This document shows, piece after piece, positions 1-64,000 of a stretch of DNA of 64,000 bases (its first letter is position 1; the number at the start of each line of letters is the position of its first letter). A model generated the notes under the pieces. That model searched no databases. It was not told where the DNA came from and saw only the letters and a program-made list of their open reading frames with translations. The position numbers and the translations under genes were made by a program. This DNA comes from an uncultured Clostridia bacterium (lineage in GTDB: Bacteria > Bacillota > Clostridia > Oscillospirales > QAMX01), in assembly GCA_944376195.1 (NCBI GenBank), contig CALWBW010000004.1, positions 1-64,000 of the forward strand. Direction: 5' to 3'.

Positions 1-414
1 GCTACGCGTGGGGAAAATATCACCGTTATCTTTGTCAATAACGCCATTTACGGCATGACCGGCGGACAAATGGCGCCGACAACCTTGCCTGGCCAGGTCA
101 CGCAAACCACACCATATGGCCGTGATCCGCAGATTGCAGGGTATCCTGTACACGTCTGCGAAATGCTTTCCGCACTGGATGGCGTTGCACTCGCACAGCG
201 CGTTGCAGTGGACAGCGTCCCGCATATCCGTGATGCGAAGAAAGCTATTCGCCTGGCGTTTGAAAATCAAATCAACCGCCGCGGTTTCTCCATCGTGGAA
301 GTCATTTCTTCCTGCCCCACAAACTGGGGTATGGAGCCCGTAAAAGCGCTGGAATGGCTCCGCGAGAATATGCTGCCGTACTATCCGCTCGGCGTTTACA
401 AATCCAAGGAATAA
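1..414 (+). CDS. 2-oxoacid:ferredoxin oxidoreductase, beta (TPP-binding) subunit, 3' part
   Basis: The last 137 residues of a thiamine-pyrophosphate subunit of the 2-oxoglutarate/2-oxoisovalerate:ferredoxin oxidoreductase family, which decarboxylates a 2-oxoacid to its acyl-CoA and reduces ferredoxin. The frame is open from base 1, so the start lies outside the window. Visible family features are the NNAIYGMTGGQMAPTT stretch near the TPP site and the EVISSCPTNWG segment. The gene is followed 13 bases later by the gamma subunit, with an AAGGAGG site in between. Which 2-oxoacid is used cannot be read from this fragment. The acyl-CoA synthetase downstream hints at a carboxylic-acid or amino-acid-derived substrate (inference). 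Confidence 0.9.
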   Translation, partial: ATRGENITVIFVNNAIYGMTGGQMAPTTLPGQVTQTTPYGRDPQIAGYPVHVCEMLSALDGVALAQRVAVDSVPHIRDAKKAIRLAFENQINRRGFSIVEVISSCPTNWGMEPVKALEWLRENMLPYYPLGVYKSKE

Positions 415-427
415 GGAGGTCACGGAA

Positions 428-964
428 ATGTCAGTCAATCATCAGATTACCATTGCTGGCTTCGGCGGCCAGGGAATTCAGTTCACGGGAAAGTTCCTGA
501 TTTACGCCGGTATGCAGGCAGGATATGAAGTCACCTGTATTCCTTCCTATGGCCCTGAAATGCGTGGCGGTACCAGCGCCTGTTTTGTCGTGATTTCCGA
601 CGATAAGATCGGTTCCCCGATTTTTTCAAATCCCTCGCTTTTAATTGCCATGAATACCCCGTCTTTTGATAAATACGAAATGAGCACAGAGCCGGGCGGC
701 TATACGTTTGTCGACTCCACGCTTGTCGACCGCAAAGCCGTACGTGACGATGTCACCACCGTTTACGTTCCGGCAACAGGGGTGGCCTCTGAAAACGGCA
801 TTCACAGCCTGGCAAATATGGTCATGGTCGGCAAAATTTTGAAAGAGACCGGCATCTTTACCTATGAATTAATGGAGCAGGTAATGCCGAAGCTTGTCTC
901 TGCAAAGCGTCCGCAGATGATTGAGACAAACTTGAAGGCGATTCGGCTCGGCATGGATTTATAA
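428..964 (+). CDS. 2-oxoacid:ferredoxin oxidoreductase, gamma subunit
   Basis: A 178-residue protein of the pyruvate/ketoisovalerate oxidoreductase gamma family, the CoA-interacting subunit of the multi-subunit enzyme whose beta subunit ends just upstream. The N-terminus has the family signature [14 protein letters not shown] followed by [11 protein letters not shown]. The length is normal for a stand-alone gamma subunit. The ATG follows AAGGAGG at good spacing. A GC-rich hairpin with a T-tract follows the stop, so this is probably the last gene of the oxidoreductase transcript, although the regulator and synthetase downstream may be partly co-expressed by read-through. The natural substrate is unknown. 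Confidence 0.92.
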
Positions 965-1010
965 TACTCCATTTTTCGGACCATCAGGCAACATTTCAAT
1001 TCTAGCACAA

Positions 1011-1056
1011 CCGCCTGCCGCCGCACATCCGCGCGGCCGGCGGGCGGCTTTCTTTT
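1011..1056 (+). terminator. Rho-independent terminator after the oxidoreductase operon
   Basis: A GC-rich stem (1011-1020 pairs with 1038-1047, one mismatch) is followed by TTTCTTTT. It lies between the gamma subunit and the XRE-cupin regulator. Confidence 0.6.
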
Positions 1057-1101
1057 CATTATGCTTACCTCTACTCGATTCCCAAGAGGAGGGTTTTTAC
1101 T

Positions 1102-1659
1102 ATGGCTACCATTCACAACCTTGAAATTGCGGAGCGTATGCGCGCAATCCGTGAACTTTCCGATTATACCGTTGAGGAATTGGCAAAACGCATGAACATG
1201 AGCGCGGAAGAATACGCCAGCTATGAAACCGGCACAGTAGATATTCCTATCAGCGCGCTCTATGATATGTCAAACACGCTAAACGTCAGCATCACGGAAC
1301 TTTTAACCGGCGAACAGGCCAAGATGCATGTTTTCTCCGTAACACGTGCCGGGAAAGGCGTTGCTGTAGAACGTTCCAGCGCCTATAAGTACCGTGATCT
1401 TGCCCATAATTTTGCCGACCGGCGCGTATCGCCCTTCCTTGTCACCATCGCACCATCCGGCGACGAGGAACCTTATCATTTGAACGTCCATACGGGACAT
1501 GAATACCACTACTGCCTGGAAGGCGCTTTTAAAATTAAAATTGACAACACCGTTTTGGAAATCCATGAGGGAGATTCTCTTTACTTCGATTCTGGCCACC
1601 CGCACGGCATGAAGGCGATTGGGGGAAAACCCGCCAATGTGCTGGTTGTTGTGATATAA
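1102..1659 (+). CDS. XRE-family regulator with C-terminal cupin sensor domain
   Basis: A 185-residue two-domain regulator. Residues about 10-65 form a helix-turn-helix of the XRE type (VEELAKRMNMSAEEYASYE). Residues about 110-185 are a cupin with HTGHEYHYCLEG, the HEGDSLYFDSGHPH loop and a hydrophobic end. This architecture is known for repressors that bind a small ligand in the cupin pocket, such as PuuR and SutR. It sits between the oxidoreductase and an acyl-CoA synthetase, only 18 bases before the latter, so it probably senses the carboxylate or 2-oxoacid those enzymes use (inference). The ATG has GAGGAGGG upstream. Confidence 0.88.
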   Translation: MATIHNLEIAERMRAIRELSDYTVEELAKRMNMSAEEYASYETGTVDIPISALYDMSNTLNVSITELLTGEQAKMHVFSVTRAGKGVAVERSSAYKYRDLAHNFADRRVSPFLVTIAPSGDEEPYHLNVHTGHEYHYCLEGAFKIKIDNTVLEIHEGDSLYFDSGHPHGMKAIGGKPANVLVVVI

Positions 1660-1677
1660 GCTAGGGAGGGAACCAGT

Positions 1678-3345
1678 TTGATCGAACGTTTTTGTAACCG
1701 TGTGGAATTTTCGTCCTATGAGGACTTTAAGCAAAATTTTCAGATTCTTGTCCCGGAGAATTTTAATTTTGCCTTTGATGTGGTCGATGAGTGGGCCCGC
1801 ATCGAACCGAATAAACGTGCACTGGTCTGGTGTGACGATAAGGGCGACGAAAAAATTATGACGTTTGCCGATATCAGCCGGATGAGTGACAAGGCAGCAA
1901 ACGCCTTGCGTACTCTTGGGATCGGGCATGGCGACAGCGTTATGTGTCTGCTAAAACGCCGCTGGGAGTATTGGGTCATTTCCATGGCATTATGTAAACT
2001 TGGTGCCACCATTATCCCGGCTACGCATCAGCTTACAGCAAAAGATATTCGATACCGCATGGAAATGGCAGATGTCCGGATGATTATTGCCGTCGACGAC
2101 GACTATGTCTGCGGATGTATTGACGATGTCTTCCAGGACATTCAGGGAGATCGTATTAAAGCGGTTATTGCCGGTACGCGCGAAGGATATCTGGATTTTT
2201 CCCGCATGATGGAAGAAGCGGACGAGCATTTTGTGCGTCCGACCGGCGAGCAGGCAAGTCATAACGACGATATCATGCTCTGCTACTTTACAAGCGGTAC
2301 CACCGGCATGCCTTCTATGGTCGCACATAATTTTATCTATCCGCTCGGGCATATCCTGACGGCAAAATACTGGCAGGACCTGCGGGAAACAGACCTGCAT
2401 TTGACCGCGGCAGATACCGGCTGGGCAAAAGCCAGTTGGGGAAAACTATACGGCCAATGGCTGTGCGGCGCGGCGGTGTTTGTCTATGATTACGGCACGA
2501 GATTCCATCCCACCGATTTTCTCCGGCTGATTGGCAAATATCATATCACCACGTTCTGTGCACCGCCTACTATTTACCGGTTCTTCATTAAAGAAAACCT
2601 AGAAGAGTACGATCTTTCCTCCCTGCGCGCCTGTTATATCGCAGGAGAGCCCTTGAATCCCGAAGTTTTCAACCGCTGGCGCGATTATACAGGAATTGAA
2701 CTGCGGGAGGGGTTTGGGCAAACGGAAACGCCTGTCATGATCGCGGCGTCTCCGTGGATCAAACCCAAACCCGGTTCTACCGGTAAACCCATGCCTTGGA
2801 TTAATATAAAATTGCTTGACGACAACGAGAATGAATGCGAACCCGGCGATGAAGGGGAAATTTGTGTTCCGATTGCCAACGGCCATCCGGCCGGTTTGTT
2901 TGTCGAGTACCGGGGAAATCCGAAGAAGAACGCGGAAGCGTTCCGCGACGGGTATTATCACACCGGCGATATGGCGTGGATGGACGAAGACGGTTATATT
3001 TGGTTTATTGGACGTAACGACGATGTCATTAAAAGTTCCGGTTACCGGATCGGACCGTTTGAAGTTGAGAGCGCGCTTTTGGAGCATCCCGCTGTCTTGG
3101 AGGCCGCTATTACCGCCGTTCCGGATCCGCAGCGCGGACAAATCGTCAAAGCTACCGTTGTGCTTACAAAAGGCTATACGCCGTCCGATGAACTGGTAAA
3201 GGAATTGCAAAACCACGTTAAGCACGTAACTGCACCTTATAAGTATCCGCGTATTGTCGAATTTGTAGATAAACTTCCGACCACCATTTCCGGTAAAATT
3301 CGGCGAGTGGAAATTCGCAATAAGGACGCGGAGGAGCATGCATGA
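1678..3345 (+). CDS. AMP-binding acyl-CoA synthetase (AMP-forming)
   Basis: A 555-residue member of the adenylate-forming ANL superfamily that activates a carboxylic acid to its acyl-CoA with ATP. The P-loop-like YFTSGTTGMPSMVAHN lies near residue 200. GFGQTET, the TGD hinge region, GRNDDVIKSSGYRIGPFE and the C-terminal TISGKIRR with the catalytic lysine are all present. It resembles the medium-chain/ACSM-like group more than acetyl-CoA synthetase. The TTG start is chosen because AGGGAGGG precedes it at normal spacing and no ATG fits. It overlaps bioY by ATGA. Together with the 2-oxoacid oxidoreductase it suggests interconversion of branched or aryl acids and their CoA esters, but the substrate is not visible. 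Confidence 0.9.
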   Translation: MIERFCNRVEFSSYEDFKQNFQILVPENFNFAFDVVDEWARIEPNKRALVWCDDKGDEKIMTFADISRMSDKAANALRTLGIGHGDSVMCLLKRRWEYWVISMALCKLGATIIPATHQLTAKDIRYRMEMADVRMIIAVDDDYVCGCIDDVFQDIQGDRIKAVIAGTREGYLDFSRMMEEADEHFVRPTGEQASHNDDIMLCYFTSGTTGMPSMVAHNFIYPLGHILTAKYWQDLRETDLHLTAADTGWAKASWGKLYGQWLCGAAVFVYDYGTRFHPTDFLRLIGKYHITTFCAPPTIYRFFIKENLEEYDLSSLRACYIAGEPLNPEVFNRWRDYTGIELREGFGQTETPVMIAASPWIKPKPGSTGKPMPWINIKLLDDNENECEPGDEGEICVPIANGHPAGLFVEYRGNPKKNAEAFRDGYYHTGDMAWMDEDGYIWFIGRNDDVIKSSGYRIGPFEVESALLEHPAVLEAAITAVPDPQRGQIVKATVVLTKGYTPSDELVKELQNHVKHVTAPYKYPRIVEFVDKLPTTISGKIRRVEIRNKDAEEHA

Positions 3346-3887
3346 ATTTTAGGCAAAATCTGAAAAGACTGACCGTAACAGCTATTATGGCTGCGGCTGC
3401 TTGTATTTTGAGTCCCCTTTCCATACCGCTTCCGATCAGCCTGGTACCGATTTCTGCCTGTACATTGGTTTTCTATCTGTTTTCATATTTATTGCGCGCT
3501 AGAGATTGCGTGGTAGCTTGCCTTGTCTATATGTTGCTGGGGATTGCCGGACTTCCTGTTTTTTCCGGATTTCATTCCGGTATTGCGGTATTTGCCGGAC
3601 CGACAGGGGGCTATCTTGTAGGATATCTGTTGGTTTGCCTGATTTGTCCCCTGGTGATCCACCGTTATCCGAATCGCCGTCTTTTCCACATTGGTGGCAT
3701 GGTAGTTGCAACCATTCTCATGTATGCGTTAGGCTCCATCTGGTATCTGCTCTATGCAAAGGTCAGTCTTGGCGCTGTGCTTGCTGCGGCAGTACTTCCC
3801 TTTTTGCCGGGCGATGCTGCAAAGATCATTCTAGCGGTGCTTTTGGGCCCGATTTTGCGCCGCGCGATTTTAAAATCCGAATCATGA
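3342..3887 (+). CDS. bioY: BioY-family substrate-binding membrane protein (biotin transporter S component)
   Basis: A 181-residue hydrophobic protein with about six membrane segments, of the BioY family. These act as the S component of ECF transporters that import biotin. The family region FSGFHSGIAVFAGPTGGYLVGY and the LPFLPGDAAKIILA segment near the C-terminus are present. The ATG overlaps the stop of the acyl-CoA synthetase (ATGA), so the two are translationally coupled. No ECF ATPase or T component is nearby, so it would share the general ECF module encoded elsewhere. Coupling to an acyl-CoA synthetase leaves open a pimelate-like or other ligand. Confidence 0.88.
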   Translation: MNFRQNLKRLTVTAIMAAAACILSPLSIPLPISLVPISACTLVFYLFSYLLRARDCVVACLVYMLLGIAGLPVFSGFHSGIAVFAGPTGGYLVGYLLVCLICPLVIHRYPNRRLFHIGGMVVATILMYALGSIWYLLYAKVSLGAVLAAAVLPFLPGDAAKIILAVLLGPILRRAILKSES

Positions 3888-3892
3888 TGCAT

Positions 3893-3930
3893 ACCGGTTC
3901 TGTTTTTGAAAACAGAACCGGTCGTTTTTT
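3893..3930 (+). terminator. Strong intrinsic terminator after bioY
   Basis: A perfect 14-bp stem (3893-3906 with 3909-3922) is followed by CGTTTTTT. A weaker hairpin with TTTT follows at 3987-4010. Confidence 0.85.
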
Positions 3931-4055
3931 CGCTACGCATCGCGTTTTACCGCTTTTCCCTCTTTGGGATTGCGCCCGAAAAAATGGACCGGCATTGACA
4001 CCGGTCTTTTGTTATGGTACTATTTTTCTAAGATAATTTTCAGGGAGGAATCATC

Positions 4056-4430
4056 ATGAACAAGCTGCCTTTTGATATCAACGAAGTGAAGTGGCAGGAT
4101 TTCGGCGAGGGCATCAAGTCCTGTGTCTGGAAACCCGATGAAAAATGCTGTGTGCAGTATTGGGAAATCCAACCCGGCATCGGCGCCGCACCGCATTCCC
4201 ATGCCGCAGAGCAGATTACGTATGTCCAGACCGGCTACATGAATCTTTACATGGACGGAAAAGTCTATGATCTCGGTCCGGGGTGTTTTGCCCGCATTCC
4301 GTCGAATGTCGAGCATTCTACCAAAAATGTCGGCCAGAGTGTCGTTGTGAATATCGATTTCTTTATTCCGGATCGTGACGATCGTGTAGAAAGCGAGAAA
4401 ATTGCGGATTTGGGGCATCATTGGGAATAA
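4056..4430 (+). CDS. Small single-domain cupin protein
   Basis: A 124-residue single-cupin protein. The metal-site motifs are PHSHAAEQITYVQTG and IPSNVEHS. It resembles the KdgF/pectin-degradation-type cupins, which open uronate rings, but this assignment is tentative. The ATG has AGGGAGGA upstream. It is flanked by terminators on both sides, so it is probably monocistronic. The next gene is a GH30 glycosidase, which fits a role in sugar breakdown (inference). Confidence 0.82.
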   Translation: MNKLPFDINEVKWQDFGEGIKSCVWKPDEKCCVQYWEIQPGIGAAPHSHAAEQITYVQTGYMNLYMDGKVYDLGPGCFARIPSNVEHSTKNVGQSVVVNIDFFIPDRDDRVESEKIADLGHHWE

Positions 4431-4439
4431 TTTTAAAAG

Positions 4440-4466
4440 AAGGACGGCGATTGCCGTCCTTTTGTT
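4440..4466 (+). terminator. Intrinsic terminator after the cupin gene
   Basis: The stem AAGGACGGC/GCCGTCCTT with a GATT loop is followed by TTGTTTT. Confidence 0.8.
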
Positions 4467-4499
4467 TTATACAAAATCAGATGGAAAAGGGGCGATATC

Positions 4500-5795
4500 A
4501 TGTTTTCTATTGAAAGGGGCCAAAAATGTCAGGAAATTGATGGGTTCGGCGTCTGCCTGGCCTTTCATCAGGCGGGTATGCTGCGAAAACATCCCAAGTG
4601 CAAGGAGGTTTTAGATCTGCTCTTTGACACCGCAGGCGCATCCATTTTGCGCAATATTGTCGGCGATGGCGGTGTCTGGGGTGATGAAACCAACGGTCCG
4701 ACGCCAACCATAGAGCCAGAGGAAGGCGTCTGGCAGTTCGAGGGGGACGAAGAGCAGGTCTGGGCGGCACGTGAAGCATTAAAACGCCGCGGTGAAAAAG
4801 TCATGGCGACGGTATGGAGTCCCCCTGCCTGGATGAAAACAAATGCCTGTGTCCACGACGGCGGAGAACTGCGCCGTGACAAGTACCAGGCGTTTGCAGA
4901 TTATCTCTCGCGCTATGTACGCGAATGGCGCGACCGCTTCGGGATTGCACTATGTGCAATCTCCCCGGCAAATGAGCCGGATCTTGTGACAAAGTATTCC
5001 TCCTGCATTTGGAATGGCGAACAGTATCGCGAGTTTGTACGCGACTATCTCGCGCCTACCTTTCAAAAGGACAACGTTACCGCAAAAGTCCTTATGCCGG
5101 AGACAACAAGCTGTGTGGCGCATGTGGAAGAATTCACGGATCTCATTTTTGCCGATCCGGCAGCGACAGCGGCAGTGGATCTCATCGGCCTGCACGGTTA
5201 CGGGCATGATACGGTCATTGCGCCGGTGCGCGGTACGGCAGAGCATGGCAAAAAAGTCTGGCAGACAGAGCTATGCGATATCAACGTCATGGAGGAATGG
5301 CAGCGAGGCGATGGAATTGTCAACGGGATTTTCTGGGCGGAAAATATCGACAACTACCTGACCCGCATGGGCGTCAGCGCGTATATTTATTTCTGGGGCG
5401 CCAGCATCTATCCAAACGGCGGTAATTTGGTCGCAATCAATCTGGAAACCGGAGAAATTTCCGTGCCGAAGCGTCTTTATACATTCGGAAATTTTGCCCG
5501 TTTCGTACGCCCTGGATACCGCCGTCTAATGGTTTACGGCGCGGAAGCAGAGACAAAGCTCACGGCATTCCTGAGTCCAGACGAACAGGAACTGGTCCTT
5601 GTGAGCATTAACCCGCTCGACCGTGAAGCGACGCTCTACGCAAAAGTCGGCGAGACCGCTGATAAAACGGCACGGGGATTCCGCACTTCGGAAACCGAAA
5701 ATCTCGCGGAGCTGGCGCCTGTCGCACTGGAGAAAGGCTGTATCAAGGAAATGCTCCCCCCGCAGAGCGTGACAACCTGGATAATCCAGCTATAA
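4500..5795 (+). CDS. Glycoside hydrolase family 30 enzyme
   Basis: A 431-residue clan GH-A retaining glycosidase of the GH30 type. The likely acid/base is Glu159 in ISPANEP and the likely nucleophile is Glu257 in WQTELCD. The N-terminal IDGFGVCLAFH and the substrate-groove TVWSPPAWMKTN are also typical. The C-terminal third is the side beta-domain associated with GH30. There is no signal peptide, so it acts on imported oligosaccharides. Specificity (glucosylceramide, beta-xylan, beta-1,6-glucan or fucoside types) cannot be read from sequence alone. AAAAGGGGCG precedes the ATG. It is convergent with the FliB-like gene. Confidence 0.88.
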   Translation: MFSIERGQKCQEIDGFGVCLAFHQAGMLRKHPKCKEVLDLLFDTAGASILRNIVGDGGVWGDETNGPTPTIEPEEGVWQFEGDEEQVWAAREALKRRGEKVMATVWSPPAWMKTNACVHDGGELRRDKYQAFADYLSRYVREWRDRFGIALCAISPANEPDLVTKYSSCIWNGEQYREFVRDYLAPTFQKDNVTAKVLMPETTSCVAHVEEFTDLIFADPAATAAVDLIGLHGYGHDTVIAPVRGTAEHGKKVWQTELCDINVMEEWQRGDGIVNGIFWAENIDNYLTRMGVSAYIYFWGASIYPNGGNLVAINLETGEISVPKRLYTFGNFARFVRPGYRRLMVYGAEAETKLTAFLSPDEQELVLVSINPLDREATLYAKVGETADKTARGFRTSETENLAELAPVALEKGCIKEMLPPQSVTTWIIQL

Positions 5796-5830
5796 TTGGC
5801 AAAAATAAACCCTAATCTTTCAATATATCA

Positions 5831-5884
5831 AAACGCCGTATACGGCCGTTGCCTCTTTGGAAAAACGAGCCGCATACGGCGTTT
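5831..5884. terminator. Long bidirectional hairpin between convergent genes
   Basis: The outer arms AAACGCCGTAT (5831-5841) and ATACGGCGTTT (5874-5884) pair perfectly. An inner GGCCGTT/AACGAGCC partial stem extends them. It serves the GH30 gene and the opposite FliB-like gene. Confidence 0.6.
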
Positions 5885-5893
5885 CCTATGATT

Positions 5894-6826
5894 CTATCTT
5901 TCCCACAGAGCGTTATAGAGCGCATCCAAATTTTCTTCTGAATATTCGATTTCTCCGGAATACATACGAAACAGCTCCACCTGATCGTCAAAGGAAAACG
6001 CGCCGTTTTTCGCATAGCACACCGCACCCGCGGCACGCAACAACCGGCAGGATAAAACGGCAAAGGCCGCTTTAGTAGCCAGGTCCCCGTCGTCGAGCGC
6101 TTCCGGCACATGGCGGTATAGGAAATAGGCCAGCATATGCCGGTACTCCATCTGCCGTGCGGCCATGTGGCGCGCAAATCCTGCAACATCAGTCATTGAA
6201 ATATCTGCTATGGCGCGCAATACCGCAGTCCAGCCGTCATCCAAGCGTTCCAGATCCCGGTAAAAGACGGCCCACTCGGAAAGCGTGCGTGCCGGGAGCG
6301 CTGTCTCAGCCAGGCACAGAATCCGTTCTTCCGCCTCTTCTATTTCGCAGGATTGGTCATACGCCGCCGCAATCAACCGTTTGCGCAGCGTATACAGTTC
6401 TCTCGCGCCGTCATCTGAAATCACAGAACCGTCCGGTATCAGGACAGGCGGTGCTTTCCAGGAGAGCATCAGGCGGGCCGCCGCTTCACAGGAAGCACCG
6501 AGTCCGGCCTCCGTCTGCCCCGGCCAAAAATTTCGATAACGCGGATGATCCCGGCAGATCTGGCACAAATACGACTCCCCCAGCGTCAAAATCAGGCTGC
6601 ATAAATTCTCCCCGGTCAGGCAGGGGCAACGCATCTCACCGTCTAAGAGAAAATGGGGTGGATCCCCCGCGATCCAGCTGCGCAGCCGCATGCCCGCCTC
6701 ACCCGGTATGGCGCGATACCGGTCCAGCGTTTCATCGTCGATGTCAATCTCCCAACCGATGCAGCAATTATGGCGGCAAGCGCCCGCGATGCATTGAAAT
6801 TTTTGATAATAATCCGGTACTACCAT
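5894..6826 (-). CDS. FliB-like (flagellin lysine-N-methylase family) cysteine-rich protein
   Basis: A 310-residue member of the YkgJ/FliB family. The N-terminus carries the Cys cluster FQCIAGACRHNCCIGWEIDID, followed by CPCLTGENLCSL and LCQICRDHPR, which probably ligate a metal or Fe-S cluster. FliB methylates flagellin lysines in Salmonella, but clostridial homologues often occur without flagella and their function is unproven. No flagellar gene lies in this window, so flagellin is only one possible target. It lies downstream of a nitroreductase on the same strand. Its Shine-Dalgarno site (GGGATGGGA) is weak. Confidence 0.8.
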   Translation of the reverse strand: MVVPDYYQKFQCIAGACRHNCCIGWEIDIDDETLDRYRAIPGEAGMRLRSWIAGDPPHFLLDGEMRCPCLTGENLCSLILTLGESYLCQICRDHPRYRNFWPGQTEAGLGASCEAAARLMLSWKAPPVLIPDGSVISDDGARELYTLRKRLIAAAYDQSCEIEEAEERILCLAETALPARTLSEWAVFYRDLERLDDGWTAVLRAIADISMTDVAGFARHMAARQMEYRHMLAYFLYRHVPEALDDGDLATKAAFAVLSCRLLRAAGAVCYAKNGAFSFDDQVELFRMYSGEIEYSEENLDALYNALWER

Positions 6827-6872
6827 TTACTTTTTCCCATCCCGTCATCCCGACTGACGATTTCCAAGCAAT

Positions 6873-7436
6873 TTACAAAAGAATCTCGTCCAACGAACGC
6901 TTTGGAACATGCAGCGTGCCGTCCGGCGTCAGATGATATCGATACTGTCCCGCTTCCATCGGGTAAATCTCTGATTTTTGCGCCGGATATCCCAAAGCTA
7001 CCGCCAATGCAGGCGTTATCTGTTCCGGCAAAGCAAGGGCGGATTTTAACCCCGGCTTATCGTGCAGCGCCATCAAACAGACGCCAAGGCCCTTCTCCTG
7101 TGCTGCCAGCGCCATGGTTTGCGCGGCAATTCCCACGTCAATTTCATAGTTTTGCGGACGAATCAACGTGTCCGCAGCAATGATGATATACGCAGTCGGA
7201 CGTTCCTCCGGCGCAGGATCCCCCTCCGGCGCGATGGCAACCGCCCAGCGCAAGTAGGGAAACACCGTATCCACGTCGGCCTTCTCCACAAGCTTATATT
7301 TCAACGGTTGCATATTGGCTGAACACGGGCCTACACGTGCACAGTCAACCAGTTCCCGTAAAACATGCGTCGGAACAGGTTCCTGCGTAAACTTCCGCAC
7401 GGTACGGCGCGCATAAATGGCCTCAATGACATTCAT
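6873..7436 (-). CDS. Nitroreductase-family FMN oxidoreductase
   Basis: A 187-residue nitroreductase-fold protein. The N-terminal IYARRTVRKF, the central PCSANMQPLKYKLV and the C-terminal ALGYPAQ are FMN-binding family features. Such enzymes reduce nitro groups, quinones or flavins with NAD(P)H. The start is placed at the internal ATG at 7436 because AGGAGGTG lies just upstream, whereas the longer frame begins within the phosphotransferase gene without a ribosome-binding site. It follows that gene by about 35 bases and probably shares its transcript. The physiological substrate is unknown. Confidence 0.88.
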   Translation of the reverse strand: MNVIEAIYARRTVRKFTQEPVPTHVLRELVDCARVGPCSANMQPLKYKLVEKADVDTVFPYLRWAVAIAPEGDPAPEERPTAYIIIAADTLIRPQNYEIDVGIAAQTMALAAQEKGLGVCLMALHDKPGLKSALALPEQITPALAVALGYPAQKSEIYPMEAGQYRYHLTPDGTLHVPKRSLDEILL

Positions 7437-7470
7437 CTCTACACCTCCTGAAATCACAAAGTCGATTTCT

Positions 7471-8373
7471 TTATCGACGCTCCCATAACCAATGGGCATC
7501 ATGTATCATTTTTTCGAAAATACTTTCTACACGTTCTGTCGGGCTCCCCTGCAAATACTGATACCAGAACACAAAAGCAGTATGCAGCGAGGAAAGCGTT
7601 ATATCACATCGAACAGACTCAGCATCAATTGACATGCCCATTTCACGAGCAGCAGCGCAGTAACCAGCAATTAATCTTTCTGTATCCAGAAAAACGCCGT
7701 CCGCAGATAGACGACTAAGGAAAAAAGCCAAATCAACGGCCGGTGTGTCAACATGCGCGTTTTGCCAATCGCAGACCCGGAGCATATTGTTTTCATCCAA
7801 CAACAAATTACCGCAGTGAAAATCCCCATGTACCAATCCCAACTCCGTGGGGGTAAACCGTTTCTGAAGCATATTAAAACAATCTGCTACAAACTCGATG
7901 TCAGTTATACAAAATCGGCCTTTGTGTTCCGAAAGCACACGGCGCCATCCATCCAGACAGGCGTCAATCTGTGCCTGTGACAGTATCAACCTGTTTTGCG
8001 CCGGTTTGCCTAAAAAATCCGGTATGGGCAAGCTATGGAGTTCTGCCAGCACACGCAATATATCCGGCAACATCAAACTTGCCTTGCCTCGGTCCAATGC
8101 CCGATAACGCCGCAGTAGTAAGATTACTTCCTCCGATGTGATCTTTTCATATAAAACATCCGGAACCAAGGAAATTTCATGATCTCGGAACCAGAGGTAC
8201 ATCCTTGCTTCGTTTTGATAAGTACGCCAAACCTCCGCATGCATGCCCGTTTTTCGATGCGCATATTTTAAAATCATGTCGTCCCCTACCGTCCAAACGT
8301 CGGCGCCGCTTTTCCCCTCTTTAATTTTTCGACGAGAATACCTCTGTAAAAAAACCAGCACGTCGTCCATCAT
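7471..8373 (-). CDS. Aminoglycoside/choline-kinase-like phosphotransferase (APH family)
   Basis: About 300 residues with the protein-kinase-like APH fold. The Brenner motif LVHGDFHCGNLLLD and the metal-binding VCDWQNAHVDTPAVDLA are intact, so it should be an active small-molecule kinase. Homologues phosphorylate aminoglycosides, choline, homoserine or fructosamines, and nothing here proves antibiotic resistance. The start at 8373 is chosen because GGAGGA sits 9 bases upstream, which places the site itself inside the longer frame. A TTGTCG-17-TATAAT promoter lies upstream on the same strand. Confidence 0.82.
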   Translation of the reverse strand: MMDDVLVFLQRYSRRKIKEGKSGADVWTVGDDMILKYAHRKTGMHAEVWRTYQNEARMYLWFRDHEISLVPDVLYEKITSEEVILLLRRYRALDRGKASLMLPDILRVLAELHSLPIPDFLGKPAQNRLILSQAQIDACLDGWRRVLSEHKGRFCITDIEFVADCFNMLQKRFTPTELGLVHGDFHCGNLLLDENNMLRVCDWQNAHVDTPAVDLAFFLSRLSADGVFLDTERLIAGYCAAAREMGMSIDAESVRCDITLSSLHTAFVFWYQYLQGSPTERVESIFEKMIHDAHWLWERR

Positions 8374-8406
8374 TTGCAGACATCCTCCAGTCATACGAGA
8401 TATTTC

Positions 8407-8435
8407 ATTATAACACGAGATACAAAAAACGACAA
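8407..8435 (-). promoter_or_regulatory. Sigma-A-type promoter for the phosphotransferase gene
   Basis: On the minus strand a TTGTCG (8430-8435) and a perfect TATAAT (8407-8412) are separated by 17 bases. The -10 is preceded by GTGT, an extended -10 context also seen upstream of pepF and the hydrogenase operon. The rest of 8374-8620 holds AT-rich sequence with no gene that I can support. Confidence 0.6.
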
Positions 8436-8620
8436 ATTAAATTGAAAAGCCTCCTGCACCCCTGCTTTCTTCCCTCTGAAAGCGCAATCGTCTATTTCTT
8501 TCCGTATACTTTTTTTATTTAATTTTGGATATTTTGAATTGTTTTTGATAGAAATCCCTTACTATGTGCATACTATACAGGAGACATTATTTAAAAACTA
8601 TGAATTCTTTCCAGAACCCC

Positions 8621-8649
8621 TTGACATTCCAGAAAGAGCGTGCTACAGT
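8621..8649 (+). promoter_or_regulatory. Promoter of the hrcA-grpE-dnaK-dnaJ operon
   Basis: TTGACA (8621-8626) and TACAGT (8644-8649) are separated by 17 bases, just ahead of the CIRCE element, so bound HrcA would overlap the transcription start. Confidence 0.8.
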
Positions 8650-8653
8650 ATAC

Positions 8654-8680
8654 TTAGCACTCAGAGGTATAGAGTGCTAA
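8654..8680 (+). promoter_or_regulatory. CIRCE operator (HrcA-binding inverted repeat)
   Basis: A perfect TTAGCACTC-N9-GAGTGCTAA lies at 8654-8680. This is the canonical CIRCE sequence bound by HrcA, placed between the promoter and hrcA itself. Confidence 0.97.
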
Positions 8681-8705
8681 GTCTTGAAAGGAGCGCGAAA
8701 TCGCA

Positions 8706-9743
8706 GTGGCTTTAAGCGACAGAAAAAAGCAGATTCTGAAAGCGGTCGTTGATGACTATGTACAGACCGCAGAGCCCGTCGGATCGCGCGCCGTCGTCGC
8801 ACGTTTGAAAACAAACGTCTCTTCCGCCACCGTTCGCAACGAAATGGCGGATCTGGAACGCATGGGATATCTCGAGCAGCCGCACACCTCAGCCGGGCGC
8901 GTTCCCTCCCATTTGGGATACCGGCTCTATGTCGATGAACTGATGAACCATTACAGCGTCGCGCCGACGGAGATCGATCAGTTTGTCTCTACTCTGACGC
9001 TTCGTATGGGGGAATTGGACCGGTTGATTGCGGAAGCGGGCCGAATGGTCAGCGAATTAACCAGTCATCCTGCAATTGCCGTCAGTCCAGTTGCGGAAGA
9101 AGAGGCAGTACGGCGTTTTGAGGTGATTCAAGTTGATGCGGAAACAGTCGTATTGGTATTGGTTACCACATCGGACATTATCAAAAACCGTATTTGCCAT
9201 CTCACTTTTCCGCTTTCCGATCTCGAGGTTTCAGCGGCAAACCGGGCTTTAAACGCACATTTTACCAACATTCCACTGGAACAATTGACGGACGAACGCA
9301 TTACTTCCGCCGAGTATGATGCCGGCGCCGATATTACGGAATTGCTGATTGCGGCAATTGACTTTGCGTCGGATGTTTTGAATACCGTGATGCAGCGCGA
9401 TGTCTATTTGGAAGGTGCTTCGCAAATTCTAAAGTATCCGGAATTTCATGACCCCAATAAGGCAATGGCGCTTTTGGATTGTCTTTCTGATCGGAATGCG
9501 CTCTCCCTGCTTCCCATGCCGGATAGCGAGCATCCCGTCAAAATACAAATTGGGGCGGAAAATAAGACTTCTCCTCTTGACAATGCGAGCATCATTATGA
9601 CTTCTTATCATACCGCGCGCGGTGCCAAGGGTCTATTGGGCGTTGTGGGACCCACGCGGATGGATTATGCAAAAGTTGCCGCGCGGCTTTGCCACTTTGC
9701 CGAAGAGTTGAATCATCTGCTCAATCACGATACCAGGAGATAA
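8706..9743 (+). CDS. hrcA: Heat-inducible transcription repressor HrcA
   Basis: A 345-residue repressor of class I heat-shock genes. The N-terminal winged helix contains KQILKAVVDDYVQTAEPVGSR and VSSATVRNEMADLERMGYL, followed by a GAF-like dimerisation core. The GTG start is preceded by AAAGGAG. It is the first gene behind its own CIRCE operator, giving autoregulation. HrcA folding usually depends on GroEL, which is not in this window. Length and motif order are standard. Confidence 0.97.
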   Translation: MALSDRKKQILKAVVDDYVQTAEPVGSRAVVARLKTNVSSATVRNEMADLERMGYLEQPHTSAGRVPSHLGYRLYVDELMNHYSVAPTEIDQFVSTLTLRMGELDRLIAEAGRMVSELTSHPAIAVSPVAEEEAVRRFEVIQVDAETVVLVLVTTSDIIKNRICHLTFPLSDLEVSAANRALNAHFTNIPLEQLTDERITSAEYDAGADITELLIAAIDFASDVLNTVMQRDVYLEGASQILKYPEFHDPNKAMALLDCLSDRNALSLLPMPDSEHPVKIQIGAENKTSPLDNASIIMTSYHTARGAKGLLGVVGPTRMDYAKVAARLCHFAEELNHLLNHDTRR

Positions 9744-9749
9744 AATGTA

Positions 9750-10313
9750 ATGGATAAGAAAAAGAAAAAGGACGAAACAACCGCTGCACCGAATTGCGAG
9801 TCTTTGGAAAACGAGACGGCAAGTGAGGAGGCGGTGAACGCCACACCGCCATCAGCCGGTGTGGACGAACAAACTCAAAAGCTAACTGCTCTGCAAAAGG
9901 AGCTGGACGAAACGCGTGACCGTTATCTCCGCGTTGCGGCGGAATACGAAAATTATCGCCGCCGGAATGCCAGGGAACGTGAAAATCTGTATGCGGATTC
10001 TACTGCGGCGGCTGTTGCGGCCATGCTGCCTGTACTGGATAATCTGGAACGTGCCGCAGCCCAGCAAACTACAGATGAAGCTTTTCGTAAGGGCGTCGAA
10101 ATGACGCTAAAGCAGTTTTATGATTGCTTGTCAAAGCTTGGAGTTAAAGAAATCCCCGCACAGGGCGAACAATTTGATCCACAGCTTCACAACGCAGTCA
10201 TGCATGTGGAACAAGAAGGCTGCGACGATAATACAATCGTGGAAGTCTTCCAAAAGGGATTTATCATGGGCGAACGTGTCGTTCGTCACGCAACTGTAAA
10301 GGTTGCCAATTAA
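9750..10313 (+). CDS. grpE: Nucleotide exchange factor GrpE
   Basis: A 187-residue co-chaperone that drives ADP release from DnaK. An acidic, low-complexity N-terminus (about 50 residues) precedes the long dimerisation coiled coil and the C-terminal beta-domain with [20 protein letters not shown]. It lies 6 bases after hrcA in the heat-shock operon. Confidence 0.96.
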
Positions 10314-10357
10314 ACATCCCCATCTTATTGAGAAATCACCATAAAGGAGTAAGAATT

Positions 10358-12265
10358 ATGGGTAAAATTATAGGAATTGACCTTGGAACTACAAACTCTT
10401 GTGTCGCCGTTATGGAAGGCGGCGAGCCTGTTGTCATAGCAAATGCCGAAGGCGCGCGTACAACGCCGTCTGTCGTCGCATTTACCAAAACCGGTGAGCG
10501 TATGGTTGGTCAGGTCGCAAAACGCCAGGCCATCACCAATCCGGAGCGCACCATCATCTCCATCAAACGTGAGATGGGCTCGAATTATCGCGTCAACATC
10601 GACGATAAAAGTTATTCTCCGCAGGAAATCTCCGCAATGATCCTGCAAAAACTTGCTGCGGATGCTTCCGCTTACCTTGGCGAAACGGTCACGCAGGCGG
10701 TCATCACCGTTCCTGCATACTTTACTGACTCGCAGCGTCAGGCGACGAAGGACGCTGGTAAGATCGCGGGACTCGATGTTTTGCGTATCATCAACGAGCC
10801 GACGGCTGCTGCTCTGGCTTACGGCGTTGATAAGGAACACGATCAGAAAATCATGGTTTACGACCTCGGCGGTGGTACGTTCGACGTTTCCATTCTGGAA
10901 ATCGGCGACGGTGTACTGGAGGTGCTTGCCACAGCCGGTAACAATCGTCTGGGCGGTGATGACTTCGATGAGCGCGTAATGAACTGGATTGCAAATGAGT
11001 TCAAACGTGAAAACGGAGTAGATCTGCGTTCCGACCGTATGGCCATGCAGCGTTTGAAAGAAGCAGCAGAAAAAGCAAAAATTGAGCTTTCCGGCATGAC
11101 TTCTACCGCAATCAACCTGCCGTACATTTATGCCGATGCAAACGGCCCGAAACATTTGGAACTGACCCTTACCCGCGCAAAGTTTAACGAGCTTACGGCG
11201 GATTTGGTAGAGAATACGATGGCGCCGGTGCGTCGTGCCATGAGCGATGCCGGTCTGACCCCGAATGATCTTGAGAAAGTTTTGCTGGTCGGCGGTTCCT
11301 CTCGTATCCCCGCTGTGCAGGAAGCCGTTCGCAAATTTACCGGTAAGGAACCCTTCAAGGGCATCAACCCGGACGAGTGCGTCGCAGTTGGCGCGGCTAT
11401 TCAGGGCGGCGTTCTCGGCGGCGAAGTGAAAGACGTTCTGCTTTTGGACGTTACGCCGTTGTCTTTGGGTATTGAGACGCTTGGCGGCGTATTCACCAAA
11501 CTGATTGAGCGCAATACCACGATCCCGACCAAGAAGAGCCAGGTCTTCTCCACTGCCGCTGACGGACAGCGCAGCGTAGAGGTTCATGTTTTGCAGGGCG
11601 AACGCGAAATGGCAAGTTATAACAAAACGCTCGGCCGCTTTACTTTGGATGGCATCGCTCCGGCTCCCCGTGGCGTTCCGCAGATTGAAGTGACCTTTGA
11701 TATCGACGCAAACGGTATTGTAAACGTCTCGGCAAAAGATCTCGGCACCGGGAAAGAGCAGAAGATTACCATCACGGCATCCTCCAACCTCTCTCAGGAA
11801 GAGATTGAGCGCGCCGTAAAAGATGCAGAGCGTTTTGCAGCGGAAGATAAAAAGCATCGTGAGGAAACCGACATTAAGAATCACGCCGATCAGCTGATTT
11901 ATCAGACGGAAAAACTCTTCCAGGATGCGGGCGATAAACTGACGGATGCGGATAAGCAACCTGTTCAGGCGGCGCTTGATTCTCTGAAAAATATCGTAAC
12001 CGGTACGGATTTTGCTGCAATCAAACAGCAGACGGAAGATTTGGAAAAGAAGCTCTATGAAGTTTCCTCCAAGCTCTACCAGCAATCTGCTCCGCAGGGA
12101 AATCCGGGCGATTACGCAGGATACGAGCAAAATACTACCGGTGGTCAAAACCAGGACTATGCCGGTTATGGTCAGCCTGGCACAAATGGTGCTCAGGGAA
12201 ACAATCAGGGATTCTATGACGCCGATTACACCGTTGTAGACGACGATAACAACCAGAAGAAATAA
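10358..12265 (+). CDS. dnaK: Molecular chaperone DnaK (Hsp70)
   Basis: A 635-residue Hsp70 chaperone. The ATPase domain has [19 protein letters not shown], the phosphate-2 [13 protein letters not shown] and the adenosine motif [14 protein letters not shown]. The substrate-binding domain and helical lid follow, and the tail is rich in Gly, Gln, Asn and Tyr. The start at 10358 has AAAGGAG upstream; the longer frame adds an unsupported leader. It works with GrpE and DnaJ encoded beside it and is under HrcA control. Confidence 0.98.
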
Positions 12266-12321
12266 TTTGGTTTTATATGGGACGCGGCTTTGCCGCGCCC
12301 CAAACCCTTTTATAAAAACCG

Positions 12322-12349
12322 AAAATCCCGCCTTAGGCGGGATTTTTCA
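12322..12349 (+). terminator. Hairpin with T-tract between dnaK and dnaJ
   Basis: An 11-bp perfect stem (12322-12332 with 12336-12346) ends in TTTTT directly before the dnaJ ribosome-binding site. A second GC-rich hairpin lies at 12279-12301. Together they may reduce dnaJ relative to dnaK or fix an mRNA end. Confidence 0.65.
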
Positions 12350-12364
12350 GGAGGATTATCCATC

Positions 12365-13531
12365 ATGGCGGATAAACGTGATTATTATGAAATACTGGGA
12401 GTTGAGCGGTCTGCTAATGAAGACGCGATAAAAAAAGCTTACCGCAGTCTCGCCAAAAAATATCATCCCGACCTTCATCCCGGCGACAAGGAAGCCGAAG
12501 CAAAATTTAAAGAACTCAACGAGGCCTATGAAGTTCTCTCCGATTCTGAAAAGCGGTCTAAATATGACCGTTTTGGCTTTGCGGGCGTAGATCCCAACTA
12601 TGCGGCAAATGAAGGCGGATTCGGCGGCAGTGGATTTGGCGGATTCGGCGGTGGTTTCCAGGATTTTGACCTGGGCAGCATTTTCGACAGCTTCTTTGGC
12701 GGTGGTGCGGCAGGACAGTCCGCGCGTCGCAATGCGCCGCAAAAAGGCGACAACCTCCGCGCCAATATTGTACTTACTTTTGAAGAGGCCGCTTTCGGCT
12801 GTAAAAAGACTATTGAAATCAATCGTATTGAGCCTTGTGAAGAATGCAAGGGAACCGGCGCACAAAAAGGCACAACGGTGGAAACCTGCGGCGTTTGTAA
12901 AGGAACCGGTACCGTACGCACCACGCAGCGTACGCCGCTTGGCGCTTTTTCCAGTACCTCTCCTTGTAATGCCTGCCACGGCACGGGAAAGATTATCAAG
13001 ACGCCATGTTCGGCGTGTCACGGCGCGGGGTCTGTGAGACGGCGTCGTAAAATTGAAGTTAATTTTCCTGCCGGCATCGACGACGGGCAGACCATTTCCC
13101 TGCGCGGACAGGGCAATGCCGGGCGTAACGGCGGTCCTGCCGGGGATCTTTATGCGACGGTCAGCATCCGTCAGCATCCGATTTTCACCCGCAATGGCCC
13201 GGACGTACTCTGCGAAATCCCAATTTCTTTTGTGGAAGCCGCACTGGGCGCCGAGCTGGAGGTTGCTACCATCGATGGCAAGGTGAAATACACCATTCCG
13301 GAGGGAACGCAGACCGGTACGACCTTCCGCCTGCGCGGGAAAGGCATTCCCATTCTAAACGGCAAAGGGCGCGGAGATCACTACGTTACCGTCAATGTGG
13401 AAGTGCCCCGCAACCTTTCCAAACGGCAAAAGGAACTGTTGCGTGAGTTCGCGGGAGAATTGAAACCGGAAAACCACACACCGGAAAACCGGAACTTCTT
13501 TTCGAAATTAAAAGATTTTTTTGAAGGCTAA
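12365..13531 (+). CDS. dnaJ: Chaperone DnaJ (Hsp40)
   Basis: A 388-residue type I J-protein. The J domain (residues 1-70) has the HPD motif in [11 protein letters not shown] Gly/Phe region follows, then four zinc-binding repeats ([32 protein letters not shown]) and the C-terminal peptide-binding domains. It stimulates DnaK ATPase. The start at 12365 follows CAGGAGG, and the upstream part of the longer frame consists of the intergenic hairpins. It is the last gene of the HrcA regulon here. Confidence 0.98.
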
Positions 13532-13543
13532 ATTCAATCAAAT

Positions 13544-13587
13544 AACTACCCGTACTGTTCTCTGTTCCGGTACGGGTAGTTTCATTT
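13544..13587. terminator. Bidirectional terminator between dnaJ and the XRE regulator
   Basis: A 12-bp perfect stem (13544-13555 with 13570-13581), with TTTCATTTT on the dnaJ side. It overlaps the stop codon of the convergent small regulator. Confidence 0.75.
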
Positions 13588-13794
13588 TAACATATTAGGG
13601 TTATTTGTCCTCCCTAGCAGATAATCTGTAGATACATTGTAAAAATCTGCTAATTTAATCAAAATTGCCGTTGGAATGTCAATGTCTCCACGTTCATAGT
13701 TGCTGTAAACTCTTTGGCTGCATCCCAGAATTTTCCCCATTTGTACCTGTGTCATCTCGCGATCTTCCCGCAAATCTCGAATCCTTTGATACAT
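13582..13794 (-). CDS. Small XRE-family DNA-binding protein
   Basis: A 70-residue protein consisting almost entirely of one XRE helix-turn-helix (REMTQVQMGKILGCSQRVYS) followed by the YNVSTDYLLGRTNNP end common in clostridial Cro/CI-like regulators. The ATG at 13794 has AGGGAG 9 bases upstream; a TTG six bases earlier is less likely. It is divergent from a zinc-ribbon membrane protein. The intergenic region holds repeated TTTTCGCTA-like half-sites over the neighbour's promoter, so the obvious model is control of that gene and of itself. Confidence 0.88.
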   Translation of the reverse strand: MYQRIRDLREDREMTQVQMGKILGCSQRVYSNYERGDIDIPTAILIKLADFYNVSTDYLLGRTNNPNMLK

Positions 13795-13840
13795 ACGCAA
13801 ACACTCCCTAACAGAATAAATAAATTATATGTTAGAAAGT

Positions 13841-13878
13841 TTTTCGCTATTGACTTTTAGCGGAAAATTCGCTAAGAT
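13841..13878 (+). promoter_or_regulatory. Promoter with repeated half-sites, probable XRE operator
   Basis: TTGACT (13850-13855) and TAAGAT (13873-13878) with a 17-base spacer form the promoter of the membrane-protein gene. TTTTCGCTA (13841-13849), its inverse TAGCGGAAAA (13858-13867) and a direct TTCGCTAA just after it cover the -35 to -10 region. Confidence 0.6.
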
Positions 13879-13911
13879 AGGGTTATAAACCATATAGGGA
13901 GGGTTACGGCT

Positions 13912-14283
13912 ATGTACAAAAATGTTGGGAAGCAGATCCAGAAACTAGCACATGTCATACGTATTGTTGAAATCATTTTCGGTGTATTGCTGGCATTTTC
14001 CACATTAAGTCTCTTTGCGTCATCAGGTGACGCCTTAACAGCGGTTTTGACAGCCATATTGATAATTGGTATTTTCATTTTTATTGCTTGGATTACCAAC
14101 CTTCGTTTTTATGCTTACGGTGTCATAACTGAACGGGTAGAGGAACAGACAAAGCTCCTTCGGTATATGGCCAAGGAGGAAGATGCCGGGCTTGAAAAGG
14201 AATGTCCCATATGTGGGGGCATCCTATACGCCGGGGATGAATTTTGTTCTCACTGTGGGACGAAAATGACCACCGCACAATAA
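13912..14283 (+). CDS. Two-segment membrane protein with C-terminal zinc ribbon
   Basis: A 123-residue protein I cannot assign to a named family. Two hydrophobic segments (about residues 15-38 and 43-65) are followed by a charged stretch and a C-terminal zinc ribbon with CPICGG and FCSHCG, 15-20 residues apart. The ribbon should face the cytoplasm. AGGGAGGG precedes the ATG. It is divergent from a small XRE repressor, with candidate operators over its promoter. Zinc-ribbon membrane proteins of this size are often quality-control or stress proteins, but no function can be claimed. Confidence 0.85.
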   Translation: MYKNVGKQIQKLAHVIRIVEIIFGVLLAFSTLSLFASSGDALTAVLTAILIIGIFIFIAWITNLRFYAYGVITERVEEQTKLLRYMAKEEDAGLEKECPICGGILYAGDEFCSHCGTKMTTAQ

Positions 14284-14284
14284 A

Positions 14285-14324
14285 AAATGCCCATCACAGA
14301 CACTGTGATGGGCATTTCCTTTTT
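14285..14324. terminator. Bidirectional terminator between convergent genes
   Basis: A 15-bp perfect stem (14285-14299 with 14303-14317), an A-tract on the left and CCTTTTTTATTTT on the right. It serves the zinc-ribbon gene and the aldo/keto-reductase-like gene. Confidence 0.88.
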
Positions 14325-15475
14325 TATTTTCCAAATGCCTCCGTCGCCGCACGCATACGTTCGATTACGCCAACGCCAAAGGGACAGCGTTCCTCACAAA
14401 CGCCACAGGCCAAACAATCTCCCGCGTGTGCTTCCAGCGCCGCATATTGCGCCTGAATCAGCTCCGCAGGAGCAGCATTCGTACGCAACGCGTCATACAG
14501 CCGGTTGACAGATGCCACATCAATCCCGGCAGGGCACGGATGGCAATGGTTACAATACACACATTGCCGCGCCGTGCTGAACTGCACCGTGCCGGCCAAT
14601 GCCTCAGCGTAATCGCGTTCCGCGGCAGAAGTTTCCTCATAGGCAAGCGCTACGGTGACCTCCTCTGGTTTTTGACACCCAATCAGCACAGACGCCACGG
14701 CGGGACGAGAGAGCGCATATTGGATCAACTGCGCTGTGGTGAACGCACGATGAAACGGGGAAAGCGCCGGATTTAAAAGGATTCCGGCACCATAGGTCTT
14801 CATTACCGTGATACCTACGCCATGTGCCGCACATGCATCATAAAGTGCCGCGCGTTTCGGATTCACGCCGGAGAGCCCTTCCCGATTCCAAGTGTCCGTA
14901 ACAAAATAACTTTCAATTTTCATATTCTCCGGCAGGAGGTCATAAGCGGGGTTTACGGAAAACAGCAATACATCCAGCCATCCTGCTTCCACCGCACGAC
15001 GTGCCGTCACAGGATCATGGCTTGACATCCCAATCGCCCGGATCACCCCCTGCTCTTTCAGACGCAGCGCGTACTCCAGTATCGGGCCATTCTCTATGGT
15101 ATCGAGATCATCCAGTGTGTCTACAAAGTGAATCATACCGATATCGATATAATCCGTTTCAAAGCGCTTTAAAAAATCGGCGATAAACGTCTGGCAAAGG
15201 GTCAAATCGCGCGAACGCTCATATTGCCCATTGCGCCAGATAGAACCGATGTGCCCCTGAATCAGCATCTGATCCCGGCGTCCGCGAAGCGCCGCGCCAA
15301 TATTGGATCGCACCTGTGGTTCCGACATGAAAGCATCCAGAATATTGATGCCGCCGTCTAAGGCAGCGTGAACCACCTGTTCCACAACCTCCCGGGATTC
15401 CACCTGCAAATGCTCACAACCCAGTCCGATTTCCGAGACAGTCATCCCTGTTTTTCCCAATTTTCGATACTCCAT
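14324..15475 (-). CDS. Aldo/keto reductase-fold protein with two C-terminal [4Fe-4S] motifs
   Basis: A 383-residue protein with an N-terminal aldo/keto reductase barrel (MEYRKLGKTGMTVSEIGLG) and a C-terminal ferredoxin-like domain with CVYCNHCHPCP and CLACGVCEERCP. The usual catalytic Tyr after the strand-2 Asp and the active-site Lys are not visible: the regions read LDAFMSEPQ and LIQGHIG. The His in YIDIGMIHF remains. The Fe-S domain implies ferredoxin-linked rather than classical NADPH chemistry (inference). The ATG at 15475 is preceded by GGGAGG. An imperfect inverted repeat GTACTATTGT/ACAATTGTAC lies about 15-45 bases upstream. Confidence 0.85.
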   Translation of the reverse strand: MEYRKLGKTGMTVSEIGLGCEHLQVESREVVEQVVHAALDGGINILDAFMSEPQVRSNIGAALRGRRDQMLIQGHIGSIWRNGQYERSRDLTLCQTFIADFLKRFETDYIDIGMIHFVDTLDDLDTIENGPILEYALRLKEQGVIRAIGMSSHDPVTARRAVEAGWLDVLLFSVNPAYDLLPENMKIESYFVTDTWNREGLSGVNPKRAALYDACAAHGVGITVMKTYGAGILLNPALSPFHRAFTTAQLIQYALSRPAVASVLIGCQKPEEVTVALAYEETSAAERDYAEALAGTVQFSTARQCVYCNHCHPCPAGIDVASVNRLYDALRTNAAPAELIQAQYAALEAHAGDCLACGVCEERCPFGVGVIERMRAATEAFGK

Positions 15476-15597
15476 AACAGCCTCCCGTACAAATGTACTA
15501 TTGTGGAACAATTGTACTATACGTTAGGAAAGAAAACAAGCCCTATATGAAAAATATATAACTACGTTTTTCGTATTGAAATAATGCCGCGGGTAAG

Positions 15598-15638
15598 AAA
15601 ATGCCCCTCATTTTGCGATTCTGGCAAAACAAGGGGCA
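15598..15638 (-). terminator. Terminator after the six-hairpin glycosidase-like gene
   Basis: TGCCCC and GGGGCA arms (15602-15607 with 15633-15638) extend into a 14-bp imperfect stem. The minus strand continues with TTTTCTT. Confidence 0.7.
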
Positions 15639-15657
15639 GTTTGGGCTGAAACCACTT

Positions 15658-17802
15658 CTATTTCCCGTAAGAACGGTAAATTTGATTCCTTTCGCGGCGT
15701 TCCTCTAAGGGGAGTTTTTCCGCATCTTCAATTTCGTACGCGCCGAAGGTGTCATAAAGCCGGGAAATGGGATCTACCTGTACGTACGTACACCAGGGCA
15801 GCCAATGATATTGACCCTGATATTCCTGCGTATACAGACTTCCGCTCTCATGAGACATACCCGGATAGGCATATCCGCAAGAACCGTCATAGTCTGTGCA
15901 CTGTTTTGAGTTGTGGTGAATAAAACGGGCAAAGTGGAGATAGTGCGCATCCTCTGTCAGGAGATAGAGACGGTAATAGAGATACGGACAGGACGCCATG
16001 TACACATCCGCACCGGAATGTCCCGTTGCAATCAAACTTTGGCCGGAAATATTCCGCTTTGTCAGCGGATTTGCCGGATACGGCACATGTACCGGGAAGG
16101 ACCATGCATACGTCCACGTCTCCACGTAATCCGCCGCATCACAGGCCGCACGCAGCCATTTTTCCTCGTTTGTCAGATCATAAAGTGCAAGATATCCGAA
16201 AATTGCATAAATTCCGGATTCCTTATCGTAAATATCCGAATTATCGCAGGTACCGCCGCGATACTCCAAATGGCGGGTAATGTGGGCAAGACTCCAATCG
16301 CCGGCTTTCACCGCAGCATCCCGATAGGAATCCGTTCCCGTCACCAAATAAATCTGAACCAGGAACCGAATCACATTGGTCGTGTTGGCCTTGGATTCCA
16401 TCAGCATATCGCCCTTCTTATCATAGGAACGATACCAGCTGCCATCCTCATTCTGCGCACGCACCAGCCAATCCGCAACAGTCTTACAGTACGCCAGCCA
16501 ATCTGCATGCTCGTTGCCATGCTGCTTTTCAAATACATAGGCATCCAGAATGCCTTCCATTCCGTCCCCTATCATACGGACCCAGAAGGGACGGTCCTCA
16601 AAGTCATGGAATTCCGGGTTATACCAGATATGCGGTGCGCCCCACTCGGTCAGGGAACGGTCCACCCAGAACTGAATCACATTCCGGCCTTTTTCCTGTG
16701 CCTCCGCGTCGTCATAAAGCGCACCGTAACGAAGGAGCTGATAACCGATATTGGGCTGTTGTCCAACAAATCCAAACTGATAGGCAACCTTCATCTGCTC
16801 ACCGCTCGGCAAAATGCTGGCAAACGGCAGACCCCAGGTCCCCTCATAACAATTGGTCTGTTCCTTCAGCGTCACCATGGCGTTTTTGTAGAGAAGTTCA
16901 TTATCAAGCGCCACAATCGGCTCATCAATTCGTGTATAGACGCTGCGCCACAGCGTTTTCATCATCTCCGCGAAATCCGCACAGTGCAAGAAATCCAGAG
17001 ATACCGCAAAATGATTTCCCCCATTTTCACGGACAGGATGATACAAATTACTGTAAATGTGCTCCAGTGGGAAGCCGTCCGGCAATTTCCGGGTAGAAGT
17101 TCCGCGCGCAGCAGGATAGATGTAGTCAAGTGACACTGCGCCCGCCGTACTTACGCCAATACTTCCAAACGTAATATGCTCATCCACCATTAAATCATGC
17201 AGGCGCGTACCATAATCGCGCGGGCCCATATCCGCATGCAGTCTGGAAATACAGGCCACATCATGCGAAGCCAGCCTCTGCATGGCAAACATCGGCAGCC
17301 CATACTGCGTCTCATACATCCAATGGTACTGAATCGACTTATTATATCCGATGAAATGCGGCGGCACAAATTCATTCTGCTGATACCACGCGCCGGGCGC
17401 AAAACAATTGATCTCCTCCAGCGATTTCACGCCGGGTAATTCCAAATAAATTTTTGTGGCAAATCCTCTATCCGCCGGATTTGCCTTTTTAATCTCCACG
17501 GTGCGGTTTACATAAAAACCATTCTCCGCGCCCACGGTATATTTGTCACAAATAGAGAATACGCTCCCTGCTGCGGTTTCCACAAGGCCTTCCGCCATCA
17601 CACAGTCCGCGTCCTCCCGTACGGTCTGATAGGGCACAGCGTAGGTCAACGGGTTGGAAGTAGGACATTTAATATACAAATAAAGCGGCAGAGGGCTTAC
17701 AAAAACTGGATCTTTTTTTCCGTCCTGCAGAACGTGCAGCGCATAGCCGCCCTGGACAGGCTGAAAGGAAAGACTGTAAACGCCTGAATGTAAGGAAATC
17801 AT
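15658..17802 (-). CDS. Large six-hairpin (alpha/alpha)6 glycosidase-like protein
   Basis: A 714-residue cytoplasmic protein without a signal peptide. An N-terminal beta-sandwich-like half (about residues 1-270) precedes a helical half with repeated aromatic-rich hairpins (such as GTWGLPFASILPSG, HIWYNPEFHDFEDRPFW and SGIYAIFGYLALYDL). This matches the general look of six-hairpin glycosidases. I cannot name a GH family or point to a catalytic pair. AAAGGAT precedes the ATG. It lies downstream of an SDR dehydrogenase, separated by an 18-bp hairpin, in a cassette with a split transketolase, so oligosaccharide or uronate breakdown is likely (inference). Confidence 0.75.
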   Translation of the reverse strand: MISLHSGVYSLSFQPVQGGYALHVLQDGKKDPVFVSPLPLYLYIKCPTSNPLTYAVPYQTVREDADCVMAEGLVETAAGSVFSICDKYTVGAENGFYVNRTVEIKKANPADRGFATKIYLELPGVKSLEEINCFAPGAWYQQNEFVPPHFIGYNKSIQYHWMYETQYGLPMFAMQRLASHDVACISRLHADMGPRDYGTRLHDLMVDEHITFGSIGVSTAGAVSLDYIYPAARGTSTRKLPDGFPLEHIYSNLYHPVRENGGNHFAVSLDFLHCADFAEMMKTLWRSVYTRIDEPIVALDNELLYKNAMVTLKEQTNCYEGTWGLPFASILPSGEQMKVAYQFGFVGQQPNIGYQLLRYGALYDDAEAQEKGRNVIQFWVDRSLTEWGAPHIWYNPEFHDFEDRPFWVRMIGDGMEGILDAYVFEKQHGNEHADWLAYCKTVADWLVRAQNEDGSWYRSYDKKGDMLMESKANTTNVIRFLVQIYLVTGTDSYRDAAVKAGDWSLAHITRHLEYRGGTCDNSDIYDKESGIYAIFGYLALYDLTNEEKWLRAACDAADYVETWTYAWSFPVHVPYPANPLTKRNISGQSLIATGHSGADVYMASCPYLYYRLYLLTEDAHYLHFARFIHHNSKQCTDYDGSCGYAYPGMSHESGSLYTQEYQGQYHWLPWCTYVQVDPISRLYDTFGAYEIEDAEKLPLEERRERNQIYRSYGK

Positions 17803-17825
17803 GGCAAATATCCTTTCTTTTTAGC

Positions 17826-17867
17826 AAGACGCCAAGAAGGATGGAAAATCATCCTTCTTGGCGTCTT
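17826..17867. terminator. Perfect 18-bp intercistronic hairpin
   Basis: 17826-17843 pairs perfectly with 17850-17867 around GAAAAT. The T-tract lies on the plus-strand side although both flanking genes read minus. It may act as an mRNA-stabilising or processing hairpin rather than a terminator. Confidence 0.55.
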
Positions 17868-17871
17868 TTCA

Positions 17872-18681
17872 TTAATATTTCGTATCGTAATCCCAGGGAG
17901 TACCGCCCGCCAGGCAACCGCCGTCGATGTGAATCATCATCCCGGACATGTAGCTGGATGCCTCGGAAGCCAACATGACCACAACACCGACAATTTCGTC
18001 CGGCGTACCGGGGCGCTGCATGGCAATCCGCTCACGCAGATACTGGGCACGGGACGGGGTTTCCCACGTAACCGTCGTCAACGCCGTCAGAATGTGTCCG
18101 GGCGCGATGGCGTTGGCACGAATGCCGAACTTCGCCCACTCAATGGCCTCAGAACGGGTCAGAGCAGTCAGTGCGCTCTTTGTGGCGCCATAAACAGAGC
18201 AGCCACCCAGCATACCCACCGCATTATGCGATGAGACATTGATAATATTTCCATAATGATGGGGAATCATCTTCTTCACAACCGCCTGTGTAAAGAAGAA
18301 CGCGCCCTTTAAATTGATATTCATCAGACGGTCGTAGGTCGCCTCATCATAGTCCAGGAACCCAATACGTTTGTTGATACCAGCGCAGTTAATCAGCACG
18401 TCCAAATGGCCGTGCGCCTTGTCAATCCGATCGACAAATTCCGGGAACGAAGCAAAATCCGTCACATCCAGGCGATAACCGGTCGCAAGTCCGCCTTCCG
18501 CCTTAATTTCTTCTGCAAGCTTTTGAACAGCTTCTTCCGCAATATCGCAAAGAATCAGTTCTCCACCCGCGCGCGCCAGGCCCTTCGCCAGTTCCGCGCC
18601 AATTCCGCCGGCCGCGCCGGTAAGAATCACGGTTTTTCCCTCAATGGAAAACATTTTCTCTAAATTTTTTCCAATATCCAC
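17872..18681 (-). CDS. SDR-family dehydrogenase (gluconate 5-dehydrogenase/KduD-like)
   Basis: A 269-residue classical short-chain dehydrogenase. The Rossmann motif is TGAAGGIG, followed by NCAG, the catalytic Ser in NVSSHNAVG and YGATK with the catalytic Tyr and Lys. The C-terminal half (GHILTALT, MIHIDGG) resembles enzymes that oxidise or reduce keto-gluconates and deoxy-ketouronates. The GTG start has AAAGGAGG 9 bases upstream. It has its own strong promoter, divergent from the transketolase-garR operon, which suggests a joint sugar-acid pathway. Confidence 0.9.
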   Translation of the reverse strand: MDIGKNLEKMFSIEGKTVILTGAAGGIGAELAKGLARAGGELILCDIAEEAVQKLAEEIKAEGGLATGYRLDVTDFASFPEFVDRIDKAHGHLDVLINCAGINKRIGFLDYDEATYDRLMNINLKGAFFFTQAVVKKMIPHHYGNIINVSSHNAVGMLGGCSVYGATKSALTALTRSEAIEWAKFGIRANAIAPGHILTALTTVTWETPSRAQYLRERIAMQRPGTPDEIVGVVVMLASEASSYMSGMMIHIDGGCLAGGTPWDYDTKY

Positions 18682-18712
18682 GCTCTGCGTCCTCCTTTTG
18701 TATGTTAAGTCT

Positions 18713-18740
18713 ATTGTACACCACCAAAACCGTTTGTCAA
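18713..18740 (-). promoter_or_regulatory. Promoter of the SDR gene with ATTGTACAC element
   Basis: On the minus strand TTGACA (18735-18740) and TACAAT (18713-18718) are 16 bases apart. The -10 is inside ATTGTACAC (plus-strand 18713-18721), whose inverse GTGTACAAT recurs at 18825-18833. Confidence 0.75.
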
Positions 18741-18762
18741 TACATTTGCTTTTTGTATCTCC

Positions 18763-18833
18763 TTGACATTCCTATAGATAATGATATAATAAAGGTATTG
18801 TGTAGCGCATATTATGTGCAAAAAGTGTACAAT
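18763..18833 (+). promoter_or_regulatory. Promoter and operator-like repeat of the transketolase operon 1
   Basis: TTGACA (18763-18768) and TATAAT (18785-18790) with a 16-base spacer. Just downstream, TATTGT (18796) and ACAATA (ending 18834) form the ends of an imperfect inverted repeat that includes GTGTACAAT. Confidence 0.8.
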
Positions 18834-18847
18834 AAGGGAGAGTTCAT

Positions 18848-19672
18848 ATGAGTTACGATGCAGAAACCATCAAAAAGCTCAACGAAATGGCGAAAACGCT
18901 CCGCCGCGACGTCGTTGAGATGGTTGGTCCCGGTCAGGCCGGGCATTTCGGCGGTTCTTTTTCCAGCGCCGAATTGATTACCGCGCTCTATTTCAGCAAA
19001 ATGCATTATGATCCCAAAAATCCGAAACTGGCAGATCGTGACCGTTTCCTGCTCAGTAAAGGCCATGTGGCAGTTATTCAATATGCCGCCATGGCTCGTG
19101 CCGGTTATTTCCCGGTAGAAGAGCTTTCGACCCTGAAAAAGATCGGTTCCCGTCTCCAGGGCCATCCGGATGTCAAGAAGCTCCCCGGTATTGAGGCCAA
19201 CACCGGTTCCCTTGGCCAGGGCCTGTCCATTGCGCTCGGGATTTCTCTTGGCTTAAAGCTGGACAATCTCCCCTCCCGTGTGTATGTTCTGATCGGCGAC
19301 GGTGAATTGGATGAAGGACAGATTTGGGAAGGCGCCATGGCCGCCGCGAACTTTAAGGCGGACAATCTTGTCGCTATTGTCGACCGTAACCGCATTCAGG
19401 CTACGGATTTCACGGCAAAGCGTATGGATTCCGGTGATATTCCCGCAAAATGGGCCGCGTTTGGATGGAATGTCATTGAGATCGACGGACACGACATGGA
19501 AGCTGTTCTGGCTGCCTATGATGAAGCGGAGACCGTCAAGGGGAAACCCACTGTCATTATTGCCAACACCGTCAAAGGCAAGGGCCTCAGCTTTGCCGAA
19601 AATACCGCCGCTTATCACAACGGTACGCTTACAGAAGAGCTTTACGCAAAAGCTCTTGAAGAACTGAAATAA
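18848..19672 (+). CDS. Transketolase, N-terminal (TPP-binding) subunit, copy 1
   Basis: A 274-residue protein equal to the N-terminal third of full transketolase. It contains GHFGGSFSSAEL, SKGHVAVIQYA, HPDVKKLPGIEANTGSLGQG and the TPP motif beginning GDGELDEG and ending near VDRN. It works as a heterodimer with the next gene to move a two-carbon ketol unit between sugars. AGGGAG precedes the ATG. Split transketolases of this kind also include enzymes specialised for apulose phosphate and other branched or short sugars, so the standard pentose-phosphate reaction is not assured. Confidence 0.93.
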   Translation: MSYDAETIKKLNEMAKTLRRDVVEMVGPGQAGHFGGSFSSAELITALYFSKMHYDPKNPKLADRDRFLLSKGHVAVIQYAAMARAGYFPVEELSTLKKIGSRLQGHPDVKKLPGIEANTGSLGQGLSIALGISLGLKLDNLPSRVYVLIGDGELDEGQIWEGAMAAANFKADNLVAIVDRNRIQATDFTAKRMDSGDIPAKWAAFGWNVIEIDGHDMEAVLAAYDEAETVKGKPTVIIANTVKGKGLSFAENTAAYHNGTLTEELYAKALEELK

Positions 19673-19693
19673 GCGAAAGGGGAGAAAACGAAT

Positions 19694-20629
19694 ATGAGTG
19701 AAACCAATTGCAGAACCGCTTACGGTAAAACCCTGGTAGAACTGGGCCGTGAAAATAAAAATATTGTTGCTCTCGAGGCGGACCTCGGCAAATCCACCAT
19801 GTCCAGCCTTTTTGAAGCAGAATTCCCGGAGCGTCATTTTGAAATGGGCATTGCGGAAGCAAATATGGCTTCCACCGCTGCAGGGCTTGCCCTTGCCGGC
19901 AAGATTCCGTTTATTCATTCGTTTGCCGTCTTTGCAGCCGGCCGTGATTACGACCAGCTCCGTCAGACCGTCGGTATCGGCGGTTTGAAGGTCCGTGTCT
20001 GCGGTTCTTCCGCCGGACTCTCCGACTTCAGTGACGGTTCTACCCACCAGAGCGTGGAAGACATCGCGCTGATGCGTGCCATTCCTGGTATGACGGTGAT
20101 TTGTCCCGCCGACGCCAATGAAACCGTGGCTGCTGTAAAGGCTATGGTGGATATCGACGGGCCGGCTTACATTCGTATTTGCCGGAACCCCATCGAGCTC
20201 ATCACAGAGGAAAACAAGCCGTTTGAAATCGGCAAACCCTACATTATGAAGGATGGTTCCGACATTGCTCTGTTTGCAACAGGCATTATGGTCACTAAAG
20301 CGCTGGAGGCCGCAAAGGCGCTAGAGGGTGAGATTTCCGTCCGCGTCATCAACGTGCCGACGCTGAAACCCATCAATCGTAATCTGATGATCGAAGTGGC
20401 AAAGGGCTGCCGCGGTGTTGTCACAGCCGAAGAGCACAGTTTGATCGGCGGCCTGGGCAGCATTGTCTCCGTCATGCTTTCCGAAGAGTGCAAGCCGATT
20501 GGCTTTGTCGGCATTCACGACCAGTATGGATGCAGCGCACATAACTATGAGGAACTTTTGGAGTATTACGGTCTGACTACGGAAAAAGTCATTGAAAAAG
20601 TTCGCGAAATTAACAAAATTGCGAAATAA
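19694..20629 (+). CDS. Transketolase, C-terminal subunit, copy 1
   Basis: A 311-residue partner of the preceding subunit, carrying the pyrimidine-binding and C-terminal domains. The LEADLGKS start, the ERHFEMGIAEANM segment with the catalytic Glu, and DGSTHQSVEDIALMR are all present. It follows 21 bases after the N-terminal gene with GGGGAG upstream. The operon continues into a beta-hydroxyacid dehydrogenase. Confidence 0.93.
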   Translation: MSETNCRTAYGKTLVELGRENKNIVALEADLGKSTMSSLFEAEFPERHFEMGIAEANMASTAAGLALAGKIPFIHSFAVFAAGRDYDQLRQTVGIGGLKVRVCGSSAGLSDFSDGSTHQSVEDIALMRAIPGMTVICPADANETVAAVKAMVDIDGPAYIRICRNPIELITEENKPFEIGKPYIMKDGSDIALFATGIMVTKALEAAKALEGEISVRVINVPTLKPINRNLMIEVAKGCRGVVTAEEHSLIGGLGSIVSVMLSEECKPIGFVGIHDQYGCSAHNYEELLEYYGLTTEKVIEKVREINKIAK

Positions 20630-20659
20630 AACACTACGTTTAGAGAAAGGAACACTATC

Positions 20660-21547
20660 ATGAAAATTGGGTTTATTGGTCTTGGCATTATGGGAAAACC
20701 CATGGCACGCAACCTGATGAAGGCCGGCCATGAGCTGTATGTTTACGATATTATCCCTGCTCCTGTCGAGGAGCTTGTGAAGGAAGGCGCCACAGGTGTG
20801 GCATCTCCGAAGGAAGCTGCGGAAAAGGGTGAACTGGTCATCACCATGGTTCCGAACGGCCCGCAGGTAAAAGAGGCAGTCCTTGGTGCAAACGGCGTCC
20901 TGGAAGGCGCGCACAAGGGCCAGCTTGTCGTGGATATGAGCTCCATCGCCCCGACGGCCGCGCAGGAAGTTTACCGTGCCTGTCAGGAAAAGGGCGTCCG
21001 TTTTGTTGACGCGCCTGTTTCCGGCGGCGAACCCGGCGCCATTAACGGTACTCTGTCCATTATGTGCGGCGGCGATAAGGCTGACTTTGATGAGGTATAT
21101 GACATCCTCATGATTATGGGCGGCAGCGCTGTTTATTGCGGCGGCAGCGGCGCAGGTAATACAACGAAGCTGGCCAACCAGATTATCGTAGCTTTGAACA
21201 TTGCGGCGGTTTCCGAAGCTTTCACGCTTGCTGTCAAGGCTGGCGTCAATCCGCGTACTGTATTTGATGCAATCAAGGGCGGTCTTGCAGGTTCCAATGT
21301 CATGAATGCCAAAGCGCCGATGATGATGGATGGAAACTTCAAGCCTGGATTTAAGATTGATCTGCATATCAAAGACCTCAATAACGCAATTGAAACCGGA
21401 CATGCAATCGGTGCTCCCCTGCCTCTCACCGTTCAGGCACAGGAGATTCTGGAGCGTCTGCATTTTGACGGTCATGGCCAGTGCGATCACTCCGCCATTG
21501 CGCTCTATTATGAGAAGCTCGCAGGTGACAGCATCAAGCACGACTAA
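20660..21547 (+). CDS. garR: 2-hydroxy-3-oxopropionate reductase-like beta-hydroxyacid dehydrogenase (GarR family)
   Basis: A 295-residue member of the 3-hydroxyisobutyrate/tartronate-semialdehyde dehydrogenase family. The NAD(P) motif is GFIGLGIMGKPMA, followed by the substrate motif FVDAPVSGGEPGA and GAGNTTKLANQ with the catalytic Lys. It probably reduces tartronate semialdehyde or a related short aldehyde acid. Its place behind a transketolase and opposite an SDR dehydrogenase fits sugar-acid catabolism. The exact substrate is an inference from family membership. Confidence 0.88.
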   Translation: MKIGFIGLGIMGKPMARNLMKAGHELYVYDIIPAPVEELVKEGATGVASPKEAAEKGELVITMVPNGPQVKEAVLGANGVLEGAHKGQLVVDMSSIAPTAAQEVYRACQEKGVRFVDAPVSGGEPGAINGTLSIMCGGDKADFDEVYDILMIMGGSAVYCGGSGAGNTTKLANQIIVALNIAAVSEAFTLAVKAGVNPRTVFDAIKGGLAGSNVMNAKAPMMMDGNFKPGFKIDLHIKDLNNAIETGHAIGAPLPLTVQAQEILERLHFDGHGQCDHSAIALYYEKLAGDSIKHD

Positions 21548-21562
21548 AAAACAGTGAAAAAT

Positions 21563-21600
21563 AAAAAGGCGGAACCACGTGGTTCCGCCTTTTTTCTTTT
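21563..21600. terminator. Bidirectional terminator between garR and the ATP synthase operon
   Basis: A 14-16-bp stem centred on ACGT (21563-21578 with 21579-21594), AAAAA on the left and TTTTTTCTTTT on the right. Confidence 0.88.
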
Positions 21601-21607
21601 GAAAATG

Positions 21608-22030
21608 TTAGTTTTTGCTCTCCATGTAGTGGCTCTTGATACGCAAACGGCTGATGGCGCGGGCCAATTGCGCCTGCGCAGAACGATACTCCTGAATACT
21701 TTTTTTCTGCAACAGTTCTTCTTTCGCCTCATCCGCTGCACGCTGCGCGCGATTGGCGTCAATGTCTTCCGGCCGTTCGGCGGAATCGACAAGCACCAGC
21801 ACTTCGTTATTCTCCACTTTGACCAGTCCGGAGGAAACTGCGGCAATTCGAGGCGCTTCACCCGGGAGCGTATAGGAAAGCGCACCCGGAACAACAGCCA
21901 TAATGACATTGCTGTGTCCGGCGAGAATCCCATACTGCCCCTGCGGCGTCGGAATTACAACCGATTCACAGGCCCCCTCATAAAAGGGGCAGTCGGCGGC
22001 CAGAATGGATATCTGAAACGTATTTCCCAT
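21608..22030 (-). CDS. atpC: ATP synthase F1 subunit epsilon
   Basis: A 140-residue epsilon subunit. The N-terminal beta-barrel has FQISILAADCPFYEG and GQYGILAGHSNVI. The C-terminal helical hairpin (RAADEAKEELLQKK...) is the region that can inhibit ATPase. The start at 22030 begins one base after the atpD stop; the longer frame would lie inside atpD. It is the last gene of the atp operon and links gamma to the c-ring. Confidence 0.96.
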   Translation of the reverse strand: MGNTFQISILAADCPFYEGACESVVIPTPQGQYGILAGHSNVIMAVVPGALSYTLPGEAPRIAAVSSGLVKVENNEVLVLVDSAERPEDIDANRAQRAADEAKEELLQKKSIQEYRSAQAQLARAISRLRIKSHYMESKN

Positions 22031-22031
22031 C

Positions 22032-23438
<1,407 letters not shown>

Positions 23439-24341
23439 CTATGCCTCCCTGCTATGTTTCCGTTTCTGTGCCTTGGCACCTGAGGATACCTCTGTAATCT
23501 CCTGTGTAATTGCCGCCTGGCGCACGCGATTATACTGCACCGACAAATCACTCAAAATTTTTTCCGCATTCTGATTGGCCGAATCCATCGCCGTCATGCG
23601 TGCATTCTGTTCACTGCAAAAACTGTCGACCAGCGCACTGTAGATAAAACCCGATACATAACTCTGCATCACATTATCCAAAACACTGGAAATGGACGGG
23701 GAAAATTCAAAAGAAACAGAATCTTGCTGCGGTGTTCCGGCGGCGGCCGTGAACTGTCTTCTGTGAAACGGCAAAAGCCGTGTAGAAACCGCTTCCGCAT
23801 CCAGGCCGTTTTTCATGTCCGTATAAACAACAAAAATTTTATCGAGCTCACCCGCGTTAAACAGATCAAGCAAAATCGCAGAAATTTCCCTTGCGCGATG
23901 CATCGTCGGATTCTGCGCGGTATACAGGAAACTGCGCTCTATTGGGATATGGTGCTGCGAGAAAAACTGCCGGCCATACTCACCGACAACAAACAGTTTG
24001 GTGTCCTGGTGATCCGATAACAGCTGCATAGTTTCTCGAATCACATTCAAGTTATAGGCGCCTGCAAGACCTTTATCCGCCGTTATGACCAGACAGCCAT
24101 AGGTTCCATTCAAAGCTGCGCTGCCCTCCACCGGATAAAAATACTTGCTGTCGACTTCCTTGTCCGTACGGAAAATCCGCTTAATTTCTGCCTGTAACGC
24201 ATGAAAATACGGCCGTGTCTGATCCAGTTCACTCTTTGCCTTGCGAAGCTTGGTAGAGGCAATCAAATACATGGCATTTGTGATCTTCTGCGTCTCCCGC
24301 ACACTGTTGATATGTGTCTTAATTTCCTTGGTATTCGGCAT
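23439..24341 (-). CDS. atpG: ATP synthase F1 subunit gamma
   Basis: A 300-residue rotor shaft subunit. The N-terminal helix IKTHINSVRETQKITNAM and the C-terminal helix ARMTAMDSANQNAEKILS form the expected coiled coil around a Rossmann-like middle domain (GCLVITADKGLAGAYN). It lies between atpA and atpD in the standard order. Confidence 0.96.
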   Translation of the reverse strand: MPNTKEIKTHINSVRETQKITNAMYLIASTKLRKAKSELDQTRPYFHALQAEIKRIFRTDKEVDSKYFYPVEGSAALNGTYGCLVITADKGLAGAYNLNVIRETMQLLSDHQDTKLFVVGEYGRQFFSQHHIPIERSFLYTAQNPTMHRAREISAILLDLFNAGELDKIFVVYTDMKNGLDAEAVSTRLLPFHRRQFTAAAGTPQQDSVSFEFSPSISSVLDNVMQSYVSGFIYSALVDSFCSEQNARMTAMDSANQNAEKILSDLSVQYNRVRQAAITQEITEVSSGAKAQKRKHSREA

Positions 24342-24356
24342 TTCGGATCACCGTCC

Positions 24357-26099
24357 TTATCGAGCTGCCTTTTCCCTGTAACGCTTCATAAAACCCTTTG
24401 CCAGTTCGACCACATTGGCCTTCAATTCATCCGACAACGCTCCGGTCTGCTCAATCTCAATCCGGATATAAGGCGCCTCTTCTTCCAAATAACGCAGAAA
24501 CGCTCGATGGAACGCCCCGGTTTCCTCCGGTGCCAGCTCCTGGGTCACGTGGCTGAGCGCCACCACCAGCATCACCACCTGCTCATACTGCTGCAAGGGA
24601 TGATACTGCTCCTGCTTTAAAAGCTGCATCAGACTCTGACCATACGCCAACTGGCGTTTGGTCGCATCGTCCAAATCACTGGAAAACTGCGTAAAGACCT
24701 CCATTTCCCGGTACTGCGCCAAATCCAATCGAATGGTCCCGGTTGCGGACTTCATGGCTTTCGTCTGCGCATCACGACCCACACGGGAGACGGAAAGCCC
24801 CACATTCACCGCAGGTCGCTGTCCAGCAAAAAACAAATCGCTCTCCAGAAAAATCTGGCCATCTGTGATAGAAATAATGTTGGTAGGAATATAAGCAGAC
24901 ACGTCGCCGGCCTGCGTTTCCACAATCGGAAGCGCGGTCATGCTGCCGCCGCCCTTTTCGTCAGACAAATGTGCAGCGCGTTCCAGAAGCCGGGAATGCA
25001 GGTAAAAGACGTCGCCCGGGTATGCCTCACGTCCCGGAGAACGCTCCAGCAACAGGCTAAGCGCCCGATATGCAATGGCATGTTTGGACAAATCGTCATA
25101 CACAATCAGGACATCTTTGCCCCTGTTCATAAAATACTCGCCCATTGCACAGCCCGCATAGGGAGCAATGTATTGAAGCGGCGCCGTATCGCTGGCCGAC
25201 GCATTGACTACTATGGTATAATCCATGGCGTCATGACGGCGGAGCGTCTCCACCAGCTGCGCGACAGAGCTGGACTTCTGCCCAATTGCCACATAAATGC
25301 AGATGACATCTTTCCCCTTTTGGTTTAAGATTGTGTCCAATGCAATCGCTGTTTTCCCGGTCTGACGGTCGCCGATAATCAGTTCACGCTGACCACGTCC
25401 GATAGGAAACATCGAGTCAATTGCCAGAAGCCCGGTTTCCATCGGGCGATTGACCGGCTGACGGTCAATGATATTTGGAGCAGGTGCCTCAATCGGGCGA
25501 TAATCTTCTTCCTGAATAGCGCCTTTTCCGTCAATGGGTGCGCCAAGCGCATTTATCACTCGACCGACAAAATCTTCGCCGACCGGAATACCAGCCATCA
25601 TCCCCGTCCGTTTGACGATGCTTCCTTGCAAAATTTCCTGTTCTTCTCCAAAGAGAATACAGCCGATTTCCTTTTGCCTCAAATCCTGAACCATGCCGCG
25701 AATGCCAGAGGAAAAAATCAAAATTTCGCCATATGCGGCATGTTCCAAACCGCCAACCGTCGCAATCCCATCACCGACAGTTAAAACAGTTCCCACTTCC
25801 TCCGCCAAGGCACGCGGCGTCCAGTTCTTTACAGTATCCTGCAAAAGCGGGATAATCCCGCCCGTCATGGAAGGGAGCTGTTTCCAGAGTTCTTGCAATT
25901 GTGCAAACCGGCCCTTCAAGCTCCAATCATATACATCGGAACCGATTTCCAGACGAAACCCGCTTGCAATTGTGGGGTCGTTTTCCCAAACCAAATCAAC
26001 CTGTGCGCCGTACTTTTCTTCCAAAAAGACAACGATTCGTTCTTTTTGAGACGCATCAGGCGGCGTCAATCCTTTCAGAACCGCTCGCAACTCACTCAT
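24357..26099 (-). CDS. atpA: ATP synthase alpha subunit with an N-terminal delta-subunit C-domain (delta-alpha fusion)
   Basis: A 580-residue protein, about 75 longer than usual alpha. From about residue 84 it is a full alpha subunit (Walker A GDRQTGKT at 243-250, [19 protein letters not shown]-like region, C-terminal helical domain). Residues about 15-75 instead resemble the C-terminal domain of the delta subunit (VIDGSVRGRL-type motif read here as [13 protein letters not shown]). No separate atpH lies between atpF and this gene: its ATG overlaps the atpF stop by 8 bases. The N-terminal helical domain of delta is therefore missing. The fusion would place a delta C-domain on every alpha copy. 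The match to delta is my reading of motifs, not a computed alignment. Confidence 0.9.
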
Positions 26100-26592
26100 G
26101 ATTCTGCTCCTTTGACGCGGCGTCTAAAAAATCCTCGTAAATTTTTGAAGCATCGGTTTTCAACAGTTTCTGAGTCGCCTCAACTGCAAGCTGGGCAATT
26201 TCTTCTCTTGCCTCGCTCAACATTTTTTTACGTTCCATTTGTGCGGACTGCTGCGCGGCTGCAAGGAGCTTTTCGCTCTGCTCCTGCGCCTTTTTCAGCT
26301 GTGCGGCAGCGGCCAGTTCGGATTCCTTCGCGGCTTTCGATCTCAGCTGGCTGATTTCTGCTTCCGCCTGATCCAGCTGTTTTTGATATTCCGCCTCCAT
26401 GGCCTCGGCATGCGCCAGTTTTTCTCCGGCAGCATCGTCCATACTTTGGTAATAAGCGGTCCGTTTTTCCATAAAGTTTTTCACCGGCTTATAAAGCAAC
26501 AGATACAAGCCGCCTGCTAAAATTGCAAAGTTAAAAAGATGCAGAAGGATCTGCTGCCAATCGATATTCAACGGAACTCCCACGATCTTCAC
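26092..26592 (-). CDS. atpF: ATP synthase F0 subunit b
   Basis: A 166-residue peripheral stalk subunit: one N-terminal membrane segment (about residues 14-35), then a long Ala/Glu/Lys/Gln-rich coiled coil. There is no delta domain fused to its C-terminus, unlike the mycobacterial b-delta protein. Its last codons overlap the start of the delta-alpha fusion gene, and it starts 6 bases after atpE. Confidence 0.94.
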
Positions 26593-26598
26593 ACACCT

Positions 26599-26970
26599 TT
26601 ACAATACAAATATAATCAAAATTGCGACAATCAACGCATAAATAATAGCGGTCTCGATAAACACCAAGCCCAGCATCATCGTCGTACGAATGCGGCCTTC
26701 CGCCTCCGGCTGACGGGAAATTCCCTCCGAAGATTTCGCGATGGCAATACCCATACCAACTGCGCCGCCCGCCGCCGCAAGGCCAACTGCTACGGCAGCT
26801 GCCAGTGCTTTATCACCCGTGGAGTCGGCAGCGTCAGCCTCTTCTGTCAGGGCTGTCGGCGTCTCTACAGCCTCATCATTGGTCTCCCCCGCCGCAAATG
26901 CCGGCATAACACAGAATGACGCCACCGCAATCAGCATCAGCAGGAATATCCACACATTTTTTCTGTTCAT
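26599..26970 (-). CDS. atpE: ATP synthase F0 subunit c with N-terminal signal peptide and acidic extension
   Basis: A 123-residue c subunit, well above the usual 70-90. Residues 1-27 look like a cleavable signal peptide (basic start, hydrophobic core, AFA before Gly28). Residues 28-54 form an acidic linker. The two-helix hairpin with the SRQPEA loop follows. The ion-binding Glu106 lies in FIETAIIY with Thr107 and Tyr111. The position of the Na+-ligating Gln in Ilyobacter-type rings is Met73, which favours protons (inference). GGGAGGTAG precedes the ATG. Confidence 0.95.
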   Translation of the reverse strand: MNRKNVWIFLLMLIAVASFCVMPAFAAGETNDEAVETPTALTEEADAADSTGDKALAAAVAVGLAAAGGAVGMGIAIAKSSEGISRQPEAEGRIRTTMMLGLVFIETAIIYALIVAILIIFVL

Positions 26971-26996
26971 TTTTCTCTACCTCCCGGTTATTCTGT

Positions 26997-27839
26997 TTAC
27001 AGGCTCGCAGCCTGCTTTTTTAACTTTCTTGATTTTTGTTTCTGACGTGGTTCCGACACCTCTCCATAGAAAAGCGCCGTGAGCATCGTCAGAACATAGG
27101 CCTGTATCAGCGCATGCAGCAATGTGAATAATACGCCAACAACCACTGGCAAAACAAAGCTCAGACTGATGTAATAATAAACCAGCTCCGTAACCAAAAG
27201 CCCGCTGAGTAGTGCGCCAAAAAGACGGAAGCTCATAGAAATCGGCAGAGAAAAATCCTTTAACGTCTTTCCCACACCGCGGATTCCATTCCCTGCAATT
27301 CCACCGGACAAAATCACCAGATAGGACAGACAGCCCATACAAATTGCAGCGTTAATATCGGACAGAGGTGCCGGCAAGGCAATAGACGTGCCCTCCACCG
27401 TAACTGCTTGGAACCCAAACAATTCAAACAACGTCCCGACAAAAATATAAACACCTGCACCGAAAATGTATGCACCCAAAAAGCCGTTCTTGTGAGGACT
27501 GTTGGATTTTGCCAACCCATCAAATAGGGAAACTGCCTGTTCAATCAATAATTGCAATTTTCCCGGCACATAGCGGAACCTGGGAATGAGGAAAATGCGG
27601 ATGCACGCCGCCAGACAGAGTAAAATTCCTGTCACCAAAAATCCGGAAATCATCGCCGGATTTACCTCCATAATCCCGAAAAGGCTAATTTTACCCGTTT
27701 CATGAAGAACGGCGTCGCGCATAACCACTTTGATGGATTCTTCTTCTCCGCCGTTCCCGGTTAAAATCCCGGCAACCAATAAAGCAAGTACGACACAAAT
27801 CCAAATGGCGATGCCTATCTTCCTTTTTTTCGCACTCAT
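26997..27839 (-). CDS. atpB: ATP synthase F0 subunit a
   Basis: A 280-residue membrane subunit forming the ion half-channels. Several hydrophobic segments are visible, with the essential Arg205 in FSLPISMSFRLFGALLSG and a conserved IQAYVLTMLTALF last segment. It is the first gene of the atp operon: no atpI-like gene precedes it. GAAAGGAG lies directly before the ATG. A 25-residue N-terminal membrane segment precedes the core. Confidence 0.95.
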   Translation of the reverse strand: MSAKKRKIGIAIWICVVLALLVAGILTGNGGEEESIKVVMRDAVLHETGKISLFGIMEVNPAMISGFLVTGILLCLAACIRIFLIPRFRYVPGKLQLLIEQAVSLFDGLAKSNSPHKNGFLGAYIFGAGVYIFVGTLFELFGFQAVTVEGTSIALPAPLSDINAAICMGCLSYLVILSGGIAGNGIRGVGKTLKDFSLPISMSFRLFGALLSGLLVTELVYYYISLSFVLPVVVGVLFTLLHALIQAYVLTMLTALFYGEVSEPRQKQKSRKLKKQAASL

Positions 27840-28218
27840 ATGCCGCTCCTTTCTTGAAAAATATTAATATAATCACATATTTGCGCTTGCAAATATACGC
27901 AAAAAGTAACAAGACCGCCGGATAACTCCCGCGGCAAACAAAATATGGATGGCAACCAGTTGTCAGGAAAGTTTTCCTCATCCGCTTCTTAAAACAATAT
28001 CATTATAGCAAAGCGTTTTTTGGCTGTCATCGTCAAGATATCAAAAATTTTTTACGTCCTGGTAGGTTTCTTGAGAAAAATGTACAGAGCTTGTGATTAA
28101 ATATTAGCATCACTTCACTTTTTTCTCCAGTCTGACATATAAACAAGGAGGATTTCAGTTTGCAGGTCTTATTTTTTACAGCATGTAATAAACCCACGGT
28201 TTTCCTCGCGATCCCCCC
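27840..28218 (-). promoter_or_regulatory. Upstream region of the ATP synthase operon
   Basis: The space between atpB and the hydrogenase terminator holds a weak TTGCAA-N17-TATTAA promoter for atpB and a perfect inverted repeat ATATTTGC-GCTT-GCAAATAT at 27877-27896 overlapping it, a candidate operator. I see no credible gene in the rest, although AAGGAGGA at 28145 lies before a short open frame that runs into the terminator. Confidence 0.45.
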
Positions 28219-28253
28219 AAAAAACATCCCCCGGATTATCACTCCGGGGGATG
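28219..28253 (-). terminator. Terminator of the hydrogenase operon
   Basis: A 10-bp GC-rich stem (28225-28234 with 28244-28253), followed on the minus strand by a T6 tract. It lies 58 bases after the hydA stop. Confidence 0.85.
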
Positions 28254-28310
28254 ACTCTTACAGCATTCTCATTTCACGCTTTGACTGTATAACAGCCGTA
28301 TACCGCACAA

Positions 28311-30056
28311 TTATTCGTATTTCTTTCTGGCTACATACGTCGTATGCAGAATCTCATGCGCTTTGTGGCTGCCGGGTTTTTCGAGATAAGTCTCATAAAT
28401 TTCCTTCACAACCGGATTCTCATGGCTCTTACGAAGCGTCATTGCAGCGTCTTCGCTGTACAGAGCCTTAGCACGCTCCGCACGCAGATCAACAAAGTTC
28501 CGCACATAGCCGGGCTGATCAGGCTGACCGCCGCCGTTGACACAACCGCCGGGGCAGCACATGACTTCAATAAAGTGATAATTCTTCTCACCGGACTTCA
28601 CACGGTCAAGCAATTTTGCAGCATTGGCCAAACCGGAAGTAACCGCAACATTTACCTTCGTACCGCCGATATCGTAGGTAGCTTCTTTAATATCCTCCGT
28701 GCCACGTACTTCCGTATAATCTACAGTCGGAGCCGGAGCGCCGGTGACAATCTCATATACGGTACGCAGGGCAGCTTCCATAACGCCGCCGGTCGCGCCG
28801 AAGATATGGCCGGCACCGGACGCAATACCAAAGGCCGGATCAAATTCTTCGTCGGGCAGAGAATCAAACTGGATACCAGCGCGCTTAATCATGTTGGCCA
28901 GCTCCACTGTCGTGATGGAAACGTCAATATCCGGATAACCGGAAGCGCTCTGGTCTGCGCGGCCGATTTCGAACTTCTTGGCCGTACAGGGCATCACGGA
29001 AACTACGAAAATGTCCTTCGGGTCAATTCCCGCTTTTTCCGCATAGTAAGTCTTCATCAACGCACCATACATCTGCTGCGGGGACTTACAGGAGGAGATG
29101 TTCGGAATAAACTCCGGATAATATGTCTCGCAGAATTTTACCCAACCAGGGGAGCAGGAAGTGAGCAGCGGAAGTGTTCCGCCGTTTTTCATCCGCTCGA
29201 GCAACTCGGTGCCTTCTTCCATGATGGTAACATCTGCGGCGGTATCGACATCAAAGACCTTATCAAAACCAAGTCTTCTCAGCGCAGCAACCAGTTTTCC
29301 TTCCACATTCGTGCCGATCGGCATACCAAAGCACTCACCCAGCTGAGCGCGCACGGAAGGTGCAGGGCCTACGACAACATGCTTGGTCGGATCAGCAAGG
29401 GCGTCCCAGACCTTTTGCGTATCGTCCTTCGGCTGCAAAGCGCCGGTCGGGCAGACCGTGATGCACTGACCGCAGTTAATACAGGGCGTATCTGCCAAAT
29501 CCATTTCAAACGGACTAGCAATGTGCGTCCGGAAGCCGCGCTCATTCGCGCCGATCACGGAAACAAACTGATTGGTACGGCACACCGCTTCACAGCGGCG
29601 GCAAAGAATGCACTTGGAATTATCGCGAATCAGATGCGGGGCAGACGTATCGAGATCCACCGGAATCTCACGGCCGTCGCCATACTTATACTGATCAACG
29701 CCATACTCTTTTGCTAAAGTTGCCAGTTCGCAGTTCCCATTACGCGGGCAGGAGAGGCAGTCCATCCGGTGGTTAGAGAGGATCAATTCCAACGTTGTCT
29801 TTCTCGCCTTACGCAGCGCAGGCGTATTGGTAAAGACCTCCATCCCATTGTTGACGGGATAAACGCAAGCGGCCGCAAGAGCGCGAGCGCCCTTGACTTC
29901 CACCAAGCACATACGGCAGGCGCCGATTGCATTGATTCCTTTTAAATAACACAGGGTCGGGATACGAACGCCCGCCATGTGTGCGGCTTCCAGAATTGTC
30001 GAACCTACCGGGGCGTCGACTTCTATGCCGTTTATCTTCACTTTTACGGTATCCAT
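28311..30056 (-). CDS. hydA: [FeFe] hydrogenase catalytic subunit HydA (NADH/ferredoxin-linked type)
   Basis: A 581-residue catalytic subunit that makes or oxidises H2 at the H-cluster. In order: an N-terminal [2Fe-2S] domain (GACRMCLVEVKG), a His-Cys3 [4Fe-4S] site (HRMDCLSCPRNGNC), two ferredoxin [4Fe-4S] motifs (CILCRRCEAVC, CINCGQCITVC), then the H-cluster motifs TSCSPGW, MPCTAKKFE and EVMCCPGGCVNGGGQP. The small-subunit-like C-terminal domain is fused. L1 has Ser where many enzymes read TSCCPGW. With the HydB and HydC genes in the same operon it should form a trimeric, probably electron-bifurcating complex (inference). Confidence 0.96.
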   Translation of the reverse strand: MDTVKVKINGIEVDAPVGSTILEAAHMAGVRIPTLCYLKGINAIGACRMCLVEVKGARALAAACVYPVNNGMEVFTNTPALRKARKTTLELILSNHRMDCLSCPRNGNCELATLAKEYGVDQYKYGDGREIPVDLDTSAPHLIRDNSKCILCRRCEAVCRTNQFVSVIGANERGFRTHIASPFEMDLADTPCINCGQCITVCPTGALQPKDDTQKVWDALADPTKHVVVGPAPSVRAQLGECFGMPIGTNVEGKLVAALRRLGFDKVFDVDTAADVTIMEEGTELLERMKNGGTLPLLTSCSPGWVKFCETYYPEFIPNISSCKSPQQMYGALMKTYYAEKAGIDPKDIFVVSVMPCTAKKFEIGRADQSASGYPDIDVSITTVELANMIKRAGIQFDSLPDEEFDPAFGIASGAGHIFGATGGVMEAALRTVYEIVTGAPAPTVDYTEVRGTEDIKEATYDIGGTKVNVAVTSGLANAAKLLDRVKSGEKNYHFIEVMCCPGGCVNGGGQPDQPGYVRNFVDLRAERAKALYSEDAAMTLRKSHENPVVKEIYETYLEKPGSHKAHEILHTTYVARKKYE

Positions 30057-30071
30057 TGTGTACGTCCCTCC

Positions 30072-31871
30072 TTACTTTCTCGATATTGCGCCGAATCTGC
30101 ACTTTTCCATACAGGCGCCGCACTTCAGGCACTTTTCCGGATCGATGACATGCGCTTCCTTGACCTTGCCGGTGATTGCCTCGGCAGGGCAAACTCTAGC
30201 GCAGGCCGTACAACCACGGCACTTATCCGGATCGATCGTATAGCGCAATAGGTGCTTACAGACGCCCGCCGGGCAGCGCTTCTCCACAACATGCGCAACA
30301 TACTCGTCACGGAAATAACGCAGCGTGGAAAGAACAGGGTTCGGAGCAGTCTGTCCAAGTCCGCAGAGGGAGTTGGCCTTGATGTGATAACACAGTTCTT
30401 CCAGTTTATCCAGATCTTCCAGAGTTCCGTTGCCTCTCGTAATCTTATCGAGAATTTCGAGCAGGCGCTTTGTACCAATGCGGCAGGGCGCGCACTTACC
30501 GCAAGACTCTTCAACGGTGAACTCCAGGAAGAACTTGGCGATATCTACCATACAGTCGGTCTCGTCCATAACAATCAGACCGCCGGAACCAACAATGGAA
30601 CCAATTGCCGCCATGCTCTCATAATCAAGAGGCGTATCAATGAGGGAAGCCGGGATACAACCGCCGGAAGGACCGCCGGTCTGTGCCGCCTTAAACTTCT
30701 TACCATTTGGAATGCCGCCGCCGATATCTTCTACGACCTGACGGAGCGTTGTGCCCATCGGCACTTCCACAAGGCCGGTATTGTGAATCTTACCACCAAG
30801 GGCAAAGACCTTGGTACCCTTGGACTTCTCAGTACCCATGGAAGCAAACCAATCCGCACCCTTCAAGATGATCTGCGGAATGTTGGCGTAAGTCTCAACA
30901 TTGTTCAGAATAGAAGGTTTCTGGAACAGACCCTTCTCAGCCGGGAACGGCGGACGCGGACGCGGCTCACCGCGATTTCCTTCAATGGAGGTCATCAAAG
31001 CAGTTTCTTCACCGCACACAAACGCACCGGCGCCCAGACGGAGATCAATATCAAAATCAAAGCCCGTATCCAGAATGTTTTTACCAAGCAAGCCGTATTC
31101 ACGAGCCTGTGCAATTGCAATCGACAAACGCTGAACGGCAATCGGGTACTCAGCACGGACATAAATATAACCCTGATTCGCGCCGATGGTATAACCGGCA
31201 ATCGCCATAGCTTCCAGCACAGAGTGCGGGTCGCCTTCCAAAACGGAACGATCCATAAAGGCACCGGGGTCACCTTCGTCGGCGTTGCAGCAAACGTACT
31301 TCTGATCGTTTTCATACGCTCTTGCAAACTTCCACTTCATGCCGGTCGGGAAGCCTGCGCCGCCGCGGCCACGGAGACCGGATGCCAGCAACGTATTAAT
31401 GACGTCATCCGGCGTCATTTCCGTCAGCACTTTGGCAAGCGCCATATAGCCGTCCCGGGCTATGTACTCGTCAATCACTTCCGGGTTGATTACGCCGCAG
31501 TTACGCAGCGCCACACGCTTCTGTGCCTTATAGAAGTTCGTATCGCTCAAAGAAGAAACACCGTGCTCATTTGCCTTGTCTTCGGCGCCGTCGTTATAAA
31601 TCAAACGCTCGACAGGACGGCCCTTCAAAAGATGCTCTTCCACGATTTCCGAAACGTCCTCGTTCGTGACACGGCTATAGAACGTGCCTTCCGGATAGAC
31701 GATCATGATGGGGCCGAGTGCGCACAACCCGAAGCAACCGGTCTGCACAACTTTAATTTCATCCGACAGGCCCTTTGCTGCCAGTTCATTTTCCAGATGC
31801 TCTCTGATCTTCTGGCTGCCCGACGAAGTACAGCCGGTACCGCCGCAAATCAATACATGTGAACGTATCAT
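30072..31871 (-). CDS. hydB: Hydrogenase flavoprotein subunit HydB (NuoF-like)
   Basis: A 599-residue NADH-binding subunit. Domains in order: thioredoxin-like [2Fe-2S] (CGGTGCTSSG, TGCFGLC), the FMN/NADH domain (GLRGRGGAGFPTGMKW, CNADEGDPGAFMDR), SLBB, a NuoF-type [4Fe-4S] site (ESCGKCAPCRIGTKR) and two C-terminal ferredoxin clusters (CRGCTACARVC, CLKCGACMEKC). This is the architecture of HydB in trimeric hydrogenases and of HndC. It passes electrons between NAD(H) and HydA and starts 18 bases after the small Fe-S gene. Confidence 0.96.
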   Translation of the reverse strand: MIRSHVLICGGTGCTSSGSQKIREHLENELAAKGLSDEIKVVQTGCFGLCALGPIMIVYPEGTFYSRVTNEDVSEIVEEHLLKGRPVERLIYNDGAEDKANEHGVSSLSDTNFYKAQKRVALRNCGVINPEVIDEYIARDGYMALAKVLTEMTPDDVINTLLASGLRGRGGAGFPTGMKWKFARAYENDQKYVCCNADEGDPGAFMDRSVLEGDPHSVLEAMAIAGYTIGANQGYIYVRAEYPIAVQRLSIAIAQAREYGLLGKNILDTGFDFDIDLRLGAGAFVCGEETALMTSIEGNRGEPRPRPPFPAEKGLFQKPSILNNVETYANIPQIILKGADWFASMGTEKSKGTKVFALGGKIHNTGLVEVPMGTTLRQVVEDIGGGIPNGKKFKAAQTGGPSGGCIPASLIDTPLDYESMAAIGSIVGSGGLIVMDETDCMVDIAKFFLEFTVEESCGKCAPCRIGTKRLLEILDKITRGNGTLEDLDKLEELCYHIKANSLCGLGQTAPNPVLSTLRYFRDEYVAHVVEKRCPAGVCKHLLRYTIDPDKCRGCTACARVCPAEAITGKVKEAHVIDPEKCLKCGACMEKCRFGAISRK

Positions 31872-31889
31872 GTTGGTTTTCCCTCCAAA

Positions 31890-32261
31890 TTAGTTCTGAG
31901 CTGCGCCGATCGTATATTCGTGAACGATCTTACCGCCTTTGATGTGCTCTTCCACAACACGGCGGGCTTTTTCAGCAGTCATCTTAACATAGGTGACTTT
32001 ATCTTTTCCGGCTTCAAAAATCTCCACGACCGGCTCGTACTGGCAAATACCAATGCAGCCCGTCTGGGTGACGGTTGCCTTTTCGGTCAGGCCCTGCTTG
32101 TTTACTTCCTCCACAAACGCATTCAGCACAGGACGGGCTCCCGCCGCAATGCCGCAGGTGGCCATACCGACTACCACACGCATACCGGCTGTTCCATTAC
32201 GCAGGGAGACCTTGTCTTTCATACTGTCACGGATTGCTTGGAGTTCCGCTAACGTTTTCAT
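31890..32261 (-). CDS. Thioredoxin-like [2Fe-2S] ferredoxin
   Basis: A 123-residue protein with the C-terminal fold of NuoE but without its helical N-domain. The putative cluster ligands are the Cys in GMATCGIAAGARP and the pair in QTGCIGICQYEP, which gives three obvious Cys rather than four. It lies between the sensory block and hydB. In Hnd-type clusters an equivalent small subunit (HndB-like) belongs to the complex, so it may be a fourth hydrogenase subunit or an electron link to the sensory proteins. Confidence 0.88.
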   Translation of the reverse strand: MKTLAELQAIRDSMKDKVSLRNGTAGMRVVVGMATCGIAAGARPVLNAFVEEVNKQGLTEKATVTQTGCIGICQYEPVVEIFEAGKDKVTYVKMTAEKARRVVEEHIKGGKIVHEYTIGAAQN

Positions 32262-32303
32262 AGTGCTTTCCCTTCCCTTTTTTATATCAAATTCGTGGTT
32301 TAC

Positions 32304-32834
32304 TTAACAAAACGGTTCATGCAAAAGTTCGGATACCCAGGCAAGAACCTCGGGCGTATCAAGCGGCACATCGCCCAATACTTCCCGCATTTCCCGCGTG
32401 GAGAGGCGTTTCTCCCCGGCTTCCGTCCGGTACAAAAATTCAAAATCAATGTCCGGACTGCCCTGAATGAGCGTCACCATCGTTCCCGCCACATCGCCAA
32501 CCGGCACGCAGTCCAAATGGTTGATTCGGAAGGTTGCCTGTACGGTTGTCCCATGGTTTTCGCCCTGTTGCGAAGTGATCGTGAGTTTGCCCTCCGCTTG
32601 TTCCGCCGCAAGCTTCAGAAGCGGCAGGCCCATTCCGACAGGACGCGTGGTTCGCGTGGTCGTAAACGGATCGGTAACGTGCGCCAGGAACTCCGGACTC
32701 ATACCGCATCCGTCGTCCCGGATTGTCAGCGTACGAATACCCGCTTCCTCAATCAGGAAAATTTCAATGCAGGTCGCTCCTGCCTTCACGGAATTCTTGG
32801 CAATATCCAGAATGTTCAACGACAATTCTTTCAC
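32304..32834 (-). CDS. Histidine-kinase-like ATPase (HATPase) protein, hydrogenase cluster
   Basis: A 176-residue stand-alone GHKL ATP-binding domain. The N-box is LNILDIAKNSVKAGA, the G1 box DDGCGM and the G2 region RPVGMGLPLLK. There is no dimerisation/phospho-acceptor domain. A C-terminal extension of about 60 residues is unassigned. It overlaps the PHP gene by ATGA. Such kinase-like proteins occur with sensory [FeFe] hydrogenases and are likely partners in passing an H2/redox signal (known association; mechanism inferred). Confidence 0.88.
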   Translation of the reverse strand: MKELSLNILDIAKNSVKAGATCIEIFLIEEAGIRTLTIRDDGCGMSPEFLAHVTDPFTTTRTTRPVGMGLPLLKLAAEQAEGKLTITSQQGENHGTTVQATFRINHLDCVPVGDVAGTMVTLIQGSPDIDFEFLYRTEAGEKRLSTREMREVLGDVPLDTPEVLAWVSELLHEPFC

Positions 32835-33568
32835 AGCGCATCCCCTCTCAACACATCGATCAGCACTCTGCGTACATGCGCGCTGCTGTACGGTTCATCA
32901 TCCAGCTCGATTGTACCGCCTGCATCTCCAATTGTCCAGAGATTGTGCGAATCGGAAGAACAAATCAACCGTTTTCCTGCCAGTCCGTACTTTTGCGTAT
33001 AGTCTTCGCCATTTTCCCGGTCCCGCAGTTCCAGCGCGGGAAACACCGGTTCCGGCGGCACCGTGCCCAGAATTGCAAGAAGTCCGTTTGCATCCCGGTC
33101 AATGTGCGCAGGATACGCCGCGCCGCCATACCGCAAGACCAGCGCATAAGCCTCCTCAAGCGGCAGATCCGTCGCGGAGAGCAGAAGCAGTTCCTCTTCT
33201 CCCCTGACCGCATCTTCTTCGTCCATCAAAAACTGATTGCCGAAGACCTCCTTCCGGTTTTTCACCGGAATCAGATGGGCCTTTACTTCCCGGTCAAAGG
33301 CAAGAGCCGGTTCCAGATCCGGAAACAGGCAGACCAGATGAATTTCCTCAGCCGTAGTCAATTCCATGCCGGGCACCGGGACAATCCCGTATTGACGGCA
33401 TGCCTGCATAAACGGCGCGCAATTGCCGCAGCTATTGTGGTCGGTTAACGCCAGCAGCTGCAAACCCGCCAGCGACGCCATTCCCGCAATATTGGCAGGC
33501 GTCATATCATCGTCCGCACAAGGAGACAGGCAGGAGTGGATGTGCAGATCGTAAGCGTACTGCGTCAT
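32831..33568 (-). CDS. PHP-domain metal-dependent phosphoesterase
   Basis: A 245-residue PHP phosphoesterase with the metal-site motifs DLHIHS, TDHN, PGMELTT, PAHID and SSDSH all present, so it should be catalytically active. Family members hydrolyse histidinol phosphate, 3',5'-phosphonucleotides or related phosphoesters. Here it sits inside the hydrogenase operon, overlapping both neighbours by four bases, so its product or substrate could be part of redox signalling (inference). Confidence 0.9.
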   Translation of the reverse strand: MTQYAYDLHIHSCLSPCADDDMTPANIAGMASLAGLQLLALTDHNSCGNCAPFMQACRQYGIVPVPGMELTTAEEIHLVCLFPDLEPALAFDREVKAHLIPVKNRKEVFGNQFLMDEEDAVRGEEELLLLSATDLPLEEAYALVLRYGGAAYPAHIDRDANGLLAILGTVPPEPVFPALELRDRENGEDYTQKYGLAGKRLICSSDSHNLWTIGDAGGTIELDDEPYSSAHVRRVLIDVLRGDAL

Positions 33569-33891
33569 AAAAGTGCAGCAATCTTTGCACAGAGGGTAAA
33601 AGTATCCTGCGCGCTGGAATAGACGTTGATTCCCTTTGTCCGGGCCAGTTCCGCCACCTCAGGCTCCAGCGTAACGCCTTCCGCCAGAATCACAGCCGCC
33701 GTATCCGCAAGCGTCGCCACCGCAACGATATTGGCGTTTGACATGATCGTCACCCAGGCGTCTCCCGCCTGCGCGCGGCCCATCACCCAGGAGAGCAAAT
33801 CTCCGGCGTAACCGCCCGTTACTTCGCGCTGCGTATCGCCGGCGGCTATCTCTTCCAGATTCAAAGCGCACGCCATTTCCGCCACCGTCAC
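33565..33891 (-). CDS. DRTGG-domain protein, copy 2
   Basis: A 108-residue single DRTGG domain, the ligand-binding module found in phosphotransacetylase and CBS-type regulators. The segment TQREVTGGYAGDLLSWVMGRAQ is the family core. The GTG start at 33891 overlaps the HydS stop (GTGA) and has GAGGAGGG upstream; a longer frame would run inside the HydS gene. A second DRTGG gene sits at the front of the same operon. Its ligand is unknown. Confidence 0.85.
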   Translation of the reverse strand: MTVAEMACALNLEEIAAGDTQREVTGGYAGDLLSWVMGRAQAGDAWVTIMSNANIVAVATLADTAAVILAEGVTLEPEVAELARTKGINVYSSAQDTFTLCAKIAALL

Positions 33892-35186
33892 GGTTGCCCC
33901 TCCTCTCTTTTTGCCCAGAATTCCCGCATGCGTTCGCGCATATACACGACGCATTCTTCCACCTTACACTCCCCTTTCACGACATCTTCCGCAAATGCAC
34001 GGCAAGTCGGCGCCCCACAGGAGCCACAGTCGATTTCAGGAAGCAGCTCATAAATTTTTTCAATATCCGACATCATTTGCATCGCAATGCCGCGATTTGC
34101 GTTCAGGCGCATCGCAGGCGCATAGGTAATCGGCGATCCAAACAACATATTTTCCGGCACATAATCGTCCGGTTCTTCACTTTTTTCCAAACGGTTCAAG
34201 GAGATCGGCAGATATCTGCGCAGGCTTTGCAGCCTGACCTTTGCGATGTAGGGATTTTCCACCGTTGCAGCCCCTCCGACGCAGCCGCCCGGGCAGGCGT
34301 TCAGCTCGACAAACTCCAAATACGGGAAATTTCCCGTTTCAATTTCATCAAGCACTTTGATCGCGTTGTCAATTCCATCGGCCGCCAGATACCGGTCGTT
34401 AAACAGTGCGGACGCTTCACCGCCGGAACTTGCCCAGCTGATTCCGATCATACCGGACGCACTGGCGACTTTCGGCGCCTCAATCGCTTTCATCGCACCG
34501 ATCAATTTAAAATACATCTCGCTCATCGAAACAACATAATCAATGCTGCTTCGATTCTTCGAAATCCCGTTTTTCACATAGCTGGCCTTTGCAGGGCAGG
34601 GCGAGATGAACACCGTACAAATTTCATCCTCGCGCAGCTCCGGATGTTTCTTTAAAGCCTCCGCCTTTGCCATCTGGCTTGCCACCTCGACAGGAGGCAG
34701 CATCGGCATGACGTTGTCGCACAAATACGGAAACCTCAGCCGGATCAGCCGGACGATGGTCGGACACGCGGAACTGATTACCGGACGGGGAACATCTTTC
34801 TTATGCATGTACCGGCGTGTATACTCCGATACAACCTCCGCCGCGCGGGCAACTTCGAATACTTCGTCAAACCCACAGTCAAGCAGCCCTTGCAGCACAT
34901 AATCCACGTCGTCCAAGTTTTCAAACTGTCCGTAAAGAGACGGCGGCGGCAGCGCGATCCGCCATTTATAGCGCGGAGCAATCTCCTCGAGTTTATCGAA
35001 TATCGCTTTTTTGGCCTTGTGCGGGCACACGCGAATACATTCGCCGCAGTCGATGCAAATTTCCGAATTGATCACGGCATGACCGTTTCGAATCCGGATT
35101 GCTTCCGTCGGGCAATGTTTCAGACATGTCGTACAGCCCTTACACTTATCTTGTTCCAGCGATACCGAGTGTCTATACTCAGCCAT
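33888..35186 (-). CDS. Putative sensory [FeFe] hydrogenase (HydS-like)
   Basis: A 432-residue protein with two N-terminal [4Fe-4S] motifs (CKGCTTCLKHC, CIDCGECIRVC), an H-cluster domain and a C-terminal extra Fe-S motif (DCGSCGAPTCRAFAEDV). The H-cluster motifs are divergent: SSACPTIV, ISPCPAKA and NACPGGCVGG. All four cluster-ligating Cys can be aligned, but the proton-transfer Cys of L1 is Ala. This pattern is known for slow, H2-sensing HydS enzymes. The ACS-type four-Cys end resembles the domain of corrinoid activation and NuoG-like proteins. It is surrounded by HATPase and DRTGG partners. Confidence 0.9.
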   Translation of the reverse strand: MAEYRHSVSLEQDKCKGCTTCLKHCPTEAIRIRNGHAVINSEICIDCGECIRVCPHKAKKAIFDKLEEIAPRYKWRIALPPPSLYGQFENLDDVDYVLQGLLDCGFDEVFEVARAAEVVSEYTRRYMHKKDVPRPVISSACPTIVRLIRLRFPYLCDNVMPMLPPVEVASQMAKAEALKKHPELREDEICTVFISPCPAKASYVKNGISKNRSSIDYVVSMSEMYFKLIGAMKAIEAPKVASASGMIGISWASSGGEASALFNDRYLAADGIDNAIKVLDEIETGNFPYLEFVELNACPGGCVGGAATVENPYIAKVRLQSLRRYLPISLNRLEKSEEPDDYVPENMLFGSPITYAPAMRLNANRGIAMQMMSDIEKIYELLPEIDCGSCGAPTCRAFAEDVVKGECKVEECVVYMRERMREFWAKREEGQP

Positions 35187-35195
35187 GAAACACTC

Positions 35196-35621
35196 CTACT
35201 GAACGTTTACCACCATGGTAATGGTCGTCCCGACTCCCAGTGTTGATTCAATGTGCATTTCTTCCGTATACCGCTTCATGTTCGGCAAACCCATTCCGGC
35301 GCCGAATCCCAAGGCCCGGACACTGTCGGGAGCAGTCGAATACCCCTCCTGCATAGCAAGATCGATATCCTCAATTCCCGGTCCATGGTCTTCCAGAATA
35401 ATGACGATGCGGTCAGGGTATACCAGTACATCCGCGACACCGCCCCGGGCGTGAATGACCATATTGATTTCGCCTTCATACATGGCAATCGATACACGGC
35501 GTATCACATCCGGCGGGAATCCGAGCTGACGCAGTTTTTTCTTAACCTCCACAGAGGCTTCCCCGGCAGAGGTAAAGTTATCGCCGTCAATCACAAAATG
35601 GAATTTCAGTGCCTCATCCAT
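35196..35621 (-). CDS. RsbW-like ATP-binding protein, hydrogenase cluster
   Basis: A 141-residue stand-alone GHKL ATPase similar to anti-sigma factor/serine kinases of the RsbW/SpoIIAB type: N-box AMYEGEINMVIHARGG, DHGPGIEDID and GFGAGMGLPNMKRYT. It follows the first DRTGG gene by 4 bases and precedes HydS. In HydS clusters of thermophilic clostridia a similar protein is a candidate kinase output of the sensor. Confidence 0.9.
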   Translation of the reverse strand: MDEALKFHFVIDGDNFTSAGEASVEVKKKLRQLGFPPDVIRRVSIAMYEGEINMVIHARGGVADVLVYPDRIVIILEDHGPGIEDIDLAMQEGYSTAPDSVRALGFGAGMGLPNMKRYTEEMHIESTLGVGTTITMVVNVQ

Positions 35622-35625
35622 ACCG

Positions 35626-35970
35626 TCAACCCTCTTTGGCCAAATGGCTCACATACAACCTCCCGCATGCCTCATACATACGAAGTCCGGTAGAGAGCAA
35701 TACGATCCGGTTCTCCTCAGCCAGTGCAATCATCTCCGGCGTGGGATGTTTCCCGCGTACAAACACAATGCAGCGCATATCCACCATCATCGCCGTACGA
35801 ATGACCTGCGGGTTCACAAGACCGGTCAGAAGCGCCGTCTGGTCTTTTACAAACGCCAGCACATCACTCATCATATCACTGCCGCAGGCATTATAGACCT
35901 CAACGTCCAACTCGTCCTCACAACAAAGAATTTCTGCTTCAAGCAGCGGTACGATCTCGCGGATTTTCAT
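35626..35970 (-). CDS. DRTGG-domain protein, copy 1
   Basis: A 114-residue single-domain protein with the DRTGG core region around VYNACGSDMMSDVLAFVKDQ. It is a paralogue of the 33565-33891 gene. It lies between hydC and the RsbW-like gene. The fold is a predicted ligand-binding module. No catalytic motif is visible. Confidence 0.87.
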   Translation of the reverse strand: MKIREIVPLLEAEILCCEDELDVEVYNACGSDMMSDVLAFVKDQTALLTGLVNPQVIRTAMMVDMRCIVFVRGKHPTPEMIALAEENRIVLLSTGLRMYEACGRLYVSHLAKEG

Positions 35971-36003
35971 ACGAAATTCTCCCTTCCGAACCGGGGTCTT
36001 TGC

Positions 36004-36495
36004 TTAATATTTCTGCAAAATGCCTTCGACATCGGCAGGAACCAAACGGCCGTATACGTCGTCGTTAATCATCATAACGGGCGCAAGGCCACAGGCACCG
36101 ACGCAGCGGCAGGAATCCAGAGAGAACTTCCCGTCCGCCGTGCATCCGCCTTCTCCAATGCCAAGGATTTCGGAAATTTTATCAAAAATCTGGCGAGAAC
36201 CCTTTACATAGCACGCCGTGCCCAGGCACACCGAAATACGGTACTGGCCCTTGGGCTGCAATGTAAATTGTGCATAGAAGGTTGCAATCCCATAAATTTT
36301 TTCCAGTGGAATTCCAGTCTCATTGGAAATCATCTGCTGCACTTCTATCGGCAAATAACCGTAAATTTCCTGCGCTTTCTGCATGATGGGCATCAACGCG
36401 CCTTTTTGTTCCTTATGCGCAGCAATGAAATCGAGAAGCTGTTGCTTCTGCTCCGCAGTACCGTTGAATGGTACCGACGCAACCACTTTTGCCAT
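36004..36495 (-). CDS. hydC: Hydrogenase subunit HydC (NuoE-like [2Fe-2S] protein)
   Basis: A 163-residue NuoE/HydC protein with an N-terminal helical domain (LMPIMQKAQEIYGYLPIEV) and a thioredoxin-like [2Fe-2S] domain whose four Cys lie in VCLGTACYVKG and SCRCVGACG. It completes the HydABC trimer. The start at 36495 is preceded by TGAGGAGGA; the longer frame begins in the promoter region. It is the first gene of the ten-gene operon. Confidence 0.95.
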   Translation of the reverse strand: MAKVVASVPFNGTAEQKQQLLDFIAAHKEQKGALMPIMQKAQEIYGYLPIEVQQMISNETGIPLEKIYGIATFYAQFTLQPKGQYRISVCLGTACYVKGSRQIFDKISEILGIGEGGCTADGKFSLDSCRCVGACGLAPVMMINDDVYGRLVPADVEGILQKY

Positions 36496-36829
36496 ACAAA
36501 TCCTCCTCATACCAAACGCCCTGTTTCTATTCGGCGTCCGGGTTTTGTCATGGTTATACATGTACTATCATATTATAACACAAGTATTTGGGACTTTAAA
36601 GGGGGTCCCGCAAAAAACAGGTAGCTTTTCACAAAAAACGGGCGAAAAGCGCTGTTTTCTGTAAATCATCTTAACGCATCCCCACCCCTTCTGTCAACGG
36701 AAGAGTCCGGAAAATCCGGAAATCTGCACGCCGACTGGAATTTACCTCTATACAAAAAGAAACTTTTCCTGTATAATGCTATTTATGGCTTGTAAAAATC
36801 ATGTTAGGCCGGAAAGGTGTTGTCAAGAC
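36496..36829. promoter_or_regulatory. Divergent regulatory region of the hydrogenase operon and degV
   Basis: The minus strand has an extended -10 GTGTTATAAT (TATAAT at 36572-36577) and a poor -35 for the hydrogenase operon; a TACATGTA palindrome lies at 36557-36564. On the plus strand TATAAT at 36772-36777 probably serves degV. The stretch 36600-36680 is purine-rich with a GCTTTTC/GAAAAGC partial stem. I see no gene. Confidence 0.5.
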
Positions 36830-37678
36830 ATGTCCATACAAATCTCCTCCGACAGTACCTGCGACTTGTCGCCGGAGCTTTTAAAGCAGTACGATATTAC
36901 CATCGCGCCGCTCTCAATTTTAAAAGGGGACACGTATTACAAAGATTGCATTGAAATTCAACCCGAAGATATTTTTGCGCACGTTGCCGCCGGTGGCGAA
37001 CTGTGTTCCACATCCGCCATCAATGTCGCGGATTATTATGAACTGTTCTCCGAACTGCGTAAAACGCACGACGCTGTGATTCATATCAGTATCAGCGCTG
37101 AGTTTTCCGCCTGTTATCGCAGTGCTTGCGCCGCGGCACAGGAACTGGACCACGTCTATGTGGTGGATTCCCGCAATCTTTCCACAGGGCACGGACATGT
37201 GGTGCTGGAAGCAGCAATATTGGCAAAAAAAGGACTCTCTGCCGAAGAAATTGTCGCTTATCTCCACGATTTAACGCCGCGAATTGACGCCAGCTTCATC
37301 CTTGATCATCTGGATTATCTTAAAAAAGGCGGACGGTGTTCCGCAGCTGCGGCATTTGGCGCCAATCTTTTTAACATTAAGCCCTGTATTGCCGTCATCG
37401 ATGGAAAGATGGACGTTATCAAGAAATACCGTGGATCTTTTGAAAAATGCCTGCGCGAATACGTCCGCGACAGGTTGGAGGGCCGGAAAGATCTCGATTT
37501 GGAACGTATTTTCATCACGCACACGCCGGTGGAAGACGGAATCGTCTCCATGGTGCGGGAGGAAGTTGCAAAATACGCCAAATTCAATCAGGTGCTTGAA
37601 ACCACAGCGGGATGCACCATTTCCTGTCACTGTGGTCCGCACACGCTCGGTATCCTGTTTATCCGGAAGCCGCAATAA
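36830..37678 (+). CDS. DegV-family fatty-acid-binding protein
   Basis: A 282-residue DegV (FakB-like) protein. IQISSDSTCDLSPELL at the N-terminus, STSAINVADYYELF and HISISAEFSACYRSA bind the fatty acid carboxylate in the family. In Gram-positives these present exogenous fatty acids to the kinase FakA, which is not in this window. The ATG at 36830 is used because the upstream part overlaps promoter sequence and GAAAGGTG lies before it. Confidence 0.92.
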   Translation: MSIQISSDSTCDLSPELLKQYDITIAPLSILKGDTYYKDCIEIQPEDIFAHVAAGGELCSTSAINVADYYELFSELRKTHDAVIHISISAEFSACYRSACAAAQELDHVYVVDSRNLSTGHGHVVLEAAILAKKGLSAEEIVAYLHDLTPRIDASFILDHLDYLKKGGRCSAAAAFGANLFNIKPCIAVIDGKMDVIKKYRGSFEKCLREYVRDRLEGRKDLDLERIFITHTPVEDGIVSMVREEVAKYAKFNQVLETTAGCTISCHCGPHTLGILFIRKPQ

Positions 37679-37691
37679 CACCAAACCACAA

Positions 37692-37735
37692 AAAAACCCC
37701 GCGCATCCCAAAACTGGGTATGCGCGGGGTTTTTG
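37692..37735 (+). terminator. Strong terminator after degV
   Basis: AAAAACCCCGCGCAT (37692-37706) pairs with ATGCGCGGGGTTTTT (37720-37734), with CCCA/TGGG extending the stem. A second GTCCCG/CGGGAC hairpin lies at 37767-37802 without a T-tract. Confidence 0.92.
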
Positions 37736-37879
37736 CTCGCAGGAAAGACTGAAAAATAGAAGTTGCGTCCCGCGGCACGCCGGGGGAGACATGCCACGGG
37801 ACATTGCGCGATCGTACAGCTACCGAACCGGATTCCTTCATCCGTGCGTTTTGCCATACATCGATTTTAAAGATGTTTT

Positions 37880-38551
37880 TTAAAAAATCTCCGCTCCGAA
37901 AGGAATATCATCCCAGCATTCCTGGGGATTCAGTCCAATGCTTTCCTTCCGTACACATGCCGTTTTCCGGAAAGACTCTCCATACGTAAGATGTAAGCTT
38001 TCTCCTAACAGAGTCTCGTCTTCCGATTCCGAATTCTGTGGGTTCAGCCGGTCTCTTGCAGCTTCCAGAGCTTCCCATTCCAAATCATGCATACGATCAA
38101 TCACCCACCGGCTGTAAGCGTTTGTAAACGTGCCTTCCTCCCAAAGCTTCCGTGCGCCGGCTTCTCCACAGTTGTAACACATCAGCGCCATGTGATAATC
38201 CAAATATTTTTCTAAATAACCGGAAAGCATATAGATCCCTGCTTGTACGTTTTGATAAGGGTTTTTGAGATCGTCAAGCCCCAGTTCTTCTTTTAACCAT
38301 GAGAAATTTACCACGCTAATTTGCATTAATCCAAAGCACGTTTCGTTATAATTCACCGCATCCGCATTCCAGCTGCTTTCTTTTTCAATTACGGCAAACA
38401 CCAAATATTCTGAAACGCCATATTCTTCGCAGAGTTCCCGAATATACGCTTTGAAATCTCCGTTTTCAGTCTGTTCACCATACCCCGCGGCACAAGCACC
38501 GCCGGAAAAGAGCAACAGCGCCAGCAATCCTATGACTATCTTTTGGAACAT
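37880..38551 (-). CDS. Exported lytic transglycosylase (SLT domain)
   Basis: A 223-residue protein with an N-terminal signal peptide (MFQKIVIGLLALLLFSGGACAAG) that could be processed by signal peptidase I, or as a lipoprotein at the Cys. The SLT domain has IEKESSWNADAVNYNE with the catalytic Glu, GLMQI and ALMCYNCGEAGA. It cleaves peptidoglycan glycan strands to anhydro-muropeptides. The start at 38551 has AAGGTGG 7 bases upstream. The last 60 residues are a charged tail of unknown role. It is divergent from pdaB. Confidence 0.9.
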   Translation of the reverse strand: MFQKIVIGLLALLLFSGGACAAGYGEQTENGDFKAYIRELCEEYGVSEYLVFAVIEKESSWNADAVNYNETCFGLMQISVVNFSWLKEELGLDDLKNPYQNVQAGIYMLSGYLEKYLDYHMALMCYNCGEAGARKLWEEGTFTNAYSRWVIDRMHDLEWEALEAARDRLNPQNSESEDETLLGESLHLTYGESFRKTACVRKESIGLNPQECWDDIPFGAEIF

Positions 38552-38624
38552 TTCACCGCCACCTTCCATTTGTGTCATATTTTACCATCTATTTCCATTT
38601 ATGTATGTCGACTTCTGTCGATCC

Positions 38625-38652
38625 GTATAAAAGTCGAAATCCGGCGCATACT
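38625..38652 (+). promoter_or_regulatory. Possible forespore (sigma-G-like) promoter of the PdaB-like gene
   Basis: GTATAA (38625-38630) and CATACT (38647-38652) are 16 bases apart, resembling sigma-G promoters (GYATA / CATnnTA). pdaB homologues in Bacillus are sporulation genes. Only a pattern match by eye. Confidence 0.4.
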
Positions 38653-38684
38653 GTAAGCGAACATTTTGAGAATGAGGTAGGATT

Positions 38685-39422
38685 ATGAGATTTTTTCAAA
38701 TAAAAAAGCGAATCTGTTTAGGTTTGGCTTTTCTTTTGGCGGCCACATCTCTGTCGGCGTTTGCCTTTGCGGCACGAGCGGATCGGGACCTTCCCATTTA
38801 CTGTGTCGGCCGGGAGGATAACGTTGTCTCGCTCTCCTTCGACGCCGCCTGGGGAAATGAGGACACCCAGCAGTTGATCGACATTTTGGCAAAATACAAC
38901 ATCAAAGCGACTTTTTTTGCCGTCGGCGAATGGGTGGATAAGTATCCGGAATCTGTGAAGGCGCTTCACGACGCCGGGCATGAAGTGATGAATCATTCCA
39001 ACACGCATCCGCACTTTACCCAGCTTTCTCCCACGCAAATGGCAGCAGAAGTCAATGCCTGCGCCGATAAAATTGAGGCCATCACCGGCGTACGTCCCGA
39101 TTTGTTTCGTCCTCCTTATGGCGACTATAACGATTCTGTCGTTTCCACCATGCGCGACGAAGGATTTTACACCATCCAGTGGGACGTCGATAGTCTCGAC
39201 TGGAAAAACCCGGGAAGTGATGCCATTGTAAAACGTGTGCTTGAAAAGACGAAATCCGGTTCCATCATCCTCTTTCATAATGCCGCTGAGCAAACACCTG
39301 CGGCGCTGCCCGCCGTCATTGAGGGGTTGATTGCACGAGGTTTTTCTTTCGCACCGATCTCCGAATTGATTTATCGGGACAATTACTATATGGATCACAC
39401 CGGTATGCAGGTGAAAGAATAA
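38685..39422 (+). CDS. PdaB-like polysaccharide deacetylase
   Basis: A 245-residue exported deacetylase (signal peptide at residues 1-30) of the CE4 NodB family. It has the PdaB variant SFDAAWGNED in place of TFDDGP, then HSNTHPH for the metal, RPPYGDYND, WDVDSLDWKNPG and ILFHN. PdaB is needed for spore cortex muramic-lactam formation or spore maintenance in Bacillus, so this supports a spore-forming lineage. A sigma-G-like promoter precedes it. It is divergent from a lytic transglycosylase. Confidence 0.9.
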   Translation: MRFFQIKKRICLGLAFLLAATSLSAFAFAARADRDLPIYCVGREDNVVSLSFDAAWGNEDTQQLIDILAKYNIKATFFAVGEWVDKYPESVKALHDAGHEVMNHSNTHPHFTQLSPTQMAAEVNACADKIEAITGVRPDLFRPPYGDYNDSVVSTMRDEGFYTIQWDVDSLDWKNPGSDAIVKRVLEKTKSGSIILFHNAAEQTPAALPAVIEGLIARGFSFAPISELIYRDNYYMDHTGMQVKE

Positions 39423-39423
39423 C

Positions 39424-39463
39424 AAATCACCCGGCAGGGCGTATGCCCTGCCGGGTGATTTTC
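39424..39463. terminator. Bidirectional terminator after the PdaB-like gene
   Basis: A 17-bp perfect stem (39424-39440 with 39445-39461) with loop GTAT. It also ends the minus-strand small ORF. Confidence 0.88.
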
Positions 39464-39499
39464 AAACGTGTTACATTTTGTTTTATGAAAGAGCGGCAA

Positions 39500-39643
39500 T
39501 CAGTTTTCCTTTGCCTTCTCCTGCTTCATGATAGGATACCACTCCCCAAATGCAAGAAAGAGAGAAATAAACAGACAAATCGGGGACAACACAATGCAAT
39601 TGACAAACTCTTTTTTTGCTGCAAGGTATGCTTCGCTGTGCAT
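39500..39643 (-). CDS. Predicted 47-residue single-pass membrane protein
   Basis: A small minus-strand frame whose ATG follows GGAAGGAG at 9-base spacing. The product starts MHSEAYLAAKKEFV, has a hydrophobic stretch (about residues 16-33) and ends in a Lys/Glu-rich tail. TATACT at 39717-39722 could be its -10, and the shared terminator at 39424-39463 would end the transcript. GGAGTCAGT overlapping its ribosome-binding site is complementary to ACTGACTCC at the start of the leader, which could hide the site. I recognise no family. It is too short to be sure and lies opposite a KdpDE-like pair. Confidence 0.45.
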   Translation of the reverse strand: MHSEAYLAAKKEFVNCIVLSPICLFISLFLAFGEWYPIMKQEKAKEN

Positions 39644-39890
39644 AAAAACTGACTCCTTCCAAAACTATGCGCTGAAGACGCTGGATTTTCGGCCTGCCCG
39701 TCGCATGCCGGGAGTCAGTATATCATATCTCCTCGCTAATTTTCCGGAAAGCTTCTTAAAAGACGGAGGGGAAATATTTCTCTTTTTTTACGCTTGTGGT
39801 ATACTGCAATCTGGGTGGTTTTCGGATTGCCGGGAGCGGCAACTTTATTTGAAAGAAACACTTTTGAATTGATGGACAAACGGAGGCATT

Positions 39891-40961
39891 ATGAAACAGC
39901 TTCGATTTCTTTCCCTCATCAAAAACAGCGTTGTTTTGGTTGCTTCCATGTTGTCCTGCATCTTTTTATGCTACGGACTTTCTTTTCTCTTTGACGACAA
40001 CAATCCTTTTGCCGTGCCGATTTTTATCCTCGGCGTCGCGCTGGTTTCCCGTTTTTCGGACGGTTATTTTTGCGGAATTGCCGCGTCGGTCATCGGCGTA
40101 TTTTGCGTCAACTATATGTTTACTTACCCATTCTGGGAATTTGATATCACGCTGACCGGCTATCCGCTCACATTCACTGTCATGCTGCTCGTCTCCGTTT
40201 TAATCAGCACGTTGACTACCCAGGTGAAACAGCAGCAGCGCGCCATGTATGAAGCCAAAAGTGAAAACATGCGTGCAAATCTGCTCCGTGCGATTTCACA
40301 CGATATTCGAACGCCGCTGGCCTCCATTATCGGGGCAAGTTCTGTTCTCCTGGAACGCAACGAGCTGGACGACGTCTCCCGCCGTGAACTTCTGGAATCC
40401 ATTCACAAAGACGCGCAGTGGCTCACCCGCGTCACGGAGAACATCCTTTCCGTGACCAAATTCAGCGAGGAGGGCGTGCGTTTGAAACTAACGGATGAGA
40501 TTGCGGAAGAAATTGTCGGAAGCGCCATTCATAAATTTCGCAGAATAGATCAAAACATTGAAATTGCCGTGCATAAACCCGATGAAATCCTGTTTGTCCC
40601 CATGGAAGCAACGCTGATTGAACAGGTACTCATCAATTTATTTGAAAACGCCGTTCACCATGGAAAGTACGCCACCAAAATTGTCCTGGATATCACCGCC
40701 GACGCCCAACGTGCAACGTTCAGTGTATCTGATAACGGCGCGGGGATAGATGAGGCCATTCTGCCTCACTTATTTGACGGCAGTCTTTTAGCGAAACAAG
40801 AAGCCTCGCAGGACGGAAGCCGAAACATGGGGATTGGATTATCGGTGTGCCGTTCCATTGTAGCCGCACATGGAGGCAGAATGGAAGCGCATAATCACGC
40901 CGGGGGCGGTGCAACCGTTTCGTTCTGGCTTCCAATGGAGGGACAACATGATAAAAGATAA
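39891..40961 (+). CDS. KdpD-like sensor histidine kinase lacking the N-terminal KdpD domain
   Basis: A 356-residue kinase with four membrane segments between residues 13 and 110 (DUF4118-like), then a HisKA domain with His137 in AISHDIRTPLASI, the N-box LINLFENAVHHG, DNGAGIDE and GIGLSVCRSIV. The cytoplasmic KdpD/USP module of enteric KdpD is absent, as in many Firmicutes. No kdpFABC genes are present here, so the signal could be potassium, c-di-AMP-linked turgor or something else. It overlaps the response regulator by 14 bases. Confidence 0.9.
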   Translation: MKQLRFLSLIKNSVVLVASMLSCIFLCYGLSFLFDDNNPFAVPIFILGVALVSRFSDGYFCGIAASVIGVFCVNYMFTYPFWEFDITLTGYPLTFTVMLLVSVLISTLTTQVKQQQRAMYEAKSENMRANLLRAISHDIRTPLASIIGASSVLLERNELDDVSRRELLESIHKDAQWLTRVTENILSVTKFSEEGVRLKLTDEIAEEIVGSAIHKFRRIDQNIEIAVHKPDEILFVPMEATLIEQVLINLFENAVHHGKYATKIVLDITADAQRATFSVSDNGAGIDEAILPHLFDGSLLAKQEASQDGSRNMGIGLSVCRSIVAAHGGRMEAHNHAGGGATVSFWLPMEGQHDKR

Positions 40962-41670
40962 AATTCTGGTTGTGGAAGATGACGCGGGAATCCGTAAATT
41001 TTTACAGGCGACCCTGTCTGCAAACGACTATCAGGTCATCCTGGCTTCGGATGGGAAAACGGCGCTCAGTCTTGCGTCGTCGCACTGCCCCGTCTGTATC
41101 TTGTTGGATCTCGGTCTTCCGGATCTGGATGGCAACGAAATCATTCGCCAGCTCCGCTTGTGGACTACAATCCCGATTATCGTCATTTCCGCACGCACGA
41201 CGGAGGACGATAAGGCAGAAGCGCTGGATCTTGGCGCGGATGATTATCTGACGAAACCCTTTGGCACGGTGGAACTCCTGGCCCGTATCCGCACGGCAAT
41301 CCGGCATACAAGAACAACCGCGGAAAATCAGGAAATTTCCTTAAATGACAGCTACACCATCGGCGGTCTGGTTGTCGACTTTCGAAAACACCGCGTACTG
41401 GTGGACGGCCGCGACGTCAACCTTACGCCAAACGAATTCCGCATTGTCTCCCTGCTTGCCATTCATGCAGGGAGAGTGCTGACCTATAAATTCATGCTGC
41501 ATGAACTCTGGGGGCCAACCGCCAGCAGCGATAATAAAATCCTGCGGGTACACATGGCGAATATCCGCCGGAAGCTGGAACCCAATCCCGACGAACCAGT
41601 CTACCTGCATACGGAAACCGGCGTCGGCTACCGTATGGCGGATCACGAGGATTTTTTGCAAAACAAGTAG
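40948..41670 (+). CDS. KdpE-like response regulator (OmpR family)
   Basis: A 240-residue regulator: receiver domain with VVEDDAG, phospho-acceptor Asp54 in LLDLGLPDLDG and the Lys in YLTKPFG, then a winged-helix DNA-binding domain (VNLTPNEFRIVSLLA, VHMANIRRKLEPNP, VGYRM). The ATG at 40948 lies within the end of the kinase gene, typical of coupled pairs. Its target genes are not visible in the window. Confidence 0.94.
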   Translation: MIKDKILVVEDDAGIRKFLQATLSANDYQVILASDGKTALSLASSHCPVCILLDLGLPDLDGNEIIRQLRLWTTIPIIVISARTTEDDKAEALDLGADDYLTKPFGTVELLARIRTAIRHTRTTAENQEISLNDSYTIGGLVVDFRKHRVLVDGRDVNLTPNEFRIVSLLAIHAGRVLTYKFMLHELWGPTASSDNKILRVHMANIRRKLEPNPDEPVYLHTETGVGYRMADHEDFLQNK

Positions 41671-41678
41671 CTATAATA

Positions 41679-41714
41679 AAACGGGGACTGGTTTTCAGTC
41701 CCCGTTTCTCTTTC
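41679..41714. terminator. Bidirectional terminator between the response regulator and nitroreductase
   Basis: AAACGGGGACT/AGTCCCCGTTT stem (41679-41689 with 41697-41707), followed by CTCTTTCTC and flanked by A-rich sequence. Confidence 0.82.
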
Positions 41715-41716
41715 TC

Positions 41717-42307
41717 TCAAACCATGGTAATGCGGATGTCCTTACGCGGCAACGGCGTCCTCTCCGGCAGTCCGTCCGGTGTATCTGCGTAACCAAGCGC
41801 AACCGCACCGCAGACCGTTTCTTCCGCTCCCACGCCAAACTGTGCCAAATAGGCGCGGATTTCCGGGTTTTCATCCAGCCAGTGAAGTTGGTTGATCCAA
41901 CAGCTCCCCAAGTCCAGTGCATTCGCCATCAGCATCATATTTTCCAGCGCACAGGCGCTGTCCGCCATGGCGTTGCCGTAGCCCTTTTTGTTTGTGACCA
42001 CAATCAAAACCGGCGCGCCATAGTGAAACACATAATTGCCCCGCTGCGAAAGCCGGATGGAATTGGCAAGGGAGGCGTACGTCGTCTCATCATATGTCAT
42101 GCCGCGAAACGCCTGCTGCACCCGTTCTGCAAGTTCTGCAAGCACTTGCGGGTCTTTCAAAACCACAAAATGCCAGCTCTGATTATTCCCCCCGCTCGGC
42201 GCATAACAGCCGGCTTCCAAAACCGCATGTATTTTTTCCGATTCCACCGGCTTTGACGCATAGCGGCGCGTAGAACGTCGGGACTTGATCCATGTCAGCA
42301 TATCCAT
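41717..42307 (-). CDS. Nitroreductase-family protein
   Basis: A 196-residue FMN-dependent oxidoreductase of the nitroreductase fold: IKSRRSTRRYASKPV at the N-terminus, CYAPSGGNNQSWHFVV, and GSCWINQLHW followed by ALGYAD. The start at 42307 has AAAGGA upstream. It lies 84 bases after sufB on the same strand and could be read from the suf transcript. Substrate unknown. Confidence 0.9.
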   Translation of the reverse strand: MDMLTWIKSRRSTRRYASKPVESEKIHAVLEAGCYAPSGGNNQSWHFVVLKDPQVLAELAERVQQAFRGMTYDETTYASLANSIRLSQRGNYVFHYGAPVLIVVTNKKGYGNAMADSACALENMMLMANALDLGSCWINQLHWLDENPEIRAYLAQFGVGAEETVCGAVALGYADTPDGLPERTPLPRKDIRITMV

Positions 42308-42391
42308 AAATGCTATTCCTTTCTCAAAAACGGAATTTTCCCCATTGTTCACGGCAAATCTCTGCAAAAAAGGATCCCGCTATCGATTCTG

Positions 42392-43312
42392 TCACCGCAG
42401 GAAACCCTGAATGATGACCTCTTCCGCCTCCTGCTCATCCATACCAAAAGACATCAGTTTCACAAGCTGATCGTTGTTAATACGGCCAATTGCCGCCTCA
42501 TGGACGATCTGCGCCTGCGCATGGTTGGCGGCGATTTCCGGGATGGACCGGATTTTCGCCTGATCCATGATAATGGAATCGCATTGAATATGCGCAGCAC
42601 AGGCACTATTGCCCACAGCACGCGGGTTAAAAATTTGCTGGGATTGGTCACGCCCGACAGAACGCGACACAATCTGCGCGGAGGAACCCTCCCCATTGAG
42701 GTTTACTTCCATGTCGGAGCGGGCCAACTGATTGCCATGCGTCATCAGACGCTCCGTGACGATAATTTTCGCACCCTGCGCCAAATTGGCCGTCGTATTA
42801 CGAATGGTGGAATCTACGCCTTTAATCTGTACGGTTTCCAGTTCGCAGACGGCGTTTTCCTCCAGTTCTAAAATGGTTGTCGGGTTCATAATACGCTCGC
42901 CGCGCCCATCGCCCTCACCATAGTGCTTTTCTACATACTTCACATGTGCGTTCTTTCCAATAAAGAAACGATGAATCCCATCGTGCTCGCTCTTATCGTC
43001 CCCGGCATTATGAATACCGCATCCCGCGACAATCAAAACATCCGCATCCTCGCCGATGTGGAAATCGTTATACACCGTCTCCGTAATTCCGGCCTCTGTA
43101 ATAATCACCGGGATATGCACGCTTTCATTCTTTGTCCCGGGTTTGATATAGACATCAATGCCGGGCTTGTCTTCTTTTGTGGTAATCACAATATGTTCCG
43201 TCGAGTGCCGGCCTGCCCCTTCGCTGTTTTTTCGAATATTATAAGCGCCAGCGGGGATTTCATGCAGCCCGGCTATCTGCTCCAGCAATTCAAAATCCAT
43301 TTTGGAAATCAT
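42392..43312 (-). CDS. sufB: SufB/SufD-like Fe-S cluster scaffold (short form)
   Basis: A 306-residue SufB-family beta-helix protein, shorter than enteric SufB (about 495). It has the C-terminal family core NSACAAHIQCDSIIMDQA and PEIAANHAQAQIVHEAAIGRI. Paired only with SufC it makes the minimal SufBC system of many anaerobes, which lack SufD, SufS and SufU in the cluster. The sulfur donor is therefore not encoded here. It overlaps sufC by ATGA. Confidence 0.9.
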   Translation of the reverse strand: MISKMDFELLEQIAGLHEIPAGAYNIRKNSEGAGRHSTEHIVITTKEDKPGIDVYIKPGTKNESVHIPVIITEAGITETVYNDFHIGEDADVLIVAGCGIHNAGDDKSEHDGIHRFFIGKNAHVKYVEKHYGEGDGRGERIMNPTTILELEENAVCELETVQIKGVDSTIRNTTANLAQGAKIIVTERLMTHGNQLARSDMEVNLNGEGSSAQIVSRSVGRDQSQQIFNPRAVGNSACAAHIQCDSIIMDQAKIRSIPEIAANHAQAQIVHEAAIGRINNDQLVKLMSFGMDEQEAEEVIIQGFLR

Positions 43313-44040
43313 TTTGCCGCCCCCTTAAAATCACATTCACACGCAAATTCTCCGAGCAGTGTCGGTAAAATCTCGTTGCGCGGCCCATCTGACCGGATCC
43401 GGCCATGGTCAATCACCACAATCCGGTCGGCCAGCATCATAATCCGCTCCTGATGGGAGATAATCATCATGCTGTTTTCGCCTTTTTCATGCAGTTTTTG
43501 AAACGTATCCACCAACATGGCGAAACTCCAGAGGTCAATCCCTGCTTCCGGTTCATCAAAAATCGCAAGCGCCGGATTGCGCGCCATCAGCGTCGCAATC
43601 TCAATCCGTTTCACCTCGCCGCCGGAAAGAGACGAGTCCAATTCCCGGTTTAAATAGTCCTTGGAGCAAAGCCCTACATCCGTTAAATACTGGCAACAGG
43701 CATCCTCCGGAAGCGCACTGCCGTAAGCCAAGCTCAAAAGCTTCCGCACCGTCAGCCCTTTGAACCGTGGCGGCTGCTGAAACGCATAGCCTACGCCCAA
43801 GCGAGCGCGTTCCGTGACGCTCAGATGGGTAATATCCTGTCCGTTCCATAAAATCGTTCCGTCCGTTGGCTGCTCAATTCCCATGACCAGACGTGCAAGC
43901 GTACTCTTTCCGCCGCCATTCGGGCCGGTTACAACAACAAATTCCCCATCTTCCACCTTTAGGCTGACGTTATCGATAATTTCAAGTTCCTGTCCGGCGT
44001 CGCCGTCAACGCGGAAACTTAAATCCTTTATTTCTAGCAT
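43309..44040 (-). CDS. sufC: Fe-S assembly ATPase SufC
   Basis: A 243-residue ABC-type ATPase. Walker A is GPNGGGKST (Gly instead of the more usual Ser in the P-loop), followed by the signature LSGGEVKRIEIATLMA, Walker B LAIFDEPEAGID and SHQERIM. It powers cluster assembly on SufB. It has its own promoter and is the first gene of the suf pair. Confidence 0.94.
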   Translation of the reverse strand: MLEIKDLSFRVDGDAGQELEIIDNVSLKVEDGEFVVVTGPNGGGKSTLARLVMGIEQPTDGTILWNGQDITHLSVTERARLGVGYAFQQPPRFKGLTVRKLLSLAYGSALPEDACCQYLTDVGLCSKDYLNRELDSSLSGGEVKRIEIATLMARNPALAIFDEPEAGIDLWSFAMLVDTFQKLHEKGENSMMIISHQERIMMLADRIVVIDHGRIRSDGPRNEILPTLLGEFACECDFKGAAK

Positions 44041-44079
44041 CTCAGGTTCCTCTCCCTGTCTGTCTTATTCTATGGTTAA

Positions 44080-44108
44080 ACTATATCATTTTCGTGTACA
44101 TTTGTCAA
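44080..44108 (-). promoter_or_regulatory. Promoter of sufCB
   Basis: On the minus strand TTGACA (44103-44108) and TATAGT (44080-44085) are 17 bases apart. It lies between the glycosidase gene and sufC. Confidence 0.85.
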
Positions 44109-44127
44109 GAGTGAAATCCTATTAATT

Positions 44128-45954
44128 TTATAGGTTTTCTTGCAAAGGCCGCTCCGGCGCATCCACATATCCATTTTCGATCAGAGCGATCAAAGTCAAA
44201 AGCCCTCCCCAATGATAAAACTTATCGCTTCTCGGGTTGGGACAGCCCCACCCGTCGTCGCTGGAGTAATTTTCATGAATATGCCCAAATTTCCGCCACT
44301 CCTGCAAGATCAGCGCAACTGACTTTTCCGAAAGGTCTCGGCATACTTCCCCCGCTCCCATACGACGGAAGGCCAGATACGCCAAAAAATTCGTTGGTGC
44401 CCAGATCCTGCCGCGCCAATACATTTGATCCGCATACGCCGGGTCGTTGCGGGCAATCGTGGGGATGACGAATTCCCCGTAAAATTCCGCCGGGTCAAAA
44501 TAGTGGGCGCACAGACTTGCTGCCTGCTCTTTCGTCACGGAGGGGCAGAAGCCTGCGTAAAAGTTCGTCGGTCCGATACGGTGCGACAACGCGCCGGTGA
44601 TAAGATCCCGGTTTAAAAACATCCCGCTTTCCGCATCCCAAAGCGTCTGCATTCCCTGGTCGGCGCGGCGTCCGCGGTCCTCAATTTCTTCCCGCTCCGG
44701 ACGGCCCAATATCCGCGCAATATCCGCCAGCGCCTCACAATCCATACAGTAAAGGCCCGTCAGGCCCACATCCGCCAGCTGCATCAGACCCGTTTCCGCA
44801 TCAAACGCGATGCCGTCGAACATCGGGGAATTGTCCAGCCCGGATTCATATTCCGCCGCCTGATGGTTATTGACGTCATGGAGGGCAAAGGGCTGCGGTA
44901 CAGCATCCGACCCCCAGCACATCGTGCCGTTTTCAAGCATGCGATTTTCCGCAAACCAGCGATTCCAGGAAAGCAACGCGTCAAAGCTCTCCTCAAGAAT
45001 CCATTTTTCCCCATAACGCCGGTAAAGTTCCCGGAACGTCATGGCTCCCACCGGTGGTTGGGAGCGGTCCCGGCTCTTATAATCCCCTGCCGCGCCGAAA
45101 TTCGGAATAAACCCCCGCTCCGTCGCTTCATTTGTAATGGCGAACGCATTGGCATACGCCAGTTCACGCGATTCCGGAGCAGCCATCAGCGCACAGAAAT
45201 ACGTATCCCAGTCAAACAGTACATACCCGCCCCAATTGACGTTCCAAATCCGGCTGACTGGAGAACACAGCCGCCGATGTTCGGGTTCATAAATGGTGTT
45301 CCAGGCATAACCGGTACGCATAGCCGTATAAGCTTCAGCAAGGGCGCCATATTTTTCTGTGCTCTTCTTTGCCGCCGCATATGCGTCAGACAAAATCTTG
45401 CGTGCTTCCTCCACGGTTACCGGACGGCCTGTTGAAACCGCAACCGGCGCGTTCAAATCCGCGGCGCGCACTACGCCAAACCCACCCAGATGCAGTTCGC
45501 GCGTGTCGGAGTCCGTCATAAATACCCGGATTGTCCCACTGTCGGTTACGCCTTCCACGCAGTCCTGCCGCAGATAAGCCGCGCCCGGCCGGTTCCAAAG
45601 GAATCCGCATTCCAGAAAGAGGATCAGTTGCCGGCAAGCATCATTTTTCGGTTCAATTAAAACAACCTGTTCCCGTCCCTGGGCGCTGGACCGAATATCC
45701 AGTTTTGCGCCGCGGTACTCCAGTTCCAGCTGCGTATAAGAGCCGTCCACGGTACGCAGTCCCGGATGAATGTGCTCTTCCTTTTCTCCAAATCGGCCAA
45801 TTAACGCGTTTCGCAGTACACTCTTATCGACACGGTGTTTCAATCCCAGCCGAATTGCAAACCCTTCCGGCAACAGAACGTGCGACAGTACGGAATACGT
45901 ATCAAATGTGTTAAAACCACACAACATTTCTTCACGCAACAAATCGTAATTCAT
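44128..45954 (-). CDS. GH63-like (alpha/alpha)6 glycoside hydrolase
   Basis: A 608-residue cytoplasmic glycosidase of the trehalase/GH63/MGH type. An N-terminal beta-sandwich (about residues 1-190) precedes the helical barrel with WNVNWGGYVLFDWDTYF, NNHQAAEYESGLDNSPMFDG and the C-terminal HENYSSDDGWG, where the general acid Asp and base Glu of the family reside. It probably hydrolyses an alpha-glucoside or mannosylglycerate-like substrate. The ATG at 45954 is preceded by GGGGGTG; a GTG nine bases upstream is less likely. A TATAAT -10 lies at 46009-46014 on the minus strand. Confidence 0.85.
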   Translation of the reverse strand: MNYDLLREEMLCGFNTFDTYSVLSHVLLPEGFAIRLGLKHRVDKSVLRNALIGRFGEKEEHIHPGLRTVDGSYTQLELEYRGAKLDIRSSAQGREQVVLIEPKNDACRQLILFLECGFLWNRPGAAYLRQDCVEGVTDSGTIRVFMTDSDTRELHLGGFGVVRAADLNAPVAVSTGRPVTVEEARKILSDAYAAAKKSTEKYGALAEAYTAMRTGYAWNTIYEPEHRRLCSPVSRIWNVNWGGYVLFDWDTYFCALMAAPESRELAYANAFAITNEATERGFIPNFGAAGDYKSRDRSQPPVGAMTFRELYRRYGEKWILEESFDALLSWNRWFAENRMLENGTMCWGSDAVPQPFALHDVNNHQAAEYESGLDNSPMFDGIAFDAETGLMQLADVGLTGLYCMDCEALADIARILGRPEREEIEDRGRRADQGMQTLWDAESGMFLNRDLITGALSHRIGPTNFYAGFCPSVTKEQAASLCAHYFDPAEFYGEFVIPTIARNDPAYADQMYWRGRIWAPTNFLAYLAFRRMGAGEVCRDLSEKSVALILQEWRKFGHIHENYSSDDGWGCPNPRSDKFYHWGGLLTLIALIENGYVDAPERPLQENL

Positions 45955-46144
45955 CCGGTACACCCCCGCTCATTCAAGGCCTAACAAGTTCTGATTTTTA
46001 TCTTTTTTATTATATCCTTCCCCGGATAGAAAATCCAGTGTTTTCTTGCTCGCGCCGTTTCCGTAAAATTGCTTTCTGGGAATCCGTACTATGGCAGCGG
46101 ACAGGCGCATATACATGGGACAAATCACATGAGAGGTGCCTGCT

Positions 46145-46759
46145 ATGAATCAAATCAAGCTCTGCGGCGATCTTGAGGCCATGCCCATTCTTTCCCACGT
46201 GAATCATAATCGTGAATTTTTAAGCTTCCCCCTTGCCATCCAACGACTCTCCGGTACTTACGACACAATCCGCGTCATCGCTCCTTCCAATCTCTGTACG
46301 GGGCTTTCTCCCCACGCCACACTTTGTTTGTCAGGTGAATTGCGTTCCTATAATGACCGTGCGGCAGAACACAACCGCTTAAAGATCAGTGCGTGGGCCC
46401 GGGAAATTACGGTGAGCGCGGCGGAACACACCAACACCGTCCATTTAATTGGAGCGTTATGTAAACCAGCCGTTTACCGGCGCACACCATTTGGCCGGGA
46501 AATTGCCGATATGATGCTCTGTGTGGAACGCGATTACGCGACGGGCACCATTCATCGCTGCGACTATATCCCCTGCATTGCCTGGGGCAGCGTCGCACGT
46601 TTATGTGCTTCCCTGCCGCCCAAAAGTATCATTGAGCTGGAAGGACGAATCCAGAGCCGCAATTATATGAAGGTCATTGACGGCAAAGCGGTGGAACGTA
46701 CCGCATATGAAGTATCCATTGCAACAGCAACTGTACTAGAACTGGGAGCATGTCCGTAA
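46145..46759 (+). CDS. Tandem-OB single-stranded-DNA-binding-like protein
   Basis: A 204-residue protein that appears to have two OB-fold halves. Residues about 100-204 resemble SSB/PriB (NTVHLIGALCKPAVYRR, CDYIPCIAWGSVARL, IIELEGRIQSRNY). Residues 1-95 look like a divergent copy (MNQIKLCGDLEAMPIL...FPLAIQR). There is no acidic SSB tail. GAGAGGTG precedes the ATG. A terminator follows and there is no replication gene nearby, so it is probably an accessory ssDNA-binding protein rather than the housekeeping SSB. Confidence 0.75.
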   Translation: MNQIKLCGDLEAMPILSHVNHNREFLSFPLAIQRLSGTYDTIRVIAPSNLCTGLSPHATLCLSGELRSYNDRAAEHNRLKISAWAREITVSAAEHTNTVHLIGALCKPAVYRRTPFGREIADMMLCVERDYATGTIHRCDYIPCIAWGSVARLCASLPPKSIIELEGRIQSRNYMKVIDGKAVERTAYEVSIATATVLELGACP

Positions 46760-46789
46760 CCCTTCCTCACACTTTTTTCCAAAACGAGC

Positions 46790-46824
46790 AACCGCCCGTC
46801 CGAATTCGGACGGGCGGTTTGTTT
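46790..46824. terminator. Bidirectional terminator between the OB protein and the FGGY kinase
   Basis: A 13-bp perfect stem (46790-46802 with 46807-46819) around AATT, then TGTTTG. Confidence 0.82.
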
Positions 46825-46835
46825 GCAAGTTACGC

Positions 46836-48158
46836 TTACCGGTTCTGATAATATTTGACCAATTCCACATTCCCCAAAATGGGACAATCGTCCACCACTT
46901 CAAACTCATAACCCGGGATTTCATGTTTTTTCAATTTGATGTAGGACGGCGTTGCCATGCCACCGGAAATCTTAATCACAGGCGAGAGCTTCTGTACCGC
47001 CGCTGCCTGGTCGATTGCCTTCTTCAGAACGCCCTGCATACTGCGCAGCATGGAGGCAAGCATCTTATCACGGGTTGCCTCCAGTGTCAGGCCGTGCCAG
47101 GCGCCGGTTTTCTTTTCCAGGCTCTGCCGGTCGCCGGTCATATAGGGATCAAATGTGACGCTGTAGTCATCCATGCACTGTTCGATCACGTCATCAACAT
47201 ATTTATAAAATTCTTTTTTGGTCATCTCGCGGCAAAGCTGATCGTAGAACCAGTCAATGGCGAACCCACCCGCCGTTGTGGCATAAATCTGCCAAATTCC
47301 CGGAAGCGCGGAATTTCGCAGATAATATTCCGCGTTCACCGCCGGTTTGTCGGTCAGGATACTGACCATTTCGCTGGAACCCGTCGTATTCATCATCTCT
47401 CCGGCGCGGGCATTATGCGCACCCATCTGCGCAGCGGCAACATCGTTCGTTCCGACCGCGACCGGAATACCGGCGCGTACGCCGAGTTTTTCCGCCATAG
47501 CTGGCAGCAGGGAGCCATGCCGGGTTCCGGGGTTGTAAATTTCTCCGAAAAGCGAACGCTCCAAACCAAACGCACGAATCAGTTCGTCGGACCAGCCCTT
47601 CTGCGTCGTCGTTTCATAAAGGCCCATCATGGAGGCGTTCACGAGGTCTACCATCCACTCGCCGGTGAGCTGTTTGTGGATGTACGTCGGCAGGTGCCCC
47701 ACCCGATAGGCTGTCCGGTAAACATCCGGTTCATTCTGCAAAAACCAGATATAGGTCATGGCAGAACAACCGCCGGGGAACGGATAAATTCCGGAAATGT
47801 TCATATAGTGGTCTTTCCCAACCACATTGTCAATAAAGGCTGTCTGAGGACGGCTGCGGCGGTCCATATGCGTAATAATGTTTTGATAGACCAAATCACC
47901 GTCACGATCCAGGATCACGGGCGACGGGGAGAACGTGTCATAACAAAGGTATTCCACCTGTTGCCGCAATTCGGGATCCAGCTTTTCGGCCGCGGTGAAA
48001 AGCGCGCGCCAAAGCTCGTCCTTACTCATCTCCACCTTTTCCCCCGGGAGCAGGATATAGGGATAATTCTCCTTTGCCCAGCAGCGGGTCTGGCCGTTTT
48101 CATCTACAATGCTGAGTTTTACTGCCGATGTGCCAAAGTCGATAGACAGAAATAACAT
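46836..48158 (-). CDS. FGGY-family carbohydrate kinase
   Basis: A 440-residue sugar kinase with the actin-like fold: LFLSIDFGTSAVKLSIVDENG at the N-terminus, GIPVAVGTNDVAAAQMG, NTTGSSEM and the C-terminal IKISGGMATPSYIK. Family members phosphorylate xylulose, ribulose, rhamnulose, erythritol, apulose and others. The start at 48158 has AAGGAGGG upstream. A TTGACA-17-TATCAT promoter (48206-48234, minus) drives it, divergent from the RpiB/transketolase operon. That pairing suggests the kinase feeds a phosphorylated sugar into that operon (inference). Confidence 0.88.
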   Translation of the reverse strand: MLFLSIDFGTSAVKLSIVDENGQTRCWAKENYPYILLPGEKVEMSKDELWRALFTAAEKLDPELRQQVEYLCYDTFSPSPVILDRDGDLVYQNIITHMDRRSRPQTAFIDNVVGKDHYMNISGIYPFPGGCSAMTYIWFLQNEPDVYRTAYRVGHLPTYIHKQLTGEWMVDLVNASMMGLYETTTQKGWSDELIRAFGLERSLFGEIYNPGTRHGSLLPAMAEKLGVRAGIPVAVGTNDVAAAQMGAHNARAGEMMNTTGSSEMVSILTDKPAVNAEYYLRNSALPGIWQIYATTAGGFAIDWFYDQLCREMTKKEFYKYVDDVIEQCMDDYSVTFDPYMTGDRQSLEKKTGAWHGLTLEATRDKMLASMLRSMQGVLKKAIDQAAAVQKLSPVIKISGGMATPSYIKLKKHEIPGYEFEVVDDCPILGNVELVKYYQNR

Positions 48159-48205
48159 AGATTCCCTCCTTGGCGGATGCACGCGCCGCCTCTATTCTCC
48201 TCTTA

Positions 48206-48234
48206 ATGATAACAACCTTTTCAAGTGCTGTCAA
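48206..48234 (-). promoter_or_regulatory. Promoter of the FGGY kinase gene
   Basis: On the minus strand TTGACA (48229-48234) and TATCAT (48206-48211) with a 17-base spacer. Confidence 0.78.
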
Positions 48235-48315
48235 TCAATATCGGCAGGGAATCCCAATTTTGCAGGAAGTGTCCTGTCTCACCTGCAAAAAAATAATAAA
48301 ATTGTGTTAACTCTC

Positions 48316-48365
48316 TTTACAAAGCGAAAAGCTTGTGGTATTATGAATGTACTTGTATATACAGG
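48316..48365 (+). promoter_or_regulatory. Promoter and palindromic operator of sugar cassette 2
   Basis: TTTACA (48316-48321) and TATTAT (48339-48344), spacer 17. The perfect palindrome TGTATATACA (48354-48363) lies just downstream of the -10, a GntR-like operator candidate. Confidence 0.7.
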
Positions 48366-48428
48366 ATAGTCGTGTTCCCATGCGAACCCGATGGAAACTG
48401 TGAGAATTAGGGGTATGGAGGGATTTTT

Positions 48429-48875
48429 ATGAAAATAGCATTTGGATGCGATCCCAACGCGACAGATTTTAAAGCTGCTTTGATTGCGCATGTCAAAGCA
48501 AAAGGTCATGAATGCGTTGATTTTGGCAGTGATGACCCGGTTTATGCCAACGTTGCCATCGAAGTAGCGACTGAAGTGGCCGCCGGAAAGTTTGACCGCG
48601 GTATTCTCGTCTGCGGCACCGGCATCGGCGTCTGCATCGCGGCGAATAAGGTAAAGGGCGCTTACGCAGCTCTTGTCAATAATGTTTATCAGGCTCAGCG
48701 CGCACAGCTTTCCAATAACGCCAATATTATTACGATGGGTGCGCAGGTTACCGGCATTGAAGTGGCAAAAATGATGGTCGACGAGTATTTAAGCTGCACG
48801 TTTGACCCGAAATCCCGTTCCATGCCGAAGGTTCAGCGTATCTACGATTATGAGAAGGAGGCTTCTCAATCGTGA
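48429..48875 (+). CDS. RpiB/LacAB-family sugar-phosphate isomerase, atypical active site
   Basis: A 148-residue RpiB-fold isomerase with KIAFGCD at the start and the catalytic Cys62 in LVCGTGIGVCIAANK. Against E. coli RpiB, the His after the GCD motif (His10) is Pro9, and the ring-opening His99 aligns with Ser95 (AQLSNNAN). Loss of these suggests a substrate other than ribose 5-phosphate, perhaps a short or non-cyclising sugar phosphate (inference). ATGGAGGG precedes the ATG. It overlaps the transketolase gene by four bases. Confidence 0.88.
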   Translation: MKIAFGCDPNATDFKAALIAHVKAKGHECVDFGSDDPVYANVAIEVATEVAAGKFDRGILVCGTGIGVCIAANKVKGAYAALVNNVYQAQRAQLSNNANIITMGAQVTGIEVAKMMVDEYLSCTFDPKSRSMPKVQRIYDYEKEASQS

Positions 48876-49735
48876 CCAGACAGGGCATAAAAGAACTGGA
48901 ACTCACAGCCGCAAAGTGCCGTAGAAATGTTCTGCGTATGGTGGAAGCCAGTCACCATGGTCATCTGGGCGGCGCGATGTCCTGCCTGGACATTGTCACC
49001 GCGCTGTACTTCTATCAGATGAAGATTCGTCCGGAAGATCCCAAATGGGCGGACCGCGACCGTTTCCTTTTATCTGCGGGACACAAGTGCATGGTACAAT
49101 ATGCCGTATTGGCAGAGCGCGGCTATTTTGATAAATCCGTTTTGGATACGTACGGCGCTTTGAAGACCAAAATACCGGGACATCCCGATATGCACAAACT
49201 TCCCGGTGTAGAGGCAAATACCGGCGCGCTCGGGCATGGGCTTTCCATCGCCTCCGGTATGGCGCTGGCGCTTCGCGCTGAAGGAAAAGACTCCAAAGTT
49301 TACGTTGTCATGGGCGACGGAGAACTGGCGGAAGGTTCCAACTGGGAAGCTGCTGCAGTTGCCGCGCACTATGGACTTGACAATCTTGTTGTGTTTGTGG
49401 ACTTCAATGGTCTTCAGATCAGCGGAAAAGTGCAGGATATTATGGATTTTACGCCGATTTCCGAGCATTTTGCCGCATTTGGTTGGGCCGTACGTGATAT
49501 TGACGGCAACAACATGGAAGACGTGGTGGCAACACTCGATTCCCTTCCGCTGGAAAAAGGAAAGCCGAATCTGATCGTTGCGCACACGGTAAAGAGTAAG
49601 GGCATTTCCTTTGCAGAAAACAAAGCAGCCTATCACTATTGGACGCCGAAGGCCGATGAGCTTACGCAGGCGATCAATGAAGTGGAAGCCAGCATTGCTA
49701 CACTGGAAAAAGAAGTAAAGGAGGCGGCAGAATGA
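48872..49735 (+). CDS. Transketolase, N-terminal subunit, copy 2
   Basis: A 287-residue TPP-binding half of a split transketolase: HHGHLGGAMSCLDIV, HPDMHKLPGVEANTGALGHG and the TPP motif from GDGELAEG to VDFN. A GTG start overlaps the isomerase stop (GTGA), with AAGGAGG upstream. It is a paralogue of the 18848-19672 gene, in a different cassette. The close link to an FGGY kinase and isomerase resembles the known apulose-4-phosphate transketolase arrangement, but standard pentose use cannot be excluded. Confidence 0.92.
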   Translation: MTRQGIKELELTAAKCRRNVLRMVEASHHGHLGGAMSCLDIVTALYFYQMKIRPEDPKWADRDRFLLSAGHKCMVQYAVLAERGYFDKSVLDTYGALKTKIPGHPDMHKLPGVEANTGALGHGLSIASGMALALRAEGKDSKVYVVMGDGELAEGSNWEAAAVAAHYGLDNLVVFVDFNGLQISGKVQDIMDFTPISEHFAAFGWAVRDIDGNNMEDVVATLDSLPLEKGKPNLIVAHTVKSKGISFAENKAAYHYWTPKADELTQAINEVEASIATLEKEVKEAAE

Positions 49736-50670
49736 AAGGCGAAATGAAAGACCCGAGAAAAGCTTTTGGTAAAGCCGTTTCCGATATCGCGGAAAACGAC
49801 GAACGTATTTATGTCCTTTCTGCCGACAGCGGCGGAAGTTCCGGATTTAAGGAGTTTGCCGCGGCGCATCCGGACCGTTATTTTGAGTTCGGCATTATGG
49901 AACAGGGTGTGACGGGCATTGCGTCCGGCATGGCGACAACCGGGAAAATTCCGGTGTTCTGTGCCATCGCGCCGTTTGTCACCTGCCGTAACTATGAAAT
50001 GTTCCGCAATGACCTGGGTTACATGCGTCAGAATGTTAAAATTGTCGGCCGTAACGGTGGTTTTACATACTCAGACCTTGGCGCAACGCACCACTCTTTA
50101 GAGGATTACGCCATCATGCGTATGATCCCGGGCGTCGTGGTGCTGGCGCCGCAGTCGCCGGATGAAATTCGCGGTGCTGCAAAGGCTATGCTGGAGCATG
50201 AAGGGCCGGTTTACATGCGTATTGGTAACCCGCCTATCCCGGAGCTTTATGACGGTGAACGGGAATTTGTCATCGGGAAAGGCCAGCTTTTGCGGGATGG
50301 CACTGATCTGACGATCATCTCCACCGGCAGCACAACGGTTGAGACTTTAAAGGCAGCTGAGACACTGGCGGAAAAAGGTGTTTCCGTGATGGTCATCGGT
50401 ATGCCGACAGTTTGTCCGATTGACGAAGAGCTGGTCCTGATGGCCGCAAAGAAGACCGGCCGCATTATGACTGTTGAGGAGCACTACGTCCATGGCGGAC
50501 TGGGAACCCTGGTCGCGGAGGTCTGTGCGGAGAATAACCCGGTACCGATCAAAATGCATGGCGTCCCGAAGGAGTATGCCACGTCTGGTCCGTATGACGA
50601 GTTGCTGCATTATTATAAACTTGATGCCGAAGGTATCGAGGAAACCGCATTGGCATTCCTGAAAAAATAG
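49732..50670 (+). CDS. Transketolase, C-terminal subunit, copy 2
   Basis: A 312-residue partner subunit with LSADSGGSSGFKEFA, the RYFEFGIMEQGVTGIA segment containing the catalytic Glu, and GATHHSLEDYAIMR. ATGA overlap with the N-terminal gene ensures coupled synthesis of the heterodimer. It is followed by a terminator, so the operon is three genes. Confidence 0.92.
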   Translation: MKGEMKDPRKAFGKAVSDIAENDERIYVLSADSGGSSGFKEFAAAHPDRYFEFGIMEQGVTGIASGMATTGKIPVFCAIAPFVTCRNYEMFRNDLGYMRQNVKIVGRNGGFTYSDLGATHHSLEDYAIMRMIPGVVVLAPQSPDEIRGAAKAMLEHEGPVYMRIGNPPIPELYDGEREFVIGKGQLLRDGTDLTIISTGSTTVETLKAAETLAEKGVSVMVIGMPTVCPIDEELVLMAAKKTGRIMTVEEHYVHGGLGTLVAEVCAENNPVPIKMHGVPKEYATSGPYDELLHYYKLDAEGIEETALAFLKK

Positions 50671-50740
50671 AAAAAATGGAACCCGCGTACCTAGAAGAGA
50701 TCATCATACTGATATAGAGAGACCATACCAAGAGAAGGGA

Positions 50741-50775
50741 AAAACGGCGGATGCAGTTGGCATCCGCCGTTTTGT
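50741..50775 (+). terminator. Terminator of sugar cassette 2
   Basis: A 14-bp perfect stem (50741-50754 with 50760-50773) around AGTTG. The 269-base gap up to asnB also holds the asnB terminator and no gene I can support. Confidence 0.85.
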
Positions 50776-50893
50776 TGTACAGGAAATACCGGCTTGTCAA
50801 AAATACACCGCTGCGCAAAACGGACCCCGCGTATGTGTTTTTCGAATGCGAAATTGGGCAGGAAGCAGTGCCGCGGGAGAAAAAAGGAAAGCC

Positions 50894-50922
50894 AAAAGGC
50901 CGGGCAAATTGCCCGGCCTTTT
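50894..50922. terminator. Terminator of glnN-asnB (bidirectional)
   Basis: AAAAGGCCGGGC/GCCCGGCCTTTT stem at 50894-50922. The minus-strand T-tract follows the asnB stop. Confidence 0.82.
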
Positions 50923-50939
50923 CTCGTATTGTAATTTGT

Positions 50940-52517
50940 TTACACGCCGCTCGCGCCGTAGTTTGACAGTACACGTGCGGAGGGATCGTTGACATCACAG
51001 CCTTCCCAATTACGGTTCGGCATCCAGAAGTCCACAACCATGCCGGATTGACCGGGATAGTACTTTTCAAAAATTTCGCGGTAAAGCAGGGATTCCTTGG
51101 TAAAGGGCTGCGCGTGGTCGTATTCTACGCAGCGCTCGACAAATTCCTCATCCGAGTAGACCTCTTCCGCGTAGAGCTTCAGATAGTCTACCATGGAGTG
51201 TCCCACCGCATCACTGAACGCAGCCTTTTCACGCCACAGAATTTCCTCTGGTAAATAGTCGCCCTCAAATGCCTTACGTAGCAGGTATTTTCCCTTCCCA
51301 TAGGTGTTGAGCTTCTTTTCCGGATCAACCGACAACACATAAGAAACAAAGTCAAGGTCGCCGAATGGGACGCGGGCCTCCATGGAGTTGGAAGAAATAC
51401 AGCGGTCAGCCCGGAGCACATCGTACATATGCAGTTCACTGACGCGTTTGACGGATTCCTCCTGAAAATCCTCCGCAGAAGGCGCAAAGTCGGTATATTT
51501 ATACCCGAATAGTTCGTCGGAAATTTCACCGGTCAGGAGCACCCGTACATCGGTCTGTTCGTGAATGGCTTTACAGAGCAAGTACATCCCCATACTCGCA
51601 CGAATCGTCGTTATATCATAGGTACCAAGAATGGAAATCACTCGATCAAGAGAAGAAATCACATCCTCGCGTGTCATGATGATTTCCGTATGCTCGCTGC
51701 CGATATAATCGGCCACTTCGCGGGCATATTTCAAATCAATGGCATCGCCTTCCATCCCGATGGCAAACGTGCGAATCGGTTTTTTCAAAAGTCTGGCGGA
51801 AACGGCGCACACAAGCGAACTGTCCAACCCACCGCTGAGCAGGAAACCTACCGGCGCATCGGCATCCAGACGTTTTTCAATTCCGGCAACAAGTTTGTCA
51901 TGAATGTTTTGGCAAATTTCAGAAAGCGGATCGCGGATTACTTCCGTAACTTCCGTAATATCCCGGTAGCAGACAAACGCACCGTCAGCGTAATAATATC
52001 CGGGCGGGAACGGCAAAATCTCATCCGTAAGGCCTACAAGGTTCGCCGGTTCGCTGGCAAAAAGGATTTTCCCACGCTTGCTGTATCCATAATAGAGCGG
52101 TCGAATCCCAATCGGGTCACGCGCCGCCACAAACGAACCGCGGCGCGCGTCATAGAGGATCATCGCGAACTCCGCATCCAGCAATCGGAACATATCAAGC
52201 CCATACTCCTCATAAAGTGGAAGAAGAATTTCGCAGTCCGACTCGCTTGTAAACGTGTATTTGCGGGCAAGCGCGTCCTTTATCGGCCTAAAACCGTAAA
52301 TTTCGCCGTTACAGACACAATAGTTTCCATTTAATTCGAAGGGTTGCATACCCTCCTCGTGCAGTCCCATAATGGCAAGACGGTGGAAACCCATCAGCCC
52401 GGCGCCGGTTTCGATCACTCTGGTCATATCAGGACCGCGATATTTGGTGCGGTCGAAACAGGTTTGAAAGGTATCTTTTGCAATACCCCGGTCAGAAAAT
52501 CCGATAATTGAACACAT
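50940..52517 (-). CDS. asnB: Asparagine synthase (glutamine-hydrolysing)
   Basis: A 525-residue class II amidotransferase. Cys2, the nucleophile of the glutaminase domain after Met removal, is in MCSIIGFSDRG, with KYRGPD following. The synthetase domain has the PPi-loop FLLSGGLDSSLVCA. It makes Asn from Asp, ATP and Gln. It starts 29 bases after glnN on the same strand, so Gln supply and use are co-transcribed and share the glnN leader control. Confidence 0.95.
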   Translation of the reverse strand: MCSIIGFSDRGIAKDTFQTCFDRTKYRGPDMTRVIETGAGLMGFHRLAIMGLHEEGMQPFELNGNYCVCNGEIYGFRPIKDALARKYTFTSESDCEILLPLYEEYGLDMFRLLDAEFAMILYDARRGSFVAARDPIGIRPLYYGYSKRGKILFASEPANLVGLTDEILPFPPGYYYADGAFVCYRDITEVTEVIRDPLSEICQNIHDKLVAGIEKRLDADAPVGFLLSGGLDSSLVCAVSARLLKKPIRTFAIGMEGDAIDLKYAREVADYIGSEHTEIIMTREDVISSLDRVISILGTYDITTIRASMGMYLLCKAIHEQTDVRVLLTGEISDELFGYKYTDFAPSAEDFQEESVKRVSELHMYDVLRADRCISSNSMEARVPFGDLDFVSYVLSVDPEKKLNTYGKGKYLLRKAFEGDYLPEEILWREKAAFSDAVGHSMVDYLKLYAEEVYSDEEFVERCVEYDHAQPFTKESLLYREIFEKYYPGQSGMVVDFWMPNRNWEGCDVNDPSARVLSNYGASGV

Positions 52518-52546
52518 AAGCTTACCTCATCTTTTAAAAGGCCCCC

Positions 52547-54643
52547 TTATTTGACGCTGAACAGCAGTTCCCCGTAAGTCGGGTAGGGCCAATATTTTGA
52601 GGATGTCATCACCTCAGATTCGTCTACCACCGCACGCAGTTCATTCATGGCGGTGAAGACGCGATCCTTATAATAAACAGCCTCGTCTAAAATATCCGTA
52701 ACAGATTTGACACCGATCAACGCGCTGTCCAGTGCCTCAATTTTCTCAGCGATGCAGGCAGTCAGCCCGGAGAGCTGGTTGACGGTCTTTTCTTCAAAAG
52801 AGCAATCAGCAGCAGCGAGGAAATTGCGTTTTGCCAAAGCAGATTCGCAAAGTTCCTTTACATAAGCCGTAATGGCAGGAAGGATGTCACGTTTTGCCAT
52901 ATCGAGCATCGTAAGCGCTTCAATATGGATTACCTTGCTATAGTTCTCCAACAAAATTTCATACCGGGACCGCATTTCACTCTCCGTGAAAACGCCGTGG
53001 CGGGAGAAAAGCTTAATGTTTTTCTCATGCAGGAAATACGGCAGACAATCCGTAGTGGAACGCAAATTCAAAAGGCCGCGGCCTTCGGTCAGTTCCCGGA
53101 TATTATTTTCGTCATAACCATTCCCGTTGAAAATAATGCGTTTATGCTTGCGAATGGTATCACGGATCAGATCATGCAGCGTCGAGGTGAAACAATCGGC
53201 CTGTTCCAGTACATCCGCAAATTCACGCAGCGACTCCGCAACAGCCGTATTGAGAACGATATTCGGCCCGGCAACGGAAGCGGAAGAACCCAGGCTTCGG
53301 AACTCAAACTTATTGCCGGTGAAAGCAAAGGCAGAAGTACGGTTTCGATCCGTAGTATCCTTCGGAAAACGCGGTAACACATGCACGCCAATCTTCATTT
53401 GTACCTTTTCCGGCGCATCATATGAGGCATCGTTTTCAATCGCTTTTAATATATCATTCAGTTCATCGCCCAAGAATATGGAGATGATAGCAGGAGGCGC
53501 TTCATTTGCGCCAAGACGATGGTCGTTTCCGGCAGACGCAACGGAAATACGCAACAAATCCTGATATTCATCCACCGCCTTGATAACTGCACACAGGAAC
53601 AACAAAAACTGTGCGTTTTCATGCGGCGTATCGCCCGGTTCCAGGAGATTCACGCCGGAACCCGTAGAAATAGACCAGTTATTATGCTTGCCGCTGCCAT
53701 TCACGCCCGCGAACGGTTTCTCATGAAGCAGGCACACCAGCCCATGGCGCTGCGCAATTTTCTTCATCACTTCCATTGTCAACTGGTTATGGTCCGTCGC
53801 AATATTCGTCGTAGTAAAAATCGGAGCCAGTTCATGCTGGGCAGGCGCCACCTCATTGTGCTTGGTTTTTGCATAAATGCCAAGCTTCCAGAGTTCCTCA
53901 TCCAAGTCCCGCATAAAAGCTGCCACACGCGGCTTTAAGCTGCCGAAATAATGATCGTCCAGTTCCTGGCCTTTCGGCGGCTTCGCACCGAATAACGTAC
54001 GTCCGGTATAGATCAGATCCGGCCTCTTGTCATACACCTCTTTATCAATCAGGAAGTATTCCTGTTCGGGGCCAACCGTTGTTTTGACGGAATGAACCTC
54101 CGTATTGCCAAACAACTTTAAAATCCGCATGGCCTGACGGTTGATTGCCTCCATGGAACGCAAAAGAGGCGTTTTTTTGTCCAGTGCCTCTCCTCCATAG
54201 GAACAAAACGCCGTCGGAATGCAAAGCGTACCATCTTTAATAAACGCATAAGACGTGGGGTCCCAGGCGGTATAGCCTCGCGCCTCAAAGGTGGCGCGCA
54301 AACCGCCAGAGGGGAAACTGGACGCATCCGGTTCCCCGCGAACCAGCTCTTTTCCGGAGAACTCCATAATGACATTCCCGTCATCCGTCGGGGAAATAAA
54401 GCTGTCGTGCTTTTCCGCAGTAATCCCGGTCATAGGCTGGAACCAGTGCGTGAAATGTGTCGCTCCATTTTCCACTGCCCAGTCTTTCATCGCATTGGCA
54501 ACCACGTTCGCAACGTTTATATCGAGCCGCTTTCCAATTTGTGCGGCCGTTTTCATAGCTTTATAAGTTTCCTTCGGCAGGCGCGCTTTCATCGTTGTGT
54601 CGTTAAACACCAGGCACCCAAAAATTTCAGGAACGTTTGTCAT
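52547..54643 (-). CDS. glnN: Glutamine synthetase type III
   Basis: A 698-residue GSIII, the long form found in Bacteroides, cyanobacteria and clostridia. Key parts are HFTHWFQPMTGITAEKHDSF, VGPEQEYFLID, KTKHNEVAPAQHELAPIF, NGSGKHNNWS and the C-terminal helical region. It fixes ammonia onto glutamate. GGAGGGAG precedes the ATG. It has a perfect sigma-A promoter followed within about 70 bases by an intrinsic terminator in the leader, so expression is probably set by attenuation. Confidence 0.96.
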   Translation of the reverse strand: MTNVPEIFGCLVFNDTTMKARLPKETYKAMKTAAQIGKRLDINVANVVANAMKDWAVENGATHFTHWFQPMTGITAEKHDSFISPTDDGNVIMEFSGKELVRGEPDASSFPSGGLRATFEARGYTAWDPTSYAFIKDGTLCIPTAFCSYGGEALDKKTPLLRSMEAINRQAMRILKLFGNTEVHSVKTTVGPEQEYFLIDKEVYDKRPDLIYTGRTLFGAKPPKGQELDDHYFGSLKPRVAAFMRDLDEELWKLGIYAKTKHNEVAPAQHELAPIFTTTNIATDHNQLTMEVMKKIAQRHGLVCLLHEKPFAGVNGSGKHNNWSISTGSGVNLLEPGDTPHENAQFLLFLCAVIKAVDEYQDLLRISVASAGNDHRLGANEAPPAIISIFLGDELNDILKAIENDASYDAPEKVQMKIGVHVLPRFPKDTTDRNRTSAFAFTGNKFEFRSLGSSASVAGPNIVLNTAVAESLREFADVLEQADCFTSTLHDLIRDTIRKHKRIIFNGNGYDENNIRELTEGRGLLNLRSTTDCLPYFLHEKNIKLFSRHGVFTESEMRSRYEILLENYSKVIHIEALTMLDMAKRDILPAITAYVKELCESALAKRNFLAAADCSFEEKTVNQLSGLTACIAEKIEALDSALIGVKSVTDILDEAVYYKDRVFTAMNELRAVVDESEVMTSSKYWPYPTYGELLFSVK

Positions 54644-54672
54644 GGATCTCCCTCCGAATTCAAATAAAAAAT

Positions 54673-54706
54673 AAAGGCGCTGCAGCTTTTCCGCTGCGGC
54701 GCCTTT
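54673..54706 (-). terminator. Leader attenuator upstream of glnN
   Basis: On the minus strand a 14-bp stem with one mismatch and a GGAAAA loop (54673-54686 with 54693-54706) is followed by ATTTTTTATTT. It lies between the glnN promoter and its ribosome-binding site. Confidence 0.75.
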
Positions 54707-54723
54707 GCCGTATCCATGTATGC

Positions 54724-54752
54724 ATTATAATCGCAAAAAAGCCGAATGTCAA
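54724..54752 (-). promoter_or_regulatory. Consensus promoter of glnN-asnB
   Basis: TTGACA (54747-54752) and TATAAT (54724-54729) with exactly 17 bases between, a perfect consensus on the minus strand. Confidence 0.92.
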
Positions 54753-54835
54753 GCAGGTACCCATGCAAAAAATCACCAACATTTTGGCCTATACGCCCCA
54801 TCCTGTTGGGCGCAACTGACAGGAACCCGAAAATT

Positions 54836-56431
54836 TCACGCAGTTGCCTGCAAAACAGCCTGGGCAACACGAATTCCATCTACAGCGGCAGACAGGATGC
54901 CGCCGGCATAGCCGGCCCCCTCCCCGCAGGGAAAGACGCCGCGCAGATTAGATTGCAGATCTTCACCGCGCACAATCCGTACCGGGGAGGAAGACCGGGT
55001 TTCTACGCCCGTCAAAACCGCATCCGGCAGCGCAAAACCGCGCAGCCTGGCGTCGAAGATCGGGACGGCCTCCCGCATGGCGCGCGTAGCAAACGCAGGC
55101 AACACCGACGCAAGGTCACAGAAACGCACGCCCAACGGATATGTGGGCAAAACCGAACCGGCGGCAGAAGACGGCACGCCCTGCAAAAAATCGCCCAAAA
55201 GCTGGGCAGGAGCCGTAAAATTCCGTCCGCCGGCGGCATAAGCCGCCTCTTCATAGCATTTTTGAACCGTCACGCCCGCAAGCGGATGGTCGCTGCCAAA
55301 ATCCTCGGGCGTCACGTTTACCAGCAGCGCGCTGTTGGCGTTTTCTCCGTCACGCGCAAAACGGCTCATGCCGTTTGTGACAACGCCGCCCGCTTCGCTT
55401 GCCGCGGCGACTACTTCACCTCCTGGGCACATACAAAACGTGTAGACAGAACGTCCATCCGGCAGATGGCAGGCAAGCTTATAATCCGCCGCGCCCAGCG
55501 CCGGGACAACCGGACTGCCGTACTGGGCGGTATTGATCAGGCGCTGCGGGTGCTCCACACGGACGCCAAGAGAAAAAGGCTTTTGCGTAAGCTCGGCGCC
55601 ATACCGGTAGAGCAATGTAAAAACATCGCGGGCGCTGTGGCCCGCCGCAAGGATCAGGGCATCCGTCTCAAGTTCCATGCGCGTTCCTCCGGCGTCCGCG
55701 ACCACGCCGCGCAGCGTCCCGTCCGCCAGCAAAAGGTCCGAAAGCCGCGTTTGAAACCGTACCTCGCCGCCTGCACGCTGAATTCGCGCGCGGATATTTT
55801 TAATCACGGCCGGCAACAGATCCGTTCCGATATGCGGTTTGGCCTGCCAGAGGATTTCCTCCGGCGCACCCGCCTCGGCAAACACCTCCAGCACATGCGC
55901 GCAGCGCGGATCATGAATATTCGTCGTGAGTTTTCCGTCCGAAAACGTCCCCGCTCCGCCTTCTCCAAACTGGATATTGGAATCCGGGTCCAGAATCCGG
56001 GCCGACTGAAAACGCTCAACAGCCGCCACACGCGCATCCGCGTCGCAACCGCGTTCCAGCACAACCGGCGCCGCGCCCGCCTCAGCAAGCGTCAGTGCAG
56101 CAAAAATCCCCGCCGGGCCAAACCCGCAAATCACCGGCCGTTTGGACGGCGGTGTCCGGAGCCCAGGCACCGTCAGCGGTGCAGGCGGGACATAAAGCAA
56201 GGCATCCGGGCATTTTGCGCGGCGCAGGACCGCGTTTTCGTCCCCCTTTACGGTAACTGCTACCGTCAGGACAAAGAAAAGCGCCGGTTTTTTCCGTGCA
56301 TCCACCGAACGCTTGAGCATCCGATAGCCGGTCACACGTTCCGGCGGGAGCTTCAGCCGCCGCGCGGCGGCGGCAAGAATTTCCGCAGAACCCCCGATGA
56401 CAGGGATTTTCAGGTTCCGCAATTCAATCAT
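54836..56431 (-). CDS. FAD-dependent dehydrogenase of the COG2509 type
   Basis: A 531-residue flavoprotein. Residues about 1-90 form a small N-terminal domain common to this family. The FAD dinucleotide motif is in VICGFGPAGIFAALTLAEAGA, and the C-terminal FPCGEGAGYAGGILSAAVDGI closes the fold. Homologues are uncharacterised oxidoreductases. It overlaps the next flavoprotein gene by four bases (ATGA), forming a two-gene operon. Confidence 0.88.
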   Translation of the reverse strand: MIELRNLKIPVIGGSAEILAAAARRLKLPPERVTGYRMLKRSVDARKKPALFFVLTVAVTVKGDENAVLRRAKCPDALLYVPPAPLTVPGLRTPPSKRPVICGFGPAGIFAALTLAEAGAAPVVLERGCDADARVAAVERFQSARILDPDSNIQFGEGGAGTFSDGKLTTNIHDPRCAHVLEVFAEAGAPEEILWQAKPHIGTDLLPAVIKNIRARIQRAGGEVRFQTRLSDLLLADGTLRGVVADAGGTRMELETDALILAAGHSARDVFTLLYRYGAELTQKPFSLGVRVEHPQRLINTAQYGSPVVPALGAADYKLACHLPDGRSVYTFCMCPGGEVVAAASEAGGVVTNGMSRFARDGENANSALLVNVTPEDFGSDHPLAGVTVQKCYEEAAYAAGGRNFTAPAQLLGDFLQGVPSSAAGSVLPTYPLGVRFCDLASVLPAFATRAMREAVPIFDARLRGFALPDAVLTGVETRSSSPVRIVRGEDLQSNLRGVFPCGEGAGYAGGILSAAVDGIRVAQAVLQATA

Positions 56432-57564
56432 ATCCGGCCTCCCGAAGCGCTATGCGCAGCTAAAATCCCAGAGGCAAACGCCCAATGCAGATTATATCCG
56501 CCACACGCGCCGTCAATATCCAGTGTTTCTCCTGCCGCGTACAGGGTCGGAATGCGCACAGAACGCAGGGTCGCGGAATCAAATTCCGAAAGCACCGCGC
56601 CGCCGCGCGTGACCTGCGCCTGTTTCCGATCTCCGCAACCCTTTACTTCCAGACAAAGGCCTTTCAGCGTCCGGGCGAGCCGTTCCACCCTGCCTCCCGC
56701 CGCACGACAAAGCGCCGCATTGACTCGGCTGTGGAACATTCCGGTCAAAAGTGCCTCGCCTAAGCGCGCAGGATGTGCCGCCGTTCGTTCGGCAAGTAAT
56801 TCTTCCAATTTTCCAAGCGGGATATCCGGCAAAAAATCAAGGGAAAGGAGGTCCCCCGGCTGTGCGTGCCGGGAGAGATCGAAAATAACGATTCCACTCA
56901 CGCCGTAATCGCGGAAAAGCAACTCTCCGCGCTGTGTTACGAGTGCCTGTCCGCCGCGCCGCAGTGTGACCGCACACTTGGCGCGCAGACCGGAAAGGCC
57001 CCGTATCGGCGTGGTATCGGTCGCAAGTGGGCATAAAATTGGAGAAAACGGCGTCAGGCGATGGCCGACACTTTGCAGCAGTGCCGTACCGCCGCCGGTT
57101 GTGACAATCACTGCATCACCATGCACCGTGCGTCCATCCGCCGCGCAAACCGTCCCATTCGGTAAAAGGCGCGCAGCCTCAAAACCGCACAGTATCCGCA
57201 CGCCATACTCCTCACAGGAAAGGCGCAGTACGTCGAGCACGCTGGACGCCGCGTCGCTCACCGGGTATATGCGCCCTTCCGCGTCCGCGTAAGTCAAAAG
57301 GCCCAGCGATGCAAAAAAGTTTCGAAGCGCCTCACACCCCATGCGGGAAAGTGCCGGCCTTACAAAGTCCGGAGCATTATAGGCGCGGGGCGCAACCGCC
57401 GTATTCGACAGGTTACAGCGGCCGTTTCCCGTTTGCAGAATTTTCTTTCCCACACGATCGGCGCGTTCCAGCAAAGTAACCTGCGCACCCAACCGGGCTG
57501 CGGTCACAGCGGCGGCCAGACCGGCAGCGCCGCCGCCTGCAATGACAATTTGTCGTCCTGACAT
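56428..57564 (-). CDS. BaiN/HI0933-like NAD(P)/FAD oxidoreductase
   Basis: A 378-residue flavoprotein of the HI0933/BaiN family. It has the FAD motif IVIAGGGAAGLAAAVTAARLGA, GKKILQTGNGRCNLSNT and the C-terminal AGETLDIDGACGGYNLHWAFASG. BaiN is linked to bile-acid 7-dehydroxylation in one gut bacterium, but most homologues have no known function, so bile acids should not be assumed. TACAAT about 20 bases upstream may be its -10. Confidence 0.9.
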   Translation of the reverse strand: MSGRQIVIAGGGAAGLAAAVTAARLGAQVTLLERADRVGKKILQTGNGRCNLSNTAVAPRAYNAPDFVRPALSRMGCEALRNFFASLGLLTYADAEGRIYPVSDAASSVLDVLRLSCEEYGVRILCGFEAARLLPNGTVCAADGRTVHGDAVIVTTGGGTALLQSVGHRLTPFSPILCPLATDTTPIRGLSGLRAKCAVTLRRGGQALVTQRGELLFRDYGVSGIVIFDLSRHAQPGDLLSLDFLPDIPLGKLEELLAERTAAHPARLGEALLTGMFHSRVNAALCRAAGGRVERLARTLKGLCLEVKGCGDRKQAQVTRGGAVLSEFDSATLRSVRIPTLYAAGETLDIDGACGGYNLHWAFASGILAAHSASGGRI

Positions 57565-57680
57565 ACAAAACCTCTCATCCTTCAGATAGGGTTATTGTAT
57601 CACAGCAGGCGGCGTTTCGCTACCGTTTTCCACACGACTCCTCGAATCTGCGAAAATCGACTTCCCGCGCTATGTTTCGT

Positions 57681-58151
57681 CTAATTGAGCAGTGCAATTC
57701 CCAGGTTCAGATAACCGGCAAAAGTAACCCACAAAAGATAGGGAATCAGTAGATAGCCGGCCGGACGTGAAATACGGACAAACTGCACAAGCGTAATCAA
57801 AATCAGCACCCACAACAAAACCAGCCAGGCAAAAGCAAACAGATAGGCTTCCATCCGGAAGAAAAAAATAGACCAGAAAAAATTTACGGCAAGCTGTACG
57901 CCATAAACCGTCAAAGCACTGCGAATCACCCGACGGTCTTCTCCGGATTCCAGGACGAGGCACGATGCAATTCCCATGAGCAGGAATAACAACGTCCAGA
58001 TAACCGGAAAGATCCATCCCGGCGGCGATAGCGGCGGTTTCTCCAGACTTTGAAAAGCTTCCATACTGTTCCGCGTCAGCAAAGCGGAAAGCCCGCCGAC
58101 GGCAAGTGGAATTGCGACGCAAAGTAAACGTTGTTTCCAGTTATGACTCAA
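57681..58151 (-). CDS. TspO/MBR-family membrane protein
   Basis: About 156 residues with five hydrophobic segments and the TspO features KPPLSPPGWIFPVIWTLLFLLMG, LAVNFFWSIFFF and YLLWVTFAGYLN. TspO proteins bind porphyrins or other hydrophobic ligands. A TTG start at 58151 is used because GAGG of the AAAGAGGTGA site lies 8 bases before it, while the ATGs at 58157 and 58175 overlap or precede that site. The true start needs checking. Confidence 0.9.
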   Translation of the reverse strand: MSHNWKQRLLCVAIPLAVGGLSALLTRNSMEAFQSLEKPPLSPPGWIFPVIWTLLFLLMGIASCLVLESGEDRRVIRSALTVYGVQLAVNFFWSIFFFRMEAYLFAFAWLVLLWVLILITLVQFVRISRPAGYLLIPYLLWVTFAGYLNLGIALLN

Positions 58152-58287
58152 TTTCATCACCTCTTTTCGTACCATATACGCCTTATCGCATTTTTATGCC
58201 TGTCTTCTTAAAAAACAGAAAAATTTCGGCGGTACGGCGCAGTCAAAAAAGAAGTTTTGCAATCCGCTGGGAGAATTGAAAAAAATG

Positions 58288-58296
58288 TGTTATAAT
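58288..58296 (+). promoter_or_regulatory. Extended -10 promoter of pepF
   Basis: TGTTATAAT with no good -35, 42 bases before the pepF ATG. The GTGTTATAAT string also occurs upstream of the phosphotransferase and hydrogenase operons. Confidence 0.6.
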
Positions 58297-58338
58297 ACCT
58301 GTAAATACGCAGCAGCGTTAACACACAGGAGGTGTGCC

Positions 58339-60123
58339 ATGGCACTGAAACACAGAACAGAAATGGATCCCCGGTACATGTGGGATATTTCGCATATCTT
58401 CTCTACGCGCGAGGCATGGGAAGACGCCTATCAAAAGGCGGAAGCGCTCGTTGATCGCATACCGGCCGTTGCGGGTACGCTCGGTAAATCAGCGGACAGC
58501 CTGTTGGCGGGCCTCAACACGATTACCGATGCGTCGCGCGCAGTCGAGCTGGTATATCTCTACGCATCGCTCAACAAATCCGCCGATCAGGGCGACGCGG
58601 ATGCCCAATCTTTAGAAGCACGCGCGACCACATTGTATGTCAAGCTCAGCACGGCGACGTCTTTCGTCGACCCCGAAATCCTCGCCATACCAGAAGACAC
58701 CTTGCAGAGCTATCTGGCCGATCCCAGCCTTTCTGTATACCGTCAATACCTGCGCAATACGGCGCGTTCCCGCCCTCATACGCTGGACGCGGAACGGGAG
58801 CGTATGCTTGCCATGCTGGGCGACGCGGCGCAGTCCCCGTCCAACAGCTTTGATATGTTCGAGGCGGTTGACATCACATTCCCGGATATCACGGATGAAA
58901 ACGGCAATAAAACTGCCCTTACGCATGGGACGTTCGGCGTCTTCCGTGAAAGCCCGGATCCCCGCGTCCGCCGCGAAGCGTTTGAAACCTACTTCGGCGC
59001 CTTCCGGAAATTCCAAAATACGCTGGCCGCCATGTACGCGGGATCTGTCAAATTTGACTGTTATTACGCAAACGTACGCGGATTTGACAGCGCGCTCTCC
59101 CACGCGCTCTTCGGCGGCAACGTCCCCACCACCGTCTATGACGCTCTGGTGGAAGCGATCCACGGCGGCCTTCCGATTATGCGGCGCTATCTGGACCTTC
59201 GGCGCCGCGTACTGGGGCTGGAGGAACTTCATCTTTACGACCTTTACACCCCCATGGTAGAAGGAATCGATTTTCAGATGCCCTATGAAGAAGCGCAGTC
59301 TCTGGTGAAAAAAGCCCTGGCTCCGCTCGGAAAAGATTACGCAGCCCTTTTAGACCAAGCCTTCCAGGGAAAATGGATCGACGTCTATGAAAACCACGGA
59401 AAAACAACCGGCGCCTTCTCCTGTGGGGTGTATGGCGTCCATCCGTATGTTCTTTTGAATTATACCAATACGCTCGACGACGCGTTTACCCTGGCGCATG
59501 AACTTGGGCACGCCATGCATTCCTATCTTTCCGATCAGACTCAAGATTATGTCAACCATGATTATCAGATCATGGTGGCAGAGGTCGCCTCGACTGTCAA
59601 TGAGGTGCTTTTGACCAAATATCTCCTCTCGGTCGAAACCGACCCGAAACGCCGTGCCTATATTTTGAACCATTTCCTGGAGGGGTTCCGTACCACGGTA
59701 TTCCGTCAAACGCTTTTTGCAGAGTTTGAACGCCGTGCGCACGACATGTATCAGGCAGGGCAGCCGCTGACGGCGCAGAGTCTCTCCGCCGAGTACCACG
59801 CCTTAAACGATCTCTATTATGCAGGCGCGGTCAATGACGAAATCGTCGACATCGAGTGGGCGCGCATTCCGCACTTTTATCGGGCGTTTTATGTCTACCA
59901 ATATGCGACGGGCTTCTGCAGTGCGGTGGCCATCGCCAACAACATCCTGACAACGGGCGATGCCAGCCGGTATCTGCAGTTCCTGACAACGGGCGGCAGC
60001 GATTATCCGCTCGAAGAACTCAAAATTGCGGGCGTGGACCTGACAAAACCCGACACCGTAAAAAGTGCGCTCCGTGTCTTCGCGGAAACGCTGGACGAAT
60101 TGGAAAAAGTCTTGAATTCATAA
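58339..60123 (+). CDS. pepF: Oligoendopeptidase F (M3 family)
   Basis: A 594-residue M3B zinc metallopeptidase that cuts peptides of about 7-17 residues. The zinc motif is LAHELGHAMHSYL with the second Glu in MVAEVASTVNEVLL. The N-terminal helical domain begins MDPRYMWDISHIF. The ATG at 58339 has CAGGAGG upstream; a longer frame would start inside the promoter region. It is monocistronic with its own terminator. Confidence 0.96.
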   Translation: MALKHRTEMDPRYMWDISHIFSTREAWEDAYQKAEALVDRIPAVAGTLGKSADSLLAGLNTITDASRAVELVYLYASLNKSADQGDADAQSLEARATTLYVKLSTATSFVDPEILAIPEDTLQSYLADPSLSVYRQYLRNTARSRPHTLDAERERMLAMLGDAAQSPSNSFDMFEAVDITFPDITDENGNKTALTHGTFGVFRESPDPRVRREAFETYFGAFRKFQNTLAAMYAGSVKFDCYYANVRGFDSALSHALFGGNVPTTVYDALVEAIHGGLPIMRRYLDLRRRVLGLEELHLYDLYTPMVEGIDFQMPYEEAQSLVKKALAPLGKDYAALLDQAFQGKWIDVYENHGKTTGAFSCGVYGVHPYVLLNYTNTLDDAFTLAHELGHAMHSYLSDQTQDYVNHDYQIMVAEVASTVNEVLLTKYLLSVETDPKRRAYILNHFLEGFRTTVFRQTLFAEFERRAHDMYQAGQPLTAQSLSAEYHALNDLYYAGAVNDEIVDIEWARIPHFYRAFYVYQYATGFCSAVAIANNILTTGDASRYLQFLTTGGSDYPLEELKIAGVDLTKPDTVKSALRVFAETLDELEKVLNS

Positions 60124-60128
60124 AAATG

Positions 60129-60163
60129 AGCAGGGCGGAAGAAAATTTCCGCCCTGCTTTTTT
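60129..60163 (+). terminator. Terminator after pepF
   Basis: AGCAGGGCGGAA (60129-60140) pairs with TTCCGCCCTGCT (60147-60158), then TTTTTCTCTG. Confidence 0.9.
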
Positions 60164-60248
60164 CTCTGTTTCCCATGAGGAAACTTTACGAGAGTTTCTC
60201 TGATATTTCACTTTGCATGGAATAAAAGGGCAAAAATTGCTCTTTCTA

Positions 60249-60277
60249 TTGACGAATTTCTGTGTATTCTGTATAAT
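60249..60277 (+). promoter_or_regulatory. Promoter of the serine hydrolase gene
   Basis: TTGACG (60249-60254) and TATAAT (60272-60277) with a 17-base spacer. Confidence 0.85.
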
Positions 60278-60311
60278 ATTTATAATATGAATCTGGAAAG
60301 GATGGTCTAGT

Positions 60312-61478
60312 ATGGCTGGAAGAAAAGCAATGGATGAACTGCTCTCGAATTTTGTGAAAAAAGGTCCTGCCGGATGCGGCTGTATCGTCACAAAAGACGG
60401 CGAACGGATTTATGAAAACTATTTCGGCATTGAAAATATCAACACGGGAAAGCCAATTGACGCCGATTCTATCTACCGCCTTTTTTCCATGACGAAAGTC
60501 ATTATCTGCACCGCCGCGATGAAATTGTTTGAAGAGGGCAAGTTCCTTCTGAATGACCCGATCTATGAATATTTCCCGGAGTGGCGCAATACACAGAAAG
60601 TGGTCTATCATCCGAATGGCAATTATGATATCGTCCCGGTTGAAAAACCCATTCTCGTAAAGCATGCATTCTCCATGGCTATGGGAATCGGCTACGGCGG
60701 CAATGACGCTACACATCAAAAAGCCGCGGAAGTTCGCCGCCGCCTGCGTGAGGCAAAGGGGAAATATTACACCCTTCGCGAAGACATCGCCGCCATGAGC
60801 GAAGTCCCGATTGCCTTTGAGCCGGGCACCCATTTCCTCTATGGATTCGGCCATGAGATGGTCGCGGGCTTAATCGAGGTCTGCTCCGGTATGACGGTGG
60901 GCGAATATCTGAAAAAGAATATTTTTGAGCCGCTTGGCATGACGCGCACCGGTTACCGTTTCTTTGATGATATCACCGATCATCTGGTCACGCCGTGCCG
61001 CAGAGAGCCGGATGGTTCCCTTGTCCAGGTTCCGGCGATGATGGACGAAAATATGCAGCCCGATGCCACCTATGAAGCGGGCGGCGCCGGACTTTTCTCC
61101 ACGGTGAGCGACTATTCCAAATTTGTCGTGGCGCTGGCAAACGGCGGAATTATGCCGAACGGCGAACAGCTCATCGGCCGCAAAACCATTGACTTGCTGC
61201 GCGACAATCAGTTCAATCCCGATCAATTGAAAGAACTCCGCAACTTCTATAACGCCGGTTACGGTTATGGCCTTGGCGTACGTACGATGATGGGCCGTGC
61301 GCTGGGAAACTCCAACGGCACACCCGGTGAGTTCGGTTGGACCGGCGCAATGGGCACGTATACGCTCATTGATCCGGAAGAGAATTTCACCACCACATAC
61401 ATGCATCAGATGATGCCGAATATGGAAGAATATCATCACCTGCGTGTGCGTGCCGTGGCATACGGAATGCTGCGCTAA
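60312..61478 (+). CDS. Beta-lactamase-fold serine hydrolase (class C/esterase type)
   Basis: A 388-residue cytoplasmic protein of the penicillin-binding/beta-lactamase-related family. The SxxK motif is in RLFSMTKVII, a Tyr-containing motif in LYGFGHEMV, and a WTG in the KTG-like position in FGWTGAMGTYTLI. There is no signal peptide, so it is more likely an esterase or peptidase than a true beta-lactamase. GGAAAGGA precedes the ATG, and a good promoter lies upstream. Confidence 0.88.
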   Translation: MAGRKAMDELLSNFVKKGPAGCGCIVTKDGERIYENYFGIENINTGKPIDADSIYRLFSMTKVIICTAAMKLFEEGKFLLNDPIYEYFPEWRNTQKVVYHPNGNYDIVPVEKPILVKHAFSMAMGIGYGGNDATHQKAAEVRRRLREAKGKYYTLREDIAAMSEVPIAFEPGTHFLYGFGHEMVAGLIEVCSGMTVGEYLKKNIFEPLGMTRTGYRFFDDITDHLVTPCRREPDGSLVQVPAMMDENMQPDATYEAGGAGLFSTVSDYSKFVVALANGGIMPNGEQLIGRKTIDLLRDNQFNPDQLKELRNFYNAGYGYGLGVRTMMGRALGNSNGTPGEFGWTGAMGTYTLIDPEENFTTTYMHQMMPNMEEYHHLRVRAVAYGMLR

Positions 61479-61531
61479 AAAATACAAATTGCCGCCTGGA
61501 TCCCCTTCTTCCCAGGCGGCAATGCCTTTTG

Positions 61532-61569
61532 AAAAAACGGCACGTCTTGGAAAGCAAGACGCGCCGTTT
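61532..61569 (-). terminator. Terminator of rplJL
   Basis: AAACGGCACGTCTT (61535-61548) pairs with AAGACGCGCCGTTT (61556-61569, one mismatch). The minus-strand side ends in TTTTTT. Confidence 0.85.
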
Positions 61570-61586
61570 CTGTGTAAGGCGAAAAT

Positions 61587-61967
61587 TTACTTGATCTCGA
61601 CAGAAGCGCCGGCTTCTTCGAGTTTCTTCTTGATCTCTTCGGCATCTTCCTTGGAGACAGCTTCCTTGAGGGGCTTCGGGCAGTTGTCGACGAGTTCCTT
61701 TGCTTCCTTCAGGCCAAGACCGGTAACTTCGCGGACGACCTTGATGACGTTGATCTTGTTTGCGCCAAAGCTGGTCAGGATGGCGTCAAACTCGGTCTTC
61801 TCTTCAGCAGCAGCTGCGCCACCGGCAGCCGGAGCAGCGGAAACAGCGATTGCAGCAGCTGCGGAAACGCCGAATTCCTCTTCAATAGCCTTAACGAGCT
61901 CATTCAGCTCGAGGACTGTCATAGCTTTGATCTCTTCGATAAAGTTCGTGATTTTTTCGCTAGCCAT
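61587..61967 (-). CDS. rplL: 50S ribosomal protein L7/L12
   Basis: A 126-residue stalk protein. The N-terminal dimerisation helix ([20 protein letters not shown]) is followed by an Ala-rich hinge and the factor-binding C-domain ([20 protein letters not shown]). Two dimers or more bind each L10. It follows rplJ by 33 bases, as usual. Confidence 0.98.
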
Positions 61968-62000
61968 TCGTAATTACCTCCAAATCTAGTAACGCTTTGA

Positions 62001-62534
62001 TTAAGCTTCAGCCGGGGCTTCCGCGTCGGCGGTACCCTCGGTATTCTTTTCGGCGAGTGCGTTCAGCGCAATGGCAAGGCTGCGCGGACCGTTGGTCAGG
62101 CAGTAAAGGAGCGTGGTCAACAGGCTCTCGCGAGACGGGATGCTGGCCAGTTCTTCTACTTCCGCTGCACTGATGACCTTTCCATCAACAAATCCGACTT
62201 TGATTGTAAACGCGCCGTTGGAATCCTTTGCATAATTGTAAAGGATCTTAGCAGCCGCAATCGGATCGGAAGGGCTGATGGCGATGGCCGTCGTGCCGTT
62301 TAAATGTTCGTCAATTTCAGAAAAACCAATCTGGTCGGCAGCCAGCTTCGTCAATGTATTCTTGACAACGCTGTACTCAACCCCGGCGTTTCTGAGATCT
62401 CGACGCAGTTTGGTATCGTTTGCCACGGTAATGCCCTTATAATCTACAAGGACGCCCGCGCTTGCGTTTTTCATTTTTTCGGCAAGCTGCGCCACGATCT
62501 CCTGTTTCTCCTTGAGAACTGCTGCGTTCGGCAA
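62001..62534 (-). CDS. rplJ: 50S ribosomal protein L10
   Basis: A 177-residue stalk base protein (LPNAAVLKEKQEIVAQLAEK at the start). A TTG at 62534 is chosen because AGGAGGTG lies 6 bases before it; the GTG at 62543 is part of that ribosome-binding site. The C-terminal part recruits L7/L12. Its mRNA leader carries the expected L10 control region. It is on the opposite strand from secE-nusG, unlike the usual order. Confidence 0.95.
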   Translation of the reverse strand: MPNAAVLKEKQEIVAQLAEKMKNASAGVLVDYKGITVANDTKLRRDLRNAGVEYSVVKNTLTKLAADQIGFSEIDEHLNGTTAIAISPSDPIAAAKILYNYAKDSNGAFTIKVGFVDGKVISAAEVEELASIPSRESLLTTLLYCLTNGPRSLAIALNALAEKNTEGTADAEAPAEA

Positions 62535-62773
62535 ATCAGTCACCTCCTAGTGAAATAAAAAAACCTTTTGTCCATGGGCATCCAAAGACAAAAGGGTAAA
62601 GGCAAACCTGTCAATTCATTGGGTCAGCGCCCTCCTCGGTACGGCGGCATCCAAGCCTGTTTCAGAAAAACAAAGTTTTTCCCGTACTGTCTTCGGAAAA
62701 CTCATCGCTGTATTGGGATATAAACATCCTCACACAACAAAAAGTATTATAACAGATTTTCCCCTTTTGTCAA
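62535..62773 (-). promoter_or_regulatory. Promoter and L10 leader of rplJL
   Basis: TTGACA (62768-62773) and TATAAT (62746-62751), 16 bases apart, start a leader of about 200 bases. It ends in an intrinsic-terminator hairpin (CCTTTTGTC at 62564-62572 with GACAAAAGG at 62587-62595, then T-rich 62555-62563). This is the layout of the autoregulatory L10 leader, where L10-L12 binding promotes termination. Confidence 0.8.
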
Positions 62774-62889
62774 GAATCTTTTTTTAATTCTTTTCGTTTT
62801 TTAGCTGTTTATCGAAAAGTATAGATTTTTCCCGCTTACGTTGTGTACCTATACTGGTGAACCGGGCTCTCATGCGCGCCAAACGCGGA

Positions 62890-62938
62890 ATGCTTCTTTT
62901 GTGCCCGGCGTTTTTTCAAAAAACGGCACAAAAGGCAT
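62890..62938. repeat. 49-base inverted repeat between divergent ribosomal promoters
   Basis: ATGC plus CTTTTGTGCC (62890-62905) pairs with GGCACAAAAG plus GCAT (62925-62938). The inner GTTTTTT/AAAAAAC could extend it. The rest of 62774-62977 is AT-rich with no gene. Confidence 0.55.
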
Positions 62939-62977
62939 CTCGAAATTAGAAAAAACAGAAGAATTTTAAAAAAACAC

Positions 62978-63006
62978 TTGACCTTTACTCCTCGTTATGG
63001 TATAGT
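62978..63006 (+). promoter_or_regulatory. Promoter of rpmG-secE-nusG
   Basis: TTGACC (62978-62983) and TATAGT (63001-63006) with a 17-base spacer. Confidence 0.85.
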
Positions 63007-63091
63007 AACTATACCTGTCCGGGTTCTTTTTTTATGTTCAATTTTTTGGGCCCGCTTCAGGGAGGCTAAAAATACAGGAGGTGCCGTTTTT

Positions 63092-63241
63092 ATGCGTACA
63101 AAAATCACGCTTGCGTGTTCGGAGTGCAAGCAGCGCAACTACAATACGTTCAAAAACAAGAAAAACGATCCTGATCGTCTTGAAATGAACAAGTATTGCC
63201 GCTTCTGCAGAAAGCATACGCTTCACAGAGAATCCAGATAA
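63092..63241 (+). CDS. rpmG: 50S ribosomal protein L33 (zinc-binding type)
   Basis: A 49-residue L33 with the four zinc-ligand Cys in CSEC and CRFC, the C+ form. The ATG at 63092 has CAGGAGGTG upstream; the longer frame is leader. It is the first gene of the secE-nusG operon. Confidence 0.97.
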
Positions 63242-63254
63242 GGGAGCTGCGTTT

Positions 63255-63566
63255 ATGTTTAAAAAGAAAATCGCACAGGCCATTGAACCGGCAGCGGAAG
63301 CGAAGCGTCCCGATAAAGAAGGAACTTCCAAGCAAAAGCGAAAGAAGTTGACTTTCCGTGATGCCATGGCTCGTGCAGGCAAGTGGTTCCGTGAGCTGAA
63401 AAGCGAATTTAAAAAGGTAGTCTGGCCAACAAAGAAGCAAATCCTGAAAAACACCGCCGTTGTGTTGGTTGTGTTGATTGTGGTTGGCGTTGTGGTCGGC
63501 CTTTTGGACTATGCGTTTGAGAAGCTCATTCTGGAACAGATTTTGAAGCTTGCAACAGGTTATTAA
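63255..63566 (+). CDS. secE: Preprotein translocase subunit SecE
   Basis: A 103-residue SecE. A Lys-rich cytoplasmic N-terminus precedes the conserved amphipathic helix (GKWFRELKSEFKKVVWPTKKQ) and one C-terminal membrane segment. It clamps SecY in the translocon. It starts 13 bases after rpmG. Confidence 0.96.
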   Translation: MFKKKIAQAIEPAAEAKRPDKEGTSKQKRKKLTFRDAMARAGKWFRELKSEFKKVVWPTKKQILKNTAVVLVVLIVVGVVVGLLDYAFEKLILEQILKLATGY

Positions 63567-63608
63567 TGGGATCTTATTCCAAAAACCGGCATGTAAGGGG
63601 GTGTCGTA

Positions 63609-64000
63609 ATGGCGGACGAAGCAAGGTGGTATGTTGTGCATACCTACTCCGGCTATGAAAACAAGGTGGCTGCGACCATTGAAAAGACAATTGAAACCAG
63701 AAAATTGCAAGATCTTATTTTTGCGGTCAGCATCCCGACAGAAACAGTTCTTGAAGTCCGTGAAAACTCCCAAAAGGAAGTCGAACGCAAAATTTTCCCC
63801 GGCTATGTGCTTGTCAAGATGATTATGACAGACGACAGTTGGCATGTAGTACGAAACACCCGCGGCGTAACCGGATTTGTCGGTCCCGGGTCAAAGCCCG
63901 TTGCTTTGACCGACGAGGAAGTTGCCGCGCTTGGCATTGACCAGAAGGAGACGAAGGTATCGCTCTCTTATAAGGTCGGGGATCAGGTTCGCGTTACAGA
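63609..64000 (+). CDS. nusG: Transcription antitermination protein NusG, 5' part
   Basis: The first 130 residues of NusG: the NGN domain with ARWYVVHTYSGYENKVAATI, KIFPGYVLVKM and VRNTRGVTGFVGPG, and the beginning of the KOW domain (YKVGDQVRVT). It couples RNA polymerase to Rho or ribosomes. The gene runs off the window. Confidence 0.97.
   Translation, partial: MADEARWYVVHTYSGYENKVAATIEKTIETRKLQDLIFAVSIPTETVLEVRENSQKEVERKIFPGYVLVKMIMTDDSWHVVRNTRGVTGFVGPGSKPVALTDEEVAALGIDQKETKVSLSYKVGDQVRVT

Follow-up and report, generated by a model that had tools for sequence, protein, structure and literature searches.

A putative ANTAR-controlled attenuator with a single hexaloop precedes glnN-asnB in an uncultured Oscillospirales bacterium

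Here, we describe the glnN-asnB leader of an uncultured Clostridia bacterium from the order Oscillospirales, analysed in a window that comprises positions 1 to 64,000 of contig CALWBW010000004.1 (assembly GCA_944376195.1). It combines a consensus promoter, a small hairpin with a hexaloop, and an intrinsic terminator sharing an arm with that hairpin. We consider it likely that this leader is a transcription attenuator governed by an antiterminator with an ANTAR domain, as a variant that employs one hexaloop instead of two. The broader proposition is that such antitermination, lacking the upstream hairpin P1, is an order-wide system with a strong promoter, a hexaloop at the 5' end of the RNA, a distinct clade of ANTAR proteins with pseudo-receivers and a characteristic His, and control of the entire glutamine/ammonia regulon; here we regard the case for and against as evenly balanced.

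The genes glnN and asnB lie on the minus strand, and asnB, 29 nt 3' of glnN, is probably cotranscribed with it (Table 1). The sequence-only reading of this DNA had claimed a perfect TTGACA-17-TATAAT promoter followed by a leader of about 75 bases with a complete intrinsic terminator ahead of the glnN ribosome-binding site, and all of this was borne out. The promoter matches the consensus at 12/12 positions (54752-54724, minus) and obtained the top score in the 10 kb scanned. Judged from the promoter position, +1 probably lies near 54717, which would place it approximately 74 nt ahead of glnN (ATG at 54643), about 8 nt from the regulatory hairpin and about 11-12 nt from the terminator stem. The terminator, AAAGGCGCCGCAGC-GGAAAA-GCTGCAGCGCCTTT, forms 13 pairs with a single C.A mismatch (-23.3 kcal/mol) and is followed by a U-rich tract; a simple consensus terminator scan missed it, the internal mismatch being the probable cause. 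The whole leader folds at -25.9 kcal/mol (z = -2.9), and 1 of 200 shuffles folded equally well. Two further perfect TTGACA-N16..18-TATAAT promoters were detected in the window, at 62773 (minus) and 18763 (plus), and the scan found no A1/G4 hexaloop-terminator behind either of them. A leaderless 25-aa ORF near +1 (54718-54644), overlapping the glnN ATG (ATGA), was without a match in Pfam and was rejected, as inspection showed that it is not kept in locus L004 of the same genus.

Table 1. Features of the glnN-asnB locus (coordinates refer to the window)
Feature	Position	Strand	Basis
-35 hexamer TTGACA	54747..54752	minus	12/12 promoter match with TATAAT, 17-nt spacer
-10 hexamer TATAAT	54724..54729	minus	12/12 promoter match
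Antiterminator mini-hairpin CGGC[AAAGGC]GCCG, A1/A2/G4 hexaloop, putative ANTAR site	54697..54710	minus	Folding, covarying stem
Intrinsic terminator stem-loop	54673..54706	minus	Folding; pairing conserved in relatives
Terminator U-rich tract ATTTTTTATTT	54661..54672	minus	Sequence
glnN RBS GGAGGGAG	54648..54655	minus	Inspection
glnN, type III glutamine synthetase, 698 aa	52547..54643	minus	Pfam GSIII_N 1.3e-81, Gln-synt_C-ter 9.6e-38
asnB, glutamine-dependent asparagine synthase, 525 aa	50940..52517	minus	Pfam Asn_synthase 4.5e-72, GATase_7
Intrinsic terminator closing glnN-asnB, 13 bp stem	50894..50922	minus	Terminator scan

As published, the ANTAR target consists of two hexaloop hairpins, P1 and P2, which are 5-12 nt apart in natural E. 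faecalis leaders, and the hexaloops bound by ANTAR proteins have A as their first and G as their fourth base (PMC3369931). In the glnN leader, a hexaloop with A1 and G4 caps a stem of 3 bp or more, as the ANTAR-target definition of Ramesh 2012 demands, and it overlaps and excludes an intrinsic terminator in the manner defined there for P2. The hairpin alone is worth -5.2 kcal/mol, compared with -23.3 for the terminator. From 54706 on, the hexaloop and the 3' arm of the mini-hairpin double as the 5' arm of the 13-pair terminator stem. Due to this shared arm, the two structures are mutually exclusive, which leaves a brief window for intervention: when growing 5' fragments were folded, the mini-hairpin was present from 22 nt to approximately 36 nt and the terminator from approximately 40 nt. 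This anatomy fits the single-hexaloop minimal motif (PMC8934654), marking the hairpin as a candidate site for an ANTAR dimer. The sequence-only reading mentioned neither the hexaloop nor its occurrence as a single copy. It had considered a small ligand as the regulator, an option that did not gain support, considering that Rfam yielded no match at the gathering threshold in the window or in 14 related loci and that no structure was conserved beyond the hexaloop hairpin and the terminator. Sub-threshold Rfam matches to sRNAs were dismissed as chance.

A covariance search of the leader in relatives had been suggested by the same reading. We gathered glnN leaders from 62 related genomes and scanned them for A1/G4 hexaloops that overlap a terminator; hexaloop hairpin plus terminator were present upstream of glnN in 31 of them. 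When any loop sequence was allowed, 46 of 65 terminator-overlapping hexaloops were of the A1/G4 type, as against 0.2 per shuffled set. Across 41 aligned units, no variation occurs at A1, A2, G4, or the closing C-G pair (of these, the scanner itself demanded only A1 and G4), and the loops mostly read AANGRN. Stems vary by compensating pairs (AAGGC/GTCTT, CAGC/GCTG, CGGC/GCCG, and GAGAC/GTCTC), with a covariation score of 0.424 versus 0.216 in shuffles; because the scanner demands a paired stem, the percentage of paired positions is partly circular, and what carries information is the switching between pair types. Among relatives, the terminator stem likewise carries compensating changes. At least 9 of 12 promoter positions are matched in 29 of the 31 element-bearing leaders, 21 of these being perfect, and recurrence of the promoter-hairpin-terminator architecture in tens of relatives is far beyond chance. 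A second collection of glnN loci, whose genomes are partly shared with the first, contained the element in 52/78 leaders, 50 of them with a single copy. It was also found in Ruminococcus sp. FMBCY1, Clostridium sp. AT4, and Neglectibacter timonensis, the last with two tandem units. Many relatives are publicly labelled Oscillospiraceae or Ruminococcus, and the nearest public GlnN match (92% identity) belongs to a metagenome-assembled genome labelled Clostridiaceae bacterium MB2.102. A covariance model built from the hexaloop units found further copies; plain terminators reach approximately 36 bits in this model, rendering it too unspecific alone, and a hexaloop test was therefore added. Of seven exact-word matches to GGCAAAGGCGYC in the genome, six were set aside as lying within coding sequence and not representing elements, as were chance matches in L075 and, far upstream, in L007.

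What distinguishes these leaders is the missing P1. No hairpin with A1 and G4, the P1 of the Ramesh 2012 definition, was found within 30 nt upstream of the window unit. Among 42 units, P1 candidates appeared in four, all with 3-bp stems and scores of 6-7, that is, weak and attributable to chance. As a positive control, the same test on eut leaders returned 9-10 clear P1 hairpins, mostly scoring 11-21 with linkers of 2-15 nt, and ANTAR loci of other Clostridia gave many more. Flags for a strong P1 in three loci of the second collection (L280, L285, and L307) turned out to be the -10 box itself. In 29 of the 31 element-bearing leaders, those with a near-consensus promoter, the -10 box and the hairpin stem are 6-13 nt apart; the hairpin would thus begin at about +1 to +8, leaving P1 without room. 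Over the full leader length, a single AAnG hexaloop was found in 17/31 leaders. The remaining 14 hold two or more, mostly as two complete attenuators in series in which each hexaloop has its own terminator at a spacing of approximately 65-120 nt, the second hexaloop being doubtful in two. In other Clostridia, five loci (L245, L247, L250, L251, and L253) carry an agggc[AACGGC]gtcct-type unit and its terminator about 100 nt 3' of the ANTAR domain. No P1 was found in the 30 nt preceding these units; they are possible single-hexaloop sites outside the order, and for this reason the boundary of the type may not coincide with that of the order.

The source genome carries four elements, ahead of glnN-asnB in the window, of glnA-ANTAR1-gltB-gltD, of amtB::PII-carA (where the element sits between gltD and amtB), and of ANTAR2-pyrG. 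Their position ahead of all four units suggests a regulon for glutamine and ammonia to which the regulators themselves belong. In relatives, the same hexaloop unit precedes amtB, asnB, asnA, pyrG, and ANTAR genes, these downstream genes being named from sequence without a family search. The glnA-ANTAR-gltB-gltD-amtB-carA cluster of the source genome includes an ammonium transporter ORF with a C-terminal PII domain (AmtB::GlnK; Pfam Ammonium_transp and P-II; L190:1393-3132, contig C3, minus). On another contig (C66, L222, minus), the ANTAR2 gene stands behind a single-hexaloop attenuator of its own, ATGGAC[AACGGC]GTTCAT, and the gene after it is pyrG, encoding CTP synthase, another glutamine user; an identical leader occurs in L095 and a similar one in L093. 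In this genome, the switch is thereby linked to glutamate synthase and the two glutamine synthetases, to the ammonium transporter, and to amidotransferases that use glutamine. It represents a candidate circuit by which bacteria abundant in gut and rumen may control nitrogen metabolism.

The sequence-only reading had offered an ANTAR antiterminator as its main example of a regulator and proposed a search for its gene. Two ANTAR genes above the Pfam cut-off were identified in the source genome, one in the glnA-gltBD operon and one preceding pyrG. Together with the A1/G4 hexaloop and the presence of the element on ANTAR units, the co-occurrence of the two across genomes gives this suggestion good support: a Pfam ANTAR gene was present in 31/31 element-bearing genomes versus 12/31 without a detected glnN element (Fisher, 7e-8), and at the genus level, which corrects for phylogeny only in part, ANTAR was present/absent in 24/0 with the element versus 7/11 without (P = 7e-6). 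The 12 ANTAR-bearing genomes without a detected glnN element indicate that the link is not one-to-one. In many relatives, an ANTAR gene lies within approximately 10 kb of glnN. Covariance-model matches elsewhere than at glnN contained the hexaloop in 16/19 cases in ANTAR-bearing genomes versus 3/12 where no ANTAR was detected (P = 0.002), the three exceptions being fragmentary assemblies (55% and 60% complete, and one in approximately 410 contigs). In genome G001 of the same genus, no ANTAR gene was found, and its glnN leader (L223) has kept promoter and terminator and lost the A1/G4 stem register. This single case hints that the regulator was lost and its site then decayed.

ANTAR2 can be aligned along its length with Rv1626 and EutV. 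The phospho-acceptor Asp has been lost, mostly to Asn, in 24/26 ANTARs of the order and is present in 22/30 from other Clostridia (P = 5e-7), and the position of EutV Tyr164, the residue that stacks on loop G4, is His in 26/26 versus Tyr/Phe in 28/30 (P = 1e-13); the comparison set consisted of the 30 best-scoring loci, a choice biased toward canonical proteins, and the ANTARs of the order group as one clade (support 100/98), so that both differences may have arisen in one evolutionary step and the P values should not be read as independent counts. The His is shared with AmiR and hence does not by itself define the single-hexaloop type. An equivalent of Met172 is present in 56/56 ANTARs examined. 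The degenerate receivers would be consistent with phosphorylation-independent regulation, the signal probably arriving via a partner protein or a metabolite.

We propose that the strong, probably constitutive promoter launches a transcript in which, judging from sequence and folding, the initial ~22 nt form the mini-hairpin with the AAAGGC loop. Left unheld, this hairpin would, going by the folding energies, surrender its loop and 3' arm to the far stronger terminator, and transcription would stop ahead of glnN. Upon nitrogen limitation, an ANTAR protein would probably bind the hexaloop as it emerges from RNA polymerase; a hairpin held in this way would block the terminator and allow transcription of glnN-asnB. 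The P1 recruitment hairpin would be dispensed with, the single hairpin standing at the very 5' terminus of the transcript. It is tempting to speculate that the signal derives from, e.g., glutamine synthetase or the AmtB-fused PII domain. With one hexaloop, the time limit might be met if autoregulation kept ANTAR levels high, if the dimer formed beforehand, or if pausing occurred early. If the order-wide P1-free class is real, the dual-hexaloop need of EutV is not general and the time limit of antitermination can be met in another way.

Several other explanations have to be considered. In E. faecalis eutP, the sole system tested by mutation, both hexaloops are required: induction was abolished by deletion of P1 and was lost or fell sharply on changes to the linker (PMC3369931), and a linker 20 nt longer blocked antitermination (PMC8934654). 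By these data, one hexaloop might be poorly effective or depend on a partner that has escaped notice, and we regard it as unlikely, though worth weighing, that the leader is a dual site in disguise, with its second hexaloop supplied by a transcript initiated farther upstream, by a non-canonical P1, by the adjacent tandem unit, or in trans by another nascent transcript. Tandem units, found in up to 14 of the 31 leaders, would lend themselves to this, but they are split by a full terminator and stand far beyond the linkers tolerated by EutV (5-12 nt in nature; PMC3369931). Moreover, near-consensus promoters so close to the stem should fix the start sites, the 30 nt upstream of the window unit are free of an A1/G4 hairpin, and 17 leaders possess one hexaloop in total.

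Reading of the hexaloop by a non-ANTAR RNA-binding protein or a small ligand would agree with the ANTAR-bearing genomes in which glnN has no detected element. We consider this improbable in view of the A1/G4 signature and the complete co-occurrence with ANTAR genes, which carry the element in their own leaders and in one instance share an operon with glnA; in addition, no Rfam riboswitch at the gathering threshold and no conserved pocket besides the hairpin were found. A strong promoter and a terminator could also simply tune glnN output, as a constitutively leaky terminator or a 5' stability hairpin, and G001 retains just these two parts. This is very improbable, since an unregulated terminator would not keep an alternative hairpin with a constant loop on varying, paired stems. 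Finally, the terminated RNA of approximately 50 nt might act in trans, e.g., as an ANTAR sponge, for which the ANTAR-sequestering RNAs EutX and rli55 set a precedent (PMC8934654). We give this hardly any credence, as the hexaloop of such an RNA would be base-paired within the terminator and the site would not be presented. Control by an ANTAR protein acting on one hexaloop thus remains our favored explanation.

Two known ANTAR proteins, Klebsiella NasR acting on the nasF leader and Pseudomonas AmiR acting on the amiE leader, perform antitermination independently of phosphorylation. The ANTARs of the order probably resemble both in this respect, and in the alignment they resemble AmiR in the Tyr164-equivalent His; their sensor domains are different. 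The nasF and amiE targets, unlike the glnN leader, were described as dual hexaloops (PMC3369931). The glnN leader shares with the EutV-controlled E. faecalis eut leaders an A1/G4 hexaloop overlapping the 5' arm of an intrinsic terminator (PMC3369931, PMC8934654), mutually exclusive terminator and antiterminator structures, and a nitrogen-related operon as the controlled unit. It differs from them in lacking P1 and in placing its hairpin at the 5' end, behind a near-consensus promoter, and its presumptive regulators differ from EutV in the mostly missing phospho-acceptor and in the His. ANTAR control of glutamine and glutamate genes is already known in outline: a covariance search uncovered ANTAR regulons of glutamate and nitrogen genes in Desulfotomaculum and Pelobacter (PMC3369931), which, similarly to the regulon described here, comprise several attenuators per genome on genes for glutamine/glutamate synthesis, PII, and ammonium transport. 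The model used in that search requires two hairpins and would have missed one-hexaloop leaders, and we found no description of P1-free ANTAR attenuators in the open-access library searched. In the crystal structure of EutV with RNA, the dimer contacts one hexaloop at a time, and the need for two was left open; the minimal binding motif was redefined as one hexaloop, with both still contacted in turn for antitermination, and the authors called for a bioinformatic study of single-hexaloop sites (PMC8934654). Natural one-hexaloop attenuators without room for P1, in many genomes including those of named strains, make the two-hexaloop question directly testable.
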